This document shows positions 1 to 64,000 of a stretch of 64,000 bases of DNA, in pieces (positions within the stretch are counted from its first letter, which is position 1; the number at the start of each line of letters is the position of its first letter). The position numbers and the translations under genes were made by a program. The notes under the pieces are model-generated. The model saw only the letters and a program-made list of their open reading frames with translations, was not told the origin of the DNA and made no database searches. The stretch lies in contig NZ_JACHXD010000001.1 in NCBI RefSeq assembly GCF_014191875.1, forward strand, positions 372,001 through 436,000, given 5' to 3'. Origin of the DNA: Pseudoduganella violacea. GTDB lineage: Bacteria; Pseudomonadota; Gammaproteobacteria; Burkholderiales; Burkholderiaceae_D.

Positions 1-2
1 TG

Positions 3-1364
3 ATGGCGGCTGGCACGCTGGCCGACCGTTACGGACGCAAGCGCCTGTTCATCATCACCCTGACCGGCTTCGGCCTGACTTCGCTCATTTGCGGCCTGGC
101 GACCAGCATGCCGGTGCTCATCGTTAGCCGCTTCATGCAAGGCATGAGCGGCGGCGCCATGATGATTTGCCTGTTTGCGATCCTGTCGCACCAGTTCCGC
201 GAGGAGCGCGAGCGCAGCCGCGCCTTTGGCGCTTTCGGCATCATTTTTGGCGCGGGCCTGGGTTTTGGACCGCTGATCGGCGGCGCCATCGTGGCGCTAT
301 CAAGCTGGGAATGGGTGTTCCTGGTGCACGTTCCGCTGACCCTTCTGACCCTGTTCCTGGCGATCACCGGCGTAACGGAGTCGCGCGATCCGGAGGAGAA
401 GAAGCTGGATATCGCCGGCATCGTCACACTGTCCCTGGCTGTATTTGGATTGACCTACTTCATCACGCAAGGCTCCGATATGGGCTTTGTCAGTCCTGCC
501 GGCATGGCCATCATCGGCGCGACGGTGTTCTGTTTTGCGGTCTTTATGTATGTGGAAAAAACCGTCCGCCATCCGATGTTCGATTTCTCCGTCTTCAGGA
601 TTCGTGACTTTTCCGGTGCCATGCTCGGCTCCATCGGCATGAATTTCAGCTTCTGGCCGTTGATGATTTATCTGCCGCTGTATTTCCAGTCGGTGCTGGG
701 ATATGGCGCCGTCGATGCCGGCCTCGCCCTGCTGGCCTATACGCTGCCGACCCTGGTCGTTCCACCGTTTGCCGAGCGCCTCTCCTTGCGCTATCGGCCC
801 GGCGTGGTGATCCCGGTCGGTATGTTCACGCTCGGCCTGGGCTTTATCCTGATGTGGTGCGGCAGCGGCGTCGAACACGCCAACTGGCTTGGCCTGCTGC
901 CAGGATGCGTGATCGCCGGCGTTGGCGTAGGCATGAGCAATACGCCAGTAACCAATACCGCCACGGGATCGGTATCGGCCAACCGGGCCGGCATGGCCTC
1001 GGGCATCGATATGAGCGCGCGCCTGATCACGCTGGCGGTGAATATCGCGCTCATGGGCTTCCTGCTGCTGGAATGCGTGCTCGCCTATCTGCGAGAACAT
1101 GCGCCGGCCAACATCGCCCCCGCGCAGCTGCGTGGCATCGGCGAGGCGATTGCGGCGGGCAATCTGCGACCGGCCTTCTTGACTGGGCTGGACGCAAATC
1201 TGGCGCAGGCGGCGCTGGCGCATGGACTCGGCGCCTTGATGTTGTATGGCGGCGTCGGCGTCTGGATATTGGCTGCGCTCAGCTATCTGATCTTCAATTC
1301 CGGTAAAACCAGCCGTGACAGGCGGGGTGCAGCGACAGTATTTCTTCCGCCAGCTTCTGAATAG
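3..1364 (+). CDS. MFS efflux transporter, DHA2 (14-TM) type, 5' end cut by window
   Basis: Inner-membrane major facilitator exporter, probably a proton antiporter for drugs or small metabolites. The visible protein opens with the motif A loop (AAGTLADRYGRKR), which in this superfamily lies between TM2 and TM3. TM1-2 must therefore lie upstream of the window, and the ATG at position 3 is not the true start. About a dozen hydrophobic segments follow over 453 residues. Together with the missing two this suits the 14-TM DHA2 (EmrB/QacA-like) group better than the 12-TM group. The gene ends with TAG and is followed at once by a 15-bp hairpin. The substrate cannot be told from the sequence. Confidence 0.85.
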   Translation: MAAGTLADRYGRKRLFIITLTGFGLTSLICGLATSMPVLIVSRFMQGMSGGAMMICLFAILSHQFREERERSRAFGAFGIIFGAGLGFGPLIGGAIVALSSWEWVFLVHVPLTLLTLFLAITGVTESRDPEEKKLDIAGIVTLSLAVFGLTYFITQGSDMGFVSPAGMAIIGATVFCFAVFMYVEKTVRHPMFDFSVFRIRDFSGAMLGSIGMNFSFWPLMIYLPLYFQSVLGYGAVDAGLALLAYTLPTLVVPPFAERLSLRYRPGVVIPVGMFTLGLGFILMWCGSGVEHANWLGLLPGCVIAGVGVGMSNTPVTNTATGSVSANRAGMASGIDMSARLITLAVNIALMGFLLLECVLAYLREHAPANIAPAQLRGIGEAIAAGNLRPAFLTGLDANLAQAALAHGLGALMLYGGVGVWILAALSYLIFNSGKTSRDRRGAATVFLPPASE

Positions 1365-1399
1365 GCGGCTAATACTTGCTGTATGCAAGTATTAGCCGC
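1365..1399. terminator. Perfect 15-bp hairpin directly after the MFS gene
   Basis: GCGGCTAATACTTGC (1365-1379) pairs perfectly with GCAAGTATTAGCCGC (1385-1399) around a 5-nt loop. It begins on the base after the MFS stop codon. The tract that follows (atcttctcc) is only weakly T-rich, so it may be a weak intrinsic terminator or an mRNA 3'-end stabilising stem. Confidence 0.55.
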
Positions 1400-1469
1400 A
1401 TCTTCTCCGCCCCGGCAGCTCAGGCTATGATGGCAGCACATCAATGCTGCTTAAGGCAAAGGCGGGTCC

Positions 1470-3308
1470 ATGAAACGTTCGCGCTTGGTTGTCGTGCTGC
1501 TGCTGCTGATTGCCGCTGCCGTGTGGTTTCTCGGCGGCGGAAAAACGGTTTACCACTTTCCCGGTCTGAGCGGTCCTGCGCAGACCGACAGCCTGCGGCC
1601 GCCGCGTAACGCGCAGCTGGAGGACTTCAACAAAGGCGGCAAGAGCCGTCTCGCCATCCTTGTCACCGATCCGGAGTCCGACTGGTTGGGACTGGCCCAT
1701 GGATTGCGTACCATCGGCATTCCCTTTGTGCTCACGCGCGACTACCAGGCTGCGTTGGCGCATAAGCTGGTGCTGGTCTATCCCACCATTTCCGGCAAGG
1801 TCTTGAGCACGGAAGCCTTGCAGGCGCTGGATGCCTTTCCTCGCAAGGGCGGCACCCTGCTTGGCTTCCAGGTGCTAGGCGGCGGCATGAACGACGCTTT
1901 CGGCATCAGCGCGGCGGCCGGCTATCGCACGCATAAGTCCCTCAGTATCGAAGCGGAGCAGGCGAGCGCCTGGGATTTGCGGCAGGAGGAGGAGCGTCAC
2001 ATTCCGCTGGCCGGCAAGGAAACCGGCATGGCGACTTACGCTTTTGAAGCCAGCAGCGGCAAGGTGCTGGCGCGCTATGACGACGGCCGCGCCGCCATCG
2101 TCGGCCGCGACTTCGGCGCGGGACGCACGCTCGCCATCGGCCTTGATTTCGGCGCCTATCTGGCCAAGATCTACAACGGACGGCAGGAAGTCGATGGCGC
2201 CTATATCAACGTCTACCGGCCCGCCGTCGACACCGTGCTGCGCGCCTTGCTGGCGCTGTACCGCAAGGCCGAGCCGCTGGCCGTGACGCTGTCCACCGTC
2301 CCCGACGGCAAGCCGCTATCCCTCATCGTCACCCACGATATCGACTACGGCAAATCCATCGTCAACGCCCAGCGCTATGCCGAGGTGGAAAAGCAGAGCG
2401 GCGTCAGCGCTACCTACTTCATCCAGACCAAGTACGTGCGCGACTGGAACGACGATATCTTCTACAACCAGGCAGGCGCCGCCATCGCGGGCAAGCTGCA
2501 CGGACAAGGCATGGAAATCGCCAGCCATTCAGTGGCGCACTCGCGCGTGTTCTCCACCGTTCCCATGGGCGACGGCAAGGAGCGCTATCCGGACTACGCC
2601 CCTTTCGTTAAGACCCGCACCGACACGCGCGACGCCAGCATCCTGGGCGAGCTGCGCGTCAGCCGCTTCCTGCTCGAAAGCCAGGTGCCCGAGCTGCGCG
2701 TGCTCAGTTTCCGTCCCGGCCACCTGGAATATCCCTTCGGCCTGCCGCAGGCGCTGGACGCCACCGGCTACCGTTACAGCTCCTCGGTTGCCAGCGGCAC
2801 CGCCGCCACCCACCTGCCCTTCCGCCTGAACTACAACCGCGAGAACAAGGCTGAAACGCCCATCTACGAATTCCCCATCACCATCGAGGATGAGCGCGAG
2901 CGGCCCATGACCGGCCGCCTGCCCGCCGCGCAGACCATCCTGCAAAAGCTGGCTGCCTACGGCGGCATGTGCGTGGTCTTGATCCACCCCGACGTGTTCG
3001 ACGACAAGCTGGCGTTCCTGCAGGCGCTGCTGCCCGCAGCGAAGAAGATGGACGCCTGGATCGGCAATCTGCGCACGTTCGGCGCCTGGTGGCAGGCGCG
3101 CGATGCGGTGGAGGTGGATGTGGCGCGCGAAGACGGAAACATCGTCGCTGATATCTCCGCCCCCGCTCCTTTCAGCCAGCTGGCTTTTGAGGTGCCGGCC
3201 GGCTGGACCCTGGATACCGCCGCATCAAACGGCAAGGCGGCGCAGCAGGGCGCCAAGGTCGTGGTGAGCCAGCCCGCCCAAAAGATCAAACTGGTCTTTC
3301 GCCCCTGA
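1470..3308 (+). CDS. Membrane-anchored polysaccharide deacetylase (NodB-type)
   Basis: Predicted extracytoplasmic carbohydrate deacetylase of the CE4/NodB superfamily, 612 residues. It has an N-terminal signal anchor (about residues 5-22, no clear cleavage site). A region to about residue 275 resembles the glutamine-amidotransferase-like N-terminal domain seen in some large deacetylases. The NodB domain starts near residue 284 and contains the metal-site motif THDID (residues 288-292) and SHSVAH (352-357), which gives the second motif H-x3-H. A small beta-rich tail closes the protein. The ATG at 1470 is preceded by a purine-rich AAAGGCGGG. The gene stands alone and ends convergently, one base from the aldehyde dehydrogenase gene. 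The natural substrate (exopolysaccharide or peptidoglycan) is not evident. Confidence 0.8.
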   Translation: MKRSRLVVVLLLLIAAAVWFLGGGKTVYHFPGLSGPAQTDSLRPPRNAQLEDFNKGGKSRLAILVTDPESDWLGLAHGLRTIGIPFVLTRDYQAALAHKLVLVYPTISGKVLSTEALQALDAFPRKGGTLLGFQVLGGGMNDAFGISAAAGYRTHKSLSIEAEQASAWDLRQEEERHIPLAGKETGMATYAFEASSGKVLARYDDGRAAIVGRDFGAGRTLAIGLDFGAYLAKIYNGRQEVDGAYINVYRPAVDTVLRALLALYRKAEPLAVTLSTVPDGKPLSLIVTHDIDYGKSIVNAQRYAEVEKQSGVSATYFIQTKYVRDWNDDIFYNQAGAAIAGKLHGQGMEIASHSVAHSRVFSTVPMGDGKERYPDYAPFVKTRTDTRDASILGELRVSRFLLESQVPELRVLSFRPGHLEYPFGLPQALDATGYRYSSSVASGTAATHLPFRLNYNRENKAETPIYEFPITIEDERERPMTGRLPAAQTILQKLAAYGGMCVVLIHPDVFDDKLAFLQALLPAAKKMDAWIGNLRTFGAWWQARDAVEVDVAREDGNIVADISAPAPFSQLAFEVPAGWTLDTAASNGKAAQQGAKVVVSQPAQKIKLVFRP

Positions 3309-3309
3309 C

Positions 3310-4737
3310 TTAGCGCAGCAGGAACTTCACGATCAAGTGCGCCAGCTTGCCGAACGGCGGCCGTAGCAGGCCACTGAAATTGATGCGGCTCTGCTGGAAG
3401 ATGCCTTTGGCGTGGCTGAGCGAGCGGAAACCTTCGATGCCGTGGTAGGCGCCGATGCCGCTTGGCCCCACGCCGCCGAAAGGCAGGTCGTCCTGGGCAA
3501 AGTGCAGGAGCGTGTCGTTGAGCGTGACATTGCCCGAGGTGGTGCGGTTCAACACTTGGCGCTGGCTGGCGCGGTCGAAGCCGAAGTAATACAGGGCCAG
3601 CGGACGCGGATGGGCGTTGATATAGGCAATCGCCTCGTCCAGCGTGCGGTAGCTAATCACCGGCAGCACCGGGCCGAAAATCTCGTCCTGCATGACGCGC
3701 ATTTCATTGGTCGCGCCCAGCACCAGCGTCGGCGCCAGCGTATGCGGACGCTGGTGCGCATCGCCCGGCTGCACGCCCACCTCGCTGACGCGCGCGCCCT
3801 GGGCGCGGGCATCGTCCAGCAGCGCGCAGATGCGGCCGTAGTGGCGCTCGTTGACAATGGAGGTGTAGTTCGCGCTCGACGGGCCTTCCGGATACAGCGC
3901 GCGTACCGCCCCGTCATACGCCTGCACAAAGCCCTCCACCTCCGCCTCGTGCACTAACACATAATCGGGCGCGATGCAGGTCTGCCCCGCGTTCGCCAGC
4001 TTGCCATAGGCGATGCTGCCGGCGGCGCGTTCCAGGTCATGGCCTTGCTCCACGATGGCGGGCGATTTGCCGCCCAGTTCCAGCGTGACCGGCACCAGAT
4101 GCTCGCTGGCCGCGCGCATCACCGCCTTGCCCACCGCCGTGCTGCCGGTGAAGACCAGATGGTCGAAAGCCAGGCCGGAAAACGCCTCGCCCACGCTGGC
4201 GTCGCCCGTCACCACCGCCACCTGCTCCGGCGCGAACAGCTCGGCCATCATGGCTTGCAGCAGGCGCGTGGTGGCCGGCGTGTATTCGGACGGCTTGATC
4301 ATGGCGCGGTTGCCGGCGGCGATGGCGGTGGCCAGCGGCATCAGGGCCAGCGACATCGGGTAGTTCCACGGCACCATGATGCCGATCACGCCCAGCGGCT
4401 GGTACTCGATGCGCGCGCTGGCCGGCTGGAAGTGCAGCGGCACCTGGCGTTTTTGCGGGCGCATCCAGCGCCGCAGATTGCGCAGCAGGTAGTTAATGCC
4501 GTGCACCAGCGGCACCAGCTCCATGATCGTTGTCTCATGCGTGGAGCGGTGGCCGAAGTCGGCTTTCAGCGCCTGTTCGATCTCGCTCCGGCGCGCCAGG
4601 ATCGCCGCTTTCAGCCGGCGCAGGTCGGCGCAGCGCTGGGCCAGCGAGGGCGCGCCCTCGTGCAGGAAGGCGCTGCGCTGGCGCGCCAGCAGGAAATTGG
4701 GATGCACGCTGGCTGGATTGGCATGAGGAGAGTTCAT
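3310..4737 (-). CDS. calB: Coniferyl-aldehyde-type dehydrogenase (ALDH superfamily)
   Basis: NAD(P)-dependent oxidation of an aldehyde to the acid. The closest family I recognise is coniferyl aldehyde dehydrogenase, which works in lignin-monomer catabolism. The protein is 475 residues, normal for the family. Visible landmarks are the N-terminal DFGHRS signature, the cofactor-fold stretch MVPWNYP, the general base Glu220 in LELGGKSP and the catalytic Cys254 in NAGQTCIAP. The C-terminus is membrane-prone and basic. A TetR regulator is transcribed divergently, with two copies of a palindromic operator in between, so expression is probably induced by an aldehyde or related ligand. The real substrate could be another long-chain or aromatic aldehyde. 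Confidence 0.75.
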   Translation of the reverse strand: MNSPHANPASVHPNFLLARQRSAFLHEGAPSLAQRCADLRRLKAAILARRSEIEQALKADFGHRSTHETTIMELVPLVHGINYLLRNLRRWMRPQKRQVPLHFQPASARIEYQPLGVIGIMVPWNYPMSLALMPLATAIAAGNRAMIKPSEYTPATTRLLQAMMAELFAPEQVAVVTGDASVGEAFSGLAFDHLVFTGSTAVGKAVMRAASEHLVPVTLELGGKSPAIVEQGHDLERAAGSIAYGKLANAGQTCIAPDYVLVHEAEVEGFVQAYDGAVRALYPEGPSSANYTSIVNERHYGRICALLDDARAQGARVSEVGVQPGDAHQRPHTLAPTLVLGATNEMRVMQDEIFGPVLPVISYRTLDEAIAYINAHPRPLALYYFGFDRASQRQVLNRTTSGNVTLNDTLLHFAQDDLPFGGVGPSGIGAYHGIEGFRSLSHAKGIFQQSRINFSGLLRPPFGKLAHLIVKFLLR

Positions 4738-4749
4738 AGCGTCTTGAAA

Positions 4750-4766
4750 TGTAGACAGTGGTAACT
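4750..4766. promoter_or_regulatory. Imperfect copy of the TetR-type operator
   Basis: TGTAGACAGTGGTAACT keeps the left half TGTAGACAG of the palindrome at 4790-4806 but has a degenerate right half. It lies about 40 bp from that site, between the calB start and its probable promoter, where binding would block transcription. Confidence 0.5.
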
Positions 4767-4775
4767 TGTGAGTTC

Positions 4776-4806
4776 AGGCTACGCCTCAATGTAGGCACTG
4801 TCAACA
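4776..4806 (-). promoter_or_regulatory. calB promoter with 17-bp TetR operator over the -35 box
   Basis: TGTAGGCACTGTCAACA (4790-4806) is a near-perfect 17-bp palindrome (TGTWGRCA-S-TGYCWACA) of the kind bound by TetR dimers. On the minus strand it contains a consensus -35 TTGACA (4799-4804). Seventeen bases downstream is a weak -10, TAGCCT (4776-4781). Operator occupancy would cover the -35 of calB and also lie upstream of the tetR gene, consistent with shared and self control. Confidence 0.6.
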
Positions 4807-4869
4807 ATATTTTTATGAAGCGTGGTGCTCCGCTATACTGCGTTTTTACCCGGATATAGCCATGCAGCC

Positions 4870-5472
4870 ATGCAGGAAAAGGAACGGCCCTACCACCACG
4901 GCGACCTGAAACGGGTCATCATCGAAACGGCGCTGGACATGCTGCGCGAGGAGCGCGGCTGGCAGTTCACGCTGCGTGAAGTCGCGCGCCGCGCGGGCGT
5001 CAGCCACGCCGCGCCGTACAAGCACTTCCCAGACAAGGGCGCCCTGCTGACCGAGCTGGCGCTGCTCGGCTTCGCCCAGATGCGCCAGGAGCTGGCCGCC
5101 GCCATCGACACCGCGCCGCAGCACGAGGTGCGGCGCGTCTTCTTCGCCATGGCCGACGCCTATGTGCGCTTCGGCGCCGCCAATCCCGCCCTCTACCGCC
5201 TGATGTTCAGCGCCGACGCGGGCAAGATCCACGATCTGTATCTGAGCGAAATCCCGATGGCCACCTTCGGCCTGCTGCTGGCCATCCTGGAACGCGGCCA
5301 GCAGCAGGGCGTGCTGCGCCAGCGTCCCGTGCAGGGCCAGGCGGCCGCCTGCTGGGCCCAGGTGCATGGCTTCACCCTGCTCTCCATCGACGGCTTGCTG
5401 CTGCCGGAAAAAGTCGGCGATAACGCCTTCGAAGCGGCCCTGACTACTTTGCTGGAGGGGCTGGAGGGCTGA
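4870..5472 (+). CDS. TetR/AcrR regulator with WHG-type C-terminal domain
   Basis: Cytoplasmic DNA-binding repressor, 200 residues from the chosen start. The helix-turn-helix region (LREVARRAGVSHAAPYKHFPDK) follows the leader PYHHGDL, typical of the WHG subgroup. The C-terminal ligand domain contains YVRFGAANPALYRLMF. I chose the ATG at 4870 because homologous leaders begin just before PYHHGDL. The longer frame from 4822 would place the start inside the promoter region. It is divergent to calB and the likely reader of the palindromes at 4750 and 4790. Its 3' end overlaps the converging DMT transporter gene by 29 bp. Confidence 0.85.
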   Translation: MQEKERPYHHGDLKRVIIETALDMLREERGWQFTLREVARRAGVSHAAPYKHFPDKGALLTELALLGFAQMRQELAAAIDTAPQHEVRRVFFAMADAYVRFGAANPALYRLMFSADAGKIHDLYLSEIPMATFGLLLAILERGQQQGVLRQRPVQGQAAACWAQVHGFTLLSIDGLLLPEKVGDNAFEAALTTLLEGLEG

Positions 5473-6436
5473 CCATATTCGTCAGCGTCACCCCGGCCGC
5501 CACCAGCACGCCGCCCGCCACCATCGACGCCAGCACCGGCTCGCCCAGCACCAGCGCCGCCAGCGAAACGCCGAACACCGGCACCAGATTATTGAAGACG
5601 GCGGCGCGCGAGGCGCCGATCGCCTTCACGCCCTCATACCACCAGATAAAGCCGAACACGGTGCCGAACGCGCCCAGATAGAACAGCGCAGCCCAGACCT
5701 GCCAGCCGACCGCCGTCCACTCGATGCCGCCCAGCTGCCTGGCCGAGGAGAGGGTCAGGAAGAACAGACCCCACAGCGCCGCATAGGTGGTGGCGGCAAT
5801 CGGCGACAAGCCTTTCAGCGCCGCCTTGCCGATCAGGGTATACGCCGCCCAGCAGCTGATCGCGCCCAGCATCAGCAGCTCGCCCACGCCCAGCGACTGG
5901 CTGATGTCATGCAGGGCGCCCAGCGGATCGCCGCGCGTGATGACGATGGCTGCGCCGATGAAGGCCAGCCCGATGCCGCCCCAGCGCAGCGCCGTCAGCC
6001 GCTCGCGCAGCACCACGGCGGCGGCCAGCGCGGTCACGATGGGATTGAGGGCAATGAAGAGCGCCGCCCGCCCTGCCGGTATATGCGTCATCGCGCCGAA
6101 AAAGCACAGGTTGTAAAGGAAGATGCCGCTCAGGCCCAGCAGGGCCGTGGCCAGCAATTGCGCGCGGCTCAGGCGCGGCAGGCCGCCTTCCAGGCGCCAG
6201 GCCACCAGCAGGAGCAGGATGGCGGCGATGGCGAAGCGCACGGTGGCGGCCACCGTCACCGGCAGCGCCGCCGAGGCGATGCGGCCGGCGATGAAGGTGC
6301 CGCCCCAGAGAAAGGTGCAGGCCACCAGCTTGGCGTACACCGCCATCGGCGCGGCGGCCTTGGTTGGCGTGGCCTGCGCCTTGGGCGCGCTGGGCAGGGC
6401 GCTGACGGCGGGACATTTGGCGGAAGCGGTAGTCAT
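5444..6436 (-). CDS. DMT-superfamily (EamA) exporter
   Basis: Inner-membrane permease of about 330 residues with ten predicted helices arranged as two EamA repeats. The first repeat begins YAKLVACTFLWGGTFIAGR, and the second contains WAAYTLIGKAALK. Members export amino acids, nucleosides or metabolites, but no substrate can be read from the sequence. The start at 6436 is favoured (GCAAGGCAAGATC upstream). The extra eleven residues from 6469 have no ribosome site. A LysR gene is divergent from it across an 80-bp control region, the standard arrangement for a regulator of the adjacent exporter. Confidence 0.8.
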   Translation of the reverse strand: MTTASAKCPAVSALPSAPKAQATPTKAAAPMAVYAKLVACTFLWGGTFIAGRIASAALPVTVAATVRFAIAAILLLLVAWRLEGGLPRLSRAQLLATALLGLSGIFLYNLCFFGAMTHIPAGRAALFIALNPIVTALAAAVVLRERLTALRWGGIGLAFIGAAIVITRGDPLGALHDISQSLGVGELLMLGAISCWAAYTLIGKAALKGLSPIAATTYAALWGLFFLTLSSARQLGGIEWTAVGWQVWAALFYLGAFGTVFGFIWWYEGVKAIGASRAAVFNNLVPVFGVSLAALVLGEPVLASMVAGGVLVAAGVTLTNMVSPPAPPAK

Positions 6437-6499
6437 GATCTTGCCTTGCGCGGGAGTTGGAATGTGCATACATTAATACTTATCCATATTCATCTCAAA

Positions 6500-6515
6500 A
6501 TGAGCGATTACTCAT
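6500..6515. promoter_or_regulatory. LysR-type palindrome at the start of the divergent regulator
   Basis: ATGAG-CGATTA-CTCAT forms a 16-bp inverted repeat ending one base before the regulator's ATG, in the intergenic region shared with the DMT exporter. Its position suits an autorepression site. The spacing is one base longer than the canonical T-N11-A box. Confidence 0.45.
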
Positions 6516-6516
6516 C

Positions 6517-7404
6517 ATGACCTTCACCCAGCTGGAGATTTTCGCCCTGGTGGCCGAGCTGCAAGGCTTCACCGCCGCCGCCATGCGCCTGGGCATCAGC
6601 CAATCCGCCGTCTCGCATGCGATCAAGTCGCTGGAGCAGGAACTGGGCGCGCCGCTGATCCTGCGCCAGCAAGCGACGGCCGAGGTGACGGAAGTGGGCC
6701 AGCGCCTGCTGACGCGGGCGCGCGAAATCCTCGGCCTGGCCGAAGCCATGCGCCAGGAAGTGGCCGCCGCGCGCGGCTTGAACCAAGGCTTGCTGCGCAT
6801 CGGCTCCTTCGGCCCCACCGCCTCGCTCAAGCTGATGCCGGCGATCCTGGCGGTCTTCCACAAGCGCTATCCCGGCATCGAGGTGCAGATCGACGAAGGC
6901 GGCGACCATGATGTGCTGCAATGGCTGCTGGACCGCCGCGTCGACGTCGGCTTCGTCGTGCTGCCCGACGAACGCTTCGACACCGTGCCGCTGGTGGAGG
7001 ACCAATTGGTGGCCCTGCTGCCCGCCGAGCACGCGCTGGCCGAGCGGCGCGCCATCTCGGTCAACGATCTGGCCGACGTGCCCTACATCCTGGGCGAAGC
7101 CGGATGCGCATCCCTGATGCAGCCGGTCTTCGCCGCCCATGGCATCAGTCCCAAGGTGCGCTATCGCATCTCGCAGATCATGACCATCCTCGGCATGGTC
7201 GGCAGCGGCGACGGCGTCACCGTGATGCCGGAACTGGCCCTGCCCAAGGACATGGAGCGCGCCTATCCGCAAGTGGCGCTGCGCCCTTTCCGGCCCGCCG
7301 TGCGGCGCCGCGTCGGCCTGGCCCTGCGCGACCTGCGCCAGGCTTCGCCGGCCGCCAAAGCCTTCATCGATACCGCCCGCGAAGTGGTCAAAACCCTGGC
7401 CTGA
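6517..7404 (+). CDS. LysR-family transcriptional regulator
   Basis: A 295-residue regulator with the N-terminal winged helix-turn-helix (MTFTQLEIFALVAELQGF, then the recognition helix SQSAVSHAIKSLE) and a periplasmic-binding-protein-like effector domain from about residue 90. The start at 6517 aligns with the usual LysR N-terminus. The frame is open upstream, but those residues lie in the control region. It is divergent from the DMT exporter and probably controls it in response to the exported compound. A hairpin with a T6 tract about 100 bp downstream may end its transcript. Confidence 0.85.
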   Translation: MTFTQLEIFALVAELQGFTAAAMRLGISQSAVSHAIKSLEQELGAPLILRQQATAEVTEVGQRLLTRAREILGLAEAMRQEVAAARGLNQGLLRIGSFGPTASLKLMPAILAVFHKRYPGIEVQIDEGGDHDVLQWLLDRRVDVGFVVLPDERFDTVPLVEDQLVALLPAEHALAERRAISVNDLADVPYILGEAGCASLMQPVFAAHGISPKVRYRISQIMTILGMVGSGDGVTVMPELALPKDMERAYPQVALRPFRPAVRRRVGLALRDLRQASPAAKAFIDTAREVVKTLA

Positions 7405-7471
7405 TGCGGCCTGGCGCGGCGCGGATATATTTTCCGCAAGCATAAGCCATATCAAATTTCACCGACAAAAA

Positions 7472-7495
7472 CGCTATATAGTCATGTATATTGCG
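7472..7495. promoter_or_regulatory. ModE-like molybdate operator, upstream copy
   Basis: CGCTATAT-N8-ATATTGCG, with 7 of 8 arm positions symmetric. It contains TATAT-N7-TATAT, matching the published ModE core TATAT-N7-TAYAT, and has the same 8-8-8 layout as the E. coli modA operator. It is 75 bp upstream of the TonB receptor's GTG start. ModE bound to molybdate is generally a repressor at such sites. Confidence 0.75.
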
Positions 7496-7500
7496 CTGTC

Positions 7501-7524
7501 GGCCGCATTGGGCGGCCATTTTTT
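7501..7524 (+). terminator. Intrinsic terminator or attenuator between the two ModE boxes
   Basis: GGCCGC (7501-7506) pairs with GCGGCC (7512-7517) around a 5-nt loop, followed by A and six T. It could end the LysR transcript coming from upstream. If the receptor promoter lies at the upstream ModE box, it would instead sit in the receptor's leader as an attenuator. Confidence 0.65.
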
Positions 7525-7531
7525 CGGCAGG

Positions 7532-7555
7532 CGTTATATACGTCTGGATATAGCG
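7532..7555. promoter_or_regulatory. ModE-like molybdate operator, proximal copy
   Basis: CGTTATAT-N8-ATATAGCG, again 7 of 8 arm positions symmetric, exactly 60 bp from the first copy. It ends two bases before the Shine-Dalgarno AAGGAG (7558-7563) of the TonB receptor gene. The outer CGTTATAT arm is identical to that of the E. coli modA operator. Confidence 0.75.
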
Positions 7556-7569
7556 ATAAGGAGCAGCAA

Positions 7570-9585
7570 GTGAATCAGCGTGGCAAGCAGCCGCAACTGC
7601 GCAAAGCAGGACAAGGCATCCTGGCCGCCGCCATCCTGGCGGCATTCGGTTCCAGCCCGGCGTGGGCGCATGGCGAGGACGATGGCTCCGCCTTCGAACT
7701 GGGCACCATCACCATCATGGGCAAGCGCCCGCAGGCCGGCGAAGTGGGCGAAGACCAGGTGGCATCCGTGGTCAGCCGCCAGGAAATGCAGCGCTTTAAC
7801 CGCGACAATGTGGGCGACGCATTGAACCTGCTGTCCGGCGTCACGCTCTCCAACAACTCGCGCAACGAGAAGACCATCTCCGTGCGCGGCTTCGACGCGC
7901 GCCAGGTGCCGCTCTTCATCGACGGTATTCCCGTGTATGTGCCGTATGACGGCTATGTGGACTTCAACCGCTTCAGCACCGCCGACCTGGCCGCGATCCA
8001 GGTGGCGAAAGGCTTCAGCTCCGTCGCCTACGGCGCCAACACCATGGGCGGCGCCATCAACCTGATCTCGCGCAAGCCGACCAAGGCGCTCGAAGGCGAT
8101 GCCAGCATCGGCTTCGCCGAAGGCAGCGAGCGCCAGGCTTCGGCCAACGTCGGCACGCGCCAGGGCCGCTGGTATCTGCAGGCCGGCGTGTCCTGGCTGC
8201 GCAGCGACAGCTTCCCGCTGTCCTCCGACTTCCGCCCCACCGCCAGCGAGGATGGCGGCGAGCGCAATAACGCCTACCGCAAGGACAGCAAGGTTTCGCT
8301 CAAAGTCGGCTTCATACCCAACGCCAGCGACGAATACGCCGTCAGCTACTACAAGCAGGACGGCAAGAAAGGCCAGCCGCCATCGACCGATCCAACGGCG
8401 GCGCGCTACTGGAAATGGCCGTACTGGGACAAGGAAAGCCTGTACTTTATCTCCAACACGGCGCTGGGCCGCAGCGAGCTGCTGCAAGTGCGCCTCTACC
8501 ACGACCGCTACGGCAATGAGGTGGACAGCTACACCAACGGCAGCTACGCCACGCTCAAGCCCTCCGGTTCGGGCAGCGTCGGCACCGGCCGCAGCATCTA
8601 CAAGGACAAGACCAACGGCGGCTCCATCACCCTGGAATCCTCGCGCTGGGACGCGCACAGCCTGCGCCTGGTGGCCCACTTCAAATCCGACGACCACCGC
8701 GAGACGGATGCCAACGCCACCCTGAACTCCAACTTCAAGGACGAATTCCTGTCCTACGCGGTGGAAGACAATATCCAGCTCTCGCCGTCCTTCATGCTGG
8801 CGCTGGGCGCCGGCCGCCACGAGCAGCGCGCCAAGACCGTCTACAGCCTGGGCAACCCCTACTCCGTCCCAGGCCGCAAGAGCGCCAACAATCTGCAGGC
8901 GGGCCTCTACTACGACTGGAGCGGCATCGGCCGCCTGTACGCCACCGCCGCCAAGAAAACCCGCCTGCCGAAGCTGAAGGACCGCTATTCCCAGCGCCTG
9001 GGCAGCTTCATCGAAAATCCGAACCTGCAGGCGGAAGAAGCGCTCAACTACGAGATCGGCTACCAGGGCCGCGCATGGAGCGGCGCCAAGGCCGAAGCCG
9101 CGCTGTTCTACAGCGATGTGAGCGACAAGATCCAGAGCCAGCCCAATGTGGTGGGCAACAAGTCGCAGATGCGCAATATCGGCAAGGTGCACCTGTCCGG
9201 ACTGGAGCTGGGCGTCAGCGGCCAATACGCGTCGTGGCTGGAATACGGCGCCAACTTCACCTACACGGAGCTGAAAAACGTCAGCAATCCGGCCGTGAAG
9301 CTGACCGATATCCCGCGCCGCAAACTCACCGCCCACGCCCTGCTGCGTCCCATGGACCGGCTGGAGCTGATCGCCTTCATCGAGAACAATAGCGGACGCT
9401 GGGCCAACAACGCGCTGGAGCTGTCCGGTTTCACTACCGCCAACCTGAAAGCGAACTACCACTTCACGCGCCAGCTGGCGCTGGAAGCGGGCGTCAACAA
9501 CGTGGCCGACCGCAATTACGCCCTGGCTGACGGCTTCCCCAGCGCGGGCCGCAACTGGTTCGCCAATATCCGCTACCAATACTAA
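7570..9585 (+). CDS. TonB-dependent outer-membrane receptor, probably for molybdate or a Mo chelate
   Basis: A 671-residue outer-membrane receptor that would import a substrate using TonB energy. It has a signal peptide (to about residue 33), a plug domain (about 50-165, with ISVRGFDARQVPLFIDGIPV and VAYGANTMGGAINLIS) and a 22-strand-type barrel ending in an aromatic residue (NIRYQY). The GTG start at 7570 has AAGGAG six bases upstream. The substrate is inferred, not seen. Two ModE-like operators precede the gene. A molybdopterin-domain protein follows 11 bp later and then a NifQ-like gene, so molybdate, tungstate or a Mo-binding metallophore is the best guess. The usual alternatives are iron siderophores or vitamins. 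Confidence 0.8.
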   Translation: MNQRGKQPQLRKAGQGILAAAILAAFGSSPAWAHGEDDGSAFELGTITIMGKRPQAGEVGEDQVASVVSRQEMQRFNRDNVGDALNLLSGVTLSNNSRNEKTISVRGFDARQVPLFIDGIPVYVPYDGYVDFNRFSTADLAAIQVAKGFSSVAYGANTMGGAINLISRKPTKALEGDASIGFAEGSERQASANVGTRQGRWYLQAGVSWLRSDSFPLSSDFRPTASEDGGERNNAYRKDSKVSLKVGFIPNASDEYAVSYYKQDGKKGQPPSTDPTAARYWKWPYWDKESLYFISNTALGRSELLQVRLYHDRYGNEVDSYTNGSYATLKPSGSGSVGTGRSIYKDKTNGGSITLESSRWDAHSLRLVAHFKSDDHRETDANATLNSNFKDEFLSYAVEDNIQLSPSFMLALGAGRHEQRAKTVYSLGNPYSVPGRKSANNLQAGLYYDWSGIGRLYATAAKKTRLPKLKDRYSQRLGSFIENPNLQAEEALNYEIGYQGRAWSGAKAEAALFYSDVSDKIQSQPNVVGNKSQMRNIGKVHLSGLELGVSGQYASWLEYGANFTYTELKNVSNPAVKLTDIPRRKLTAHALLRPMDRLELIAFIENNSGRWANNALELSGFTTANLKANYHFTRQLALEAGVNNVADRNYALADGFPSAGRNWFANIRYQY

Positions 9586-9596
9586 GGAGAGAAAAC

Positions 9597-10163
9597 ATGA
9601 TCCAGATCCTGCGCCGCCGCGCCCTCGTCTTCGCCTTCGCCTTTGCCGCCACGGGCGCCCTGCTGCTGCCCGCCGCCGCGCTGGCCGAACACAAACCGGC
9701 CGATCCATCCAAGTACGTGACGGAGCGCGTCAGCGTCAGCGGCGCCGTGCAGCATGCGCTCACGCTGAAAGTGGACGACCTGCGCAAATTCCCGCCGCAG
9801 CAGGTCGGCGAAATGCCGCTGATCTGCCAGTCCGGCGCGAATATGGGCAAGCTGGAAAACTTCAAGGGCGTGCTGCTGCGCGATATTCTCAACAAGGCCG
9901 AACTGGTGTCGCGCGAGCATAACGACTTCAAGAAGCTGGTCATCATCGCCACCGCCAGCGATGGCTACAAAGCCGTCTTCTCCTGGAATGAGCTGTTCAA
10001 TTCCAAGCTGGGCGACGGCGTGCTAGTCTTCTTCGAGAAGGACGGCAAGCTGCTGGGCGATGACGAAGGCCGCATCGCCATGGTTTCCAGCCAGGACACG
10101 CGCAGCGGCCCGCGCCACGTGAAATGGCTGCAATCGATCGAAGTGCGCCGCATCACGGAATGA
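9597..10163 (+). CDS. Exported single-domain molybdopterin-binding (sulfite-oxidase-fold) protein
   Basis: A 188-residue protein with a basic, hydrophobic signal peptide (cleavage likely after AALA, about residue 30). The single domain resembles the Oxidored_molyb fold of sulfite oxidase and YedY. The segment PLICQSG carries a Cys at the place where that fold ligates molybdenum, and GVLLRDIL and SSQDTRSGPRHVKW are family-typical. No heme, dimerisation or second catalytic domain is present, so it is much smaller than sulfite oxidase. It could be a reduced periplasmic oxidoreductase or a Mo/cofactor-binding protein. It sits 11 bp after the receptor gene with its own AAGGAG, and its stop overlaps the next start (ATGA), indicating one operon. 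Confidence 0.75.
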   Translation: MIQILRRRALVFAFAFAATGALLLPAAALAEHKPADPSKYVTERVSVSGAVQHALTLKVDDLRKFPPQQVGEMPLICQSGANMGKLENFKGVLLRDILNKAELVSREHNDFKKLVIIATASDGYKAVFSWNELFNSKLGDGVLVFFEKDGKLLGDDEGRIAMVSSQDTRSGPRHVKWLQSIEVRRITE

Positions 10164-10774
10164 GCGCCTCCACCGGCCATGGCGCTGGCCTGCCCGTCGG
10201 CGCGGGTGGATCGTCTGCCGCGCCAGCGCCGCGCGATCCCGCCGCCTTGATGGCGGCGGCCGTCGCGGGCGTGCTGCGCCACGCCGCCCAGGGCGAACTG
10301 CCGCCGTTCGCCCGCACCCTGGGGCTGCCGCAGGCGGAGCTGGCGGCCATGGTAGCCAGCTGCCTGCCGCCGCCGGCCAAGGAGGAAGCCCATCCATGGC
10401 CCGGCGCCGTGTCATCCGCCAAATACCGGGCCATCGCCGACAGCACGCCGGCCGTGTTCCGGGATCTCAGCGCCCTGCTGCTGGCAAACCGCAGTGCCGC
10501 AGTGAATGAGCGCCACACCGCCTGGGCCGCGCGCGCCATCGCCGCCGCCAGTCTTGGCGGCCGCCACCTATGGCAGGATCTGGGACTGAATGGACGACAG
10601 GAAGTCTCCGCCCTGCTGCGCCACTACTTCGATCCCCTCTTCCAGCGCAATACGCGCGACCTCAAATGGAAGCGCTTCCTCTACCTGGAGCTGGGCGCGG
10701 CGCAAGGCATTCCCGAACTGCGTCCGCCCAAATGCCTGAACTGCGACCAGTACCGCGCCTGCTTCCCGCTCTAG
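10160..10774 (+). CDS. NifQ-like protein (molybdenum-handling)
   Basis: A 204-residue protein. Its C-terminal half follows the NifQ pattern: HLWQDLGL, a conserved acidic/aromatic helix, N-x3-(L)KWKRFLY, then C-x2-C-x5-C-F at the end (PPKCLNCDQYRACF). NifQ donates molybdenum to nitrogenase cofactor assembly through a Mo-Fe-S cluster held by C-x4-C-x2-C-x5-C. Here the first Cys of that motif is replaced by Leu, leaving three. No nif gene is visible. The N-terminal part is Ala/Pro-rich. The ATG at 10160 overlaps the previous stop, which gives translational coupling. I infer a role in intracellular Mo delivery or storage unrelated to nitrogenase. Confidence 0.75.
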   Translation: MSASTGHGAGLPVGAGGSSAAPAPRDPAALMAAAVAGVLRHAAQGELPPFARTLGLPQAELAAMVASCLPPPAKEEAHPWPGAVSSAKYRAIADSTPAVFRDLSALLLANRSAAVNERHTAWAARAIAAASLGGRHLWQDLGLNGRQEVSALLRHYFDPLFQRNTRDLKWKRFLYLELGAAQGIPELRPPKCLNCDQYRACFPL

Positions 10775-10896
10775 CACAGCGTTAACAGACTAGCGATGGA
10801 CAGCACATTCTCCGGCCGCAGCATGGTCAGCACCGCCCAGCCGCATAAGGCGCACAGCAGACCGATAAAACACAGCAGGGCAGCGCGCGCCTTCAT
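10771..10896 (-). CDS. 41-residue single-TM protein coupled to an MFS gene
   Basis: ATG at 10896-10894 overlaps the TGA of the upstream MFS gene (ATGA). The frame runs 41 codons to TAG at 10773-10771. It encodes a short basic N-terminus (MKARAALLCF), one hydrophobic segment (about residues 6-26) containing several Cys, and a short tail. The stop lies in the palindrome CTAG, which also supplies the stop of the convergent nifQ-like gene. Translational coupling and membrane character suggest an accessory subunit of the transporter, but I know of no family for it. Confidence 0.5.
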   Translation of the reverse strand: MKARAALLCFIGLLCALCGWAVLTMLRPENVLSIASLLTLC

Positions 10897-12092
10897 GCCG
10901 GCTGCACGCGCGCCACGGCGCGGTCATCGATAGGCCAATGCAGCGCCGCCGCCACGAGGCCTAGCACGATGGCGCCGATCCACACCGCGTCATAGGAACG
11001 CGTCGCCTCGAACACCACGCCACCCAGCCACACCCCGAGGAAGCTGCCGATCTGGTGGCCCACAAAGACCAGGCCAAACAGCGTCGAAATATACTGCACG
11101 CCGAATACCTGTGACACCAGCCCGTTCGTCAGCGGCACGGTCCCCAGCCACAGCGCGCCCATGATGAAGGCAAACAGATAGATGCTGGCGTGGCTGACCG
11201 GCAGCACGAAGAACAGCAACATGGCCGCGGAGCGCAGCAGATACAGATACGCCAGAAGATGCTTGCGCCGGTAGCTATTCCCCAGCAAGCCGCACAGATA
11301 GGTGCCGCCCACATTCGCCAGCGCCACGATGGCCAGCGCCGCCACGCCGGTGTGCGCGTTGAAACCCTTATCCAGCAAATACGCCGGAAAATGGCTGGCG
11401 ATAAAAGCCAGCTGGAAGCCGCAGGCCAGGAAGCCCAGATTCAGCAGCCAGAAACCGCGATGCGACAGCGCCTCGCGTATCGCCTGCCCCATGCGCTGCC
11501 CCTTCTGCTGCACTGCCGCCAGCGCGCCGCCATCGTTCAAGCCCGCCGCCAGCGGCGCAGCCATCGCCAGCAGCACGGCAATGGCCAGCAAGGCGCCCAT
11601 CCAGCCCAGCGTATCGATCAGGCCCTGCGCCCCCGGCACCATCAAGAACTGCCCTACCCCGCCCGCCGCGCCGGCCAGTCCCAGCGCCCAACCGCGTTTT
11701 TGCGGCGCCACGATGCGGCTCAAGGCGCCATACACCGTGCCGAAGGTCGTCCCCGACAGCGCCAGCCCGATCAGCAAGCCGCCGCTCAGCGCCAATTCCG
11801 TGCTGCTGCGCGCATACGCCATCAAACACAGTCCCAAGGCATACAGCAGACAGCCCGCCAGCAGCACGCGCAGCGAGCCGAAACGGTCGGCCAATATGCC
11901 CGTCAAAGGCTGGGCCAGTCCCCAGACCAGGTTTTGCAGAGCCAGGGCGAGCGCGAACTGCTCCCGGCTCCAACCTCGCGCACCGGTCATCGGCAGCATG
12001 AACAGGCCCTGGACATGGCGCATCCCCAGCGCCAGGCCGATGATGACCCCACCGCAGATCACGGCGGCCAAAGGCGATTTCAATATCTTCAC
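10893..12092 (-). CDS. MFS transporter, monocarboxylate/OFA-like
   Basis: A 399-residue inner-membrane carrier with twelve predicted helices. MRHVQGLFMLPMTGARGWSREQFALALALQNLVWG at the N-terminus and the motif A loop GILADRFGSLRV are typical of the monocarboxylate-porter-like branch. The start is GTG at 12092, with GGGAG seven bases upstream. The divergent region toward the DUF2917 gene holds a perfect 15-bp inverted repeat lying roughly midway between the two starts, so a common regulator is plausible. The substrate is unknown; organic acids are a family-level guess. Confidence 0.8.
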   Translation of the reverse strand: MKILKSPLAAVICGGVIIGLALGMRHVQGLFMLPMTGARGWSREQFALALALQNLVWGLAQPLTGILADRFGSLRVLLAGCLLYALGLCLMAYARSSTELALSGGLLIGLALSGTTFGTVYGALSRIVAPQKRGWALGLAGAAGGVGQFLMVPGAQGLIDTLGWMGALLAIAVLLAMAAPLAAGLNDGGALAAVQQKGQRMGQAIREALSHRGFWLLNLGFLACGFQLAFIASHFPAYLLDKGFNAHTGVAALAIVALANVGGTYLCGLLGNSYRRKHLLAYLYLLRSAAMLLFFVLPVSHASIYLFAFIMGALWLGTVPLTNGLVSQVFGVQYISTLFGLVFVGHQIGSFLGVWLGGVVFEATRSYDAVWIGAIVLGLVAAALHWPIDDRAVARVQPA

Positions 12093-12165
12093 AAGCGACT
12101 CCCAAAGAGCAACAAAGCATGCCCCAGTATAGGAATTTCAGACGCCGGCGCGAGCGCTGATTTCG

Positions 12166-12200
12166 CATGCCATCCATGCGCTGTACGCATGGATGGCATG
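12166..12200. promoter_or_regulatory. Perfect 15-bp inverted repeat, putative LysR operator
   Basis: CATGCCATCCATGCG (12166-12180), five bases, then CGCATGGATGGCATG (12186-12200). The inner core ATCCATGCG-N5-CGCATGGAT recurs at 13692-13714 in front of the nearby LysR gene. It lies about 73 bp from each of the divergent starts at 12092 and 12273. Confidence 0.65.
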
Positions 12201-12272
12201 AACCGAAAACGCTTGAACGGATGCGCCGGCCGCAGCAGAATGGAAACATCGCCAACAGCAGGAGAGGATGTC

Positions 12273-12608
12273 ATGAAGATAGCCGCGATGCTGCGACACT
12301 GGCCGCGCGCGCAACTGGAAGTCGGCGGCCGCCTGACGCTCGAAATGGCGCAGGAAAGCGTGCCGGGAAAAAGCACGCCCGGCATGGCGCTGGGGCTGCG
12401 TCCACGCGAAAGCGCCCGGCTGGCGCTGGACGGCGCCCTGCGCGTACGCTGCGTCGCCGGCATCCTCTGGATCGTCGGCGCCGACTGCGAAGACCACATC
12501 CTGCAAGCCGGCCAAGCCGCCCTGCTCAGCAAGCACGGCCTGCACCACCTCAGCAGCCTCACCCGCGATGCCCCCGTCACCTTCGAACTGCGCCTCGAAC
12601 CCGCTTGA
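12273..12608 (+). CDS. DUF2917 family protein
   Basis: A small 111-residue cytoplasmic protein with no signal or membrane segment. The central part (LGLRPRESARLALDGALRVRCVAGILWIVGADCEDHILQAGQAALLSKHGLHHL) follows the DUF2917 pattern of an antiparallel beta fold with a W(V/I) turn and a D-x(4)-L-x-A-G motif, reminiscent of a cupin-like barrel. Family function is unknown. The ATG at 12273 has GGAGAGG upstream. DUF2917 genes commonly neighbour LysR genes. Here the LysR gene lies downstream in convergent orientation, and both promoters carry the same palindrome. Confidence 0.7.
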   Translation: MKIAAMLRHWPRAQLEVGGRLTLEMAQESVPGKSTPGMALGLRPRESARLALDGALRVRCVAGILWIVGADCEDHILQAGQAALLSKHGLHHLSSLTRDAPVTFELRLEPA

Positions 12609-12620
12609 TTTGATCCACAT

Positions 12621-12739
12621 CAAACAATGTCCACCCTGGTGTCAGGCACCAGAGTAGGACATTCTTTGATTTAAATCAGTAAATGTCCCACCCTGGTGCC
12701 TCGGCGGCCCCGCCTGACACCAGGGTGGGACATTGTTTG
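12621..12739. repeat. Compound palindromic intergenic repeat (BIME-like)
   Basis: CAAACAATGTCC-ACCCTGGTGTCAGG (12621-12646) is the inverse of 12713-12739, differing by one missing C. Two further degenerate copies of AATGTCCcACCCTGGTGcC lie between them in alternating orientation (about 12647-12672 inverted, 12674-12700 direct). The block fills the gap between two converging genes and touches the LysR stop codon. It behaves like a mosaic of REP-type units and could also act as a bidirectional terminator. Confidence 0.75.
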
Positions 12740-12741
12740 AT

Positions 12742-13635
12742 TTAGCGCAAACTGTGGAGGAGCCAGTCGCGGAAGTGGCGGACTTCTTCGCGCGGTTCGG
12801 GGACGGCTTGCAGCAGCCAGTAGGCGTAGTCGGGCACGCCCTGGGGGACGGAGGCCAGGGCTTGCAGCCGCCCATCCTTGAGCATGTTCTGGATCAGCGG
12901 CAGCCGGCCGAGCGCGACGCCGTGCCCTTCCAGCGCGGCCTGGATGATCTGGTCGTATTGGTGGAAGTAGAGGAAGCCTTTGGCGCGCAGGCCGGGCGCC
13001 TTGCGTTCCAGCCAGTAGGACCAGCGCAGCCACGGCCGGCTATTCCTTTCCAGGTCGAGCAGCACTTCGCTGAGCAGGCCGCGCGGGTGGGCCAGCACGC
13101 GCTGGGCGACGGCGGGACTGGCCACCGGCACGATCTGTTCATCGAACAGGTGCCGCGCATTGGGGCCGGCCTGGGCGGCGGCGCTGTAGCGGATGGCCAG
13201 GTCGATGTCTTCCTGCGCCAGGTCTTCGACGCGGTTGTTGGCCGCCAGCCTGACGTCGATATCGGGATGGGCGGCCTGGAAGGCGCCCAGGCGCGGCAGG
13301 ATCCAGAGCGAGGCCACGCCGATGCTGGCCGATATCGTCACCGTGCGCGGACGGATTTCCTCGCGCAGCGATTCGCTCAGCTCGGCCAGCTTGTCCATCC
13401 ACGGCGAGCAGAGACGGAACAGCTGTTCGCCCGCCATGGTCAGCGTGATGCTGCGGTTGCTGCGCGTGAACAGCTGGGCGCCGAGGCGCTCTTCCAGCGT
13501 CTGGATCTGGCGGCTCACTGCCGATTGCGTCAGGCATAAATCGTCGGCTGCCTGTGTGATGCTGAGGCGGCGCGCGGCGGCGACAAAGCCGCGCAGCGCA
13601 TCGAGCGGCGGCAGGGCGATCAGGGGATGGCGCAT
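12742..13635 (-). CDS. LysR-family regulator, GcvA-like
   Basis: A 297-residue regulator beginning MRHPLIALPPLDALRGFVAAARRLSITQAADDLCLTQSAVSRQIQTLEERLG, the leader and helix-turn-helix typical of the GcvA/AmpR branch. The effector domain starts near residue 95. The 13635 ATG fits family alignment; upstream in-frame codons offer only TTG. Its promoter carries ATCCATGCG-N5-CGCATGGAT, the same core found between the MFS and DUF2917 genes, so it likely regulates itself and that pair. The ligand is unknown. Confidence 0.85.
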   Translation of the reverse strand: MRHPLIALPPLDALRGFVAAARRLSITQAADDLCLTQSAVSRQIQTLEERLGAQLFTRSNRSITLTMAGEQLFRLCSPWMDKLAELSESLREEIRPRTVTISASIGVASLWILPRLGAFQAAHPDIDVRLAANNRVEDLAQEDIDLAIRYSAAAQAGPNARHLFDEQIVPVASPAVAQRVLAHPRGLLSEVLLDLERNSRPWLRWSYWLERKAPGLRAKGFLYFHQYDQIIQAALEGHGVALGRLPLIQNMLKDGRLQALASVPQGVPDYAYWLLQAVPEPREEVRHFRDWLLHSLR

Positions 13636-13691
13636 GATGCGTTCTGGCTGGCGGTAAAGTCCGCATTGTATGCGCAAACCAGGCAGCGGTC

Positions 13692-13714
13692 ATCCATGCG
13701 TTTGGCGCATGGAT
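13692..13714. promoter_or_regulatory. Palindromic operator upstream of LysR gene
   Basis: ATCCATGCG (13692-13700), TTTGG, CGCATGGAT (13706-13714), centred about 68 bp before the LysR start. It has the same arms and the same 5-bp spacer as the inner core of the repeat at 12166-12200. Confidence 0.65.
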
Positions 13715-13726
13715 AAAATCACCTCT

Positions 13727-15538
13727 TCAAAGTAGGGAGCGAGCCTGCCGCCCGCGCTCGGCCAGCGCCGCCAGCGTCTCGCCCTGCTCGGCGGCCTTGC
13801 TTTCCATTTGCCGCAGTTCGCTTTCCAGCGCCGCCACCCGCAGCGCATGCAGGTCCAGCCCGATCTGATGGGCCGTGTAGTGCAGCACTTCGCATTCGTC
13901 GGGGCGGTAAGCCAGGCCGTCGGCCTTGGCGCCGACCACGATAAAGCCGTTCAGCGCGCCGCGATGGCCCATGGGCAGGGCGATTTCGCCGCGCATGGCG
14001 GTGCCGACCTGCTTGAACAGCAGCGCATCCATCTCGGCGCGCAGGGCGGGCAGCATGGCGTCGCTTTCGGCCACCGCCAAGGGCACGCCGGCCAGGGTGC
14101 TGGTGGCCAGCGTGTATTCGCCGCCGGCCTGGCGCAGGTAGATGGCGCAGCCGGCCTGGCCGGTGAAGTTGTCCACCGCCGCGCGGCAGGAGGCCAGCAG
14201 CGCATCCATGGCCGTGATGTGTTCCGCTTCCTCGACGTAGTGACGCAACTGGTTTTCCTTTGCATGCCACTTGCTGAAGAAGATGCGCCGCATCCAGCGT
14301 TCGATATGCCGGTGCAGCTGGTGCAGCAGCAGGTAGCCGACCAGCACCGTGGCCGTGAACAAGGCCATGCTGTGCTGCGGTCCGCCGCCTTTGAGCAGCG
14401 TCTTGGCCAGCCATTCCATGCAGCCCACCAGCGCGAGCAGCAGGATGGACAGCACGGTGTACACCAGCATGCGGTGCACCGCGAAGTCGAAGCTGAACAC
14501 GCGCACGCGCAGCACCGCATAGGCCAGCCCCATATACATCAGCAACTGGCCGCTGACGGCGGCGAAGGCCGTGATGCGCATGCCGTTGTAGCTCGCGTCC
14601 AGCGCGGGGATGAAGGCCAGCATGCCCGGCACGGCGCCCGTCAGGAAGGAGGCCATCAGCCAGACGTGGCGCTGCCGTATCTCGCCATGCGTGGCCTGCC
14701 AGCCGTGATACAGGCTGGTGATGGTCAGTCCCAGGCCGCCGCTAATCGAGAGGAAGATCATGAGCCACAGCAGCGGCGCCTCGTGGCCCAGCGCGAACCA
14801 GCAGGAATAGGCGGCGGTGCCGACAGCCAGCGTGCCGTACACGGGCCGGCTGCGCGTCAGCCAGCGCCGCAAGCCTTGCTGGGCGTAGGGCTGGTAGAGC
14901 AGGGCGAAGCACACGCACCAGTACCACACCAGCGGATAGGTGGTGAGGTTGGCGGCCTTGCTGAAGCGGTAGAAGAAGCTCGGCGGCGAGTAGTTGAAGG
15001 TGAAGAAGTACATCAGGCTCAATGCCGCGAAGACGGCCGCCAGGTAGCGGTAGCAGCGCACCTCGGCGCGCTTGAAGCCGATCAGGAGGCTGAACAGGAT
15101 GGAGGTCGCGCCCACCAGGAAGCGTCCCCAGTAATCGAATTGTTCAGCGAAGGTGGGCCGCGCGGCCTGCGCCGCCAGCCGCAGATGGCGTTCGCTGTCG
15201 CCGCGGTACAGGGTCAGGCCGACCGGCTCGCCGACCAGGAATTTGCGCCAGCGGTCCAGCGGGCGGTCGAATTTGAGCTTGTCGCCGGGCTGGGCGCCGG
15301 CCGCCCGCAGCGGCGAATCGGGCGCCAGTTCCAGGATGGTCAGGTAGTGGCTGGATTGCGCTTCTTCGCTTTCGCCCAGCTGGTCGTTCAGGCGCGCGCC
15401 CAAGCTGCCCTGGCGGCCATCGATCAGCAGGGCAGGGATGCCGGCGCTCAATTCAAATACCAGGAGTAGGGCCGAGCTTAAGGCCAGGGCCGCGATCAGC
15501 CATTTCCACAGGCTGGAAGCAAGGCGTGTGCGCGTCAT
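13727..15538 (-). CDS. PDZ / multi-TM / GAF-like membrane sensor without an output domain
   Basis: A 603-residue protein. Order: an N-terminal TM, a periplasmic PDZ-like segment (about residues 60-130, TILELAPDSPLRAAGAQPGDKLKF), about eight TM helices (about 140-410), a short cytoplasmic linker, a GAF-like domain (about 430-560) and a C-terminal coiled coil rich in Ala/Glu/Arg. The architecture resembles the N-terminal two-thirds of some sensor kinases, but no histidine, ATPase or GGDEF motif follows. The 15538 start has GAGG eight bases upstream and is served by a strong sigma-70 promoter. A sensory role is inferred, possibly feeding the hybrid kinase encoded just upstream on the same strand. 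Confidence 0.6.
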   Translation of the reverse strand: MTRTRLASSLWKWLIAALALSSALLLVFELSAGIPALLIDGRQGSLGARLNDQLGESEEAQSSHYLTILELAPDSPLRAAGAQPGDKLKFDRPLDRWRKFLVGEPVGLTLYRGDSERHLRLAAQAARPTFAEQFDYWGRFLVGATSILFSLLIGFKRAEVRCYRYLAAVFAALSLMYFFTFNYSPPSFFYRFSKAANLTTYPLVWYWCVCFALLYQPYAQQGLRRWLTRSRPVYGTLAVGTAAYSCWFALGHEAPLLWLMIFLSISGGLGLTITSLYHGWQATHGEIRQRHVWLMASFLTGAVPGMLAFIPALDASYNGMRITAFAAVSGQLLMYMGLAYAVLRVRVFSFDFAVHRMLVYTVLSILLLALVGCMEWLAKTLLKGGGPQHSMALFTATVLVGYLLLHQLHRHIERWMRRIFFSKWHAKENQLRHYVEEAEHITAMDALLASCRAAVDNFTGQAGCAIYLRQAGGEYTLATSTLAGVPLAVAESDAMLPALRAEMDALLFKQVGTAMRGEIALPMGHRGALNGFIVVGAKADGLAYRPDECEVLHYTAHQIGLDLHALRVAALESELRQMESKAAEQGETLAALAERGRQARSLL

Positions 15539-15577
15539 GAGGTCCTCGCTTTTGTTCTTGTTATGGGATGCCATTAA

Positions 15578-15606
15578 CTTATAAGCAAGGCCGAAAAGCC
15601 TGTCAA
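15578..15606 (-). promoter_or_regulatory. Sigma-70 promoter of the PDZ/GAF gene
   Basis: On the minus strand TTGACA (complement of 15601-15606), a 17-bp spacer, then TATAAG (complement of 15578-15583), about 40 bp upstream of the start at 15538. This is one of the best consensus promoters in the window. Confidence 0.7.
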
Positions 15607-15752
15607 ATCAAGGTGATAGCCGGCATGCATGCTTTGTGCTGATTATAGGAGATGGCTTGCGGCAGGGCGAGGGGTTGCTGCATGGAATCATACTTTTCGT
15701 TGTAAAAGAAAAGCATTGCTTGATGAAATATAAATCTTTATTAACCGCCAGA

Positions 15753-18700
15753 CTACTCGCCCATGGTGGCGCGGCTGTCGCTCGGCGCGTTTGCGCCGCG
15801 GCTTGGCGCGCCAGCAAGGCCGCCCGCCTCCTCGCGCTCCAGCCAGCTGCGACCGCACTCCAGCACCCGCTGCAGCTCGCGCCGCACGGCGGCAAAGGCG
15901 GCCGGCAAATCCGCCTCGGCGCCGGAGCCGATCGCCGTTTCCGCTTCCAGCGTGGCGCGGATCAGACGCTTGGCGCCCAGCGTGCCGACCGCGCCGCGCA
16001 GGCCGTGGAAGATGCGCGCCGCGTCGGCGGCGCGTCCCTCGCTCAGGGCTTTGTCGGCATCGTCGGCCGGCTGCATGCCGCCGTTCAGCGCGCCGCGCAC
16101 CATCTTGAACATCACCGCGCGGCCCTTGGCGTCCTTGCCCATCACGCGCATCAGGCTATCCATGCTGAAGACCTGTTCGCTGGCCGCATCGGCCGGCGCC
16201 GCAGCTGCCGCCTGCTCCGTCGGCGCCGCCGGCGGCAGCGCCGCCGCCAGGGCCGTGGCGGTGGAAACGGTCGAGGTGACGGCGGCGGCCAGGGGCAGGG
16301 GAGAGGCCGGCGCCAGCACCGTGCCGCCCGCGCCGCTGCCGTCGCCGGCGCGCGGCAGGCGGCGCCGCTCTGGCAGGTGGCGCGCGATCACGGCCATCAT
16401 TTCCTCCACCACCACGGGCTTGGCGATAAAGTCGCTGATGCCGGCCCGCATGCAGCGGTCGCGCTCCGAGGCCAGCACGCCCGCCGTCATGGCGATCACC
16501 GGCAGCTCCAGCCGCAATTCGCGGCGGATGATTTCCGTCGCCGTGAAGCCGTCCAGCACCGGCATCTGCATATCCATCAGCACCACGTCGTAATTGTCCG
16601 ACTCCGCGCGCAACACATCGACCGCCTGCTGGCCGTCGCCCACCACGTCCAGTGTGGCGCCGGCGTGCTCCAGGATGCCGCGCGCCACCGCCTGGTTCAG
16701 CAGATTGTCTTCCACCAGCAGGAAGTGCACGCCCACCAGGAGGTTGCGCGCGCCGTTCTGTGCGCTGCGTTCATCGCCGCCGTTCTTCGCCACCACCGCC
16801 TGGTGCAGCGCTTCGAACAGGCTGGAGCTGGTGATCGGCTTGACCAGCACCACGTCCGCCTCCGGCGTGCCCGAAATGTCCTCCAGCTGGTCGCGCGCGA
16901 AGGCGTTCACCATCACCACGATGGGTTGGCTGCGCGTGCCGGCCTGCAGTCGGATCGCCTTGGCCGCCGCCAGGCCGTCCATGCCCGGCATATGCCAGTC
17001 GGCCATCACCACATCGTAGGGATGCGGCACCTGCAGCGCGGCCTGGTACTGGCGGATCGCCGCCTCGCCGCAATCGACTTCGTCGGCCTCCCAGCCCCAG
17101 GCCGTGATCAGGCGGCTCACCATTTCGCGGCTGGTGCGGTTGTCGTCGGCCACCAGCACGCGCAGCGGGCCGATGGAAGGGCGGCGCGTTTCCTCGGTGC
17201 GATTGGACAGCGCATAGAACGTCAGCTCGAACCAGAAATGGCTGCCGCTGCCGGGCGCGCTGCGCAGGAAGATTTCGCCGCCCATCAATTCGATCAGGCT
17301 CTTGGTGATCGCCAGTCCCAGGCCGGTGCCGCCGAAGCGCCGCGTGATGCTTTCGTCGCCCTGCGAGAAGGCGGTGAACAGCTGCGCCTGCCTTTCCTCG
17401 CTGATGCCGATGCCGGTATCGCGCACGTCGAAGCGCAGGCTGACCTGATCCTCTTGCTGCGGCTGGCGTTCGCTGCGCCGCACGCTGACCACCACCTCGC
17501 CCTGTTCGGTGAACTTGATCGCGTTGCCGGCCAGGTTGACCAGGATCTGCTGCAGGCGCAGCGCATCGCCGTACAGCAGCTTGGGCACGTCCGGCTCCAC
17601 CACCACCGCCAGCTCCAGTTCCTTTTCGCTGGCGTTCATCGTCATCGTCGTCGCCAGCGTGCCCATGGCCTCGTCCAGGTCGAACTCCACCGGCGCCAGT
17701 TCCATGCGGCGCGCCTCGATCTTGGAGAAGTCGAGCACATCGTTGAGGATGCCCATCAGCGAATGGCCGGCCGTCTTCACCATCGACAGGTATTTGCGCT
17801 GCTGCGGCGTGAGCGGCGTGTTCCCCAGCAGGTAGACCATGCCCAGCACCGCATTCATCGGCGTGCGGATTTCATGGCTCATGTTCGCCACGAAATCGCT
17901 CTTGGCGCGGTTGGCCGCCTCGGCGCGGTCGCGTTCATGCTCCAGATGCGCGTCGGCCTGCAGGCGTTCGTGCATCAGGTCATTGAAGGCCTGGGTCAGT
18001 TCGCCGATTTCGTCCTGGTGGCTGAGCGGAAGCGGCGTAAAGCGCGAAGGGGTGGAGCGCAAGGCCATGATGGCGTTGCGCAGCCGGCCCACGGGCGCCA
18101 GCAGGCGCAGCGTGAGCCAGCTCAGGACCGCCGCCGCGCCCAGCGCCGCCACCAGCGTGATGGCGCCCAGCCGGTACAGCGCGCCCTCGAACGGCGCGAA
18201 GGCTTCGTCCACCGGCAGCGACGCGCCCAGCACCCAGTTCACCGTCTGCAACGCCTTATAGCTGTTCAGGGCTTGCAACTGGCTGGAACCGGTGCTGATG
18301 ACCGTGCCTTCGAAGTTTTCGTTTAAAGCCTGGCTGGTGGACGGATTGGCGTTGGGCGGCCGCGGCTGGAGCATGCGCGCCGGATCGGGATGCAGCACAT
18401 ACACGGGGTTCTCGCCGCGCGTCAGCGCGTAGTAGAAGCCGGTCTTGCCCACCTTGGCCGTGCGCAGATTGCCCAGCATATTGTTCTGGTACAGCTGCAA
18501 GGCGCCCATCAGCACGCAGACGATTTCGCCGTTGGCGTCGAAGACCGGCGCCATCACCTGGATCAGCGGCTTGCCATGGGTGCGGCCCAGCACCGGATCG
18601 CCAATCATCGGCTTGCGCCCGGCCATCACCTGCTGGAAGTAGGCGCGATCGGCCACATTGCGGCCCGCGCGGCCCTGCATGCGCGGCAGGTCGGCCACCA

Positions 18701-19028
18701 CCAGGCCGTCGCGGTTGACGATGATGATATCGTCGAATAAGGTCAGCATGGCGCGCTGGCCATAGTAGGCGCGCAGCGCCGCCTCGTCATTGGCGATGGC
18801 CGGCGGTTGCATGCGCGCCGATTCGGCGATGATGTCGAGCAGCATCTGCAGCTTGCCGTCGAGTTCTTCGGCCGTGTGCTGGATCAGGGCATTCTGCTGG
18901 GCGAACAGCACGCGCGTGAAGTCTTGCTTCATGCGCTGGATCTGCAAGGCGGATACCAGCGCGATAATCACTATCGACGTGATACTCGTTGCGAGGGCGA
19001 CCTTGACTTTGATACCGAGGGGTTTCAT
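15753..19028 (-). CDS. Hybrid sensor histidine kinase (Cache-HAMP-HisKA-HATPase-REC-REC-HPt)
   Basis: A 1091-residue membrane kinase. TM1 is about residues 10-28, followed by a double-Cache-type periplasmic domain to about 285, TM2 about 286-308, and HAMP. The HisKA domain carries phosphorylatable His385 (ANMSHEIRTPMN), followed by the ATPase domain with GTGLGL-type boxes. Two receiver domains have phospho-accepting Asp677 (MADWHMPGMDG) and Asp819 (LMDMQMPVLDG). A Pro/Ala-rich linker leads to a C-terminal HPt domain with His1008 (RIFHGLRGAVGTLGA). All relay residues are present, so a complete phosphorelay can run within one chain. No cognate DNA-binding response regulator is adjacent. The start at 19028 places TM1 correctly. 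The ligand is unknown; Cache domains bind small metabolites. Confidence 0.88.
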   Translation of the reverse strand: MKPLGIKVKVALATSITSIVIIALVSALQIQRMKQDFTRVLFAQQNALIQHTAEELDGKLQMLLDIIAESARMQPPAIANDEAALRAYYGQRAMLTLFDDIIIVNRDGLVVADLPRMQGRAGRNVADRAYFQQVMAGRKPMIGDPVLGRTHGKPLIQVMAPVFDANGEIVCVLMGALQLYQNNMLGNLRTAKVGKTGFYYALTRGENPVYVLHPDPARMLQPRPPNANPSTSQALNENFEGTVISTGSSQLQALNSYKALQTVNWVLGASLPVDEAFAPFEGALYRLGAITLVAALGAAAVLSWLTLRLLAPVGRLRNAIMALRSTPSRFTPLPLSHQDEIGELTQAFNDLMHERLQADAHLEHERDRAEAANRAKSDFVANMSHEIRTPMNAVLGMVYLLGNTPLTPQQRKYLSMVKTAGHSLMGILNDVLDFSKIEARRMELAPVEFDLDEAMGTLATTMTMNASEKELELAVVVEPDVPKLLYGDALRLQQILVNLAGNAIKFTEQGEVVVSVRRSERQPQQEDQVSLRFDVRDTGIGISEERQAQLFTAFSQGDESITRRFGGTGLGLAITKSLIELMGGEIFLRSAPGSGSHFWFELTFYALSNRTEETRRPSIGPLRVLVADDNRTSREMVSRLITAWGWEADEVDCGEAAIRQYQAALQVPHPYDVVMADWHMPGMDGLAAAKAIRLQAGTRSQPIVVMVNAFARDQLEDISGTPEADVVLVKPITSSSLFEALHQAVVAKNGGDERSAQNGARNLLVGVHFLLVEDNLLNQAVARGILEHAGATLDVVGDGQQAVDVLRAESDNYDVVLMDMQMPVLDGFTATEIIRRELRLELPVIAMTAGVLASERDRCMRAGISDFIAKPVVVEEMMAVIARHLPERRRLPRAGDGSGAGGTVLAPASPLPLAAAVTSTVSTATALAAALPPAAPTEQAAAAAPADAASEQVFSMDSLMRVMGKDAKGRAVMFKMVRGALNGGMQPADDADKALSEGRAADAARIFHGLRGAVGTLGAKRLIRATLEAETAIGSGAEADLPAAFAAVRRELQRVLECGRSWLEREEAGGLAGAPSRGANAPSDSRATMGE

Positions 19029-19152
19029 ACAGGCCTTTGTGCAGGGAGCGCTGGGAAATTCTCCTATCAAAGGCCGGGCTTGGCAAGGCTGGCACGCCAC
19101 ACGCTACAAACGGCCGCGCGCGGCGGCCCTTGCGTACCGCGCGCGCTGGCGA

Positions 19153-19914
19153 TTACGGCTGCTGCAGCGCGGCCAGGATCACCTCCGCCACCTGCTTCGG
19201 CTGCGACAGCATCGGCACATGGCTGCTCGCCAGCGTCGTCACTTTCGCCTGCATGCGCTTGGCGAAGTCCTGCTGCAGGGCGGGCTGGATCATGCGGTCC
19301 TTGCTTGCCACGATGTAGTAGCTTGGCTTGGCGGTCCAGGCGGCGGTGCTGAGCGGCTCGCCGAAAGCCTTGCTATTGATCGGCCCCTGGGTGGCGGCGA
19401 TCAGGCGCTGCTCGGCCGCGCTCACGTCCTGGGCGAAATTGGCGGCCACCGAGGCGGCGGGCAGGCTCAGATAGCCGGCGCTATCGGCTTGCAAGGTGGC
19501 GACGCCGACCGACACGCCATGCTCCTTGCCCAGCGCACCCACGGCTTCGCCCACCTGCGGCGCAAAGGCCGCCACATACACCAGGGCTTTCACCTTGTCG
19601 CTGGCGCCGGCTTCGCTGATCACGGCGCCGCCCCAGGAATGGCCCACCAGCACCACCTTGCCGCTCTGCGCTTCGATGACGCGGCGGGTCACGGCCGCAT
19701 CGTCGGCCAGCGAACTCAAGGGGTTCTGCACCGCGACCACCTTCACGCCCTTGGCCTGCAGCAGGGGGATCACTTTCTGCCAGCTGGAGCCGTCGGCGAA
19801 GGCGCCATGCACCAGCACCACGGTGGTGTCGCTGGCGGCGGCGTGGGCCGGAATCAGGCTGGCGCCGGCCAGCAGGGTGGAGGCGAACAGGGCGGTACGG
19901 ATGGAGCGGTTCAT
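19153..19914 (-). CDS. Exported alpha/beta hydrolase
   Basis: A 253-residue hydrolase with a cleavable signal peptide (about residues 1-27, ending IPAHAAA). The oxyanion motif VLVHGAF is followed by the nucleophile Ser93 in GHSWGG. The acid is probably the Asp in SKDRMIQP and the base the His in SSHVPMLS. The compact shape resembles the salicylate-esterase/EstC-like group often annotated as alpha/beta fold hydrolase. The substrate is unknown. Its 5' region carries a TGCTTAG...CTAAGCA palindrome that an OhrR/MarR regulator encoded 1 kb away might bind. Confidence 0.8.
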   Translation of the reverse strand: MNRSIRTALFASTLLAGASLIPAHAAASDTTVVLVHGAFADGSSWQKVIPLLQAKGVKVVAVQNPLSSLADDAAVTRRVIEAQSGKVVLVGHSWGGAVISEAGASDKVKALVYVAAFAPQVGEAVGALGKEHGVSVGVATLQADSAGYLSLPAASVAANFAQDVSAAEQRLIAATQGPINSKAFGEPLSTAAWTAKPSYYIVASKDRMIQPALQQDFAKRMQAKVTTLASSHVPMLSQPKQVAEVILAALQQP

Positions 19915-19945
19915 GGTGCTTCCTTTCAGTTAAATTGATCGCTAT

Positions 19946-19963
19946 TGCTTAGTGCGCTAAGCA
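19946..19963. promoter_or_regulatory. MarR/OhrR-like palindrome upstream of the hydrolase
   Basis: TGCTTAG-TGCG-CTAAGCA, perfect 7-bp arms, 32 bp before the hydrolase start. A related half-conserved copy, GTTAGCGCGCAAG, lies near 19989-20001. TTAG(T/C)GCGCTAA-type sites are common for MarR-family repressors. Confidence 0.5.
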
Positions 19964-20033
19964 TGACGTAAATGTAGTGTATTAATCGTTAGCGCGCAAG
20001 TTGTTTTTGAAAATTGGCGAAAATTCAACCGAG

Positions 20034-20753
20034 TTACCAATGAACCGGTTTTTGGATAGGCTTTTTTCTCGTCGGAACGATAGGTGGAAGCTGCGCCTGC
20101 AGAAGCTGATCGTCCGAAAGGCTCGGCGCGATCCAGTCTGAGAATTTCGCAAGCGAGCCACTTGTCCTTCGATAAACAGGCCCGCCAGATATGGAAGGGC
20201 GAATCGGCACTACCAAGCCGATCATGATGTCGGGGAAGTCCTCCCGGATGGCAACCAAGGCAGGTTCGGCGTCACTATCATTGGAGACTAGAATCACACG
20301 GGAAACCGTGCGTTTGCAGACATCCCGATACATGTGTAGTGCTAGATTGACGTCCGTTTTCTTTTCTTCCAGTTTCCAGACTCTGGTCCGGTTTGTACGG
20401 TCATACGGCAGGCCAGCAACAAAGCACGGTAACAAGGTGCCACTCTTGTCATAAGCATGGGTGCCATAAACCAGATCAAAACGATCGGGATAGCTGGCCT
20501 TCAGAGCGCGATGGTAAGCGGATTGCGCTTCGACAGATGCCTTGCCATGGCTGGCGAAGTTGGCTAAAGCAGGAGCGGTGAAAAAACGCACCATTGCCAG
20601 GCTTTCATTCTGGTCGCGTTGTGCCAGCATGGCATCGAAAAGCCGTACCAGATCAAGCCATTTGTAAGACGTGCCGCGCAGTCTGCCATAGTAGAGATTG
20701 TAGCCATCGACGTACACGGCTGTCTTTCTCGGGCTTTTTGCACTGGCAGGCAT
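20034..20753 (-). CDS. NYN-domain protein (PIN-like ribonuclease fold)
   Basis: A 239-residue cytoplasmic protein. The NYN fold is shown by the N-terminal strand and acidic site AVYVDGYNLYYG (Asp16), the middle motif EEKKTDVNLALHMYRD and ILVSNDSDAEPAL. Together these give the cluster of Asp residues that binds metal in this fold. NYN proteins are predicted or shown RNases acting on RNA, some in defence or stress settings. The start at 20753 has GGAGGAAG upstream. Base composition is visibly less GC-rich than neighbouring genes, suggesting recent acquisition. It is monocistronic. A hairpin with T-tracts lies just before its ribosome site. Confidence 0.75.
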   Translation of the reverse strand: MPASAKSPRKTAVYVDGYNLYYGRLRGTSYKWLDLVRLFDAMLAQRDQNESLAMVRFFTAPALANFASHGKASVEAQSAYHRALKASYPDRFDLVYGTHAYDKSGTLLPCFVAGLPYDRTNRTRVWKLEEKKTDVNLALHMYRDVCKRTVSRVILVSNDSDAEPALVAIREDFPDIMIGLVVPIRPSISGGPVYRRTSGSLAKFSDWIAPSLSDDQLLQAQLPPIVPTRKKPIQKPVHW

Positions 20754-20778
20754 GACTTTTGTCTTCCTCCAAATGTGA

Positions 20779-20804
20779 AAAAGCCGCCCAACTGAGCGGC
20801 TTTT
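20779..20804. terminator. Symmetric hairpin with A/T flanks in the leader of the NYN gene
   Basis: AAAAGCCGC (20779-20787) pairs with GCGGCTTTT (20796-20804) around 8 nt. Read on the minus strand, it ends about 25 bases before the NYN start, so it could terminate transcription from upstream or attenuate the NYN mRNA itself. Confidence 0.55.
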
Positions 20805-20882
20805 CCTTCTCAAGCAAAGCCAAGCGAATGACAGCGCAAGAGATGAGTGGTATTTCCAGTGTGAGTTGTAGCGCGGGGATTG

Positions 20883-21335
20883 TCAACTACCTCCCTTGCC
20901 GCGCGCGTCGAGATTGGCGCTCAACTGGTCCAGGCCGCTCATCAGGGCCAGGGCTTCGTCCAGGCTGATGCCGCAGCCGTCGACGATGGCTTGCGCCACC
21001 TCCACGCCCTGGGCGCGCAGGGCGCGGCCGGCCTCGGTCAGGGTCAGCACGCGGTTGCGCTCGTCGCGCGGGTCGCGTTCGCGCAACAGATAGCCTTCGG
21101 CTTCCAGGCGCTTGACCAGCGGCGTCACCGAGCCGGAATCCTGCTGCAGGCGTTGGGCCAGATCCTTGATGCCCAAGCCTTCCTCCTCCCACAGCAAGAC
21201 CATCACCAGATACTGGGGATAGGTCAGGTTCAGCGCGCTCAGCAGGGGCTTGTAGAGCTGCGTCATCTTCAGCGATGTCGAATACAGCTTGTAGCACAGG
21301 TGCTGGGCCAGGGTGGGTGGGTTTTTCTTCGGCAT
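20883..21335 (-). CDS. ohrR: MarR-family regulator, OhrR type
   Basis: A 150-residue winged-helix repressor. The N-terminal LCYKLYSTS places Cys14 where OhrR has its peroxide-sensing cysteine. LTYPQYLVMVLLWEEEGLGIKDLAQRLQQDSGSVTPLVKRLEAEG followed by RDPRDERNR is the OhrR-type helix-turn-helix and wing. OhrR proteins derepress organic-hydroperoxide defence genes on Cys oxidation. The usual partner ohr is not in the window. The nearest candidate target is the exported hydrolase 1 kb downstream. The start at 21335 was chosen because OhrR leaders begin a few residues before the LC motif. Confidence 0.75.
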   Translation of the reverse strand: MPKKNPPTLAQHLCYKLYSTSLKMTQLYKPLLSALNLTYPQYLVMVLLWEEEGLGIKDLAQRLQQDSGSVTPLVKRLEAEGYLLRERDPRDERNRVLTLTEAGRALRAQGVEVAQAIVDGCGISLDEALALMSGLDQLSANLDARGKGGS

Positions 21336-21558
21336 GGGGCTAGCGTGGGTTTCAGGACAATATGGGGCGTAGCCTAGCAAAAAAATGTCGCCGCCGCGAC
21401 CCGCGCCGGCCCCCGCCGCCTCCCAGAACTTGCCAAATGCACATTTTCGATAGGGAATAGTTGATCATCTGACTCCAGCTTTCATATCATTCGCGGCGCG
21501 TTGTCTCACGATGCAGTAAACTGGCAGCTACGCCCAGTTGCGCTACTGCAATCAAATC

Positions 21559-22317
21559 ATGACACAAGAGCATCAAATCCTAGCCATGCCAGGCATGACC
21601 GTCGAAAACCTGCGGGCCAAATGCGCCACCTGCAGCATGCACCAGCTCTGTCTGCCGATGGGCCTGGACATGGGGGATATGGACAAACTGGACCAGATCA
21701 TCGGCCGCCGCCGCAAGGTCGTACGCGGCGGTACCCTGTTCCGCATCGGCGATCCCTTCACCAACCTGTATGCGATCCGTCTGGGCCATTTCAAGACCTA
21801 CCAGATCAATGCCAACGGTTCGGAGCAGGTGACGGGCTTCCAGATGGCCGGCGAGCTGCTCGGCATGGACGCCATCAGCGCCGACCGCCACCACTGCAGC
21901 GCCGAGGCGCTGGAAGACAGCGAAGTCTGCGAGATCCCGTTCTCCAGCCTGGAGCAGCTGCTGCGCGATATGCCGACTTTGCTGCGCCACTTCCACCGCA
22001 TGATGAGCCAGGAAATCACGCGCGAGCAGAGCGTGATGCTCCTGCTCGGCAATATGCAGGCGACCCAGCGCTTCGCCGCCTTCCTGGTCAACCTGGCCTC
22101 GCGCTACGAGGCGCGCGGCTATTCCGCGACCGCCTTCCAGCTGCGCATGTCGCGCGAGGAAATCGGCAACTACCTGGGCCTGACCATCGAGAGCATCAGC
22201 CGCCTGCTGGCCAAGTTCAAGAAGGAAGGCCTGATCCGTGTCAGCAACCGCGAGATCGAAGTGCTCAATCCGACCAAGTTGAAAGCGATCACCGCCGGCA
22301 CCGAAGTCTGCAACTGA
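21559..22317 (+). CDS. fnr: FNR-type oxygen-sensing transcriptional regulator
   Basis: A 252-residue Crp/FNR activator of the low-oxygen response. The N-terminal cluster motif has Cys22, Cys25 and Cys31 (CATCSMHQLC), with a fourth ligand, Cys113 (DRHHCSAEAL), matching the E. coli FNR set that binds an oxygen-labile [4Fe-4S] cluster. The cyclic-nucleotide-like beta roll is followed by the dimer helix and the DNA-binding helix MSREEIGNYLGLTIESISRLLAKFKKEG, whose E-x2-S-R reads TTGAT half sites. It converges on the cco cluster, whose promoters carry TTGAT-N4-ATCAA boxes. The start at 21559 is preferred to the GTG/ATG options upstream. Confidence 0.92.
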   Translation: MTQEHQILAMPGMTVENLRAKCATCSMHQLCLPMGLDMGDMDKLDQIIGRRRKVVRGGTLFRIGDPFTNLYAIRLGHFKTYQINANGSEQVTGFQMAGELLGMDAISADRHHCSAEALEDSEVCEIPFSSLEQLLRDMPTLLRHFHRMMSQEITREQSVMLLLGNMQATQRFAAFLVNLASRYEARGYSATAFQLRMSREEIGNYLGLTIESISRLLAKFKKEGLIRVSNREIEVLNPTKLKAITAGTEVCN

Positions 22318-22349
22318 GGTCCGCGCGCTGCGGCGCCCACCCAAAAAAC

Positions 22350-22374
22350 AAAGCCCGGCAATGCCGGGCTTTTT
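22350..22374. terminator. Bidirectional terminator between fnr and ccoH
   Basis: AAAGCCCGGC-aat-GCCGGGCTTTTT: a 10-bp GC-rich stem with A-tract on one side and T-tract on the other, 33 bp after the fnr stop and 20 bp after the ccoH stop on the other strand. Confidence 0.85.
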
Positions 22375-22394
22375 GCTGTGCCGCCTGAAGCGGC

Positions 22395-22937
22395 TTAGTT
22401 GGCCGGCGCTGGCGCGTCGGCGCGGATTTCGATCTCGTGCTGGGCCGGCCATTGCCACACGCCTTCCAGGCGCCAGTCGCGCTTCTCGCCTTCCACCAGC
22501 ACTTGCCAGCGGCTGCGTTCGAGCAGGGCCAGGGGCGTGCCGAACACGCCGTCGGCGTCCGGCGCCACCGTCAGCACCACGTCTTTGGCGGGCTGGGTGG
22601 CGTGCGCCAGATGGATTTGCACGCTGCGCTCCTGGTGGCCGGCCGGCAGTTCCAGCTTGCCGGTCAGGACGCCGCGCGCGGCGTCATAACGCAGGCCCAC
22701 GGCCACGCCCAACGCCGTCGCGGCCTGGTCGCGCCGCAAGTCCTGGTTGATAGCCTTGCCCTTTTTGTAGTAGTCGCCCACCACCAGCGCGTCGGGCTGG
22801 GAGAAGGCCAGGTAGCCCAGGTACAGGCCACCCATGATGACGATGAAGGGGCCGAGCATCAGCAGCCATGGCCAGCGGTGGCGGTACCAGGGGAGGTTCG
22901 CGCCTTGCGGCGTATTCAGGCTCATTGCATTGCTCAC
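22395..22937 (-). CDS. ccoH: FixH-family cbb3 oxidase assembly protein
   Basis: A 180-residue membrane protein with one TM (WPWLLMLGPFIVIMGGLYLGYLAF) followed by the FixH signature DYYKKGKAINQDLRRDQAA and a periplasmic Ig-like domain. CcoH is needed for stable assembly of the cbb3 oxidase. The GTG at 22937 has AAGGAG six bases upstream. ATG codons at 22952 and 22925 are in frame but badly spaced from that site, so GTG is favoured. It is last in the ccoNOQPGH run. Confidence 0.85.
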   Translation of the reverse strand: MSNAMSLNTPQGANLPWYRHRWPWLLMLGPFIVIMGGLYLGYLAFSQPDALVVGDYYKKGKAINQDLRRDQAATALGVAVGLRYDAARGVLTGKLELPAGHQERSVQIHLAHATQPAKDVVLTVAPDADGVFGTPLALLERSRWQVLVEGEKRDWRLEGVWQWPAQHEIEIRADAPAPAN

Positions 22938-22979
22938 TTTCTGCTCCTTCATTCCGGCATTCTACTGCTTATCTGCCAC

Positions 22980-24362
22980 TTAACGGCGCGGCACGATAAA
23001 GACCGCGTTTTCCTTCACATGCAGGCTCGGATCGTCCACGGCCGTCACTTCCACCTGGATCTTGTTCGAGCCTTTGACGCCGGCGCCGTGGGCGGCGCGC
23101 ATGCGGATCGGCACGGCGCGCGTTTCGGTGGCCTGCAGCGTCACTTCCGGCGCCGTGGTCAGGGTCAGGCTATCCATGCCCGACACCTTGATGCGGAAGG
23201 TATGCGCCTGTTCGGTCGTATTCATCACTTGCAGACGGTAGACGTTTTCGATCATGCCGTCCTCCACCTCGCGGCCCATGGAGCCGCGGTCGCGGATCAC
23301 GTCCACCTTGAGCGGCGTGCGCACATACAGCGTCAGACAGACGGCGGCGACGATCAGGCCCAGGATCGAGGTGTAAATCAGCACGCGTGGACGCAGGGTG
23401 CGCTTGCGGATCTGTGCCGCGTCGTAACCCTTCTCCATCGCCATTTCGGTGCTGTAGCGGATCAGGCCGCGTGGCTGCTTGATCTTGTCCATCACGGTGT
23501 TGCAGGCGTCGACGCAGGCGGCGCAGCCGATGCACTCATACTGCAGGCCGTTGCGGATATCGATGCCGGTAGGGCAGACCTGCACGCACAGGCTGCAGTC
23601 GATGCAGGAGCCGCTGTCGGCTTTTTTGCCCAATGGAGCGCGTGGTTCGCCGCGTTTGGCATCGTAGGTGATGATCAGCGAGTCGCGGTCGAACATCGAG
23701 CTCTGGAAACGGGCGTAAGGGCACATGTATTTGCACACCTGTTCGCGCAGCCAGCCGGCGTTGCCGTAGGTGGCGAAGCTGTAGAACAGCACCCAGAACC
23801 ATTCCCATGGACCAAAGTCCAGGGTCTGCACGGCCGTGACCAGGCTCTTGATCGGGGTGAAGTAGCCGACGAAGGTGAAACCGGTCCACAGCGCCACGGC
23901 GCCCCAGATCAGATGCTTCGTGGTCTTCTTCGAGAATTTCTTGAGCGACGGGCCTTGCCTGTCGAGCGCCATGCGGGCGCTGCGCGGTCCTTCGATCTTC
24001 CTTTCGATCCACAGGAAGATTTCGGTATACACGGTTTGCGGACAAGAGAAGCCGCACCAGACCCGCCCCGCTATCGCCGTCGCCAGGAATAGCAGATAGG
24101 CGCAGATGATGAGCAGGGCGGCCAGATAGATAAAGTCCTGCGGCCACAACACCAGGCCGAAGATGTAGAACTTGCGCGCGCCCAGGTCGAACAACAGGGC
24201 CTGGCGGTCGTTCCACACCAGCCATGGCAGGCCGTAGAAAGCGAGCTGGGTGAGCCAGACGCACAGCCAGCGGATCGTGGCGTAGCGTCCCTTGGCCTCG
24301 CGCGGATAGATTTCCTCGCGAGGGGCGTACATCTTGATGACTTTAACTTCTGGCGCGTTCAT
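22980..24362 (-). CDS. ccoG: Cytochrome oxidase accessory protein CcoG (RdxA/FixG)
   Basis: A 460-residue membrane iron-sulfur protein, reported in other bacteria to reduce copper for cbb3 assembly. Five to six TM helices flank C103-GFS-C107-P, then a ferredoxin-like segment with two Cys groups (CIDCSLCVQVCP and CIGCAACVDACN, about residues 255-295). The C-terminal periplasmic domain has an Ig-like fold. It lies 22 bp after ccoP in the cco operon. Confidence 0.92.
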   Translation of the reverse strand: MNAPEVKVIKMYAPREEIYPREAKGRYATIRWLCVWLTQLAFYGLPWLVWNDRQALLFDLGARKFYIFGLVLWPQDFIYLAALLIICAYLLFLATAIAGRVWCGFSCPQTVYTEIFLWIERKIEGPRSARMALDRQGPSLKKFSKKTTKHLIWGAVALWTGFTFVGYFTPIKSLVTAVQTLDFGPWEWFWVLFYSFATYGNAGWLREQVCKYMCPYARFQSSMFDRDSLIITYDAKRGEPRAPLGKKADSGSCIDCSLCVQVCPTGIDIRNGLQYECIGCAACVDACNTVMDKIKQPRGLIRYSTEMAMEKGYDAAQIRKRTLRPRVLIYTSILGLIVAAVCLTLYVRTPLKVDVIRDRGSMGREVEDGMIENVYRLQVMNTTEQAHTFRIKVSGMDSLTLTTAPEVTLQATETRAVPIRMRAAHGAGVKGSNKIQVEVTAVDDPSLHVKENAVFIVPRR

Positions 24363-24384
24363 TGCAGCTTCTCTCGATTACTTC

Positions 24385-25311
24385 TTACTTTGTTTCTGGA
24401 TTGTTCGACAGGCTCCAGACATAAGCCGACAGCAGGTGGACTTTACCTTCACCGAGGAACTCGCCGAACGCAGGCATGGTGTTGGTACGGCCTTTGCGGA
24501 TGGTTTCCATCACGGTTTCCACGCTGCCGCCATACAGCCAGACCTTGTCGCTCAGGTTAGGCGCGCCCAGTGCCTGATTGCCGACGCCGCCCGCGCTGTG
24601 GCAAGCCATACAGGCGCCGAATTTTTCCTTGCCGAAGGAGGTCTTGATCGGATCGGAAGTGCTGCCCGAGAGGCTCAGAACATAGTGTGCCACGTTCTCG
24701 ACGTCCTTGTCGGAGCCGAGCACCGCGCCCATCGGCGGCATCATGCCGGTGCGGCCGTTCATGATGGTGGTCTTGATGGTGTCCGGTTCGCCGCCATGCA
24801 GCCAGTCCTTGTCGGTCAGGTTCGGGAAGCCCTTGTTGCCGCGGGCGTCGGAACCGTGGCACTGCGCGCAGTAGGTCAGGAACAGGCGCTCGCCGATGGC
24901 GCGCGCTTGCGGATCGGCCGCCACGGCCTTCAGATCCTGTTTCTGATACTTGGCGAACAGCGGGCCGTATTCCTTCTCGGCCTTGCCCAGTTCTTCCTTG
25001 TACTGGCCGGTCGATTCCCAACCCAGCTTGCCGGCGTAGGTGCCCAGGCCTGGATACAGGAACAGGTAGCCGACGCTGAAGAAGATGGTGATGTAGAACA
25101 GCCACATCCACCAGCGCGGCATCGGCGTATTCAGCTCCGTCAGGTTCTCGTCCCAGATATGGCCGGTGGTGCCTACCGGCGCGTCCGGATTGGCGTTCGG
25201 GTCCACTTCATGGGTCGATTGCATGTACAGCAGCAGACCGCAGCCGACCACGCCCAGCACCGTCAGGGCGATGATGTAGAAATTCCAGAAATCGCTGGTG
25301 AATTCAACCAT
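24385..25311 (-). CDS. ccoP: cbb3 cytochrome c oxidase subunit III (diheme cytochrome c)
   Basis: A 308-residue inner-membrane anchored diheme c-type cytochrome passing electrons to CcoO/CcoN. It has two TM helices (about 9-30 and 68-88) and two heme sites, C148-AQ-C151-H and C234-MA-C237-H, each followed by a Met-containing loop. The start at 25311 overlaps the end of ccoQ by 8 bp, typical of translational coupling in this operon. Confidence 0.93.
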   Translation of the reverse strand: MVEFTSDFWNFYIIALTVLGVVGCGLLLYMQSTHEVDPNANPDAPVGTTGHIWDENLTELNTPMPRWWMWLFYITIFFSVGYLFLYPGLGTYAGKLGWESTGQYKEELGKAEKEYGPLFAKYQKQDLKAVAADPQARAIGERLFLTYCAQCHGSDARGNKGFPNLTDKDWLHGGEPDTIKTTIMNGRTGMMPPMGAVLGSDKDVENVAHYVLSLSGSTSDPIKTSFGKEKFGACMACHSAGGVGNQALGAPNLSDKVWLYGGSVETVMETIRKGRTNTMPAFGEFLGEGKVHLLSAYVWSLSNNPETK

Positions 25312-25468
25312 TTTGCTTCTCCTCGTCGGCGAAAGGCAGTTGCGCTGCCTGCGCAAAGCCCGCCTGGTTGCGGCCAGCCCAGGCCCACCAGACGATGCCG
25401 ATGAAGGTGATGAATGACACCACCGTCATGATGCTGCTGGCGCTGTCAAACAGTTTTTCGATAGCCAT
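25304..25468 (-). CDS. ccoQ: cbb3 oxidase subunit CcoQ
   Basis: A small 54-residue membrane subunit (MAIEKLFDSASSIMTV then one TM ending VWWAWAGRNQ) that stabilises the cbb3 complex. It starts one base after the ccoO stop and overlaps ccoP. The position and the FIGIVWWAW motif identify it. Confidence 0.9.
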   Translation of the reverse strand: MAIEKLFDSASSIMTVVSFITFIGIVWWAWAGRNQAGFAQAAQLPFADEEKQNG

Positions 25469-25469
25469 G

Positions 25470-26084
25470 TCAGTTCCTTGTCTTGATCTGGGTGCCCAGG
25501 CCTTGCAGATAGGCGATCAGGGCGTCTTCTTCCGTCTTGTCCTTCAGCTCGTCCGGAGCCTTGACCACATCCTCTTCGGAATATGGCGTGCCCAGGCGCT
25601 GCAGGGCGCGCAGTTTCGGAATCACGTCTTGCGGCACCAGCTTGGTCTGCGACAGCCAAGGGTAGTTCGGCATATTCGATTCCGGCACCACGTCGCGCGG
25701 ATTGTTCAAGTGGGTGCGGTGCCATTCATCGCTGTAGCGGCCGCCCACGCGGGCCAGATCCGGACCGGTGCGCTTGGAACCCCACTGGAAGGGACGGTCG
25801 TAGACGAATTCGCCGGCCACGGAGTAGTGGCCATAGCGTTCGGTCTCGGCGCGGAAAGGACGCACCATCTGCGAGTGGCAGGCGTAGCAGCCTTCACGCA
25901 CGTAGATGTCGCGGCCCACCAGGCGCAGCGGGGAGTAAGGCTTCAGGCCCGCCACCGGTTCCGTGGTCGATTTCTGGAAGAACAGGGGCACGATTTCGAC
26001 GGCGCCGCCGACCGACACCACCACCGTCACCAGGGCGATCATCAGCCAGGGGTTCTTCTCGATCCATTCATGTGAAAATTTCAT
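25470..26084 (-). CDS. ccoO: cbb3 oxidase subunit II (monoheme cytochrome c)
   Basis: A 204-residue protein with an N-terminal TM (about 13-32) and one c-type heme site, C66-YA-C69-H in [25 protein letters not shown], the CcoO signature. The start at 26084 ([10 protein letters not shown]) has GGAG well placed, and the four upstream residues in frame are not needed. It is 13 bp downstream of ccoN. Confidence 0.93.
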
Positions 26085-26097
26085 TCTTTGCTCCAAA

Positions 26098-27528
26098 TCA
26101 GGCGTGTGCCGCGGTTTTCAGCTCAGGGATGCGGGCGGTGACGGTTTCACGGCCGCGCAGCGTCATCCAAGTGTTGTAGCCCATCATGATCATGCCGCCC
26201 AGGTACAGGGCACCACCGGCGAAGCGCACCACGTAGTAGGGGTAGGTCGCTTTCACGCTTTCCACGAAGGTGTAGGTCAGGGTGCCGTCCGGGTTCACCG
26301 CGCGCCACATCAGGCCTTGCATCACGCCGGCGATCCACATCGCGGCGATGTACAGAACGATGCCGATGGTGGCGACCCAGAAGTGCAGGTCGACCAGACG
26401 CATGCTGTACATCTGTTCGCGGCCGGCCAGGCGTGGCAGCAGGTAGTAGATCGAGCCCATGGTGATGAAGCCAACCCAGCCCAGTGCGCCGCCGTGGACG
26501 TGGGCGATGCCCCAGTCGGTGTAGTGCGACAGTGCGTTCACGGTTTTGATCGACATCATCGGACCTTCGAAGGTGGCGATGCCGTAGAAGGACAGCGACA
26601 CGATCATGAACTTCAGCAGCGGGTCGGTGCGCAGTTTGTGCCAGGCGCCGGACAGGGTCATGATGCCGTTGATCATGCCGCCCCACGATGGTGCCAGCAG
26701 AATCAGCGAGAACACCATGCCGAGCGACTGGGTCCAGTCAGGCAGGGCGGTGTAGTGCAGGTGGTGCGGACCGGCCCACATATAGGTGAAGATCAGCGCC
26801 CAGAAGTGCACGATCGACAGGCGGTAGGAATACACCGGACGCTCGGCCTGCTTCGGAATGAAGTAGTAGACCATGCCCAGGTAGCCGGCGGTCAGGATGA
26901 AGCCCACCGCATTGTGGCCGTACCACCATTGCACCATGGCGTCTTGCACGCCGCTGTACATGGAGTAGGACTTGAACAGGCTGGCCGGCATGCTCATGCC
27001 GTTGACCACGTGCAGGATGGTCACGGCCAGGATGTAGGAGCCGAAGAACCAGTTCGCCACGTAGATGTGCTTGACCTTGCGCTTGACGATGGTGCCGAAG
27101 AACACCACCGCGTAGGCAATCCACACCACCGCGATCAGGATCGAAATCGGCCATTCCAGCTCCGCGTATTCCTTGCCGCGGGTCAGGCCCATTGGCAAGG
27201 TGACAACGGCGCTCAGAATCACGGCCTGCCAGCCCCAGAAGGTGAAGCTGGCCAGTTTGTCGGAGAACAGGCGGACCTGGCAGGTGCGCTGGACGACGTA
27301 GTAAGAGGTGGCGAACAAGCCCGAGATGCCGAAGGCGAAAATCACGGCATTGGTGTGTAAGGGACGCAGGCGCCCGTACGTCAGCCAGGGGATGTCGAGG
27401 TTCAGTGCGGGCCAGGCGAGCTGTGCGGCGATGATGACGCCGACCAGCATGCCAATAATGCCCCACACCACCGTGGCGATCGCGAATTGCTTCACGATCT
27501 TGTAGTTGTAGTTCAGTGATTGATCCAC
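26098..27528 (-). CDS. ccoN: cbb3 oxidase catalytic subunit I
   Basis: A 476-residue, twelve-helix heme-copper oxidase subunit that reduces O2 with high affinity and pumps protons. It contains the CuB/heme region [26 protein letters not shown] and other conserved His ([33 protein letters not shown]). The start is GTG at 27528 with GGGAG eight bases upstream. The upstream region holds two FNR boxes and a matching -10. It heads ccoNOQPGH. Confidence 0.95.
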
Positions 27529-27554
27529 TTTGATGTTCTCCCGAGAACGCTTTG

Positions 27555-27568
27555 ATGATGTATATCAA
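27555..27568. promoter_or_regulatory. Second FNR-like box, centred on the predicted ccoN transcription start
   Basis: ATGAT-GTAT-ATCAA, one mismatch to TTGAT-N4-ATCAA, centred at 27561.5. This coincides with the start point predicted from the distal box (about 27562), so binding here would hinder rather than activate. Confidence 0.55.
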
Positions 27569-27610
27569 AGAGTAGCGGGATGAACGTCAAAAAACTTTGA
27601 TGTGGATCAA
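27569..27610 (-). promoter_or_regulatory. Class II FNR-dependent promoter of ccoNOQPGH
   Basis: TTGAT-GTGG-ATCAA (27597-27610) is a perfect FNR consensus. Counting 41.5 bp from its centre puts +1 near 27562, and the expected -10 window (27569-27574) reads TACTCT on the minus strand. This is the classic FNR activator geometry. Confidence 0.8.
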
Positions 27611-27625
27611 AATTGCCCGAACGAA

Positions 27626-27793
27626 TTACTGCTGGGGGGTTTTCGGTTCGCTGCGGTCATCGTCCTGTAATACGCGCAGGCCGGGGCCGACCAGGTCGTC
27701 GAACTGGCCGCTGTCGGAGGCTTTGAAGAACAGCCAGATCGCCAGGAAGACAATGGCGATGCTGAGCGGAACGAGGATATACAGGACTTCCAT
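27626..27793 (-). CDS. ccoS: cbb3 oxidase maturation protein CcoS
   Basis: A small 55-residue protein with one N-terminal TM (VLYILVPLSIAIVFLAIWLFF) followed by the family motif ASDSGQFDDL. CcoS is needed for cofactor insertion into CcoN. It is 21 bp after ccoI on the same strand and immediately upstream of the ccoN promoter. Confidence 0.88.
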   Translation of the reverse strand: MEVLYILVPLSIAIVFLAIWLFFKASDSGQFDDLVGPGLRVLQDDDRSEPKTPQQ

Positions 27794-27814
27794 CTTGTCG
27801 ATTCACTATGTTTG

Positions 27815-30282
<2,468 letters not shown>

Positions 30283-30286
<4 letters not shown>

Positions 30287-31095
30287 GGGCGAGGGGTGAC
30301 GCAGAAGGTGTCGAGCCAGCCATGGCCGGCGCCGTGGGTCAGGCCGAGCGCATCGAGCAGGGGCATGGACAGGCCGCTGGCGCGCAGCAGGCCGAGCAGG
30401 CCGAAGCCCAGCACCAGCAGGCCGCAGGCAATGCGCACCTTGCGCTGCTGCAGATACTGGCGCACGCGCGCGCCGGCCAGGCCCAGTCCCAGCAGCATGG
30501 GCAGGGTGCCCAGGCCGAAGGCGAACATCACGGCCGCGCCGCCGGCGGCCGACCCGCTCAGCATGGCCGTCAGCAGCACGCTGTACACCATGCCGCAGGG
30601 CAGCCAGCCCCACAAGCCGCCCAGCGCCAGGGCCTTGAGCGGCGTATCCATCGGCAGCAGGGGCTTCATCAGCGGCTGCACATGGCGCCACAGCAGGCCG
30701 CCGGCCGCTTCCAGCCGCGCCAGGCCGCGCCAGGCGTCCATCAGGTAAAGGCCGAGGGCGGCCAGCATCAGGTTGGCGGCCCACAGGCCGGCCGTCTGGA
30801 TCGAGGTCAGGCGCGCTAGGCTGACGGCGCCGCCGGCCAGGCCGCCGGCGATGGCGCCGGCCAGCATATAACTGCCGATGCGGCCGGCGTTATAGGCGAA
30901 CACGCGCGCCAGGCTGTCGATGGCTTGCGGCAGGGCCACGGTGGCCGGTCCGGCGGCGGGCGCGATGGGAATCACGCGGCGCGCCGGTCCCTGGGCCGCG
31001 CTCAGCGCGCCCACGATGCCGCCGCACATGCCGACGCAATGCACGCTGCCGGCCAGGCCCACGGCAAACACCGGCAACAGATTCAAACCGCTCAT
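30283..31095 (-). CDS. SafE/TauE-family membrane protein of the cbb3 maturation cluster
   Basis: A 270-residue protein with six to seven TM helices. It has the conserved Cys motifs SVHCVGMCGG (near the N-terminus) and GWLPCGMVYS, characteristic of the DsbD/SafE-like proteins frequently encoded beside ccoI. A role in copper or redox-equivalent transfer to the oxidase is a family-level inference. The ATG at 31095 has GAGG upstream. The stop overlaps the ccoI start, and the gene lies 8 bp after hemN. Confidence 0.82.
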
Positions 31096-31103
31096 CAAAC
31101 GCC

Positions 31104-32543
31104 TCAGATGGTCTTCGAATAGCGCAGTGGCTGGACTTCAGGACTGCGCGCCGCTTCGGCGCGCGCCGCGTTCAGATAGCGGTCGAACACCATGCAGATA
31201 TTGCGGATCAGCAGGCGGCCTTTCGGCGTTACCGAGATCCACTCCGCGTCGATCGTCACCAGGCCGTCCTGGGCCAGTTCCGCGAGCCTTTTCAGCTCGT
31301 CCGCGAAATAGCCTTTAAAGACGATAGGATACGCCTGTTCCAGCGACACGATGGACAGCTCGAAATTGCACATCAGGCGCTGGATGATGATGCGGCGCAG
31401 CAGGTCGTCGGTGCCGAGCTGGATGCCGCGCGCGATCGGCAGCTTGCCCTGATCCAGCTTGGCGTAGTACTCGTCCAGCGTTTTCTCGTTCTGGCTGTAG
31501 GTCGCGTTCACCGAGCTGATGGCCGACACGCCGCAGGCCACCAGGTCCATCTCGGCGTGCGTCGAATAGCCCTGGAAGTTGCGGTGCAGGCGGCCCTGCT
31601 GCTGGGCCACGGCCAGGTCGTCGGTCGGCTTGGCGAAATGGTCCATGCCGATATACACATAGCCGGCGGCCGTCAGGCGGCCGATGCACTCGGCCAGCAT
31701 GCCCAGCTTGACCGAGGGCGACGGCAGGTCTTCATCGAGAATGCGGCGTTGCGGCTTGAACAGGTGCGGCATGTGCGCATAGTTGTACAGTGCGATGCGG
31801 TCCGGGTTGGAGGCGATCACCTTGCTCAGCGTCTGCGACATGGTCGTCAGGTTCTGCTTCGGCAGGCCGTAAATCAGGTCGATGCTGATCGAGCGGAAGC
31901 CGGCGTCGCGCGCCGCTTCCATCACGCCCAGCGTCTCTTCCATCGGCTGGATGCGGTTGACCGCCTTCTGCACCTCGGGATCGAAATCCTGCACGCCCAG
32001 GCTGACGCGGTTGAAGCCCTGCGCGCGCAGCGAGTGCACGCGTTCCGGCGTCACGGTGCGCGGGTCGATCTCGATCGAGTACTCGCCTTCGCTGTCCGGC
32101 GCGAACTCGAATTGGCGGTGCAGGTGGGCCATCAGCTCGCCCATCTGCTTGTCGCTGAAATAGGTCGGCGTGCCGCCGCCGAAGTGCAGCTGCTCGACCC
32201 GGTTCAAGCCGGCGAACAGCTTGCCCTGCATCTCGATTTCCTGCTTCAGATAGCTCAGGTAGGTGGCCGCCTTGCTGCGGTCCTTGGTCACGATCTTGTT
32301 GCAGGCGCAGTAGTAGCACACCGTGTCGCAGAAGGGCACGTGCACGTACAGCGAGAGGGCGCGGCGGCCGCCGCGCAGTTTCAGGCTGGCCAGCGCCTCA
32401 AGGAAATTCCCGTAGCCGAAGTCCGCGCTGAAGCGGTCGGCCGTCGGGTAGGAGGTATAGCGCGGGCCGGACTGGCTCATTTTCCCGATGATCTCGGGAT
32501 CGAACTCGATCGTGGGCTCGGCTGCGGAGGCGATGGTGTGCAT
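31104..32543 (-). CDS. hemN: Oxygen-independent coproporphyrinogen III oxidase
   Basis: A 479-residue radical SAM enzyme converting coproporphyrinogen III to protoporphyrinogen IX without O2, which supplies heme under low oxygen. The [4Fe-4S] motif is C72-DTV-C76-YY-C79-AC. The SAM-site HFGGGTPTYFS and the HemN C-terminal domain are present, and the length is typical. It is 23 bp after aer and 8 bp before safE, so it is probably transcribed from the FNR promoter upstream of aer. Confidence 0.93.
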   Translation of the reverse strand: MHTIASAAEPTIEFDPEIIGKMSQSGPRYTSYPTADRFSADFGYGNFLEALASLKLRGGRRALSLYVHVPFCDTVCYYCACNKIVTKDRSKAATYLSYLKQEIEMQGKLFAGLNRVEQLHFGGGTPTYFSDKQMGELMAHLHRQFEFAPDSEGEYSIEIDPRTVTPERVHSLRAQGFNRVSLGVQDFDPEVQKAVNRIQPMEETLGVMEAARDAGFRSISIDLIYGLPKQNLTTMSQTLSKVIASNPDRIALYNYAHMPHLFKPQRRILDEDLPSPSVKLGMLAECIGRLTAAGYVYIGMDHFAKPTDDLAVAQQQGRLHRNFQGYSTHAEMDLVACGVSAISSVNATYSQNEKTLDEYYAKLDQGKLPIARGIQLGTDDLLRRIIIQRLMCNFELSIVSLEQAYPIVFKGYFADELKRLAELAQDGLVTIDAEWISVTPKGRLLIRNICMVFDRYLNAARAEAARSPEVQPLRYSKTI

Positions 32544-32566
32544 AAGGCTTCTTTACGTATAAGGTG

Positions 32567-34207
32567 TCAGGCGGCCAGGCGTTTGGGACTGGCCGCGGGG
32601 CGGGCGGCGCTGCCGCGGCGCGCGGCACCCACGGGCTTGCCGAACTTGAACAGGCTGACGGCTTGCGACACGCTGCTGGCTTCCTCGGCCAGGCTGTTGG
32701 CGGCGGCGGCGGCTTGCTCGACCAGGGCGGCGTTCTGCTGCGTCACCTGGTCCATATGGGCGATGGCCTGGTTCACCTGGTCGACGCCGATGCTTTGCTC
32801 GCGCGAGGCGACCGAGATTTCGCTCATGATGGCCGTCACCTGCTTGACCGAGTTCACCACCTGTTCCATGGTGGCGCCGGCGCGCTGGGCGCGTTCCATG
32901 CCGTCGCTGACTTTGCCGACCGAGATGCTGATCAGGTTCTTGATGTCTTTCGCCGCCACCGAGGAACGCTGCGCCAGGTTGCGCACCTCGCCGGCCACCA
33001 CGGCGAAGCCGCGGCCTTGTTCGCCGGCGCGCGCCGCTTCCACCGCCGCGTTGAGCGCCAGGATATTGGTCTGGAAGGCGATGCCCTCGATCAGGCCGAT
33101 GATGTCGACAATCTTCTTCGACGAGCTGTTGATCTCGTCCATGGTGGCGATCACGTCGGAAACGATCTCGCCGCCCTGTTCCGCCACGTTCGAGGCCGCT
33201 TGCGCCAGGTCGTTGGCCTGCAGCGAGTTGTCGGCGTTGGCTTTGACGGTGGACGAGAACTCGTCGATGCTCGACGCGGTTTTCTCCAGGCTGGCGGCCT
33301 GCGCCTCGGTGCGGCCCGACAGATCGTTATTGCCGGCGGCGATCTGGCGTGTGGCCACGGCCATGGTTTCCACGTTCACCCGCACATCGCGGATGGTGGC
33401 GATCAGATTGCTGTTCATCTGCTGCAGGGCGCGCAGCAGCTGGCCCACCTCGTCGGTGCTGTCGGTGTCGAAGCTGCCGGACAGGTCGCCCGCCGCGATC
33501 TGGCGCGCGCCGTCCAGGGCGCGGCCCAGCGGCTGCAGCACGCCCACGCGCAGCGTCCACCACAGGAAGACGTTGATCAGCAGGCCGATGAAGGTGGCGC
33601 CGAAGATGCCGTAGCGGATCCAGGACGAGGAGCCGTCGCCGAACAGGCTGGCCGCGCAGACGATCATCAACAGGGTGTTGACCACGCTGGTCGAGAACCA
33701 GATGCGCATGCCGAGCGAAACATGGCTCAGGCGCGACAACAGATTGCCTATGCCGGAGCGGATGATCTGGCCGTTCTTGATGGTGATGCCATGGGCGCCG
33801 TTCTGGCGGATGGCGCGGTAGGCGGCGGCGGCGCTGGCGATCTGCTCGCGCTCGGGCCGGGTGCGCACCGACATATAACCGATGGTGCGGCCGTTTTCCT
33901 TGATCGGGGTGATATTGGCTTTGACCCAGTAGAAGTCGCCATTTTTGCAGCGGTTCTTGACCAGGCCGGTCCAGGGCGTGCCGGCTTTGATGGAACGCCA
34001 CAGGTCGGCGAAGGCCTCCGGCGGCATATCGGGGTGGCGCACGATATTCTGTGGTGAACCGATCAGCTCTTCTTCCGAAAAGCCGCTCACTTGCATGAAG
34101 TAGGGGTTCACATAGACGATGTTACCGTCCAGATCCGTTTTGGAGACGATGGCCTGATCTTCCGACAGTTCCACTTCTTGATTCGTTACGGGCAGGTTGT
34201 TGCGCAT
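32567..34207 (-). CDS. aer: Aer-like aerotaxis receptor (PAS + MCP)
   Basis: A 546-residue chemoreceptor. It has an N-terminal PAS domain (about residues 20-125, VYVNPYFMQVSGFSEEELIG then NRCKNGDFYWVKAN), which binds FAD in Aer. Two close TM helices (about 175-215), HAMP and a methyl-accepting signalling domain follow, with the hairpin tip containing NAAVEAARAGEQGRGFAVVA. It reports redox or oxygen state to CheA. The start at 34207 has GGAGGAG. An FNR box upstream makes it head of an aer-hemN-safE-ccoI-ccoS transcription unit. Confidence 0.87.
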   Translation of the reverse strand: MRNNLPVTNQEVELSEDQAIVSKTDLDGNIVYVNPYFMQVSGFSEEELIGSPQNIVRHPDMPPEAFADLWRSIKAGTPWTGLVKNRCKNGDFYWVKANITPIKENGRTIGYMSVRTRPEREQIASAAAAYRAIRQNGAHGITIKNGQIIRSGIGNLLSRLSHVSLGMRIWFSTSVVNTLLMIVCAASLFGDGSSSWIRYGIFGATFIGLLINVFLWWTLRVGVLQPLGRALDGARQIAAGDLSGSFDTDSTDEVGQLLRALQQMNSNLIATIRDVRVNVETMAVATRQIAAGNNDLSGRTEAQAASLEKTASSIDEFSSTVKANADNSLQANDLAQAASNVAEQGGEIVSDVIATMDEINSSSKKIVDIIGLIEGIAFQTNILALNAAVEAARAGEQGRGFAVVAGEVRNLAQRSSVAAKDIKNLISISVGKVSDGMERAQRAGATMEQVVNSVKQVTAIMSEISVASREQSIGVDQVNQAIAHMDQVTQQNAALVEQAAAAANSLAEEASSVSQAVSLFKFGKPVGAARRGSAARPAASPKRLAA

Positions 34208-34274
34208 TTGAATACTCTCCTCCGAGCCACTGGCTTTTGTCTCCATTCTTGCTTTATCGCAAGTTACAGGTCAA

Positions 34275-34316
34275 AGTTTACGCAGTTGGGCCATTAGTTT
34301 TATTGATGTAGATCAA
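34275..34316 (-). promoter_or_regulatory. Class II FNR promoter of aer-hemN
   Basis: TTGAT-GTAG-ATCAA (34303-34316), a perfect FNR consensus. The -10 window 41.5-bp geometry predicts (34275-34280) reads TAAACT on the minus strand, with +1 near 34268, about 60 bp before the aer start. Confidence 0.8.
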
Positions 34317-34455
34317 AATTAAGGGAATTTCGGCAAAGCCGGTCTTGCCTTATTGCGAATAATGCAATAAGCGGAACACCATGCCGTGAAGGCAGGAGGC
34401 TGGTCTCTACAGCCCCCTGGAGGCGCGCGCTGCGGATGGGCGCGCCCGTTTGGTA

Positions 34456-35406
34456 TCAGCCGCGGCCGCGCACTGCGCCCCACAGCTTGCCGGCCACGGT
34501 CACCAGGGCCAGCACGATGGCGCCGGCCACCACCCCGGCCACGCCATTCAAGACGCTCGGCGTCAGCGCGCCCAGCACGGGGCCGATGCCGGCCACGCCG
34601 TGGGCCAGCTCGCCGGCATGCTCGATGGCATGGTGGGCGGCCGGCAGGCCGTGGGTCAGGATGCCGCCGCCGACCATGAACATGGCGGCGGTGCCGACCA
34701 CGGACAGCAATTTCATCAGCACCGGCGCCGCCGCCAGCAGAAAGCGGCCGAAGGCGCGCACGCCGGCCGCGGCCGCGCCGGCGCGCTGGCTCAGGTAGAG
34801 ACCGGCGTCATCCATTTTGACGATGCCGGCCACGATGCCGTACACGCCCACCGTCATCACGACGGCGATGCCGGCCAGCACCGTCACCTGCTGGGCGAAA
34901 GTGGCTTCGGCCACGGTGCCCAGCGCGATCACGATGATTTCGGCCGACAGGATGAAGTCGGTGCGGATGGCGCCCTTGATCTTGTCTTTTTCCAGCGCCA
35001 CCAGGTCGACGGCCGGATCGGCCACGGCGGCCGCCAGCTCGGCGTGGTGCGCGGCGTCCTCCTCGGCGCTGTGCAGGAATTTATGGGCGATCTTTTCGAA
35101 GCCTTCGAAGCACAGGTAAGCGCCGCCCAGCATCAGCAGCGGGATGATGGCCCAGGGCGCGAAGGCGCTGATGGCCAGCGCGGCCGGCACCAGGATGGCC
35201 TTGTTCTTCATCGAGCCGACGGCCACCGCCCACACCACGGGCAGCTCGCGCTCGGCCTGCACGCCGGACACCTGCTGCGCGTTCAGCGCCAGGTCGTCGC
35301 CCAGCACGCCGGCGGTCTTCTGCGCCGCCACTTTGCTCATGGCGCCGACGTCGTCGAGGATGGTGGCGATATCGTCGATCAGTGCCAGCAGGCTGGTTCC
35401 GGCCAT
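34456..35406 (-). CDS. DUF808 (YedI-like) membrane protein
   Basis: A 316-residue inner-membrane protein beginning [46 protein letters not shown], the DUF808 signature, followed by about six hydrophobic segments. It corresponds to E. coli YedI, whose function is unknown. It is monocistronic. The 248 bp between it and aer hold the FNR promoter and a GC-rich stretch with no gene that I can see. Confidence 0.82.
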
Positions 35407-35543
35407 CAGTGGCCTCCCTGGAAGGTGGTGCGCATAGACATAGAAAATAAGAAAGCTGATTCAAAGAGCAATCTTACCCCAGACCAAGATCGGCGAATAC
35501 CGCCGCCAAGCGCTAGAATGAAATATTTAAGTTGGGAGCCACG

Positions 35544-36188
35544 ATGAGTTTCGCCGCCTGGATCACTTTTGTCATTGCCGCCTGCATCATCTCCGTCTCG
35601 CCCGGGTCCGGCGCGGTGTTGTCGATGTCGCATGGCCTGTCCTACGGCGTGCGCAAGGCCAGCGCCACCATCATGGGCTTGATCGCCGGCCTGCTGCTGC
35701 TGATCGGCATTGCCGGCGCGGGTGTCGGTTCCCTGCTGCTGGCCTCGGAGTTCGCCTTCAGCGTGGTCAAGACCGTGGGCGCGCTTTACCTGATCTATCT
35801 GGGCCTGTGCCAGTGGCGCGCCAAGACGGCCGCCGGCCTCGGCGTGGATGCGGCGTCCGGACGGCCGCAAACGCCCTCGCTGCGGCGCCGCTTCATGACC
35901 GGCTTCCTGACCAATGCCACCAATCCCAAGGGCATCATCTTCATGGTGGCCGTGCTGCCTCAGTTCATCACCCAGGGCCGGCCCGTGCTGCCCCAGCTGC
36001 TGATCCTGGCCGCCACCATGGTCACCATCGACTGCATCGTGATGCACGGCTACGCCTTCCTGGCCTCGTCCATGCAGCGCTTTTTCCGCGACGCGGGCGC
36101 CGTGAAAAAACAAAACCGCGTATTCGGCGGTTTGCTGATGGCGGTCGGCGCCGCCCTGTTCTTTGTTAAACGCGGCAACCACGCTTGA
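35544..36188 (+). CDS. LysE/RhtB-family amino-acid exporter
   Basis: A 214-residue permease with six TM helices. The SPGSGAVLSMSHGLSYGVRKA segment after TM1 and FMTGFLTNATNPKGIIFMVAVLPQF are the family signatures. Members export amino acids or homoserine lactones. The ATG at 35544 has GGGAG upstream. It is divergent from DUF808 with 137 bp between starts. Confidence 0.83.
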   Translation: MSFAAWITFVIAACIISVSPGSGAVLSMSHGLSYGVRKASATIMGLIAGLLLLIGIAGAGVGSLLLASEFAFSVVKTVGALYLIYLGLCQWRAKTAAGLGVDAASGRPQTPSLRRRFMTGFLTNATNPKGIIFMVAVLPQFITQGRPVLPQLLILAATMVTIDCIVMHGYAFLASSMQRFFRDAGAVKKQNRVFGGLLMAVGAALFFVKRGNHA

Positions 36189-36209
36189 GGAAAAGGCGCA
36201 TACTGTAGC

Positions 36210-36233
36210 CAGGCGGCGCAAAAAAGCGCGCCT
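36210..36233 (+). terminator. Hairpin after the LysE-family gene
   Basis: AGGCGGCGC (36210-36218), AAAAAA loop, then GCGCGCCTT with one unpaired G, starting 21 bp after the stop. The downstream tract (atcttg) is weak. Confidence 0.5.
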
Positions 36234-36347
36234 TATCTTGCGGAATAAATAAAACAGAACTCCGCGGGATATGAAAAAAACTGTAACGCTGGTCGCCATG
36301 CGTGGCGCTTCCGGCGTTTAATATATGGCTATACAAGGAGACACTTC

Positions 36348-36422
36348 ATGCAACGTAAATTTCTTCACTTCATATTACTGGTGGCCTTCATCACCGCCTC
36401 GGCCCTGGCCCTGGCGGCGTAA
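36348..36422 (+). CDS. 24-residue hydrophobic peptide candidate
   Basis: ATG at 36348 with a strong AAGGAG (36335-36340) seven bases upstream. The frame runs MQRKFLHFILL then a hydrophobic Ala/Leu stretch to TAA. It reads like a bare signal peptide or minimal membrane peptide. An intrinsic terminator on the same strand lies 250 bp downstream with no other gene between, so a + strand transcript here is likely. It could instead be a decayed gene remnant. Confidence 0.4.
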   Translation: MQRKFLHFILLVAFITASALALAA

Positions 36423-36671
36423 ACCCCGCCTCCCGCGGCGGAGATATTGCAGTTCATCCGCCTTTTTTTGTCTTTCAAGCGCCGAATTGAACAGTCTGTC
36501 ACAATACCGTGGTTTCGCTCTGCAATACTCCGTAGAGTGCCGACAGTGGAATATGCAAAACAGTGCCGACGACAGGACTTTAATGTCCGCACCGCCTGCT
36601 TTTGCGTTTTTGTTTTCCGACCCGGTTTTGTCCCGACTATTTTCATTCCGCACGAACGAGAATAGTTTTTA
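36423..36671 (+). other. Gene-free segment before an orphan terminator; possible ncRNA or 3' UTR
   Basis: About 250 bp of lower-GC sequence than its surroundings, containing no convincing coding frame (one open frame starts with TTG and lacks a ribosome site). It lies between the 24-codon frame and a strong + strand terminator, so it is either that message's 3' UTR or a small RNA. I recognise no Rfam family. Confidence 0.35.
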
Positions 36672-36697
36672 CCAGCCCCTTGGGGCTGGTTTTTTTT
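36672..36697 (+). terminator. Strong orphan intrinsic terminator
   Basis: CCAGCCCC-TT-GGGGCTGG followed by eight T (36690-36697). On the minus strand the hairpin is followed by A residues, so it serves a + strand transcript rather than the converging CII-like gene. Confidence 0.8.
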
Positions 36698-36707
36698 ATT
36701 CCGACGC

Positions 36708-37196
36708 CTATTCCACCTCCCGCGCGCGCTGGCGGATACGCTCGCGCCATTCGCCCAAGGCCGACAGGGCGCCATGGAATTCTTTTTCGATCAGATCGGC
36801 TTCGGCCACCGATACCTTGCCGTCTAGCAGGGCGCTGGACACCGCCTCGGCCACCGCGCCGACCTGGCTCATCACCTTGCACACCGTCTGCGACAGATCG
36901 TCCTTGCTGACCTGCTCGGGCAGCGGCACGACGAAGGCCGCCATGCCGTGCCGCGTCAGCAGCGCGTGCAGCGGCCGCATGGCGTCGGCCACGCCGGCCT
37001 GGTGGCATAGCTCGACGATGGCCGAAACCTCCTCGAACGAGGGGTAATGCGAGGCGATCGTCGGCGCCAGCTTATTGCGCAGCACATTGACCGAGATGTC
37101 CATGGCCTGGGCCAGGGCGTCGATGCCGCCGGGGTAGCCGCGCGCCACGGTGTACAGGGCGTCGTGCTGGTTCATAGCGAGATACTTGCGAGTCAT
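36708..37196 (-). CDS. Phage CII-like regulatory protein
   Basis: A 162-residue cytoplasmic protein. The N-terminal half (DALYTVARGYPGGIDALAQAMDISVNVLRNKLAP) matches the phage regulatory CII family helix-turn-helix seen in P2-like prophages. The C-terminal half is helical and charged. No other phage gene is nearby, so it may be a domesticated regulator. The ATG at 37196 has AAGGA about eleven bases upstream. Confidence 0.6.
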   Translation of the reverse strand: MTRKYLAMNQHDALYTVARGYPGGIDALAQAMDISVNVLRNKLAPTIASHYPSFEEVSAIVELCHQAGVADAMRPLHALLTRHGMAAFVVPLPEQVSKDDLSQTVCKVMSQVGAVAEAVSSALLDGKVSVAEADLIEKEFHGALSALGEWRERIRQRAREVE

Positions 37197-37295
37197 GGTG
37201 AAGCTGATCCTTTTTTACCGTTGCAATGACTTGGGCTGGACAGTATGCTGTCTTTCATTCAACTAGCAATTTAACCATTTTTCCGGGAAGCCAAG

Positions 37296-38327
37296 ATGAA
37301 GTTATTCCGCACCGCCCTCATCGCCGCCCTGCTGCTGCCGCTGGCCAGCATGGGCGCGGCCGATGCGCGGCCCAGCTCCTCGTATAAAAGCGGATTTTCG
37401 TCGCAAAAGAGCGGCCCATCAAGGAGCGCGCCCTCCAAGGCCGCGCCGGATTATTCGAGCCGTCGCTCCAGCTATGGTTCCTTCAGCGGCAGTGGCAGCC
37501 GCAGTGCCGACGCCGAGCCGGCGCGCAAATCGGGTTTCGGCAGCTTTGGCGGCCGCCCGGCGCGCGACAACCCGGCCGAGGCGCCCAGCCGCCCGTCCGG
37601 CTACGGCAGTATCGGCAGCCGCGCCGCCAACGACAGCGCGGCCGAGGCGCCGAGCCGCCAGTCCAGTTTCGGCTCCTTCGGCCGCCGCAGCGGTGACGAG
37701 GGCGCGCAGAACGGCGGCAGCGCCGGTTCGCGCAGCGGCTCCGCCCTGTCGCGCGACCTGGGCCAGCGCACGGCCGAGGACCGCGCCCTGCGCAGCCTCG
37801 ACGCGCGCAAGGCGGCCGGCGCCGGTCTGGCCGGTGCGGCCATCGGCGGCGCGGCCGGTGCCGCCGCCACCCATGGCGATGCCCTGCCGCCCCTGCATGA
37901 TCCGGTGATGGCGCGCCAGGCCAACTCCGGGCAAGGCAATGGCGGTGGCCAGTACAACCAGGGCCAGTACGGCCAGCCCGCGCCACCGCCGCCGGTCGCG
38001 GCGCCGCAGCAGAAGGACAACAGCCTGTTGTACGGCCTGGGCGGGTATATGCTGGGCCGCTCGATGAATAACCATGGCGGCGGCCATAACGGCGCCAGCG
38101 GCAATCACAGCCAGGGCAGCGAAGTCGGCGGCAGCAGCAGCGGCGGCAGCGCGATGGAAGCGGCGGCCCAGGCGCCGGTCAAGGAATCCTCCTTCGGCGG
38201 CGCGGTACTGCGCACCTTCCTCTGGCTGGTGGTGCTGGGCACGCTGGGCTGGCTGATTTACTTTGGCGTCAAACGCCTGCGCGGCCAAGCCGAACGCAAG
38301 GCTAACTATTCGTTTGAAAGGAATTGA
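37296..38327 (+). CDS. Ser/Gly-rich exported protein with C-terminal TM
   Basis: A 343-residue protein with a signal peptide (about 1-24). A long low-complexity Ser/Gly/Arg region contains repeated SxFGSFGxR-like units (about 30-150). An Ala/Gly-rich hydrophobic patch (about 172-193) and a Gln/Gly/Pro-rich section follow, and one TM near the C-terminus (about 308-328) has a basic tail. It resembles a surface or envelope-tethered linker protein; I know no family. It ends one base before the DUF2491 gene, with which it is co-transcribed. Confidence 0.6.
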   Translation: MKLFRTALIAALLLPLASMGAADARPSSSYKSGFSSQKSGPSRSAPSKAAPDYSSRRSSYGSFSGSGSRSADAEPARKSGFGSFGGRPARDNPAEAPSRPSGYGSIGSRAANDSAAEAPSRQSSFGSFGRRSGDEGAQNGGSAGSRSGSALSRDLGQRTAEDRALRSLDARKAAGAGLAGAAIGGAAGAAATHGDALPPLHDPVMARQANSGQGNGGGQYNQGQYGQPAPPPPVAAPQQKDNSLLYGLGGYMLGRSMNNHGGGHNGASGNHSQGSEVGGSSSGGSAMEAAAQAPVKESSFGGAVLRTFLWLVVLGTLGWLIYFGVKRLRGQAERKANYSFERN

Positions 38328-38328
38328 T

Positions 38329-39105
38329 ATGGGCTGGAAAGATGCACTCGGCTACCTGCGCGCTGGCGCCGCCAAGCGCGGCGTGGGCGAGGAGCAGCGC
38401 GAAGACGGGGATCTGCCGCTGGGCGCCCGCATCGGCAGCCTGGTGAATGTGCAGCAGTCGCCGCTGATCCGCGCCAGTGCCGCCGGCTCCCTGCTGGCGC
38501 TGCCGGACGAGGGCGGCCCGCGCATCGTCGCCATCTCCCAGCTCAAGCTGAACCTGTCGGGCAAGCTGTACCGCTATTACCTGGCCAAGGGCGATGACGA
38601 TGCGCAGGAGCGCTTCCTCCAGCTCTACCAGAACGAGCAGGGCGAGGTGGCCGAAGTCCTGTACTGCACCCAGCTGGCGCGCGTGATCCCGGAAACGGAA
38701 GAGGACCAGGACGCGTACACGGGCAGCCAGGGCTACGGCCTGGGCGACCCCAGCTACACGCTGTGGCGCGAACAGCTGGCCGAACAAGGCTATGCCGCCA
38801 GCGTGCTGGACGCCGCCTTCGGCGCGAACGAGGGCGCGGAATACCAGCGCGATGTCGGCAGCGGCGACTTCGTGCCGCCGTTCACCGGCACGGAAACGCG
38901 CATCGACGACGCGGGCGGCATGCAGGGCTTGCGCCAGGAGCTGTACTTCATGCCCTATGCGCGCAGCCTGAACGATGGCGGCAAGGAATATCTGCTGATC
39001 ACGACGGAGATTCTCCAGAGCGTGAACGGCGCAGGGAAACGCGGTATCCACGTCGACTTCGTGGTCGGGATACCGGTGGAGCAGGAACGGCTCGTCATCC
39101 AGTGA
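38329..39105 (+). CDS. DUF2491 (YjfK-like) protein
   Basis: A 258-residue cytoplasmic protein starting MGWKDALGYLRAG. LGARIGSLVNVQQSPLIRA and the acidic C-terminal half match DUF2491, the family of E. coli YjfK. The function is unknown, but YjfK sits beside the PspA homologue YjfJ in E. coli, and here too a PspA/IM30 gene follows 48 bp later. The ATG at 38329 has GAAAGGAA upstream. Confidence 0.72.
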   Translation: MGWKDALGYLRAGAAKRGVGEEQREDGDLPLGARIGSLVNVQQSPLIRASAAGSLLALPDEGGPRIVAISQLKLNLSGKLYRYYLAKGDDDAQERFLQLYQNEQGEVAEVLYCTQLARVIPETEEDQDAYTGSQGYGLGDPSYTLWREQLAEQGYAASVLDAAFGANEGAEYQRDVGSGDFVPPFTGTETRIDDAGGMQGLRQELYFMPYARSLNDGGKEYLLITTEILQSVNGAGKRGIHVDFVVGIPVEQERLVIQ

Positions 39106-39153
39106 TGACACCGGTGTGGTGTAGTAATTCAAATCAACGAAAGGAAAGATGAC

Positions 39154-39915
39154 ATGAGCAATTCGAATGGCTGGGGCTTGACCGCGCGCCTGATTTCCAA
39201 GCACTTTGGCGCCCTGGGCGACCGTTTTGCCGAAGCTATCGCCAGTTTTGATCCGGAAACGGCCACCGAAGCCGACCGCGACCGCCTGGCCGACACCCTG
39301 CGCAATGCCGCGCAAAAGCTGGCGTCGGCCCGTTCCGCCTTCAATAAGGAGCGCGAGGACGTGGTCAAGCTGCGCGAACTGATCGCCACCGACGAGAAAG
39401 CCACCGAAACCCTGGCTGAGCGCCTGGCGGCCGGCCAGATTTCCGAAGCGACCATCAACCTGTTCTGCGATGAGCTGGAAGCGAACAAGGCGCGCCTGCC
39501 GCAAGAGCTGCGCGAAGAGGCCGACGCCCAGGAATACATGAGCGAGCTGCAGAAAATCGTCGACGCCCTGTCGCAGCAGCTGGCCGATTTCGACGCCGCC
39601 GCCAAGAAAGCCATGCAAGCCCTGGCCACGGCCAAGGCCCAGCGCGAGCTGCAGGAAGTGCGCGCCGAGCGCCAGAGCGAGCTGGCCAGCCTGTCGGGCA
39701 TGCGCGGCAACACCAGCGCCCTGAACGCGCTGACCCGCCGCGCCCAGCAGATCAGCAACGAGGCCGAAGGCATGAAGATCGTTTCCGACATCGGTCAGCG
39801 TCCTTACGACCAGGCGGCCGAAATCGACGCCATCCGCAAATCGGTGAACCAGCCGGCCAGCGAATCGGCGCTGGATCGTCTGAAACGCCTGTCGAGCAAA
39901 GCGGCGGCAGCCTAA
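39154..39915 (+). CDS. PspA/IM30-family protein (YjfJ-like)
   Basis: A 253-residue, almost wholly helical and coiled-coil protein. The N-terminal helix and long heptad region (NAAQKLASARSAFNKEREDVVKL through AKAQRELQEVRAERQSELASL) fit PspA/IM30 ESCRT-III-like membrane-remodelling proteins. These coat damaged inner membrane. It is last in the Ser/Gly-rich protein-DUF2491-PspA operon, followed by two hairpins, of which the second is a good terminator. Confidence 0.75.
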   Translation: MSNSNGWGLTARLISKHFGALGDRFAEAIASFDPETATEADRDRLADTLRNAAQKLASARSAFNKEREDVVKLRELIATDEKATETLAERLAAGQISEATINLFCDELEANKARLPQELREEADAQEYMSELQKIVDALSQQLADFDAAAKKAMQALATAKAQRELQEVRAERQSELASLSGMRGNTSALNALTRRAQQISNEAEGMKIVSDIGQRPYDQAAEIDAIRKSVNQPASESALDRLKRLSSKAAAA

Positions 39916-39973
39916 GTCCGCTGCATGGTTCCGGCCGGAAACCGGAGCCATGCGCGGAATTTGGCTAAAATAG

Positions 39974-40006
39974 GAAGCGGCGCGCAAACGCGTGCCGCTT
40001 CTTTTT
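39974..40006 (+). terminator. Intrinsic terminator after the pspA-like gene
   Basis: GAAGCGGCgCGC and GCGtGCCGCTTC form the stem, followed by TTTTT. A second, weaker stem (GCATGG-TTCCGG with its complement, about 39924-39954) precedes it. Confidence 0.75.
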
Positions 40007-40030
40007 ATTTGTTAAACGATTGGAAATTTT

Positions 40031-40306
40031 ATGGCAGCGATCCCCCCGTCCGAGTCCCTCATCGAATACCCGAGCGACTTCCCGATCAAGGTGATGGGAC
40101 CGACGCATGAGGAATTTGCGGCCACCATCCTGGCCGTGGTGCTCAAGCACGACCCCAGCTTCCACGAAGGCAAGATGGAAACCCGGCCTTCGGCCAAGGG
40201 CAATTTCACCGGCCTGACCGTGACCGTGCGCGCCACCAGCCGCGAGCAGCTGGACGCCCTGTACACCGAGCTGTCCGGCCACCCGATGGTGAAAATCGTC
40301 ATGTAA
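40031..40306 (+). CDS. ybeD: YbeD/DUF493 family protein
   Basis: A 91-residue ACT-like small protein (SLIEYPSDFPIKVMG then TVRATSREQLDALYTELSGHPMVKIVM). In many beta- and gammaproteobacteria ybeD lies directly upstream of lipB-lipA. Here lipB is 6.5 kb downstream, so that link is interrupted. Its 3' end overlaps the converging LysR gene by 8 bp. Confidence 0.85.
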   Translation: MAAIPPSESLIEYPSDFPIKVMGPTHEEFAATILAVVLKHDPSFHEGKMETRPSAKGNFTGLTVTVRATSREQLDALYTELSGHPMVKIVM

Positions 40307-41204
40307 GCCGCAGCTGCGGCGCGAATTGCGCGATCTCGGCCAGCAGCCAGGCACGGAAAGCTTGCACCTGCGGCTTGGCCGCCGCGCCGGGCGGCGTCAC
40401 GAAGTAATAATCGTCCGGGCTGGGCGTGGCGAGCTCGAACAGCCGCCGCAACTGCCCGGACGCCAGCTCCTGCATCGCCACCACATGGCGCACCAGCGCC
40501 ACCCCGTCCCCATCCACGGCGGAACGGATCAGCATCGATAAATCCTCGAACATCACGCCGCCGGCCGGCTCGGCCAGGTGCAGCCCGGCCGCGCGGAACC
40601 AGGGCAGCCAGGGTTCGTTCGAACGCAGCAGCGTGGCCTGGGCCAATGCCGCCGGCGTGGCGGGCAGGTCGCCGCCACGATAGCGGGGACTCACTACCGG
40701 GTAATAGATATCGCCCATCAGGCGTTCCGACAGCAAGCCCGGATACTGGCCGCGGCCGAAGCGGATGCCGACGTCGATGCCTTCCAGATGCAGATCCTGC
40801 AGGGTGCTGCTGGCCTGCAGCACCACCTCCACCTCGGGATGCCGCTCGATAAAGCGGCCCAGGCGCGGCGCCAGCCAGCGCGCCGCGAACGAGGGAATCG
40901 AGGAAATCGTCAGGCGCTGGCAATTCCGCCCCGGCCGCAGCGCCTCGGCCGCCGCCGCGATCTCGCCCAGGGCGCGGCCCACCGTCAGCGCGAAGCGCCG
41001 GCCTTCCGGCGTCACCTTCACCTGCCGTCCCTTGCGCGCGAACAGGGCCAGGCCGAGGTCGTTTTCCAGGCCGCGCACCTGATGGCTGATCGCGCCATGG
41101 GTCAGGTGCAATTCTTCCGCCGCGCGCGAAAAATTCTCGTGGCGGGCCGCCGCCTCGAAGGCGCGCAGGGCGGACAGATTGGGCAGGCGGCGCAGGTCGG
41201 ACAT
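40299..41204 (-). CDS. LysR-family regulator, GcvA-like
   Basis: A 301-residue regulator with leader RRLPNLSALRAFEAAARHENFSRAAEELHLTHGAISHQVRGLENDLG, typical of the GcvA branch. The effector domain follows from about residue 95. It is divergent from yfcF with an AACGATA-N9-TATCGTT palindrome between them, so it is probably the regulator of that glutathione transferase gene. Confidence 0.85.
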   Translation of the reverse strand: MSDLRRLPNLSALRAFEAAARHENFSRAAEELHLTHGAISHQVRGLENDLGLALFARKGRQVKVTPEGRRFALTVGRALGEIAAAAEALRPGRNCQRLTISSIPSFAARWLAPRLGRFIERHPEVEVVLQASSTLQDLHLEGIDVGIRFGRGQYPGLLSERLMGDIYYPVVSPRYRGGDLPATPAALAQATLLRSNEPWLPWFRAAGLHLAEPAGGVMFEDLSMLIRSAVDGDGVALVRHVVAMQELASGQLRRLFELATPSPDDYYFVTPPGAAAKPQVQAFRAWLLAEIAQFAPQLRLT

Positions 41205-41228
41205 GGCGGCTATGTGAGGGAAACTAAC

Positions 41229-41251
41229 AACGATAAAGAAAATATATCGTT
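41229..41251. promoter_or_regulatory. LysR operator between lysR and yfcF
   Basis: AACGATA (41229-41235), nine bases, TATCGTT (41245-41251): a perfect 7-bp inverted repeat containing a T-N11-A box, 25 bp from the LysR start and 59 bp from yfcF. Confidence 0.6.
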
Positions 41252-41309
41252 ATGCGGCCCGTGCTGCAAGCCCGTAGCATGTGAATAGAATTCAACAACC
41301 GGAGCCGCC

Positions 41310-41930
41310 ATGAGCCTCAAACTGTATGCCGACAGTGCGTTCACCAGCCCTTACGCCCTATCCGTTTTTGTCGCCCTGAAGGAAAAAGGCCTGTCCTTCG
41401 AGCTGGAAACCCTCGATCTCGACGCCGCCGCCAACAAGAACCCGGCCTACCGCAGCCAGGCCATCACCGGCCGCGTGCCCTGCCTGGTGCATGACGGCTT
41501 CGCCCTGACCGAATCGAGCGCCATCAGCGAGTATCTAGATCAAATCTTCCCCGCCCCGGCCCAGCGCGCCCTCTACCCGACCGCGCCGCAGGACCGCGCC
41601 GTCGCGCGCCAGATCCAGGCCTGGCTGCGCAGCGACCTGGCGGCCCTGCGCACCGAGCGCAGCACCCATACCGTGTTCTACCAGCGCGCCGAGCGGCCCC
41701 TGTCCGCCGCCGCGCAAGAGGACGCCGAGCGCCTGCTGGCCGCCGCCGAGCGCTGGATACAGGGAAGCCACCTGTTCGAAGACTGGAGCATTGCGGACAC
41801 CGATCTGGCCGTCATGCTCAGCCGCCTGGTCATGAACGGCGATCCGGTGCCGCAAAAGCTCAAGGATTACGTGGCCCGCCAATGGCAGCGCGATTCCGTG
41901 CAGGAATGGCTGAAGCGCATCAACCGCTGA
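41310..41930 (+). CDS. yfcF: Glutathione transferase, YfcF type
   Basis: A 206-residue cytoplasmic GST with thioredoxin-like N-terminal domain (SPYALSVFVALKEKGLSFE, glutathione site TGRVPCLVHDGFALTESSAI) and helical C-terminal domain (WSIADTDLAVMLSRLV). E. coli YfcF has GSH transferase/peroxidase activity and helps oxidative-stress tolerance. It is divergent from a LysR gene. Confidence 0.82.
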   Translation: MSLKLYADSAFTSPYALSVFVALKEKGLSFELETLDLDAAANKNPAYRSQAITGRVPCLVHDGFALTESSAISEYLDQIFPAPAQRALYPTAPQDRAVARQIQAWLRSDLAALRTERSTHTVFYQRAERPLSAAAQEDAERLLAAAERWIQGSHLFEDWSIADTDLAVMLSRLVMNGDPVPQKLKDYVARQWQRDSVQEWLKRINR

Positions 41931-42041
41931 GCAGTTGCGTCCATCCCGGATGCAGCCGCTCCGGGCTTGCGCTGAAGCGCGTTGCAGGCGTTCGTGACAT
42001 CATATGAGTCTTGAAGAAGTACCTGAAATCGTGAGGGCTAT

Positions 42042-42383
42042 ATGAGCCAAGTTACCGCAGAAGCTGTCTATGAAAGTTTCACGCAGCTAGCCATTCCCGA
42101 GCGTGCAAAATTTTTTGCATTGCTGGCCGAATCAAGTGTTCAAGGGCAAAATTTTTCTCATGAGCAGGTATTTGGCCATTTGGCTGAAGACGAGTTTACC
42201 GCGATGGAAGCGGCGGAATATCTGGACGTATCGATTTCGACATTCCGCCGATATGTTGCTCAAGGGAAGATCAAATCCTCCAATGAGGTAGGGCGAAATC
42301 AGCTTTTCGCAACGAAGGATCTGAAAGCATTTAAGCGATCTCTCCATGCCGTAAAAGCTCGTGCTGCTGCGATTGCTGCTTGA
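42042..42383 (+). CDS. Small helix-turn-helix (excisionase/MerR-like) protein
   Basis: A 113-residue protein. A helical N-terminal region (YESFTQLAIPERAKFFALLAESS) precedes TAMEAAEYLDVSISTFRRYVAQGKIKSSNEVGRNQLFATKDLKAFKRS, an excisionase-like helix-turn-helix with a wing. Codon use is markedly less GC-rich than in neighbours, indicating foreign origin. No partner toxin or integrase is adjacent. It may be an orphan antitoxin-like regulator. Confidence 0.6.
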   Translation: MSQVTAEAVYESFTQLAIPERAKFFALLAESSVQGQNFSHEQVFGHLAEDEFTAMEAAEYLDVSISTFRRYVAQGKIKSSNEVGRNQLFATKDLKAFKRSLHAVKARAAAIAA

Positions 42384-42447
42384 ATTGTTGTCAAGAATAC
42401 TGACCACTGGCAAGTAAATCTGCCTTCTAGGGTGGCATAATTGCCGC

Positions 42448-43698
42448 ATGCAACTACCCGCCATTTTCCGCTCCCTGCCCCAGCACGAAGCGCTGGGCCG
42501 CCTGGTCTGGATGCGCGCCATCGCGTTGTCGTTCGAAACCTGCGGCGTGCTGGCGGCGGCGCTCTGGCTCGACGTCTTCCTGCCGATCGAAGCCGCGCTC
42601 GTCGTCATGGCCCTGCTGGCCAGCTTCAATATGTGGTCCTGGTGGCGCATGCAGAATCCGCGGCCGGTGGGCGAACTCGGCCTGTTTTACCAGTTGCTGG
42701 TCGACGTGCTGGCCCTGTCGGCCCTGCTGTACCTGACGGGCGGCGCCACCAATCCCTTCGTCTCGCTCTACCTGCCGGCGCTGGCCGTGGCCGCTGCCAT
42801 CCTGCCGCTGGCCCTGGCCCTGGTGCTCGCCATCGCCGCGCTGGCCGCCTACTCGGCCATGATCACCCACTATGTGCCGCTGCATGTGATGGACCACCAC
42901 ATGGCCATGAACTACCACCTGGTTGGCATGTGGATCAATTTCGCGCTGTCGGCCGGCCTGATCACCTGGTTTGTCGGACGCCGCTCGCGCACCCTGCGCG
43001 AGCGCGACGCCCAGCTGGCGCTGGCGCGCGAGCAGCACCTGAAAAGCGCGCAGATGATCGCGCTCGGCACCCAGGCCGCCAGCGCCGCGCACGAAATGGG
43101 CACGCCGCTCTCGACCATCGCCCTGATTGCCGACGACCTCAAACACGATTTTGCGCGGGACGCCGCCTTCGCCGCCTACCGCGCCGACATCGCCACCATC
43201 GAAACCCAGATTGCGCTGTGCAAGGCATCGCTGCAGCGCCTGGGCGCCACGGCGCCGGGCGCGGTGGTGCCGGTGGCCGACTGGCTGGCCCAGTTCATCG
43301 AAAAATGGCGGCTGCGTTGCCCCGCGACCAAGCTCAAGCTGGCGCTGCCGCCCAGCGCGGCGCGCATCGGCAACGCCCAGGATCTGGCGCAGATCTTGCT
43401 CATCCTGCTCGACAACGCGGCCTTCGCCGCCAGCCGCGCCGATACCGAACTGGCCATTACACTGAGCGTGGCCGGCGCCAACGCCTGGATCCGCATCGAA
43501 GACCACGGCCCCGGCATTGCGCGCGAGTTGCTGAAGCGGCTGGGCGGCGAACCGGTCAAGAGCACCTCGGGCGGCCAGGGCATCGGCCTCATGCTGGCCT
43601 TCGCCACCGCCAGCCAGATCGGCGGCCGCATCGACCTCACTTCCACCCCCGGCACCGGCACCACGGCCACCGTCACCATCCCGCTGCATGAAGCCTAA
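42448..43698 (+). CDS. regB: Redox-sensing histidine kinase RegB/PrrB
   Basis: A 416-residue membrane kinase with six TM helices. The quinone-site motif GGATNPF occupies residues 98-104. His215 lies in ASAAHEMGTPLSTIALIADDL, the RegB H-box. Cys258 in QIALCKASL occupies the place of the redox-active cysteine of RegB. ATPase boxes close the chain. RegB phosphorylates RegA when the quinone pool is reduced, controlling respiratory genes. It overlaps regA by 11 bp. Confidence 0.88.
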   Translation: MQLPAIFRSLPQHEALGRLVWMRAIALSFETCGVLAAALWLDVFLPIEAALVVMALLASFNMWSWWRMQNPRPVGELGLFYQLLVDVLALSALLYLTGGATNPFVSLYLPALAVAAAILPLALALVLAIAALAAYSAMITHYVPLHVMDHHMAMNYHLVGMWINFALSAGLITWFVGRRSRTLRERDAQLALAREQHLKSAQMIALGTQAASAAHEMGTPLSTIALIADDLKHDFARDAAFAAYRADIATIETQIALCKASLQRLGATAPGAVVPVADWLAQFIEKWRLRCPATKLKLALPPSAARIGNAQDLAQILLILLDNAAFAASRADTELAITLSVAGANAWIRIEDHGPGIARELLKRLGGEPVKSTSGGQGIGLMLAFATASQIGGRIDLTSTPGTGTTATVTIPLHEA

Positions 43699-44227
43699 AC
43701 TCCTCATCCTCGACGATAACGAAGTCTTTGCCGCCACCCTGGCGCGCTCGCTGGGCCGGCGCGGCCTCGACGTCACGGTCGCCCACAGCGGCGAAGCGGC
43801 GCTGCAGGCCGCCGCCCAAACGGTCTTCGACTACGCCACCATCGACCTGCACTTGGCCAGCGATTCGGGCCTGCAATGGATCGCGCCGCTGCGCCAGGCC
43901 TTGCCGCAGGCGCGACTGCTGGTGCTGACCGGCTACGCCAGCATCGCCACCACGGTGCACGCCATCAAGCTCGGCGCCGACGACTACCTGGCGAAGCCAG
44001 CCAATGTCGACTCCATCCTGGCCGCCCTGCAGTTCGAGGTGGAGGACAGCCCCGAATTGCCCGAGCCGGAGCAGTTGATACCGATGACGGTCGAGCGGCT
44101 GGAATGGGAACACATCCAGCGAATTCTTATCGAAAATCAAGGAAATATCTCTTCGACGGCGCGCGCCCTGAACATGCACCGGCGCACCCTGCAACGCAAG
44201 CTCGGGAAAAAACCCGTTGCAAAATAA
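43688..44227 (+). CDS. regA: Response regulator RegA/PrrA
   Basis: A 179-residue regulator with receiver domain (DDNEVF acidic pocket, Asp53, Lys in YLAKPAN) and a C-terminal Fis-type helix-turn-helix (WEHIQRILIENQGNISSTARALNMHRRTLQRKLGKKP), the near-invariant RegA DNA-binding region. It likely co-regulates the cbb3 genes elsewhere in this window together with FNR. Confidence 0.9.
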   Translation: MKPKLLILDDNEVFAATLARSLGRRGLDVTVAHSGEAALQAAAQTVFDYATIDLHLASDSGLQWIAPLRQALPQARLLVLTGYASIATTVHAIKLGADDYLAKPANVDSILAALQFEVEDSPELPEPEQLIPMTVERLEWEHIQRILIENQGNISSTARALNMHRRTLQRKLGKKPVAK

Positions 44228-44389
44228 GGGCTTAGCGCAAGCGACGCGCTGCCCCTGACGCGCAAAACGGCCTTGCCGCAGGCAAAGTGCGACAATTGGT
44301 CGCATTCCCAACTGCTAGCGACCTCCCCATAATTCGTATTGCAAATTAGAAATAAGTTAAGTGCCAAGCAATACTACAAGGGGAATTTC

Positions 44390-46612
44390 ATGCAATATCC
44401 AGTCCGTCCTAGCGCCATGGCCCTGGCTGTCGCCGCGCTGATTTCGGGAACCGCACCAGCCGCCTACGCCGACGAAGCCCAGCAGATGCCGACCGTGCTG
44501 GTCACCGCATCCAAATTCGTTCCCGTGCCGGTGACCGCCGGCAGCCTGGACGCCGAGCAGATGGCCGGCAAGCGCTCCGCGCTCAACGATACCGCCCAGC
44601 TGCTCAGCGACGTGCCCGGCATGTCCCTGGCCGCCGGCGGCGCCGTCTCCAGCCTGCCTGTGATCCACGGCCTGGCCGACGACCGCAACCGCATCAAGAT
44701 CGACGGCATGGACCTGATCTCGGCCTGCGCCAACCACATGAATCCACCCCTGTCCTATATCGACCCTGCGAATGTGGGCAATATCAAGGTCTACACCAGC
44801 CTGATTCCGGTCAGCCTGGGCGGCGACAGCATCGGCGGCGCCATCGTGGTCGCCTCGCAGAATCCGCGCTTCGCCAAAGCGGGCGAAGGCTTGCTGACCA
44901 CGGGCGAACTGGGCACCTTCTACCGCTCCAACGGCCATGCCCGTGGCGTGCAGGCCGCCGCCACCATCGCCAGCGAGAACCTGAGCTTCAGCTATAACGG
45001 TTCCACCGCGCGTTCGGACAATTACGAAGCGGCGCGCGACTTCAAGCCGGGCGTCAACGCCGTCGCCACCAAGATCGGCGATCACTGGATCGCCGGCGAT
45101 GAAGTGGCGTCCTCCAGCTACAAAACGGAAAACCACGCCCTCAACCTGGCCATGCGCAGCGGCCAGCACTTGTTCGAATTCAAGGCCGGTTTCCAGGACA
45201 TGCCTTACCAGGGCTTCCCCAACCAGCATATGGACATGACGAAGAACCGCAGCACCCAGCTGAACTTCGTCTACACCGGCCAGTTCGACTGGGGCACTTT
45301 GGTGACGCGCCTGTACCAGGAAAAAACCCGCCACCAGATGGACTTCTCGAACGACAAACTGTTCTGGTACGGCGCTGCGCGCAATGTGGCCGGCATGCCG
45401 ATGGAAACCAAGGGCAAGAACAATGGCGTGTCGGTCAAGGCCGATATCGCACTGAGTCCGATCGACCAGCTGCGCGTGGGCGGCGAACTGCAGCGCTACC
45501 GCCTCGACGACTGGTGGCCGCCCGTGGCGAATTCCATGATGATGTCGCCCAACACCTTCATGAACATCAATAACGGCAAGCGCGACCGCTTCGACCTCTA
45601 CGGCGAATGGGAACGCGAGTGGACCTCGAAATGGACCTCGCTGATTGGCTTGCGCGCCGACCGCGTCAGCATGAATGCCGGCAATGTGCAGGGCTATAAC
45701 ACCATGCCCATGGGTTACGGCAACGACGCGGCCCGCTTCAACGCGGCCGACCGCAAAAAGACCGACAACAACTACAACCTGACGGCCCTGGCCCGCTACA
45801 CCGCCAACGCCAACCAGAGCTTCGAAGGCGGCATCTCGCGCAAAGCGCGTTCGCCCAGCCTGTACGAGCGCTATACCTGGTCCACCAATGGCATGGGCAT
45901 GACCATGAATAACTGGATCAATGACGGCAATGGCTATGTCGGCGATATCAACCTGAAGCCGGAAGTGGCGCATACCCTGAGCCTTTCCATGGACCTGCAC
46001 GACGGCGCCGGCAAGCAGTGGGATCTGAAAGTCGCACCCTACTTCACCCGCGTCAACAACTACATCGACGCGGCCTGCCTGACGAAGTGCAGCCCGAACC
46101 GCTTCAATTACCTGAAAGTGGTGAACCGCGACGCCAAGCTGTATGGCTTCGACCTGTCCGGTTCGGCCAAGCTGGGCAAGATCGAGGGCTTCGGCAGCTT
46201 CACCGGCAAGGGCGTGCTGAGCTATGTGCGCGGCAAGACCACCGATGGCGATAACCTCTACAACATCATGCCGCTCAATGCGCGCCTGAGCGTGGAGCAC
46301 CGCATGGGCAATTGGACCACCACCGTGGAAGAAGTGCTGGTGCGCTCCAAGTCCAAGCTGTCCCAGGTGCGCAACGAGATGGAAACCGGCGGTTATGGCC
46401 TGCTCAATCTGCGCACCAGCTATGAGGCCAAGGCTTACCGCATCGACATCGGCCTGGATAATGCGTTCAACAAGTTCTACTCGCAGCCCCTGGGCGGCGC
46501 CTATATCGGCCAGGGTGTGACCATGTCGCTGAACGGCGGCGGCGCGCCTTACGGCATCACGGTGCCGGGCATGGGGCGCTCGCTGTACGCGGCGCTCAAA
46601 CTCAAGTTCTAA
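44390..46612 (+). CDS. TonB-dependent copper receptor, OprC/NosA-like
   Basis: A 740-residue outer-membrane receptor: signal peptide (to about 27, AAYADEA), plug (about 35-160) and barrel ending in LKLKF. The plug segment C113-ANH-M117-NPPLSYIDP matches the CxxxM copper site and flanking NPxLSY of OprC/NosA. The barrel loop [12 protein letters not shown] (His280, Met281, Met283) can supply the His/Met pair that completes that site. Extracellular loops are rich in Met. Copper import would feed the cbb3 oxidase, whose regulator genes regBA lie just upstream. The ATG at 44390 has AAGGGG. A very strong terminator follows. Confidence 0.82.
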
Positions 46613-46624
46613 GTTGGCAGCAAA

Positions 46625-46668
46625 AGGCGCCCGCCCTGCCGTCCTGGCAGGGCGGGCGCCTGTTTTTT
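46625..46668 (+). terminator. Strong terminator after the copper receptor
   Basis: A perfect 16-bp GC-rich stem (AGGCGCCCGCCCTGCC with GGCAGGGCGGGCGCCT, 5-nt loop) followed by G and six T. It isolates lipB from the receptor gene. Confidence 0.9.
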
Positions 46669-46724
46669 GGGCAGTGACGGCCCCCCAGCCGGGGCCGAAT
46701 CGGCAGGCCTCGGCCAAGCTGACT

Positions 46725-46730
46725 TATAAT
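46725..46730 (+). promoter_or_regulatory. Candidate -10 box of the lipB-lipA-ung promoter
   Basis: TATAAT 34 bp before the lipB start. No convincing -35 lies 17 bp upstream (GGCAGG), so this is a tentative promoter. Confidence 0.4.
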
Positions 46731-46763
46731 GGTGGGGCATTTGCCAACCCGACCAGCCCTTCA

Positions 46764-47456
46764 ATGTCCACGATCCGACCCGAACCGGCGCTCATCCGCC
46801 ATCTCGGACACGCCGAATACGAGCCGATTTTCGCCGCCATGCGCGCCTTTACCGACGCGCGCACGCCCGATACGCCCGATGAGCTGTGGATCGTCGAACA
46901 TCCCCCGGTGTTCACCTTGGGCCTGGGCGCCGACCGTGGCCACCTGCTGGCCGGCGCCAGCGCCATTCCCGTGGTGCAGACCGACCGGGGCGGCGAGGTG
47001 ACTTACCATGGCCCGGGCCAGGTCGTGATCTATTTGCTAATGGACCTGCGCCGCAACAAGCCGGGAGGCAAGCTGTATGCCCGCCAATTCGTGCATAAAA
47101 TCGAGCAGGCGATCATCAATGTGCTGGCGGCGTATAATCTCGCTGGCGAGCGCGTTGAAGGCGCGCCCGGCATCTATATGGCCGGCGGCCCGAAAAAAGG
47201 CGCCAAGATCGCCGCGCTGGGATTGAAAGTGCGCGGCAACGGCTGCACCTACCACGGGGTGTCGCTGAATGTGGGCATAGATCTGGCGCCGTTCGGCTGG
47301 ATCAATCCCTGCGGCTACGCCGGTCTGGAAACCGTGGACATGCGCAGCATGGGCGTCGAGGCGCCCCTGGCCGACGTGCAGAACGCGCTGGCCGAAGAAC
47401 TGACCCAGTTGCTGGGCGCCGCTGTACCTGAACCCGAACCCGTCGCGCAGGACTAA
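46764..47456 (+). CDS. lipB: Octanoyltransferase
   Basis: A 230-residue enzyme moving octanoate from acyl carrier protein to lipoate-dependent enzymes. Motifs are [21 protein letters not shown], the acyl-thioester Cys in [14 protein letters not shown] and the Lys of AALGLKVR. The ATG at 46764 fits the family N-terminus. It lies 38 bp before lipA, with which it forms the lipoate synthesis operon. Confidence 0.93.
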
Positions 47457-47494
47457 CCGAATCAACTACTTAGGCCCATTGGGCCACGCAGCTT

Positions 47495-48481
47495 ATGACC
47501 ACCGAGACCACTTCCAGCCCAGCCCCAGCTTACAACCCCAGCGAAAAGCAAAAAGGCGCCAGCAAGACCTCGCGCATCCCGATCAAGATCGTGCCGATCG
47601 AGCAGGTGGAGCGCCTGAAAAAGCCGGAGTGGATTCGCGTCAAAGGCGCCTCCGTTTCCAGCCGCTTCTACGAAATCAAGGACATCCTGCGCGAGAACAA
47701 GCTGGTGACCGTGTGCGAAGAGGCGAGCTGCCCGAACATCGGCGAATGCTTCGGCAAAGGCACCGCCACCTTCATGATCATGGGCGACAAGTGCACCCGC
47801 CGCTGCCCCTTCTGCGACGTGGGCCACGGCCGCCCCGATCCGCTCGACGTGAACGAGCCGGGCAACCTGGCCAACACCATCGCCAAGCTGCGCCTGAGCT
47901 ATGTGGTGATAACCTCCGTTGACCGCGACGACCTGCGCGACGGCGGCGCCGGCCACTTCGTCGAGTGCATCACCAAGACGCGCGACCTGTCGCCGAAAAC
48001 CCAGATCGAAGTACTGGTGCCCGACTTCCGCGGCCGCCTGGAAAAAGCCCTGGACATCTTCGCCAGCGGCCTGCCGGACGTGATGAACCACAACCTGGAA
48101 ACCGTGCCGCGCCTGTACAAGGAAGCCCGTCCCGGCGCCGACTACCTGCATTCGCTCAAGCTGCTGAAGGACTTCAAGGCCCTGTACCCGGACGTGAAGA
48201 CCAAGTCCGGCCTGATGGTCGGCCTGGGCGAAACCGACGAGGAAATCCTCGAAGTGATGCGCGATATGCGCGCCCACGACATCGACATGCTGACCATCGG
48301 CCAGTACCTGGCGCCGTCCAACAGCCACCTGCCGGTGCGCCGTTACGTGCACCCGGACGTGTTCAAGATGTTCGAGGACGAAGCGTACAAGATGGGCTTC
48401 GCCCACGCCGCCGTCGGCGCCATGGTGCGCAGCTCCTACCACGCCGACGTGCAGGCGCATAACGTGCTGGCAGCCGGCTAA
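47495..48481 (+). CDS. lipA: Lipoyl synthase
   Basis: A 328-residue radical SAM enzyme inserting two sulfurs into octanoyl groups. It carries both clusters: the auxiliary [12 protein letters not shown] and the radical [11 protein letters not shown], with the C-terminal RSSYHAD segment supplying the auxiliary Ser ligand. It follows lipB and is followed 14 bp later by ung. Confidence 0.96.
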
Positions 48482-48495
48482 GGATACCCGCGCCA

Positions 48496-49158
48496 ATGAC
48501 GGTGCGCATCGAGGCCTCCTGGAAGGAACAGCTCCAGGAGGAATTCAGCAAGCCCTATTGGGAAAGCCTGACTTCCTTCGTGCGCGCCGAGTATGCGGCC
48601 GGGCAGTGCTGCCCGGCCGGCAAAAACATCTTCCGCGCCTTCGACCTGACGCCTTTCGATGAGGTGAAGGTCGTCATCCTCGGCCAGGATCCGTACCACA
48701 CGCCCGGCGCCGCCATGGGCTTCTGCTTCTCCGTCCCGGACGGCAACCGCCCCCAGCCCAGCCTGCAAAACATCTTCCAGGAGATCGGCACGGACCTGGG
48801 CGTGGCGCGCAGCAGCACCGACCTCTCGGACTGGGCGCAGCAGGGCGTCTTCCTGCTCAACGCCGTGCTCACGGTGCGCGCCCACCAGGCCGGCTCGCAT
48901 GCCAAGCGTGGCTGGGAAAATTTCACCGACAGCGCCATCAGCCGCCTCTCGTCCGAACGCGAGAACCTCGTGTTCATCCTGTGGGGCAGCTACGCCATCG
49001 CCAAGCGCGCCCTGATCGACGCCCGCAAGCACCACATTATCACCTCGCCCCATCCCTCGCCGCTGTCAGCCCATCGCGGCTTCTTCGGCAGCAAACCCTT
49101 TTCCCGCGCCAACGGCTACCTGGCAGCCAAGGGCAAAACGCCCATCGCCTGGGCCTGA
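48496..49158 (+). CDS. ung: Uracil-DNA glycosylase, family 1
   Basis: A 220-residue base-excision repair enzyme removing uracil from DNA. The catalytic motif GQDPYH (residues 63-68, Asp65), the LNAVLTVR loop and HPSPLSAHRG near the C-terminus are all present. It is 14 bp downstream of lipA and probably read through from it. Confidence 0.95.
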   Translation: MTVRIEASWKEQLQEEFSKPYWESLTSFVRAEYAAGQCCPAGKNIFRAFDLTPFDEVKVVILGQDPYHTPGAAMGFCFSVPDGNRPQPSLQNIFQEIGTDLGVARSSTDLSDWAQQGVFLLNAVLTVRAHQAGSHAKRGWENFTDSAISRLSSERENLVFILWGSYAIAKRALIDARKHHIITSPHPSPLSAHRGFFGSKPFSRANGYLAAKGKTPIAWA

Positions 49159-49175
49159 GCGGCGCAAGAAGAAAA

Positions 49176-49198
49176 TTTCCACGTGGAAACTTTATAAT
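49176..49198 (+). promoter_or_regulatory. Palindrome plus -10 box upstream of a lipoprotein gene
   Basis: TTTCCACGTGGAAA (49176-49189) is a perfect 14-bp palindrome. TATAAT (49193-49198) follows three bases later. The palindrome overlaps the spacer of the putative promoter, a typical repressor position. The binding protein is unknown. Confidence 0.45.
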
Positions 49199-49273
49199 AA
49201 ATACTTTTCCGGTGACGGGCGTGCGCCAGCGTACAAGACGCCGCCGTGTTCCCGTCCAAGCGAGGAGTTTCGT

Positions 49274-49759
49274 ATGCGTTTGCTGTCTGCGTTTGCGCGC
49301 GTCGCCCTGGTGGCCACGCTGTCCGGCTGTGCCAGTATCCCGTTCATGAACGATATACCGCTCTGGCACAACGATCCCGATAAGATCGCCGCCCTCGGCA
49401 AGGGCGCGTCAGTTGCCGATATCGACAAGGCTCTCGGCCGCACCCGCCTCCTGTGGAGTATGAGCGTCGACGTCAACGGTACTCCCTACCAGTTCCGCCT
49501 GTATGACTGGGTGGAGCGGGCGGCTGTGACTGGGCATAGCACGAACTGCTCCACCAACGGCTGTACGACGACCCAGAACATGAAGTACGACAAGCTGCCC
49601 TATGCACTCGTATACACCGGCGCCGAACCGCGTTTGCATGCGTGGGGCACCTTGGCCGAACTGCGTGCCAGCACCGATCCCGCCGTTGTGGCGGCATTGC
49701 CGCAGCTGACCCGGCGCTACAACGAATACAAGTACCCACGGCGGCAAAGCTGGTTATGA
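49274..49759 (+). CDS. Putative small lipoprotein
   Basis: A 161-residue protein with a lipoprotein signal and lipobox LSGC (Cys19). The mature part is globular with a TNCSTNGC cysteine pair (about residues 95-100) and aromatic/basic C-terminus. I recognise no family. The leader from the -10 at 49193 has a GAGGAG ribosome site (cgaggagtttcg). It is followed by a hotdog thioesterase gene. Confidence 0.65.
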   Translation: MRLLSAFARVALVATLSGCASIPFMNDIPLWHNDPDKIAALGKGASVADIDKALGRTRLLWSMSVDVNGTPYQFRLYDWVERAAVTGHSTNCSTNGCTTTQNMKYDKLPYALVYTGAEPRLHAWGTLAELRASTDPAVVAALPQLTRRYNEYKYPRRQSWL

Positions 49760-49796
49760 TCGGGCCTGGTTTGATTTTTTCACCGCGAAAGGCAGC

Positions 49797-50204
49797 ATGG
49801 AACTCGATTACTTCAACAACTTCGGCAAGGGCACGCTGCCCGACCACCTTGGCATCAAAGTCACCGGCACCGGCAAGCATGAGCTGAGCGCCGAATTCAC
49901 CGTCGCGCCGCACCACCTGGCGCCGAACGGCTATCTGCACGCGGGCAGCATCGTGACCCTGGCCGATACGGCCTGCGGCTACGCCTGCTACACCAATCTG
50001 CCCGAGGGCGCGAACAACTTCACCACGATCGAGCTGAAATCCAATCACCTCGGCACGGCGCGTGAAGGCGTGGTGGCGGTGACGGCGCGCGCCGCGCATA
50101 TGGGCCGCACCACCCAGGTGTGGGACGCCACTGTGGTCGATAAAGCGACAGGCCGCACGATTGCCTTGTTCCGCTGTACACAAATGATCTTGTATCCGAA
50201 ATAA
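49797..50204 (+). CDS. PaaI-type hotdog thioesterase
   Basis: A 135-residue single-hotdog protein. HLAPNGYLHAGSIVTLADTACGYAC is the PaaI/YbaW-like active-site helix, and the C-terminal strand VDKATGRTIALFRCTQMIL completes the fold. It probably hydrolyses an acyl- or aryl-CoA. It is 37 bp after the lipoprotein gene and 40 bp before the hemoglobin fusion. Confidence 0.82.
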   Translation: MELDYFNNFGKGTLPDHLGIKVTGTGKHELSAEFTVAPHHLAPNGYLHAGSIVTLADTACGYACYTNLPEGANNFTTIELKSNHLGTAREGVVAVTARAAHMGRTTQVWDATVVDKATGRTIALFRCTQMILYPK

Positions 50205-50244
50205 TAGGAGCCTTGAATATCCACCCGGCCGCGCCGGAGAAAGG

Positions 50245-51531
50245 ATGGTCATGGTTCTGCATCGCCTTGCGGGCGCCAGCCTGCTGCTCGCCACCACGCT
50301 GGCTTGCGCGCAAACGCCGTATGCCGAGGACTCCACTTATCGGGGCCTCGGCGGCCAGGAAGGCATCAGGAAGATAGTCGATACCTTCATCCCTCTGATC
50401 CTGGCCGATGAACGCATCAAGGCCACATTCGAAGACACCGATATGAAGCAGCTGGCCGAACGCCTGGCCGAGCAGTTCTGCGAATTATCCGGCGGTCCCT
50501 GCAAATACACCGGCAAGTACAAGGGCAAGGACATGGCTTCGGTCCACATTGACCTGAAGATCAGCAACGCCCAGTTCAACGCCCTGGCTGAAGACTTGCA
50601 GATCGCCATGGAGCGCAATCATGTGCCGAACAGCGTGGCCAATAAGCTGATTGCCAAGCTGGCGCCGATGCAGCGCGATATCGTGACCAGCGGCGCCGCG
50701 CTGTCCCACTCCCGCCCCGATATGGGCAACTTCCTCGCCACCGGCGGCGTCAGCCAGCTGGAAGGCGCGGGTGGCGGCGGCATCACGCCCTGGGCGCTGA
50801 TCAGCGGCTACGGCACGCGCGACAGTTGGGGCGGCAATGTCCACTATACCCATGTGAAAACGCAGGACTATTCGCTCGGCACGTATGGCGTGGCGGTCGG
50901 CCTCGCGGACCGGCTGGAAATCTCGCTGGCGCGCCAGGAATTCAAGGGCGAGCTGGCGCCGCTCGACCAGTTGCGGATCAAGCAGGACATCATCGGCCTC
51001 AAGCTGCGCGTGGCGGGCGACGCCGTGTACGCGCAGGACCGCTGGCTGCCGCAGATCGCCGTCGGCATCCTGTACAAGAAGAACAAGGGCGTGGACGGCC
51101 TGGGCGCGCTGGGCGTCAGTAACGTGACCCAGCTTGGCGCGAAGGACGACAGCGGCTACGACTACTATGTCTCGGCCACCAAGATCCTGTTCGAGCAAAG
51201 CCTGCTCCTGAACGGCACCCTGCGCGCCACGCGCGCCAACCAGATGGGCATCCTCGGCTTCGGCGGCGACCGCAACGACAGCACGCGCCTGATGCCGGAA
51301 GTCTCGCTGGCCTATCTGGTGAACCGCAAGCTGGCGCTGGGCGCCGAATACCGCCGCAAGCCGCACAATCTGACGCTGGACGACGAGAAGGCGTATTACG
51401 ACGCCTTCATCGCCTGGTTCCCCAACAAGAACCTGTCGCTGACGGCCGCCTATGCCCACCTGGGCGACATCACGGTGCTCAACAAGAAGAAGCAGAAGGG
51501 CTGGTATCTGTCGCTGCAGGCCGGCTTCTGA
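50245..51531 (+). CDS. Exported group 1 truncated hemoglobin fused to a DUF3034 outer-membrane barrel
   Basis: A 428-residue, two-part protein. A signal peptide (about 1-22) is followed by a truncated-hemoglobin domain (about 32-147): YRGLGGQEGIRKIVDTF, the GGPCKYTGK loop, and proximal His101 in MASVHIDLKIS. The B10 position, commonly Tyr in this group, reads Ile49. From about 165 to the end is DUF3034 (GGVSQLEGAGGGGITPWALISGYGT, GLADRLEISLARQEF), a predicted beta-barrel ending in Phe (LSLQAGF). The frame is continuous with no sign of an assembly error at the junction. The heme domain would face the periplasm, tethered to the outer membrane. O2/NO chemistry is a family-level inference. Confidence 0.75.
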   Translation: MVMVLHRLAGASLLLATTLACAQTPYAEDSTYRGLGGQEGIRKIVDTFIPLILADERIKATFEDTDMKQLAERLAEQFCELSGGPCKYTGKYKGKDMASVHIDLKISNAQFNALAEDLQIAMERNHVPNSVANKLIAKLAPMQRDIVTSGAALSHSRPDMGNFLATGGVSQLEGAGGGGITPWALISGYGTRDSWGGNVHYTHVKTQDYSLGTYGVAVGLADRLEISLARQEFKGELAPLDQLRIKQDIIGLKLRVAGDAVYAQDRWLPQIAVGILYKKNKGVDGLGALGVSNVTQLGAKDDSGYDYYVSATKILFEQSLLLNGTLRATRANQMGILGFGGDRNDSTRLMPEVSLAYLVNRKLALGAEYRRKPHNLTLDDEKAYYDAFIAWFPNKNLSLTAAYAHLGDITVLNKKKQKGWYLSLQAGF

Positions 51532-51548
51532 GCCTGGGCATGAAAAAA

Positions 51549-51564
51549 GGACGCCGCGGCGTCC
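51549..51564 (-). terminator. Terminator between the hemoglobin fusion and tlpA
   Basis: GGACGCC-GC-GGCGTCC; read on the minus strand it is followed by six T, so it ends the tlpA-type transcript. It also sits just after the converging fusion gene. Confidence 0.7.
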
Positions 51565-51570
51565 TTAGTC

Positions 51571-52083
51571 TTATCCCTTGAGGTGCTCTTCGAGCAGCTT
51601 ATGCAGGGCCGGGAATTCCGGCTGACCCACATAGCGCTTGATGATCTTGCCGTCCTTGTCGATGACGAAGGTGGTGGGCGTCATCGCCACATCGCCATAA
51701 GCCTTGGCCGCTTCGCCCGTCACGTCCAGCGCCACCTTGAAGGGCAGCTGGCGCGTTTCGGTGAAGTTCACCACGTAGTTGGGCGCATCGTATTTCATGG
51801 CGACGGCCACGAATTCCAGGCCTTTGTCCTTGTACTTATTGTAAGTGTCGACCATCTGCGGCATCTCGGCCACGCAGGTGGTGCAGGACGTCGCCCAGAA
51901 ATTCACCATCACCACCTTGCCGCGCAGGCTCTCGGGCGTGATCTTCTCGCCCTTGATACCGACGAAGGTCACGGCGGGCGCGCTGTTCTTGCTGTTCAGG
52001 GTGGAATAGGCGGCCAGGCCGGCGGCGGCCAGCAGGACGGCGGCGATGGCGGGTTTGACCCAGGCTTTGGAGGAGCTTGTCAT
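51571..52083 (-). CDS. TlpA/ResA-type membrane-anchored thioredoxin
   Basis: A 170-residue protein with an N-terminal anchor (about 9-27) and periplasmic thioredoxin fold. The active site is C67-TT-C70 in NFWATSCTTCVAEMP, and the cis-Pro region is VAMTPTTFVID. It is a disulfide reductase, possibly for cytochrome c maturation or metal-site cysteines. It is monocistronic. Confidence 0.83.
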   Translation of the reverse strand: MTSSSKAWVKPAIAAVLLAAAGLAAYSTLNSKNSAPAVTFVGIKGEKITPESLRGKVVMVNFWATSCTTCVAEMPQMVDTYNKYKDKGLEFVAVAMKYDAPNYVVNFTETRQLPFKVALDVTGEAAKAYGDVAMTPTTFVIDKDGKIIKRYVGQPEFPALHKLLEEHLKG

Positions 52084-52189
52084 GGTGCGAAGGCGGTTGG
52101 ACGCGGGATGCGGCCATTATAGTCCGGCCGCGCCCCGCTTGTCTGAAGCGAGCCTGAAAGCCGGAGGGCTTCCAGGCGCCGCGGCGGCA

Positions 52190-52855
52190 TCAGCGTGCCG
52201 CTGCCGGTTGCTGCTGTTGTTGAGGCGTGGGCTGGTACTGCTTCCACTCCTCTTCGGTGATGTACTCGAAGACTTTCACCACCTTGCTCACGCCGCTCAC
52301 GCCGCGCGCGATTTCAGCCGCGATATTGCCTTCGCGCTGGGTCACGCGGCCCATCAGGAAGACGGCGCCGCGCTCGGTCACGATCTTAAAGCTGTTGGCC
52401 GAGATATCGCGCGAGTCGATCAGGCTGGCCTTGACCTTGGTGGTGATCAGGGCGTCGTTCGAGCGCGAGGTGAAGCTGGCCGGGCCGGCGATTTCCAGCT
52501 CGTTGACCACCGATTCCACGTTCTCGATCGCCTTCACTTCGCGTTCGACGCTGGCTTTCATCGCCTCGTCGGCGACTTCGCCGGTGATCAGTACTTTGCG
52601 GTTGAATGCGTTGACATTCACGTGGCCTGCATTGCCCAGCACATTCGGCAGCCGCACGTCGGCTTTCAGGCCGATGGCCTTGTCCTCGGTCTGCGCGCCG
52701 AAGGTGCGACGGTCGGAAGCGGCCACGGTACCGGCCACGGCGCCCGCCGCAACCAGGCCCACGCAGCCGGACAAAGTGCTCAGCAGCGCGCCGCCGATCA
52801 GGACCAGCGCCACAGGGCGCGCCAAACGGGCATGCAGGCTCCGCGATTTACTCAT
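52190..52855 (-). CDS. dolP: BON-domain outer-membrane lipoprotein DolP (YraP)
   Basis: A 221-residue lipoprotein (lipobox LSGC, Cys about 31) with two BON domains (about 55-120 and 130-195) and a Gln/Pro tail. DolP binds anionic lipid and supports outer-membrane integrity. Its start overlaps the diaA stop by 8 bp (ATGAGTAA). It is last in the lpoA-yraN-diaA-dolP block, an order shared with E. coli. Confidence 0.85.
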
Positions 52856-53444
52856 TCACATCTCCTCCGAACAGGGCGACGTCGATGCCGTCGCAAATAC
52901 AGTGGATGGTTACCAGGTGGACTTCCTGGATGCGCGCCGTGCGTTCCGCCGGCACGCAGATATGCACATCGGCGTCGGTCAGCATCTTGCCCATGGCGCC
53001 GCCGCCTTTGCCGGTCAGGGCCACCACGCGCATCTCGCGCTCCAGCGCCGCCTCGACGGCCGCCATCACATTGCCCGAGTTACCCGAAGTGGAAATCGCC
53101 AGCAGAATGTCGCCGGCCTGGCCGAAGGCCTGCACCTGCTTGGAGAAGATTTCGCGGTAGCTGTAATCGTTCGCCACCGCCGTCAGGATCGAGGTGTCCG
53201 TGGTCAGCGCGATGGCCGGCAGCGGGAAGCGTTCGCGCTCAAAGCGGCCTACCAGTTCGGCGGCGAAGTGCTGGGCATCGGCAGCCGAACCGCCATTGCC
53301 GCAGACGAGGATCTTGTTCCCGTTCGAGAGAGCGGAGAACATCAGTTCGATCGCCTGCGCGATGGGCTGCGCGAGAGCGGTGGCGGACTGGATCTTGATT
53401 TCGGCACTTTCGTGGAAGTGCGAGAGGATGCGTTGATTATTCAT
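52848..53444 (-). CDS. diaA: DnaA initiator-associating protein DiaA (SIS domain)
   Basis: A 198-residue SIS-fold protein: [22 protein letters not shown] and [10 protein letters not shown] are the sugar-phosphate/fold motifs. DiaA assembles DnaA on oriC. The similar GmhA (phosphoheptose isomerase) is the alternative, but position between yraN and dolP favours DiaA. The start at 53444 aligns with MQERI-type N-termini; 53453 is another option, and neither has a clear ribosome site. Confidence 0.82.
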
Positions 53445-53502
53445 AGTGTGCATGATTATAGTGCAGGCGTAGGGTGGGTCGGACAAGCCCTGTAAAAAAT
53501 GC

Positions 53503-53853
53503 TTACATTTCGAGTACGTGGCGCAGCCAGACCAGTTGTCCGCCATCGATGGCGATGACGTCGAAGCGGCAGGGCGGCAGCGGCTGATAGCGCAGCAGGT
53601 AGAACTGGGCGGCGCGTATCAGGCGCCGCTGCTTGGCCGGCGTAATGCTGGCGGCGGCCCCGCCGAAACGCTTGCTGGCGCGCCGCCGCACCTCGACAAA
53701 GACCAGGACGGCGCCGTCGCGCATGATCAGATCGAGCTCGCCCACCTTGCAGCGGAAATTGCGTTCGACCAGCTGCAGGCCCTGGCCCAGCAGATGCTCC
53801 AGGGCCGCGTCTTCGCTGGCCTGGCCCGTCAGCTGCTGGCTGGTGCGGGCCAT
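53503..53853 (-). CDS. yraN: YraN/UPF0102 endonuclease-like protein
   Basis: A 116-residue predicted nuclease-fold protein. [49 protein letters not shown] contains the E..(G)E(L)DLI..(V)FVEV(K/R) restriction-endonuclease-like site. Function is uncertain. It lies between lpoA and diaA. Confidence 0.88.
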
Positions 53854-53865
53854 GGCTTCTTCGGC

Positions 53866-55152
53866 TCAGGGCTGGGTGGACAGCGGCACCGGAATGCCGT
53901 TGCGGTACACCGCCGGCAGTTCGCTGCGTTCGAAGTAAGCCGCGCCCTGGCCGAAACTGACCGAGAGCTGGCCGGTCACGCCGTCCAGCGTGAAGCGGGC
54001 GCCCGGACGCAGGGCGATCTCGCGCGCCACGCGGAAGGCGTCGATGCCGAGCGCGTACAGGCGCTCCATATCGGCGCTCAGGCGCGCATCGTCGCGCGGT
54101 ATCGGCTGCGGATAGACCATCACCGCCGGATGGTCGCGCTGCAGCTGCCACGGCAGGTCGAGCAGGCGCACGCCATCCAGCTCAGGGCCGGGCAGCAGGC
54201 GGCTGCGGCCGGGATTCAGGGCGGACGTGCCGTAGATCGGCATCTCGCCCAACGGCGGCGCCGACAGGGCCACGCGCAATTGGCGCGCCTGGTCGGTGTC
54301 GAGGGCTGCGAACAGCACGGTGGGGCCGGCCGTCTGCAGGCGCGCGCGCAGCGCCACCAGTTCCGGATCGCTCAGATAGCCGTTGATGGCGCTCATTTCC
54401 TGCGTCTGCGCGGTTTGGCCCTGGCGCTGCCACTGGCTGGAAAAAGCGCTGGCGATGCGGCGTTGCCAAGCGGCGTTGCCGCTCAGGATCAGGGCCGTGG
54501 CGCCGGGATGCTCCTGCGCCGCCCAGCGCGCCGCCTGGCGCGCCTCGTCCTCGATCGACAGACCCATGACCAGCATCTTCTCGGGCAGCGCCGTATCGCC
54601 GCGGCCATCCGGATGATTCAGCGCGATGGTCGGCTTGTTCACCAGCGCGCTGCCCGCCACGGCGGTGACGGCGGAACGGGCCAGCGGGCCGACCACGATA
54701 TCCTGCTGTTCCAGGCTGGCGGCGTAGCTGGACAGGACATCTTGCGCCGCATCGCCGGTTTCCACCACGGTGACGACGAAGCCGTCGCGGTCGCGCTCCC
54801 ACGCCGCCAGGAAGCCCGCGCGCAAGGCGTCGGCGGCCTGGCCCAGGGCCTCGGAACGCAGCGGCAGCAGCAGGGCGATGCGCACCGGCTGGCCCGCCTT
54901 CGGCTGGGCGGCGGCCGGCGGCGCGCGCTCCTCGCTGGCCGCACCGGGCATGGCGACGGCGTAAGTCTGGGCCGGCGGCGGCGGCTCCTCGGCCTTGGCC
55001 GGCGGTGGCGCGGGCGCCGGTTTCGGCGGTGGACTTGTCACCGACACGATTGGCGCGCACAATCGGCCGGGCGCGCCGCAAGGCGCGCTGCATGCGCCGA
55101 CAAGCGCCGCAACGAGGCCCAGTAACAGTATTCTTATTTTCCTAGCCAGCAT
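53866..55152 (-). CDS. lpoA: Penicillin-binding protein activator LpoA-like lipoprotein
   Basis: A 428-residue lipoprotein (lipobox VGAC, Cys about 21) with a Pro/Ala-rich linker (about 30-90) and a periplasmic-binding-protein-like domain (RIALLLPLRSEALGQAADALRAGFLAAW). It corresponds to the C-terminal domain of LpoA that activates PBP1A, but lacks the long TPR half of the E. coli protein. It is divergent from rsmI, as in E. coli. Confidence 0.83.
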   Translation of the reverse strand: MLARKIRILLLGLVAALVGACSAPCGAPGRLCAPIVSVTSPPPKPAPAPPPAKAEEPPPPAQTYAVAMPGAASEERAPPAAAQPKAGQPVRIALLLPLRSEALGQAADALRAGFLAAWERDRDGFVVTVVETGDAAQDVLSSYAASLEQQDIVVGPLARSAVTAVAGSALVNKPTIALNHPDGRGDTALPEKMLVMGLSIEDEARQAARWAAQEHPGATALILSGNAAWQRRIASAFSSQWQRQGQTAQTQEMSAINGYLSDPELVALRARLQTAGPTVLFAALDTDQARQLRVALSAPPLGEMPIYGTSALNPGRSRLLPGPELDGVRLLDLPWQLQRDHPAVMVYPQPIPRDDARLSADMERLYALGIDAFRVAREIALRPGARFTLDGVTGQLSVSFGQGAAYFERSELPAVYRNGIPVPLSTQP

Positions 55153-55163
55153 CCATACCCCCA

Positions 55164-56069
55164 ATGACAGTTCAAGATTCCAGCCCGATCGCCAACCTGC
55201 CCATCATGGGCGAAGCTGCGCACCAGACCTATCCTAGCGCAACATTGTATGTAGTGGCGACCCCCATCGGCAATGTCACCGACATCAGCCTGCGCGCGCT
55301 GCACGTCCTGAGCCTGGTCGATGCCGTGGCTTGCGAAGATACGCGCAACACCGCCCAGCTGATGAACCGCTTCGGCATCAGCAAGCCGCTGCTGGCTGCG
55401 CACATGCACAACGAAAGGGAGGCGGCGCAGATGCTGATCGCGCGCCTGCAAGCCGGCGAGCGCATCGCCCTCGTCTCGGACGCTGGCACGCCCGCCGTGT
55501 CCGACCCCGGCGCCCGCATCGTCGACGCCGTGCGCAAAGCCGGCCTGAATGTGGTGCCGCTGCCGGGCGCCTCGGCCGCCGTCACGGCCATTTCGGCCAG
55601 TGGCCTGGTCAACGACGAATTCCACTTCGTCGGCTTCCTGCCCGCCAAAGCCAAGCAGCGCGAAAGCGTGCTGCAAAGCCTGGCCGCCGCCAAGCCGATA
55701 CTTGTCTTCTACGAAGCGCCGCACCGCATTCTTGAATGCGCCGCCGCGCTGAAAGAAGCGTTCGGGCCCGAACGCCAGGTCGTGTTCGCGCGCGAGCTGA
55801 CCAAGTTGTTCGAAGAAATCCACCGCTGCCCGCTGGCCGACGCCGAAGCCTGGCTGCGCGCCGATGCCCACCGTGAAAAAGGCGAGTACGTCGTCCTGGT
55901 CGACGGCGCCCCCGCCGCCGATGAAGAAGGCGACGCCGAAGCCGAGCGCGTGCTGGGCATCCTGCTGGCCGAACTGCCGCTCAAGCAAGCCGCCGGATTG
56001 GCCGCCCAGATCACCGGCCGCAAGAAAAACGCCCTCTACGACCGCGCCCTCCAGCTCAAAAACGCCTGA
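55164..56069 (+). CDS. rsmI: 16S rRNA 2'-O-methyltransferase RsmI
   Basis: A 301-residue SAM-dependent enzyme methylating C1402 of 16S rRNA. It has the tetrapyrrole-methylase fold: LYVVATPIGNVTDISLRAL, CEDTRNTAQLM, ALVSDAGTPAVSDPG and LPGASAAVTAISASGL. It is divergent from lpoA with starts 12 bp apart, so the two promoters must overlap the opposing coding ends. Confidence 0.94.
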   Translation: MTVQDSSPIANLPIMGEAAHQTYPSATLYVVATPIGNVTDISLRALHVLSLVDAVACEDTRNTAQLMNRFGISKPLLAAHMHNEREAAQMLIARLQAGERIALVSDAGTPAVSDPGARIVDAVRKAGLNVVPLPGASAAVTAISASGLVNDEFHFVGFLPAKAKQRESVLQSLAAAKPILVFYEAPHRILECAAALKEAFGPERQVVFARELTKLFEEIHRCPLADAEAWLRADAHREKGEYVVLVDGAPAADEEGDAEAERVLGILLAELPLKQAAGLAAQITGRKKNALYDRALQLKNA

Positions 56070-56078
56070 CCACCGTCC

Positions 56079-56197
56079 AGCCCGTGTCCACCTTGGGGTC
56101 AGACCCCATTCGGACACGAGCACAACCATACTTCCATGGTGGCATTACTGTTGAGTCTGTGTCTGATTGGGGTCTGACCCCACGGTGGACACGGGCT
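56079..56197. repeat. Large inverted repeat with GGGGTCTGACCCC ends
   Basis: The 29-bp arm at 56079-56107 (AGCCCGTGTCCACC..GGGGTCAGACCCC) is the inverse of 56169-56197 with one mismatch. The spacer is 61 bp and contains related CGGACACGAG / CTGTGTCTG fragments. It lies between rsmI and a convergent gene. It has the look of a mobile palindromic unit (REP/RAYT-type) rather than a terminator. Confidence 0.7.
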
Positions 56198-56209
56198 CAG
56201 CTGTGGGAA

Positions 56210-56887
56210 CTACCACTTGCAGCCGTGGTCTTTTTTGTCCATCAGCAGGAAGAGGGGGGCGAGCAGGCCGCCGGGCAGGCCGTCTTTGCAGTCGGGGCGG
56301 GCGGCTTTGGTCATCTCGCGCGCGAGCTTGCCTTCCTGGATGTCGCGCTGGCGCTGCTGGGCTTTGAGGCGGGATAGCGGGGCGTCGTCCGGCAGTTCGG
56401 GTTCGGAGGCAAGCTGGCGCGCCGATTTGCGCGCGGCGTCGAGGTCGAATTTGCCATTGCTGGCCGGCTGGGCGAAGGGATCGGCCGGCAGGGCCGGAGC
56501 GGCGACGATGGCTTCGTCCGCCGGTTTTTCGCGGATGGGCTGCGCTGCCCGTTTTTCGGTACGCGGCCGGATGGCCAGCTCCTGCCGGCGTGTGACCGGT
56601 TTGGCGGCCGGCCCGGATTTGGTCTGGGCCACGGGCGGCGGCGCTTCCGGCGCCACGGGCGCGGCGGCCGGCTTGGGCGGTGCGGGACGCAGCAGCCACA
56701 CCGTGGTCGTGCGCCGCGCCTCGTCCGGCGGCAGGACCTTGAGCGGGGGCGTACTGCCGCGGTACATAAGGATCAGCAGCGCATGCACCAGCAGCGAAAC
56801 CACGATCCCGGCCAGCATGCCGCCCGGCCGCTGGGCGCTGGAGCGGAATGCGGGTGCTGCCTCATATGCGGTGCTGCTCTGATCCAT
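56210..56887 (-). CDS. Proline-rich, single-TM (TonB-like) protein
   Basis: A 225-residue protein with an N-terminal TM (about 24-43, GGMLAGIVVSLLVHALLILMYRG) and a Pro/Ala/Lys periplasmic region. The short C-terminal part has CKDGLPGGLLAPLFLLMDKKDHGCKW, where two Cys may pair. The layout recalls TonB or its relatives, but the C-terminal TonB fold is not recognisable. It is monocistronic. Confidence 0.6.
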   Translation of the reverse strand: MDQSSTAYEAAPAFRSSAQRPGGMLAGIVVSLLVHALLILMYRGSTPPLKVLPPDEARRTTTVWLLRPAPPKPAAAPVAPEAPPPVAQTKSGPAAKPVTRRQELAIRPRTEKRAAQPIREKPADEAIVAAPALPADPFAQPASNGKFDLDAARKSARQLASEPELPDDAPLSRLKAQQRQRDIQEGKLAREMTKAARPDCKDGLPGGLLAPLFLLMDKKDHGCKW

Positions 56888-57005
56888 GATTGCTTACCTC
56901 GGTGCCAACATAATCAATTTAGCACGCCCAGAATGAAGGTCGGATGAAGTTTTTTCGCGCAGGCGCTTGACGACCGGCTGAGCTGCTTGTATTATCTTGC
57001 TTCTT

Positions 57006-57082
57006 CGGAGTGTAGCGCAGCCCGGTAGCGCACCTGGTTTGGGACCAGGGGGTCCAAGGTTCGAATCCTTGTACTCCGACCA
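57006..57082 (+). tRNA. tRNA-Pro (anticodon TGG)
   Basis: A 77-nt cloverleaf with the 3' CCA encoded. The acceptor CGGAGTG pairs with TACTCCG (one G-U). The anticodon arm CCTGG-TTTGGGA-CCAGG gives anticodon TGG. The T-loop region GGTTCGAATCC is canonical. A terminator follows eight bases later. Confidence 0.95.
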
Positions 57083-57089
57083 AAATTTA

Positions 57090-57125
57090 AAATCCCGTGT
57101 GATGGCAACGTCACACGGGATTTTT
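57090..57125 (+). terminator. Terminator of tRNA-Pro
   Basis: AAATCCCGTGTGA (57090-57102) pairs perfectly with TCACACGGGATTT (57111-57123) around 8 nt, followed by TT. Confidence 0.85.
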
Positions 57126-57131
57126 CCATTC

Positions 57132-57189
57132 CCGGGGGCAGACCACGCTTTTCGGAAAGTCTTTCCCGAAAAACGTGGTCTGTCCCCGG
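57132..57189. repeat. Inverted repeat with GGGGACAGACCACG arms
   Basis: CCGGGGGCAGACCACGC-TTTTCGG (57132-57155) faces CCGAAAAACGTGGTCTG-TCCCCGG (57166-57189), with about three mismatches. It is five bases from the mvaB stop codon and has T-rich flanks. It may double as the mvaB terminator but belongs in style to the palindromic repeat at 56079. Confidence 0.65.
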
Positions 57190-57194
57190 TTTTA

Positions 57195-58103
57195 TTAGCC
57201 CGCGCGCTTGGCCGCGATGGCGTTGCCGGCGCGGCTGGCGCCTTTGCGGCCCAGGAATTGCGAGATGAACTGGCCGGCGTCGACCACGATGTCCAGGTCC
57301 ACGCCGGTTTCAATGCCCAGCCCCTGCATCATGTACAGCACGTCCTCGGTCGCCACATTGCCGGTGGCGCCCTTGGCATACGGGCAGCCGCCCAGGCCCG
57401 ACACCGAGGAGTGGAAGATGGCGATGCCCGCCTCCATGCTGGCGTAGATATTCGCCAGCGCCTGGCCGTACGTGTCGTGGAAGTGGCCGGACAGGCCTTC
57501 GATGCGGAATTCGCGCGCCGCCGCCGCCATCACCGCCTGCGTCTTGCGCGGGGTGGAGACGCCGATGGTGTCGGCGATGTCGATCTCGTCGCAGCCCAGG
57601 TCGCGCATGCGGCCCACCACGTCGGCCACGGCTTCCAGCGGCACCTCGCCCTGGTAGGGGCAGCCGAAGGCGCAGCTGATGCTGCCGCGCAGTCGCAAGC
57701 CATGATCCTTGGCCGCTTTCGCCACGTCGACGAAGCGCGCGATCGATTCGGCGATCGAGCAGTTGATATTGCGCTGCGAGAACGCTTCCGAGGCCGAGCC
57801 GAAGATCACCACCTCATCCGCGCGCGCCGCCAGCGCCGCCTCGAAGCCCTGCATATTCGGCGTCAGCGCGGAATAGACCACGCCCGGCTTGCGCGCGATG
57901 GCCGTCATCACTTCCTTGCTGGTGGCCATCTGCGGCACCCACTTGGGCGAGACGAAGGAAGCTGCTTCGATATTGGCGAAACCGGCCGAGGTCAGACGGT
58001 CCACCAGCTCGATCTTCACTTCGGCCGGCACGTTTTCCTTCTCGTTCTGCAGGCCGTCGCGCGGCCCCACTTCGACGATTTTGACTTGCTTAGGCAAACT
58101 CAT
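57195..58103 (-). CDS. mvaB: Hydroxymethylglutaryl-CoA lyase
   Basis: A 302-residue enzyme cleaving HMG-CoA to acetoacetate and acetyl-CoA, the last step of leucine degradation. Key sites are VEVGPRDGLQNE, the GHFHDTYGQ metal ligands and the catalytic Cys in GLGGCPYAKGATGN. It is one base after ghrA and in the same direction as liuD. Confidence 0.93.
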   Translation of the reverse strand: MSLPKQVKIVEVGPRDGLQNEKENVPAEVKIELVDRLTSAGFANIEAASFVSPKWVPQMATSKEVMTAIARKPGVVYSALTPNMQGFEAALAARADEVVIFGSASEAFSQRNINCSIAESIARFVDVAKAAKDHGLRLRGSISCAFGCPYQGEVPLEAVADVVGRMRDLGCDEIDIADTIGVSTPRKTQAVMAAAAREFRIEGLSGHFHDTYGQALANIYASMEAGIAIFHSSVSGLGGCPYAKGATGNVATEDVLYMMQGLGIETGVDLDIVVDAGQFISQFLGRKGASRAGNAIAAKRAG

Positions 58104-58104
58104 A

Positions 58105-59037
58105 TCAATACCCCTGCTCGCGGTTGATCACATCGGCCACCGGCTCGCCCTTCGCCAGCAGACGCATTTTGTGGGCGATCTGCTGCACGCTTTCGCGGCG
58201 CAGCGTCAGCGCCGAGATATGCGGCGTGATGGTGATGCGCGGCTCTTCCCAGAACGGATGCTGCATCGGCAGCGGTTCGTTGCGGAACACGTCCAGCGTG
58301 GCGGCCGCGATATGGCCGGTCTTCACCAGCGTCAGCAGATCGGGCTCGGACACATGGCCGCCGCGCGCCACATTGATCAGGTAAGCGCCTTGCGGCAGCT
58401 TGAGCATATTCGTGCGGTTCAGCAGATTATTGGTCTCGGAGGTCAGCGGCAGCATGCACACCACCACGCGCGAGCCGGCGAGGAAGGCGTCCAGCCCCTC
58501 GCTGCCGTGGAAGCATTGCACGCCGTCGACGCGCTTCTCGCTACGGCTCCAGCCGCGCAGCGGGAAGCCGAATTCCTTGAGCGCCTGCAGCACGCGGCTG
58601 CCCAGCATGCCCATGCCCAGCACGCCGACGGAGAATTCCTCCTTCTCGTGCTGCGGCAGCTGCAGCCACTGGCCATTGCGCGCCTGGACTTCGTATTCGT
58701 CCAGGCGGCGGTAATAGCGCAGCACGGCATGCGCCACATATTCGGCCATCTGCACGCCCATGCCGGCATCGCCCAGGCGCACGATGGGAATCTCGCGCGG
58801 GATCATATGCTCGTGCTTCATGATCGCGTCCGCGCCGGCGCCGGTCAGGAAGATGGCCTTCACTTCCGACAGCTCGCGCAGCATGGCTTCCGGCGGCGAC
58901 CACACCACCGCATAGTCGCAGGGCGGCGCTTTCACGCCATCCTGCCAGAGCACGACTTCCGCCTCAGGCAGGAACTCGGCAAAATCCTTGATCCACGGGC
59001 CGGTCTGGCCGTCCGCGCGGTACAGCAATATACGCAT
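58105..59037 (-). CDS. ghrA: Glyoxylate/hydroxypyruvate reductase A
   Basis: A 310-residue D-2-hydroxyacid dehydrogenase. The dinucleotide motif is GVLGMGMLGS, the substrate Arg is in NVARGGHVSE, and the catalytic Glu/His are in DVFRNEPLP and TPHISA. Length and MRILLYR start match GhrA. It sits between liuD and mvaB, an unusual guest in a leucine pathway operon (gaps 12 bp and 1 bp). Confidence 0.86.
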   Translation of the reverse strand: MRILLYRADGQTGPWIKDFAEFLPEAEVVLWQDGVKAPPCDYAVVWSPPEAMLRELSEVKAIFLTGAGADAIMKHEHMIPREIPIVRLGDAGMGVQMAEYVAHAVLRYYRRLDEYEVQARNGQWLQLPQHEKEEFSVGVLGMGMLGSRVLQALKEFGFPLRGWSRSEKRVDGVQCFHGSEGLDAFLAGSRVVVCMLPLTSETNNLLNRTNMLKLPQGAYLINVARGGHVSEPDLLTLVKTGHIAAATLDVFRNEPLPMQHPFWEEPRITITPHISALTLRRESVQQIAHKMRLLAKGEPVADVINREQGY

Positions 59038-59049
59038 GGTGTCCTCTCC

Positions 59050-61077
59050 TCAAGCTGTTTTGAACGCGAGCAGCGGTGCGCCATCGGTGACCTGGTCGCC
59101 GATGGCATACAGGATCTCGTCCACCAGGCCGTCATGCGGAGCGGTGATGGTGTGCTCCATCTTCATCGCCTCCATGATGACCAGTGCCTCGCCCTTTTTC
59201 ACTTGCTGGCCTGCTTTGGCCAGCACCGCCACCACCTTGCCCGGCATCGGCGCGGTGAGGCGGCCGCCTTCGGCTTCCGCTTCGCCCGCATGTGCCATCG
59301 GGTCGTTATAGGCCAGCGCATAGTGGCCGCCGCCGGTGAACACATGGAATAGTTCACCGTCGCGGCGCACCGTACCATGCACCGAGGTTTCACCCAGCTT
59401 GATGCTTAAATCCACGCCATCCTGCGACATCAGGCCCACATGCGCCTCGATGCCTTCCATCGCCAGCAGCCAGCCCTGATGCAGATAGCTGAACTGCGGC
59501 TGATAGTTCTTGCCATGCTCGTCGCTGAAGGACAGCTTGCGCGCATAGGCCGTATTCATGCGCCAGCCCAGGGCTTGGCCCCAGGGATCGGCGCGGTTGG
59601 CGCCCGACTGGGCGGCCGATTGCTCTTTTTCCTGTTCCACCAGGGCCACGGCGGCCAGGGCCACGGCGGCAGCCGGCACCGAGCGGGCCGGCGGGAACAG
59701 GGCTTCCTGATTGCGTTCGATCAGGCCCGTATCCAGGTCGGCGTTGGCGAAGGCATCGCCTTCCACCAGGCGCTTGAGGAAGGCGATATTGGTGGCCAGG
59801 CCGACGATCTGGTATTGCGACAGCGCTTGCGCCATGCGCGCCAAGGCTTGTTTGCGGTCGGCGCCCCAGACGATCAATTTGGCGATCATCGGATCATAGA
59901 AGGGCGAAATCGCATCGCCTTCGCGCACGCCGGAATCGATGCGCACAGCCGAGGGCAGGTTCGGAATGCCGCCCAGTTCGAAATTCGCCGCCTCCGGCGT
60001 TTCCAGATGGCGCAGCGTGCCGATCGAAGGCAGGAAGCCTTTCTCCGGATTCTCCGCATAGATGCGCGCCTCGATAGCGTGGCCGGTGATTTTCAGCTCA
60101 TCCTGTTTTTTCGGCAGCGGCTCGCCGGCCGCCACGCGCAGCTGCCATTCCACCAGATCGGTGCCGGTCACCATTTCCGTGACCGGGTGTTCCACCTGCA
60201 GGCGGGTGTTCATCTCCATGAAGTAGAAGCTGCCGTCCTGGTTGGCGATGAATTCCACCGTACCGGCGCCCACATAGCCTACCGCCTTGGCTGCCGCCAC
60301 GGCGGCGTCGCCCATGGCGGCGCGGCGTTCGGCCGTCATATTCGGCGCAGGCGCTTCCTCCAGCACTTTCTGGTGGCGGCGCTGCACCGAGCAATCGCGC
60401 TCGAACAGATAGATGCAGTTGCCCAGCGTGTCGGCAAACACCTGGATCTCGATATGGCGCGGACGCTGCAGATACTTCTCGGCCAGCACCTTGTCGTCGC
60501 CGAAGGAGCTGATCGCTTCGCGTTTGCACGAGGCCAGCGCGTCCTTGAACGCCGCCGTGTTCTCCACCACGCGCATGCCCTTGCCGCCGCCGCCGGCCGA
60601 AGCTTTCAGCAGCACCGGATAGCCGATGCGGTCCGCTTCCTTGTGCAGGAAGTCGGGGTCCTGCTCGTCGCCGTGGTAGCCCGGCACCAGCGGCACCTTG
60701 GCTTTTTCCATCAGCGATTTGGCGGCCGACTTGGAACCCATGGCGCGCATGGCCGAAGCCGGCGGGCCAATGAACACCAAGCCCGCTTCGGCACAGGCAT
60801 CCGCGAACTCGGCGTTCTCGGACAGGAAGCCGTAACCGGGGTGGATGGCCTGCGCTCCCGTTGCCAACGCCACGGCGATGATCTTGTCGCCGCGCAGATA
60901 GCTTTCCTTGGCGGGCGCAGGACCGATCAGCACCGCTTCGTCGCACACCGCCACATGTTTGGCGTTCGCATCCGCTTCCGAGTACACGGCAACGGTTTTG
61001 ATGCCCATGCGGCGAGCGGTGGCGGCGACGCGGCAAGCGATTTCACCGCGGTTGGCAATCAGGATTTTTTTGAACAT
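59050..61077 (-). CDS. liuD: Methylcrotonyl-CoA carboxylase biotin-containing subunit
   Basis: A 675-residue protein with biotin carboxylase (ANRGEIACRV, ATP-grasp GGGGKGM, catalytic RLQVEHPVTE), a linker and a C-terminal biotinyl domain with EAMKMEH. It carboxylates its biotin for transfer to 3-methylcrotonyl-CoA. The matching carboxyltransferase subunit (liuB) is not in the window. Other acyl-CoA carboxylase alphas look similar. The adjacent mvaB supports the leucine assignment. Confidence 0.87.
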   Translation of the reverse strand: MFKKILIANRGEIACRVAATARRMGIKTVAVYSEADANAKHVAVCDEAVLIGPAPAKESYLRGDKIIAVALATGAQAIHPGYGFLSENAEFADACAEAGLVFIGPPASAMRAMGSKSAAKSLMEKAKVPLVPGYHGDEQDPDFLHKEADRIGYPVLLKASAGGGGKGMRVVENTAAFKDALASCKREAISSFGDDKVLAEKYLQRPRHIEIQVFADTLGNCIYLFERDCSVQRRHQKVLEEAPAPNMTAERRAAMGDAAVAAAKAVGYVGAGTVEFIANQDGSFYFMEMNTRLQVEHPVTEMVTGTDLVEWQLRVAAGEPLPKKQDELKITGHAIEARIYAENPEKGFLPSIGTLRHLETPEAANFELGGIPNLPSAVRIDSGVREGDAISPFYDPMIAKLIVWGADRKQALARMAQALSQYQIVGLATNIAFLKRLVEGDAFANADLDTGLIERNQEALFPPARSVPAAAVALAAVALVEQEKEQSAAQSGANRADPWGQALGWRMNTAYARKLSFSDEHGKNYQPQFSYLHQGWLLAMEGIEAHVGLMSQDGVDLSIKLGETSVHGTVRRDGELFHVFTGGGHYALAYNDPMAHAGEAEAEGGRLTAPMPGKVVAVLAKAGQQVKKGEALVIMEAMKMEHTITAPHDGLVDEILYAIGDQVTDGAPLLAFKTA

Positions 61078-61141
61078 GGTCTCTTTCTTTACAGCTCAAA
61101 GGGCTGGAAGTTTTTTTGTCGAGGGTTTCAAAGGACGGAAA

Positions 61142-62188
61142 TCAGCAGCCGCAACTTTCCTTCTGCACCGATTCCAGGGTGGCGGCGCGCGTCGGCAAGC
61201 CCAATTTGGCCAGCAGGGCGCGGTCGTCGTTCGCTTCCGGGTTATCGGTGGTCAGCAGCTTGTCGCCATAGAAGATGGAGTTGGCGCCGGCCATGAAGCA
61301 CATCGCCTGCACCGCTTCGCCCAGCTCGCGGCGGCCGGCCGACAGGCGCACGCGCGCTTTCGGCATGGTGATGCGGGCCACGGCGATGGTGCGCACGAAT
61401 TCCAGCGGGTCGAGACGGTCCATGCCGTACAGCGGCGTGCCTTCCACCTGCACCAGGTGGTTGATCGGCACCGATTCAGGGTAGGGATTCAGGTTCGCCA
61501 GCTGGGCGATCAGGCCGGCGCGCTGGTCGCGCGTTTCGCCCATGCCCACGATGCCGCCGCAGCAGATTTTCAGGCCGGCGTTGCGCACGTGGCCCAGGGT
61601 GTCCAGGCGGTCCTGGTATTCGCGGGTGGAGATCACGTTATCGTAGAACTCGGGCGCGGTGTCCAGATTGTGGTTGTAGTAATCCAGGCCGGCGGCCTTC
61701 AGGCGCTCGGCCTGGTCTTCTTCCAGCATGCCCAGGGTGGCGCAAGTTTCCAGGCCCAGCGCCTTCACTTCGCGCACCATCTCTTCGACCTTGTCCATAT
61801 CGCGCTCTTTCGGGCTGCGCCACGCGGCGCCCATGCAGAAGCGGGTGGCGCCGTTTTCCTTGGCCTGGCGCGCCGCTTCCAGCACGGTGTCGATGCCCAG
61901 GATCTTCTTGGCCTCGACGCCGGTGTCGTAGCGCGCCGCCTGCGGACAATAGCCGCAATCCTCTTCGCAGCCGCCGGTCTTGATCGACAGCAGGGTGGCC
62001 AGTTCCACATCGCCTTCCGGGAAGTTGGCGCGCTGGATTTGCTGGGCGCGGAACATCAGTTCAGGGAAGGGCAGTTCGAACAGGGCCAGCACCTCTTCGC
62101 GCGGCCAGGTCGCCGCTTCCGGCAGCTTGATTGCCGCGGTAGGGCGGTGCAGGGCGACGGTTTTTGGTTCTTGCAGGGTTTGCGGCAT
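61142..62188 (-). CDS. bioB: Biotin synthase
   Basis: A 348-residue radical SAM enzyme converting dethiobiotin to biotin. Motif C74-EED-C78-GY-C81-PQAARYDTG. The auxiliary cluster residues are in the C-terminal half, including CMGAAWR. It is 17 bp after bioD and 64 bp before the biotin-dependent carboxylase gene. Confidence 0.95.
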
Positions 62189-62205
62189 TTTCTTTCCTTA
62201 CACGT

Positions 62206-62973
62206 TCAATTGTTATGACGGACCGGCCAGTTGGGCAGGCTCGTAAAGTTCAGGTATTCGGCGGCGGCGGCGGCCGTGGGCTGTTCCAGGCGCGGCACGC
62301 GGCCCAGCAGCGGCGCGCCGAGGCGTGCTTCCAGCGCTGCGATATTTTCGTCGAAGAAGCGCATTTCCGCTTCCAGCGTATTGGCCACCCAGCCCACCAG
62401 CTTCAGGCCGCGCGCGGCGATCGCTTCGGCGGTCAGCAAGGCCTGGCTGATGCAGCCCAGGCGCATGCCCACCACCATCACCACCGGCAGGTTCAGTTGC
62501 TGGGCCAGGTCGGCGCTGTCGTATTCGTCGTTGAGCGGCACGCGGAAGCCGCCCACGCCTTCCACCACGGTAGCGTCGGTGGCGGCGGCGATTTCCAGGT
62601 AGGCCGCCAGAATCGGCACCGGGTCGATCACCACGCCTTCCAGCGCGGCGGCGATATGCGGCGCGGCCGGCTCTTTCAGCATGAAAGGCGTAGTCAGTTC
62701 GGGCAGCATGGCGACATTGCCGGCGGCGGCCAGCATATCGGCATCGTCGTTATGCAGGCGGCCGTCGCGCAGTTCGGCGCCGGCGGCGATCGGCTTCATG
62801 CCGCAGGCGCGCGCGCCGCTGCGCGCCAGCGCATACAGCATGGCGGCCGAGGTCAGGGTCTTGCCGATTTCGGTATCGGTGCCCGTGACGAAGCAGGAGA
62901 AGCGGGGCGGCATGCCGCTGGCGGCAGGCGCCGTTTCGGTTTGAGGTGCGATCACCGGATCTTCCAGGGCCAT
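62206..62973 (-). CDS. bioD: Dethiobiotin synthetase
   Basis: A 255-residue ATP-dependent enzyme closing the ureido ring of biotin. P-loop [21 protein letters not shown], and MKPIAAGAE bind substrate. The ATG at 62973 (AAAGGA upstream) is chosen; a start at 62994 would overlap bioF. Confidence 0.92.
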
Positions 62974-62974
62974 C

Positions 62975-64000
62975 TTAAGTCCTTTCCAGTTCATTGAGCG
63001 CGGCGATCAGTTGCGCCACGTCGCGCGTGCTATGACCGGCCGACAGCGTGATGCGCAAGCGCGCCGTATCCGCCGGCACCGTGGGCGGGCGGATGCCGCC
63101 GACCCAGATACCTTGCTCGTACAAGGCGGCGGCCGCGCGCATGGTTTCCGCATTGTCGCCGATAACGATGGGCTGAATGGCTGTGCGCGAGGGCAGCAGG
63201 CGCCAGCGCCGCAGGCGCAAGCCATCCTGCAATTGTGCCACCAAAGCCTGCAGGTGCGCGCGGCGCTCCCGGCCTTCGGCGCCGCCCAGGATATCCAGGC
63301 TGGTCAGCAGGGCGTGGGCCAGCGCCGGCGGCGCGGCCGTGGTGAAGATATAGGGCCGGGCGCGCTGCACCAGGGTTTCGATCACGCTGCGGTGGGCGGC
63401 CACGAAGGCACCGCCGACGCCGGCGGCCTTGCCCAGCGTGCCGACATACACGATATGCGGCGATTGCAGGCCGAAATGCTCCAGCGCGCCGCGTCCGCGG
63501 CTGCCCAGCGTGCCGAAGCCGTGGGCGTCGTCCACCACCAGCCAGGCGCCATGGCGCTCGCACAGGGCCAGCAATTGCGGCAGCGGCGCCAGATTGCCGT
63601 CCATGCTGAACACGGCGTCGGTGACGACGATCTTGTTGCTGGCGGTGCTGGCTTGCAGCATGCCCTCCAGCGCCGCCACATCGGCGTGCGGATAGACTTT
63701 CAAGCTGGTGCGCGCCAGGCGCGCGCCATCGATCAGGGAGGCGTGGTTGAGCGACTCGGAGAAGATTTCCGTGTTCTTGTCGCCCACCGCGAGTCCGGTC
63801 AGCACGGCCAGATTGGCCATATAGCCGGTGCAGAAGTAGAGCGCGCGCGGCTCGACCAGATTCGGGCCGACATATTCGGCCAGCTTTTCTTCCAGCTGCA
63901 CGTGGGCGCGGCTATGGCCGCTGATCAGGTGCGAAGCGCCGCTGCCGGTGCCGTACAGGTCCACGCCTTCGCGCAGCGCTTCCGCGATCAGCGGGTGGCT
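62975..64000 (-). CDS. bioF: 8-amino-7-oxononanoate synthase, 5' end cut by window
   Basis: A PLP enzyme condensing pimeloyl thioester and alanine in biotin synthesis. The reading frame is open through the window edge (residues before [12 protein letters not shown] continue upstream), so the true start lies beyond 64000. Visible motifs are [32 protein letters not shown] and the PLP-lysine segment [13 protein letters not shown]. The stop is one base before bioD. Confidence 0.92.

Follow-up and report, generated by a model that had tools for sequence, protein, structure and literature searches.

ModE senses molybdate, and NifQ passes molybdenum to nitrogenase cofactor assembly. We are not aware of any TonB receptor that takes up molybdenum. 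Our literature search, of partial coverage, returned no paper recognisable as describing such a receptor or a NifQ encoded in mod operons, and an earlier receptor-site prediction may exist; the matches to 'mode' in the available text of PMC5343134 are other words, and the accessible part of PMC8250432 adds nothing on NifQ proteins of the mod type. Several described systems come close to the locus presented here. The ModE consensus is given as ATCGNTATATA-N6-TATATANCGAT in the available part of PMC545781. PruR, according to the accessible portion of PMC13259868, binds pterin in the periplasm and lacks the Mo-ligand cysteine. In Pseudomonas aeruginosa, ModA secreted by the H2-T6SS and the outer-membrane protein IcmP provide an outer-membrane step for molybdate, as described in the part of PMC11734730 at hand.

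How does the operon of Pseudoduganella violacea compare? The window, meaning the whole 64-kb stretch of DNA that was analysed, carries the following features:

7472..7495, no strand assigned: ModE box 1, predicted distal operator, CGCTATATA-GTCATG-TATATTGCG, 0 mismatches to the strict pattern
7501..7523 (stem 7501-7517), + strand: terminator-like hairpin and T run between the ModE boxes, by sequence resemblance to an intrinsic terminator
7532..7555, no strand assigned: ModE box 2, predicted proximal operator, CGTTATATA-CGTCTG-GATATAGCG
7570..9585, + strand: TonB-dependent outer-membrane receptor, 671 aa, starting with GTG; plug and barrel both exceed their Pfam cut-offs
9597..10163, + strand: exported SUOX-fold protein, 188 aa, PF00174 39.2 bits (cut-off 24)
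10160..10774, + strand: mod-type NifQ-family protein, 204 aa, PF04891 123.8 bits (cut-off 27)

The layout described in the earlier note held up: two palindromes (7472-7495 and 7532-7555) ahead of the receptor, an 11-bp gap to the next gene, and a third gene coupled by an ATGA overlap at 10160-10163, which joins the SUOX-fold stop to the NifQ-like start. Two flanking genes were left out of the unit, a LysR gene (6520-7404) that adjoins the receptor solely in the near-identical L049 among 23 loci, and an MFS gene (10893-12092) on the opposite strand. The best overall explanation, at a probability of about 0.75, is a ModE-repressed operon for outer-membrane molybdenum scavenging with a repurposed NifQ relative.

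ModE boxes and gene neighbourhoods

Are the boxes more than chance resemblances? With the strict pattern CGNTATAT-N8-ATATNNCG, the two boxes are the only matches in the 64-kb window at one mismatch or fewer, and 100 dinucleotide shuffles gave 0. At 0 mismatches the pattern occurs in three places of the 6.25-Mb genome: both operon boxes and C3:424598 at the modABC-modE promoter. This third box belongs to a modA-modB-modC-modE cluster and precedes the likely start of modA by about 25 bp (the modA ORF as called starts further upstream and overlaps the box). Genomic sites at two mismatches were about as numerous as with a reversed-pattern control and were not used. The earlier note had staked ModE control on the genome encoding ModE, and modE lies beside modABC. 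Its product (L034 6154-6960) combines HTH_1 with two TOBE stretches and clears the cut-offs of TIGR00637 (101.9 bits against 98.5) and of the Mop model TIGR00638 (139 against 55); with 171.5 bits it stays short of the 369 that NF007957, the full-length NCBIfam equivalog, requires, a point against the overall explanation.

The boxes are also kept before relatives of the receptor. Allowing two mismatches, a box lies within 300 bp upstream in 15 of 20 loci; box density there is 3.33 per kb, compared with 0.030 per kb over the rest of these loci. (The 20 exclude L063, a partial receptor, and the weak matches L070 and L071; L188/L059 and L050/G076 are the same records and were each counted once.) L049 carries a box 1 identical to that of the window, and five loci (L053, L058, L066, L068, L069) have no box within 300 bp, which counts against the association. 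Among family genomes with the receptor, 11 of 12 have a box in this upstream interval, G076, G080, G114 and G037 reaching only the two-mismatch level. Homologues consistently under Fur, which would have spoken against ModE, did not turn up, the Fur scan covering the window promoter; there the best match was 11/19, equalled in 106 of 300 shuffles, and Fur control was rejected for the window. The prediction of ModE control stands: modE is encoded, the boxes are conserved and the window promoter shows nothing Fur-like. The locus is very probably a ModE-regulated molybdenum operon.

The hairpin between the boxes recurs. In 9 of 11 two-box loci a comparable hairpin lies between the paired boxes, where dinucleotide shuffles lead one to expect about 1.0 (L051, whose second box lies another 267 bp upstream, counted as a one-box locus); in L057 a hairpin precedes the box. 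A known riboswitch in the leader was rejected, the sole Rfam match being AgvB at 18.1 bits, below the gathering threshold of 56. No sigma-70 consensus promoter was found near the boxes, and no terminator downstream of the NifQ-like gene in the searched interval 9500-10950.

How constant is the gene set? Across the 20 receptor loci a SUOX-fold gene is found in 17 (that of L067 being a weak match about 1 kb off) and a NifQ-like gene in 5. Herminiimonas L050 shows the order modABC-[box]-receptor-SUOX-NifQ-modE, L060 has receptor-SUOX-modE-modABC, and Acinetobacter L061 and L062 have receptor-SUOX-modA. FmdE is among the neighbours of receptor or NifQ loci, and distant receptors in the Chitinophagaceae records L067 and L069 and in L160 adjoin a modE-like gene or a box. 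In 145 family genomes the receptor occurs in 12, mod-type NifQ in 4 and both in 2 (P = 0.034); with just two shared genomes, receptor and NifQ are linked less tightly to each other than each is to ModE. Receptor, SUOX-fold and NifQ-like genes are separable modules of the ModE regulon, not an obligate set.

The SUOX-fold protein and the receptor

The SUOX-fold protein begins with a signal-like stretch, and its AlphaFold model (pLDDT 83) matches both sulfite oxidase-type enzymes, with Z up to 16.1 among the top-ranked Foldseek chains, and PruR (7kom and 7kos, with Z 14.2 and 14.0 over 122 and 124 residues and TM 0.72 and 0.66 by target length). Pfam family and fold place it among SUOX proteins; the Mo-ligating cysteine of SUOX molybdoenzymes is not conserved among its own relatives. 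The Mo-ligand-like cysteine of the earlier note is real in the window protein (Cys77, within 'LICQSG') and does not extend to the family, in which it is present in 12 of 18 members, missing in 6, and absent from all 5 further distinct proteins. Since it is not conserved, a Cys-ligated Mo cofactor cannot be the general function. Of the possible counterparts to the pterin-binding Tyr and Trp of PruR, Y124 is invariant (17/17) and W177 lies near the matching range, by arithmetic on alignment ranges alone. The protein is small and SUOX-folded as PruR is, and shows neither the Cys-to-Trp exchange nor a dcpA-type operon gene; downstream come the NifQ-like gene and then the MFS gene.

Could the receptor take in molybdopterin, Moco or another pterin, with the SUOX-fold protein as periplasmic carrier, so that cofactor is salvaged instead of metal? 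The PruR matches would suit such a route, as would those family members that, like PruR, are without the Mo-ligand cysteine. However, the sulfite oxidase-type enzymes match too, the window protein keeps Cys77, modABC, a molybdate importer, often adjoins, and Moco is unstable outside proteins. We regard the pterin route as unlikely. Under the molybdenum-scavenging reading, there is an even chance that the SUOX-fold protein is a periplasmic ligand-binding partner.

The receptor itself shows a PF00593 barrel (110.4 bits) and a PF07715 plug (78.5), and its relatives, at 57-96% identity, come from Burkholderiales, Rhodocyclales, Acinetobacter and one gammaproteobacterial record. None of the 25 NCBIfam models listed, from 32 matched, attains its cut-off. 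Sequence comparison places it nearest to the solved receptors for vitamin B12, colicin I, heme and pyoverdine, so another ligand is possible. Might it import an iron-siderophore, for instance a catecholate that also binds molybdate, ModE then serving Fe/Mo cross-talk? That the closest solved receptors are of siderophore, colicin, heme and B12 type would agree with this, as would the distant relative L066, in which Peripla_BP_2, FecCD and ABC genes of siderophore/B12 type follow that of the receptor. Against it, the window promoter has ModE boxes and no Fur-like site, mod genes, modE, FmdE and a ModD fusion make up the neighbourhood, and BtuCD-type importers for molybdate exist, MolABC being one. 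Siderophore import in place of molybdenum import is an improbable account, and the receptor probably imports a molybdenum species.

A NifQ branch beside mod genes

What is a NifQ relative doing in this operon? No NifH passes the cut-off in the genome (best match 32.8 bits against 394.35), in support of the earlier suggestion of use without nitrogenase; possible molybdenum users are 7 PF00384 and 2 PF00174 matches. The NifQ motifs had been placed at the C-terminus. The NifQ match is genuine, but it spans residues 35-202, and the first motif cysteine is absent. NifQ of the nif type has the motif C-x4-C-x2-C-x5-C and five invariant cysteines, of which the window protein keeps the last three. The first cysteine of the motif is absent from all 21 mod-type proteins and present in 36 of 36 nif-type ones (36 recovered of 38 tried, L095 and L097 being without a NifQ reading frame) and at 29 of 29 class-level loci. 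The first two of the five are missing in 21/21 mod-type proteins, all five in some, and L055 has a cysteine one residue off the missing motif position. With two of five invariant cysteines gone, the known chemistry of NifQ cannot simply be transferred. By PF04891 the protein belongs to the NifQ family, while cysteine motif and NifH are both lacking.

In a tree of 20 mod-type and 36 nif-type rows, the mod type forms one clade separate from the nif type (the fusion L114 was omitted from the tree and from the core-residue alignment). This clade spans several families, with HLW, D, R, N and WK among the core residues that it keeps. The model of the window protein (pLDDT 76.6, built from 6 sequences) matches no PDB structure at an E-value of 0.001 or lower. 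All 21 mod-type genes examined adjoin ModE boxes or mod/modE genes; L107 has a modE-like gene and no box. Nine of the 21 lie between modC and modE, in the order modABC-nifQ-modE (G032, G296, G390, G500, G419, G331, G282, G152, G462), and L114 encodes a NifQ-ModD fusion (TIGR01334 239.7 bits, cut-off 178.85). A mod neighbourhood alone is not specific, as nif-type NifQ often lies near mod genes too: modB and modC, mostly with modA, are nearby in 7 of the 15 loci used as controls (L039, L040, L041, L043, L045, L115, L118), and L039, L044 and L118 have boxes.

NifH over cut-off was found in 0 of 18 genomes with low-scoring NifQ and in 59 of 62 with high-scoring NifQ, the three exceptions (G173, G301, G459) being drafts of 470, 350 and 410 contigs. 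In the order sample 19 of 70 NifQ genomes are without NifH, and 4 of the 19 may be fragmentary assemblies or matches. Context was viewed for 15 of 16 low-scoring genomes of the order; the one left out, G224 (59 bits, profile positions 117-159 only), may hold a fragment of a nif-type gene. The class search (alignment A4) gave 34 NifQ matches in 33 of 369 genomes, and no mod-type NifQ appeared outside the order among the 29 loci obtained from the 33 matches other than our own; all 29 have the full nif-type motif. G019 and G037 encode NifH and the receptor in the same genome, which counts against the reading. That the NifQ-like gene is what remains of a nitrogenase cluster since lost, kept by chance beside mod genes, is very unlikely: nif-type genes do lie near mod genes in those 7 of 15 controls and two to five nif-type cysteines are missing, but the mod type is a single separate clade in several families with its core residues kept, and the recurrent modC-modE placement (9/21) and the ModD fusion suggest selection. 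We think it probable that the NifQ-like protein handles cytoplasmic molybdenum for non-nitrogenase purposes.

Proposed pathway and comparison with known systems

Repression by molybdate, the substrate, the direction of molybdenum flow and the partners are what we infer, as follows. With molybdate plentiful in the cytoplasm, molybdate-bound ModE would occupy both boxes and repress the operon; with molybdate scarce, the operon would be expressed along with modABC. The TonB receptor would then move molybdenum over the outer membrane, likelier as a small-ligand complex than as free molybdate. The SUOX-fold protein would take over or process the imported species in the periplasm, and ModABC would move molybdate over the inner membrane. 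The NifQ-like protein ('ModQ') would bind scarce cytoplasmic molybdenum and store it or pass it to cofactor synthesis or to ModE, no nitrogenase taking part. A bolder reading, which we offer tentatively and think doubtful, joins these strands: molybdenum would enter as an organic, probably pterin- or metallophore-bound complex through a new class of ModE-controlled TonB receptors and meet a periplasmic SUOX/PruR-fold carrier, and the NifQ fold would be a general cytoplasmic Mo-handling module, its nitrogenase branch using five cysteines for Mo-Fe-S chemistry and its mod-type branch serving Mo homeostasis without all of them.

If the ModE-repressed scavenging operon is what we think it is, TonB-dependent transport gains molybdenum as a substrate, and the usual view that molybdate needs just porins and ModABC changes. 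NifQ would be uncoupled from nitrogenase, with one branch in molybdate-uptake operons of NifH-less bacteria. Because the family has this NifH-less branch, NifQ matches alone can mislead nitrogen-fixation surveys. Comparing the five-, three- and no-cysteine branches would make it directly testable which part of NifQ binds molybdenum.

How new, then, is the arrangement? With NifQ of the nif regulon the mod type shares the Pfam family over most of its length, the core HLW..D.GL..R...N...WK and, in the window protein, the last three cysteines; it differs in lying under ModE boxes or beside mod/modE, in genomes without NifH, in lacking the first two cysteines and in forming its own clade. The operator type, the ModE-family regulator and the third box at the genome's modABC are those of E. 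coli-type ModE-regulated modABC, to which this operon adds a TonB-dependent step at the outer membrane, a SUOX-fold protein in the periplasm and a relative of NifQ. The receptor has the plug and barrel of those for B12, colicin I/siderophores, pyoverdine and heme, with similarity chiefly at the plug, whereas its regulation and neighbours are molybdenum-related and no listed NCBIfam model reaches its cut-off. The SUOX-fold protein resembles PruR and YedY/sulfite oxidase in fold and signal-like N-terminus, and PruR in size; it differs in keeping the SUOX cysteine in the window but not across its family, in having no adjoining dcpA-type partner and in sitting in ModE-linked operons. Finally, where P. 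aeruginosa relies on type VI secretion and a binding protein that it secretes, together with IcmP, P. violacea has a ModE-linked TonB receptor operon.

The operon and its control region

The three genes stand where the earlier note had placed them, and sequence and Pfam scores bear out both its coordinates and its gene calls:

7472-7495, ModE box 1 (pattern search)
7501-7523, + strand, hairpin with T run, between the two ModE boxes
7532-7555, ModE box 2 (pattern search)
7570-9585, + strand, TonB-dependent receptor, GTG start (Pfam barrel 110.4 bits, plug 78.5 bits)
9597-10163, + strand, exported protein of the sulfite-oxidase (SUOX) fold (PF00174 39.2 bits, cut-off 24)
10160-10774, + strand, NifQ-family protein (Pfam NifQ 123.8 bits, cut-off 27)

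The receptor and SUOX-fold genes are separated by 11 bp, and the SUOX-fold stop codon overlaps the NifQ-family start in ATGA. But are the boxes genuine? ModE senses molybdate and regulates modABC (passages of PMC545781). At up to one mismatch, the two boxes are the sole matches in the window, and none of 100 dinucleotide shuffles of the window gives one, so the proposed sites are present beyond chance. The strict pattern (0 mismatches) occurs in three places genome-wide: the two window boxes and a site on contig 3, about 25 bp 5' of the likely modA start of a modA-modB-modC-modE cluster. The ModE of this cluster has HTH_1 and TOBE domains and exceeds the cut-offs of two NCBIfam models, one for the ModE repressor and one for the Mop domain, while falling under that of the full-length equivalog (171.5 bits vs 369). 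Sites number 29 and 39 genome-wide once two mismatches are allowed, near the 22 and 28 of a reversed-pattern control, so weaker ModE-like sites in this genome carry no meaning. As for control by Fur instead, a scan of the window promoter gave no Fur-like site.

A GC-rich hairpin followed by Ts, facing the operon, lies between the paired boxes in nine of the 11 two-box receptor loci (the window, L049, L052, L055 and L183-L187), against about 1.0 expected from dinucleotide shuffles of the same segments. L054 and L059 have none by this criterion, L054 carrying a weaker one; no opposite-facing hairpin occurs among the 11, nor any hairpin 3' of the box in eight loci treated as one-box. Is it the terminator of the upstream gene? 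In L052 and L183-L187 that gene is divergent, so the hairpin does not serve it. Since L183-L187 belong to a single genus and L049 is almost identical to the window, independent cases number about four. The hairpin could be an attenuator for transcripts begun at the distal box. In all five of L183-L187, a divergent 278-aa gene begins about 150 bp past the distal ModE box, which it may share with the receptor.

The receptor and the exported protein

A receptor scan of genome contigs gave 23 loci, of which the 20 with a usable receptor were counted. A SUOX-fold gene lies near the receptor in 17 of them (adjoining in 16; L067 has a weak match about 1 kb off). In 15 of the 20, a ModE box with at most two mismatches lies within 300 bp upstream, where box density is 3.33 per kb, compared with 0.030 per kb in the rest of these loci. 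A NifQ-like gene is found in 5/20 (L049, L050, L051, L052, L055). The Herminiimonas locus L050 has modABC, box, receptor, SUOX-fold gene, NifQ and modE all in one place. Closer receptor records come from Massilia, Herminiimonas, Janthinobacterium, Duganella, Rugamonas, a Rhodocyclales MAG, a gammaproteobacterial MAG and two Acinetobacter. Among the remote records are two from Chitinophagaceae in which a modE-like gene lies immediately 5' of the receptor. In the family sample, 12 of 145 genomes have the receptor, 11 of them with an upstream box (four at two mismatches only), the sole exception being G140 (locus L189). Two NifH genomes, G019 (L188) and G037 (L192), also carry the receptor, which is therefore not confined to bacteria without nitrogenase.

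What does the receptor carry? Its sequence resembles the B12/siderophore type, a likeness that makes more than one kind of ligand possible. Among six remote receptors from a class search, L160 and L164 are the two with a box, and a SUOX-fold match is absent from all six loci. Two remote loci combine the receptor with FmdE:

L065, 8899-16902, remote receptor and FmdE
L066, 812-7288, remote receptor and FmdE

In both, FmdE lies downstream and has a zinc-finger motif; L065 additionally has TonB and a stand-alone ModE-like DNA-binding domain. These are presumed to be a second kind of Mo/W operon. In L066 the receptor is followed by three proteins identified by scanning, of the Peripla_BP_2, FecCD permease and ABC ATPase kinds, and in L164 by one scanned protein of each of the first two kinds; such relatives appear to be another importer class, the setting again molybdenum-flavoured.

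The predicted model of the exported protein (pLDDT 83) has the SUOX fold, with a best Z of 16.1 to SoxCD and Z of 14.2 over 122 residues and 14.0 over 124 to the pterin-binding PruR. The Mo-ligand-like cysteine noticed earlier exists in the window protein (Cys77), but is a patchy feature, present in 12 of 18 family members. The position is a gap in L053, L056 and L067, Gly in L054 and Thr in two Acinetobacter, and five further proteins, all from one other genus, miss it. Invariant in 17/17 are G49, G91, L94, A101, D122, Y124, W130, N135, G139, G158, D167, G171, P172, R173 and V175. Periplasmic PruR binds pterin without that Cys, according to passages of PMC13259868. In a receptor-NifQ-modE cluster, L110 (10150-10983) fuses a cytochrome c domain to a SUOX-fold domain with the Cys, which hints at redox work. 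We therefore call the protein a putative periplasmic ligand-binding or redox partner, for which molybdate, pterin or a chelate are all possible.

A NifQ branch probably outside nitrogen fixation

Passages of PMC6448029, which cite Hernandez 2008, describe NifQ as the supplier of Mo for FeMo-co synthesis. Is NifQ used here without nitrogenase, as the earlier note held? In the order sample, 70 of 399 genomes have NifQ, 51 of these with NifH, and scores are bimodal: NifH is found in 0/16 genomes at 128 bits or less and in 51/54 at 130 bits or more. The family's 12 NifQ genomes divide likewise (four low without NifH, eight high with it). Pooled, with G000 and G032, present in both samples, entered once, NifH occurs in 0/18 low-scoring vs 59/62 high-scoring genomes, in keeping with the claim.

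The 21 mod-type proteins examined, drawn from all but one of the 18 low-scoring genomes and from four other receptor-scan loci, all adjoin ModE boxes or mod/modE genes, nine in the order modABC-nifQ-modE. Control nif-type loci have modB and modC within the fetched stretch in 7/15 and a box in 3/15, so mod proximity alone is not specific; the specific marks are absence of NifH, a site between modC and modE, and sequence. C-x4-C-x2-C-x5-C is present in all 36 nif-type sequences recovered (38 tried), with a fifth Cys eight residues ahead (36/36), and in 29/29 class-level NifQ loci. C-x2-C-x5-C is kept in 16 of 21 mod-type proteins; the first motif Cys is missing from all 21, as is the fifth. L050 lacks one of the C-x2-C-x5-C cysteines, L055 has a Cys one residue from the missing motif position, and L111-L113 have no C-terminal motif cysteine at all, yet sit between modC and modE. 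Both types share a core of H, L, W, D, G, L, R, N, W and K. In an unrooted tree, the 20 mod-type rows split off from the 36 nif-type ones with support 99/97, a split that could reflect either loss or gain of cysteines. L114 (9422-10849) encodes a NifQ-ModD fusion (TIGR01334 239.7 bits, cut-off 178.85), 5' of which lie a receptor, a DUF2478 protein and ORFs that by appearance resemble a FecCD-type importer.

Proposed working and known systems

We infer a scheme in which Mo limitation would free the ModE boxes, receptor and periplasmic protein would let more Mo reach ModABC, and the metal would then be retained or routed by the NifQ-like protein. Candidate Mo users in the genome are seven PF00384 matches (weakest 26.3 bits), which need not all be molybdoenzymes, as the family also takes in a respiratory complex I subunit, and two PF00174 matches, one being the window protein. 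A 2012 nitrogen-fixation gene census, according to passages of PMC3464626, classes NifQ as a nif gene. Full-text searches, covering listings and passages, gave no recognisable account of a TonB receptor that takes up molybdenum or of mod operons that contain NifQ. The operon's components are all from known families, and there is a real chance that its transport substrate belongs to a new class.
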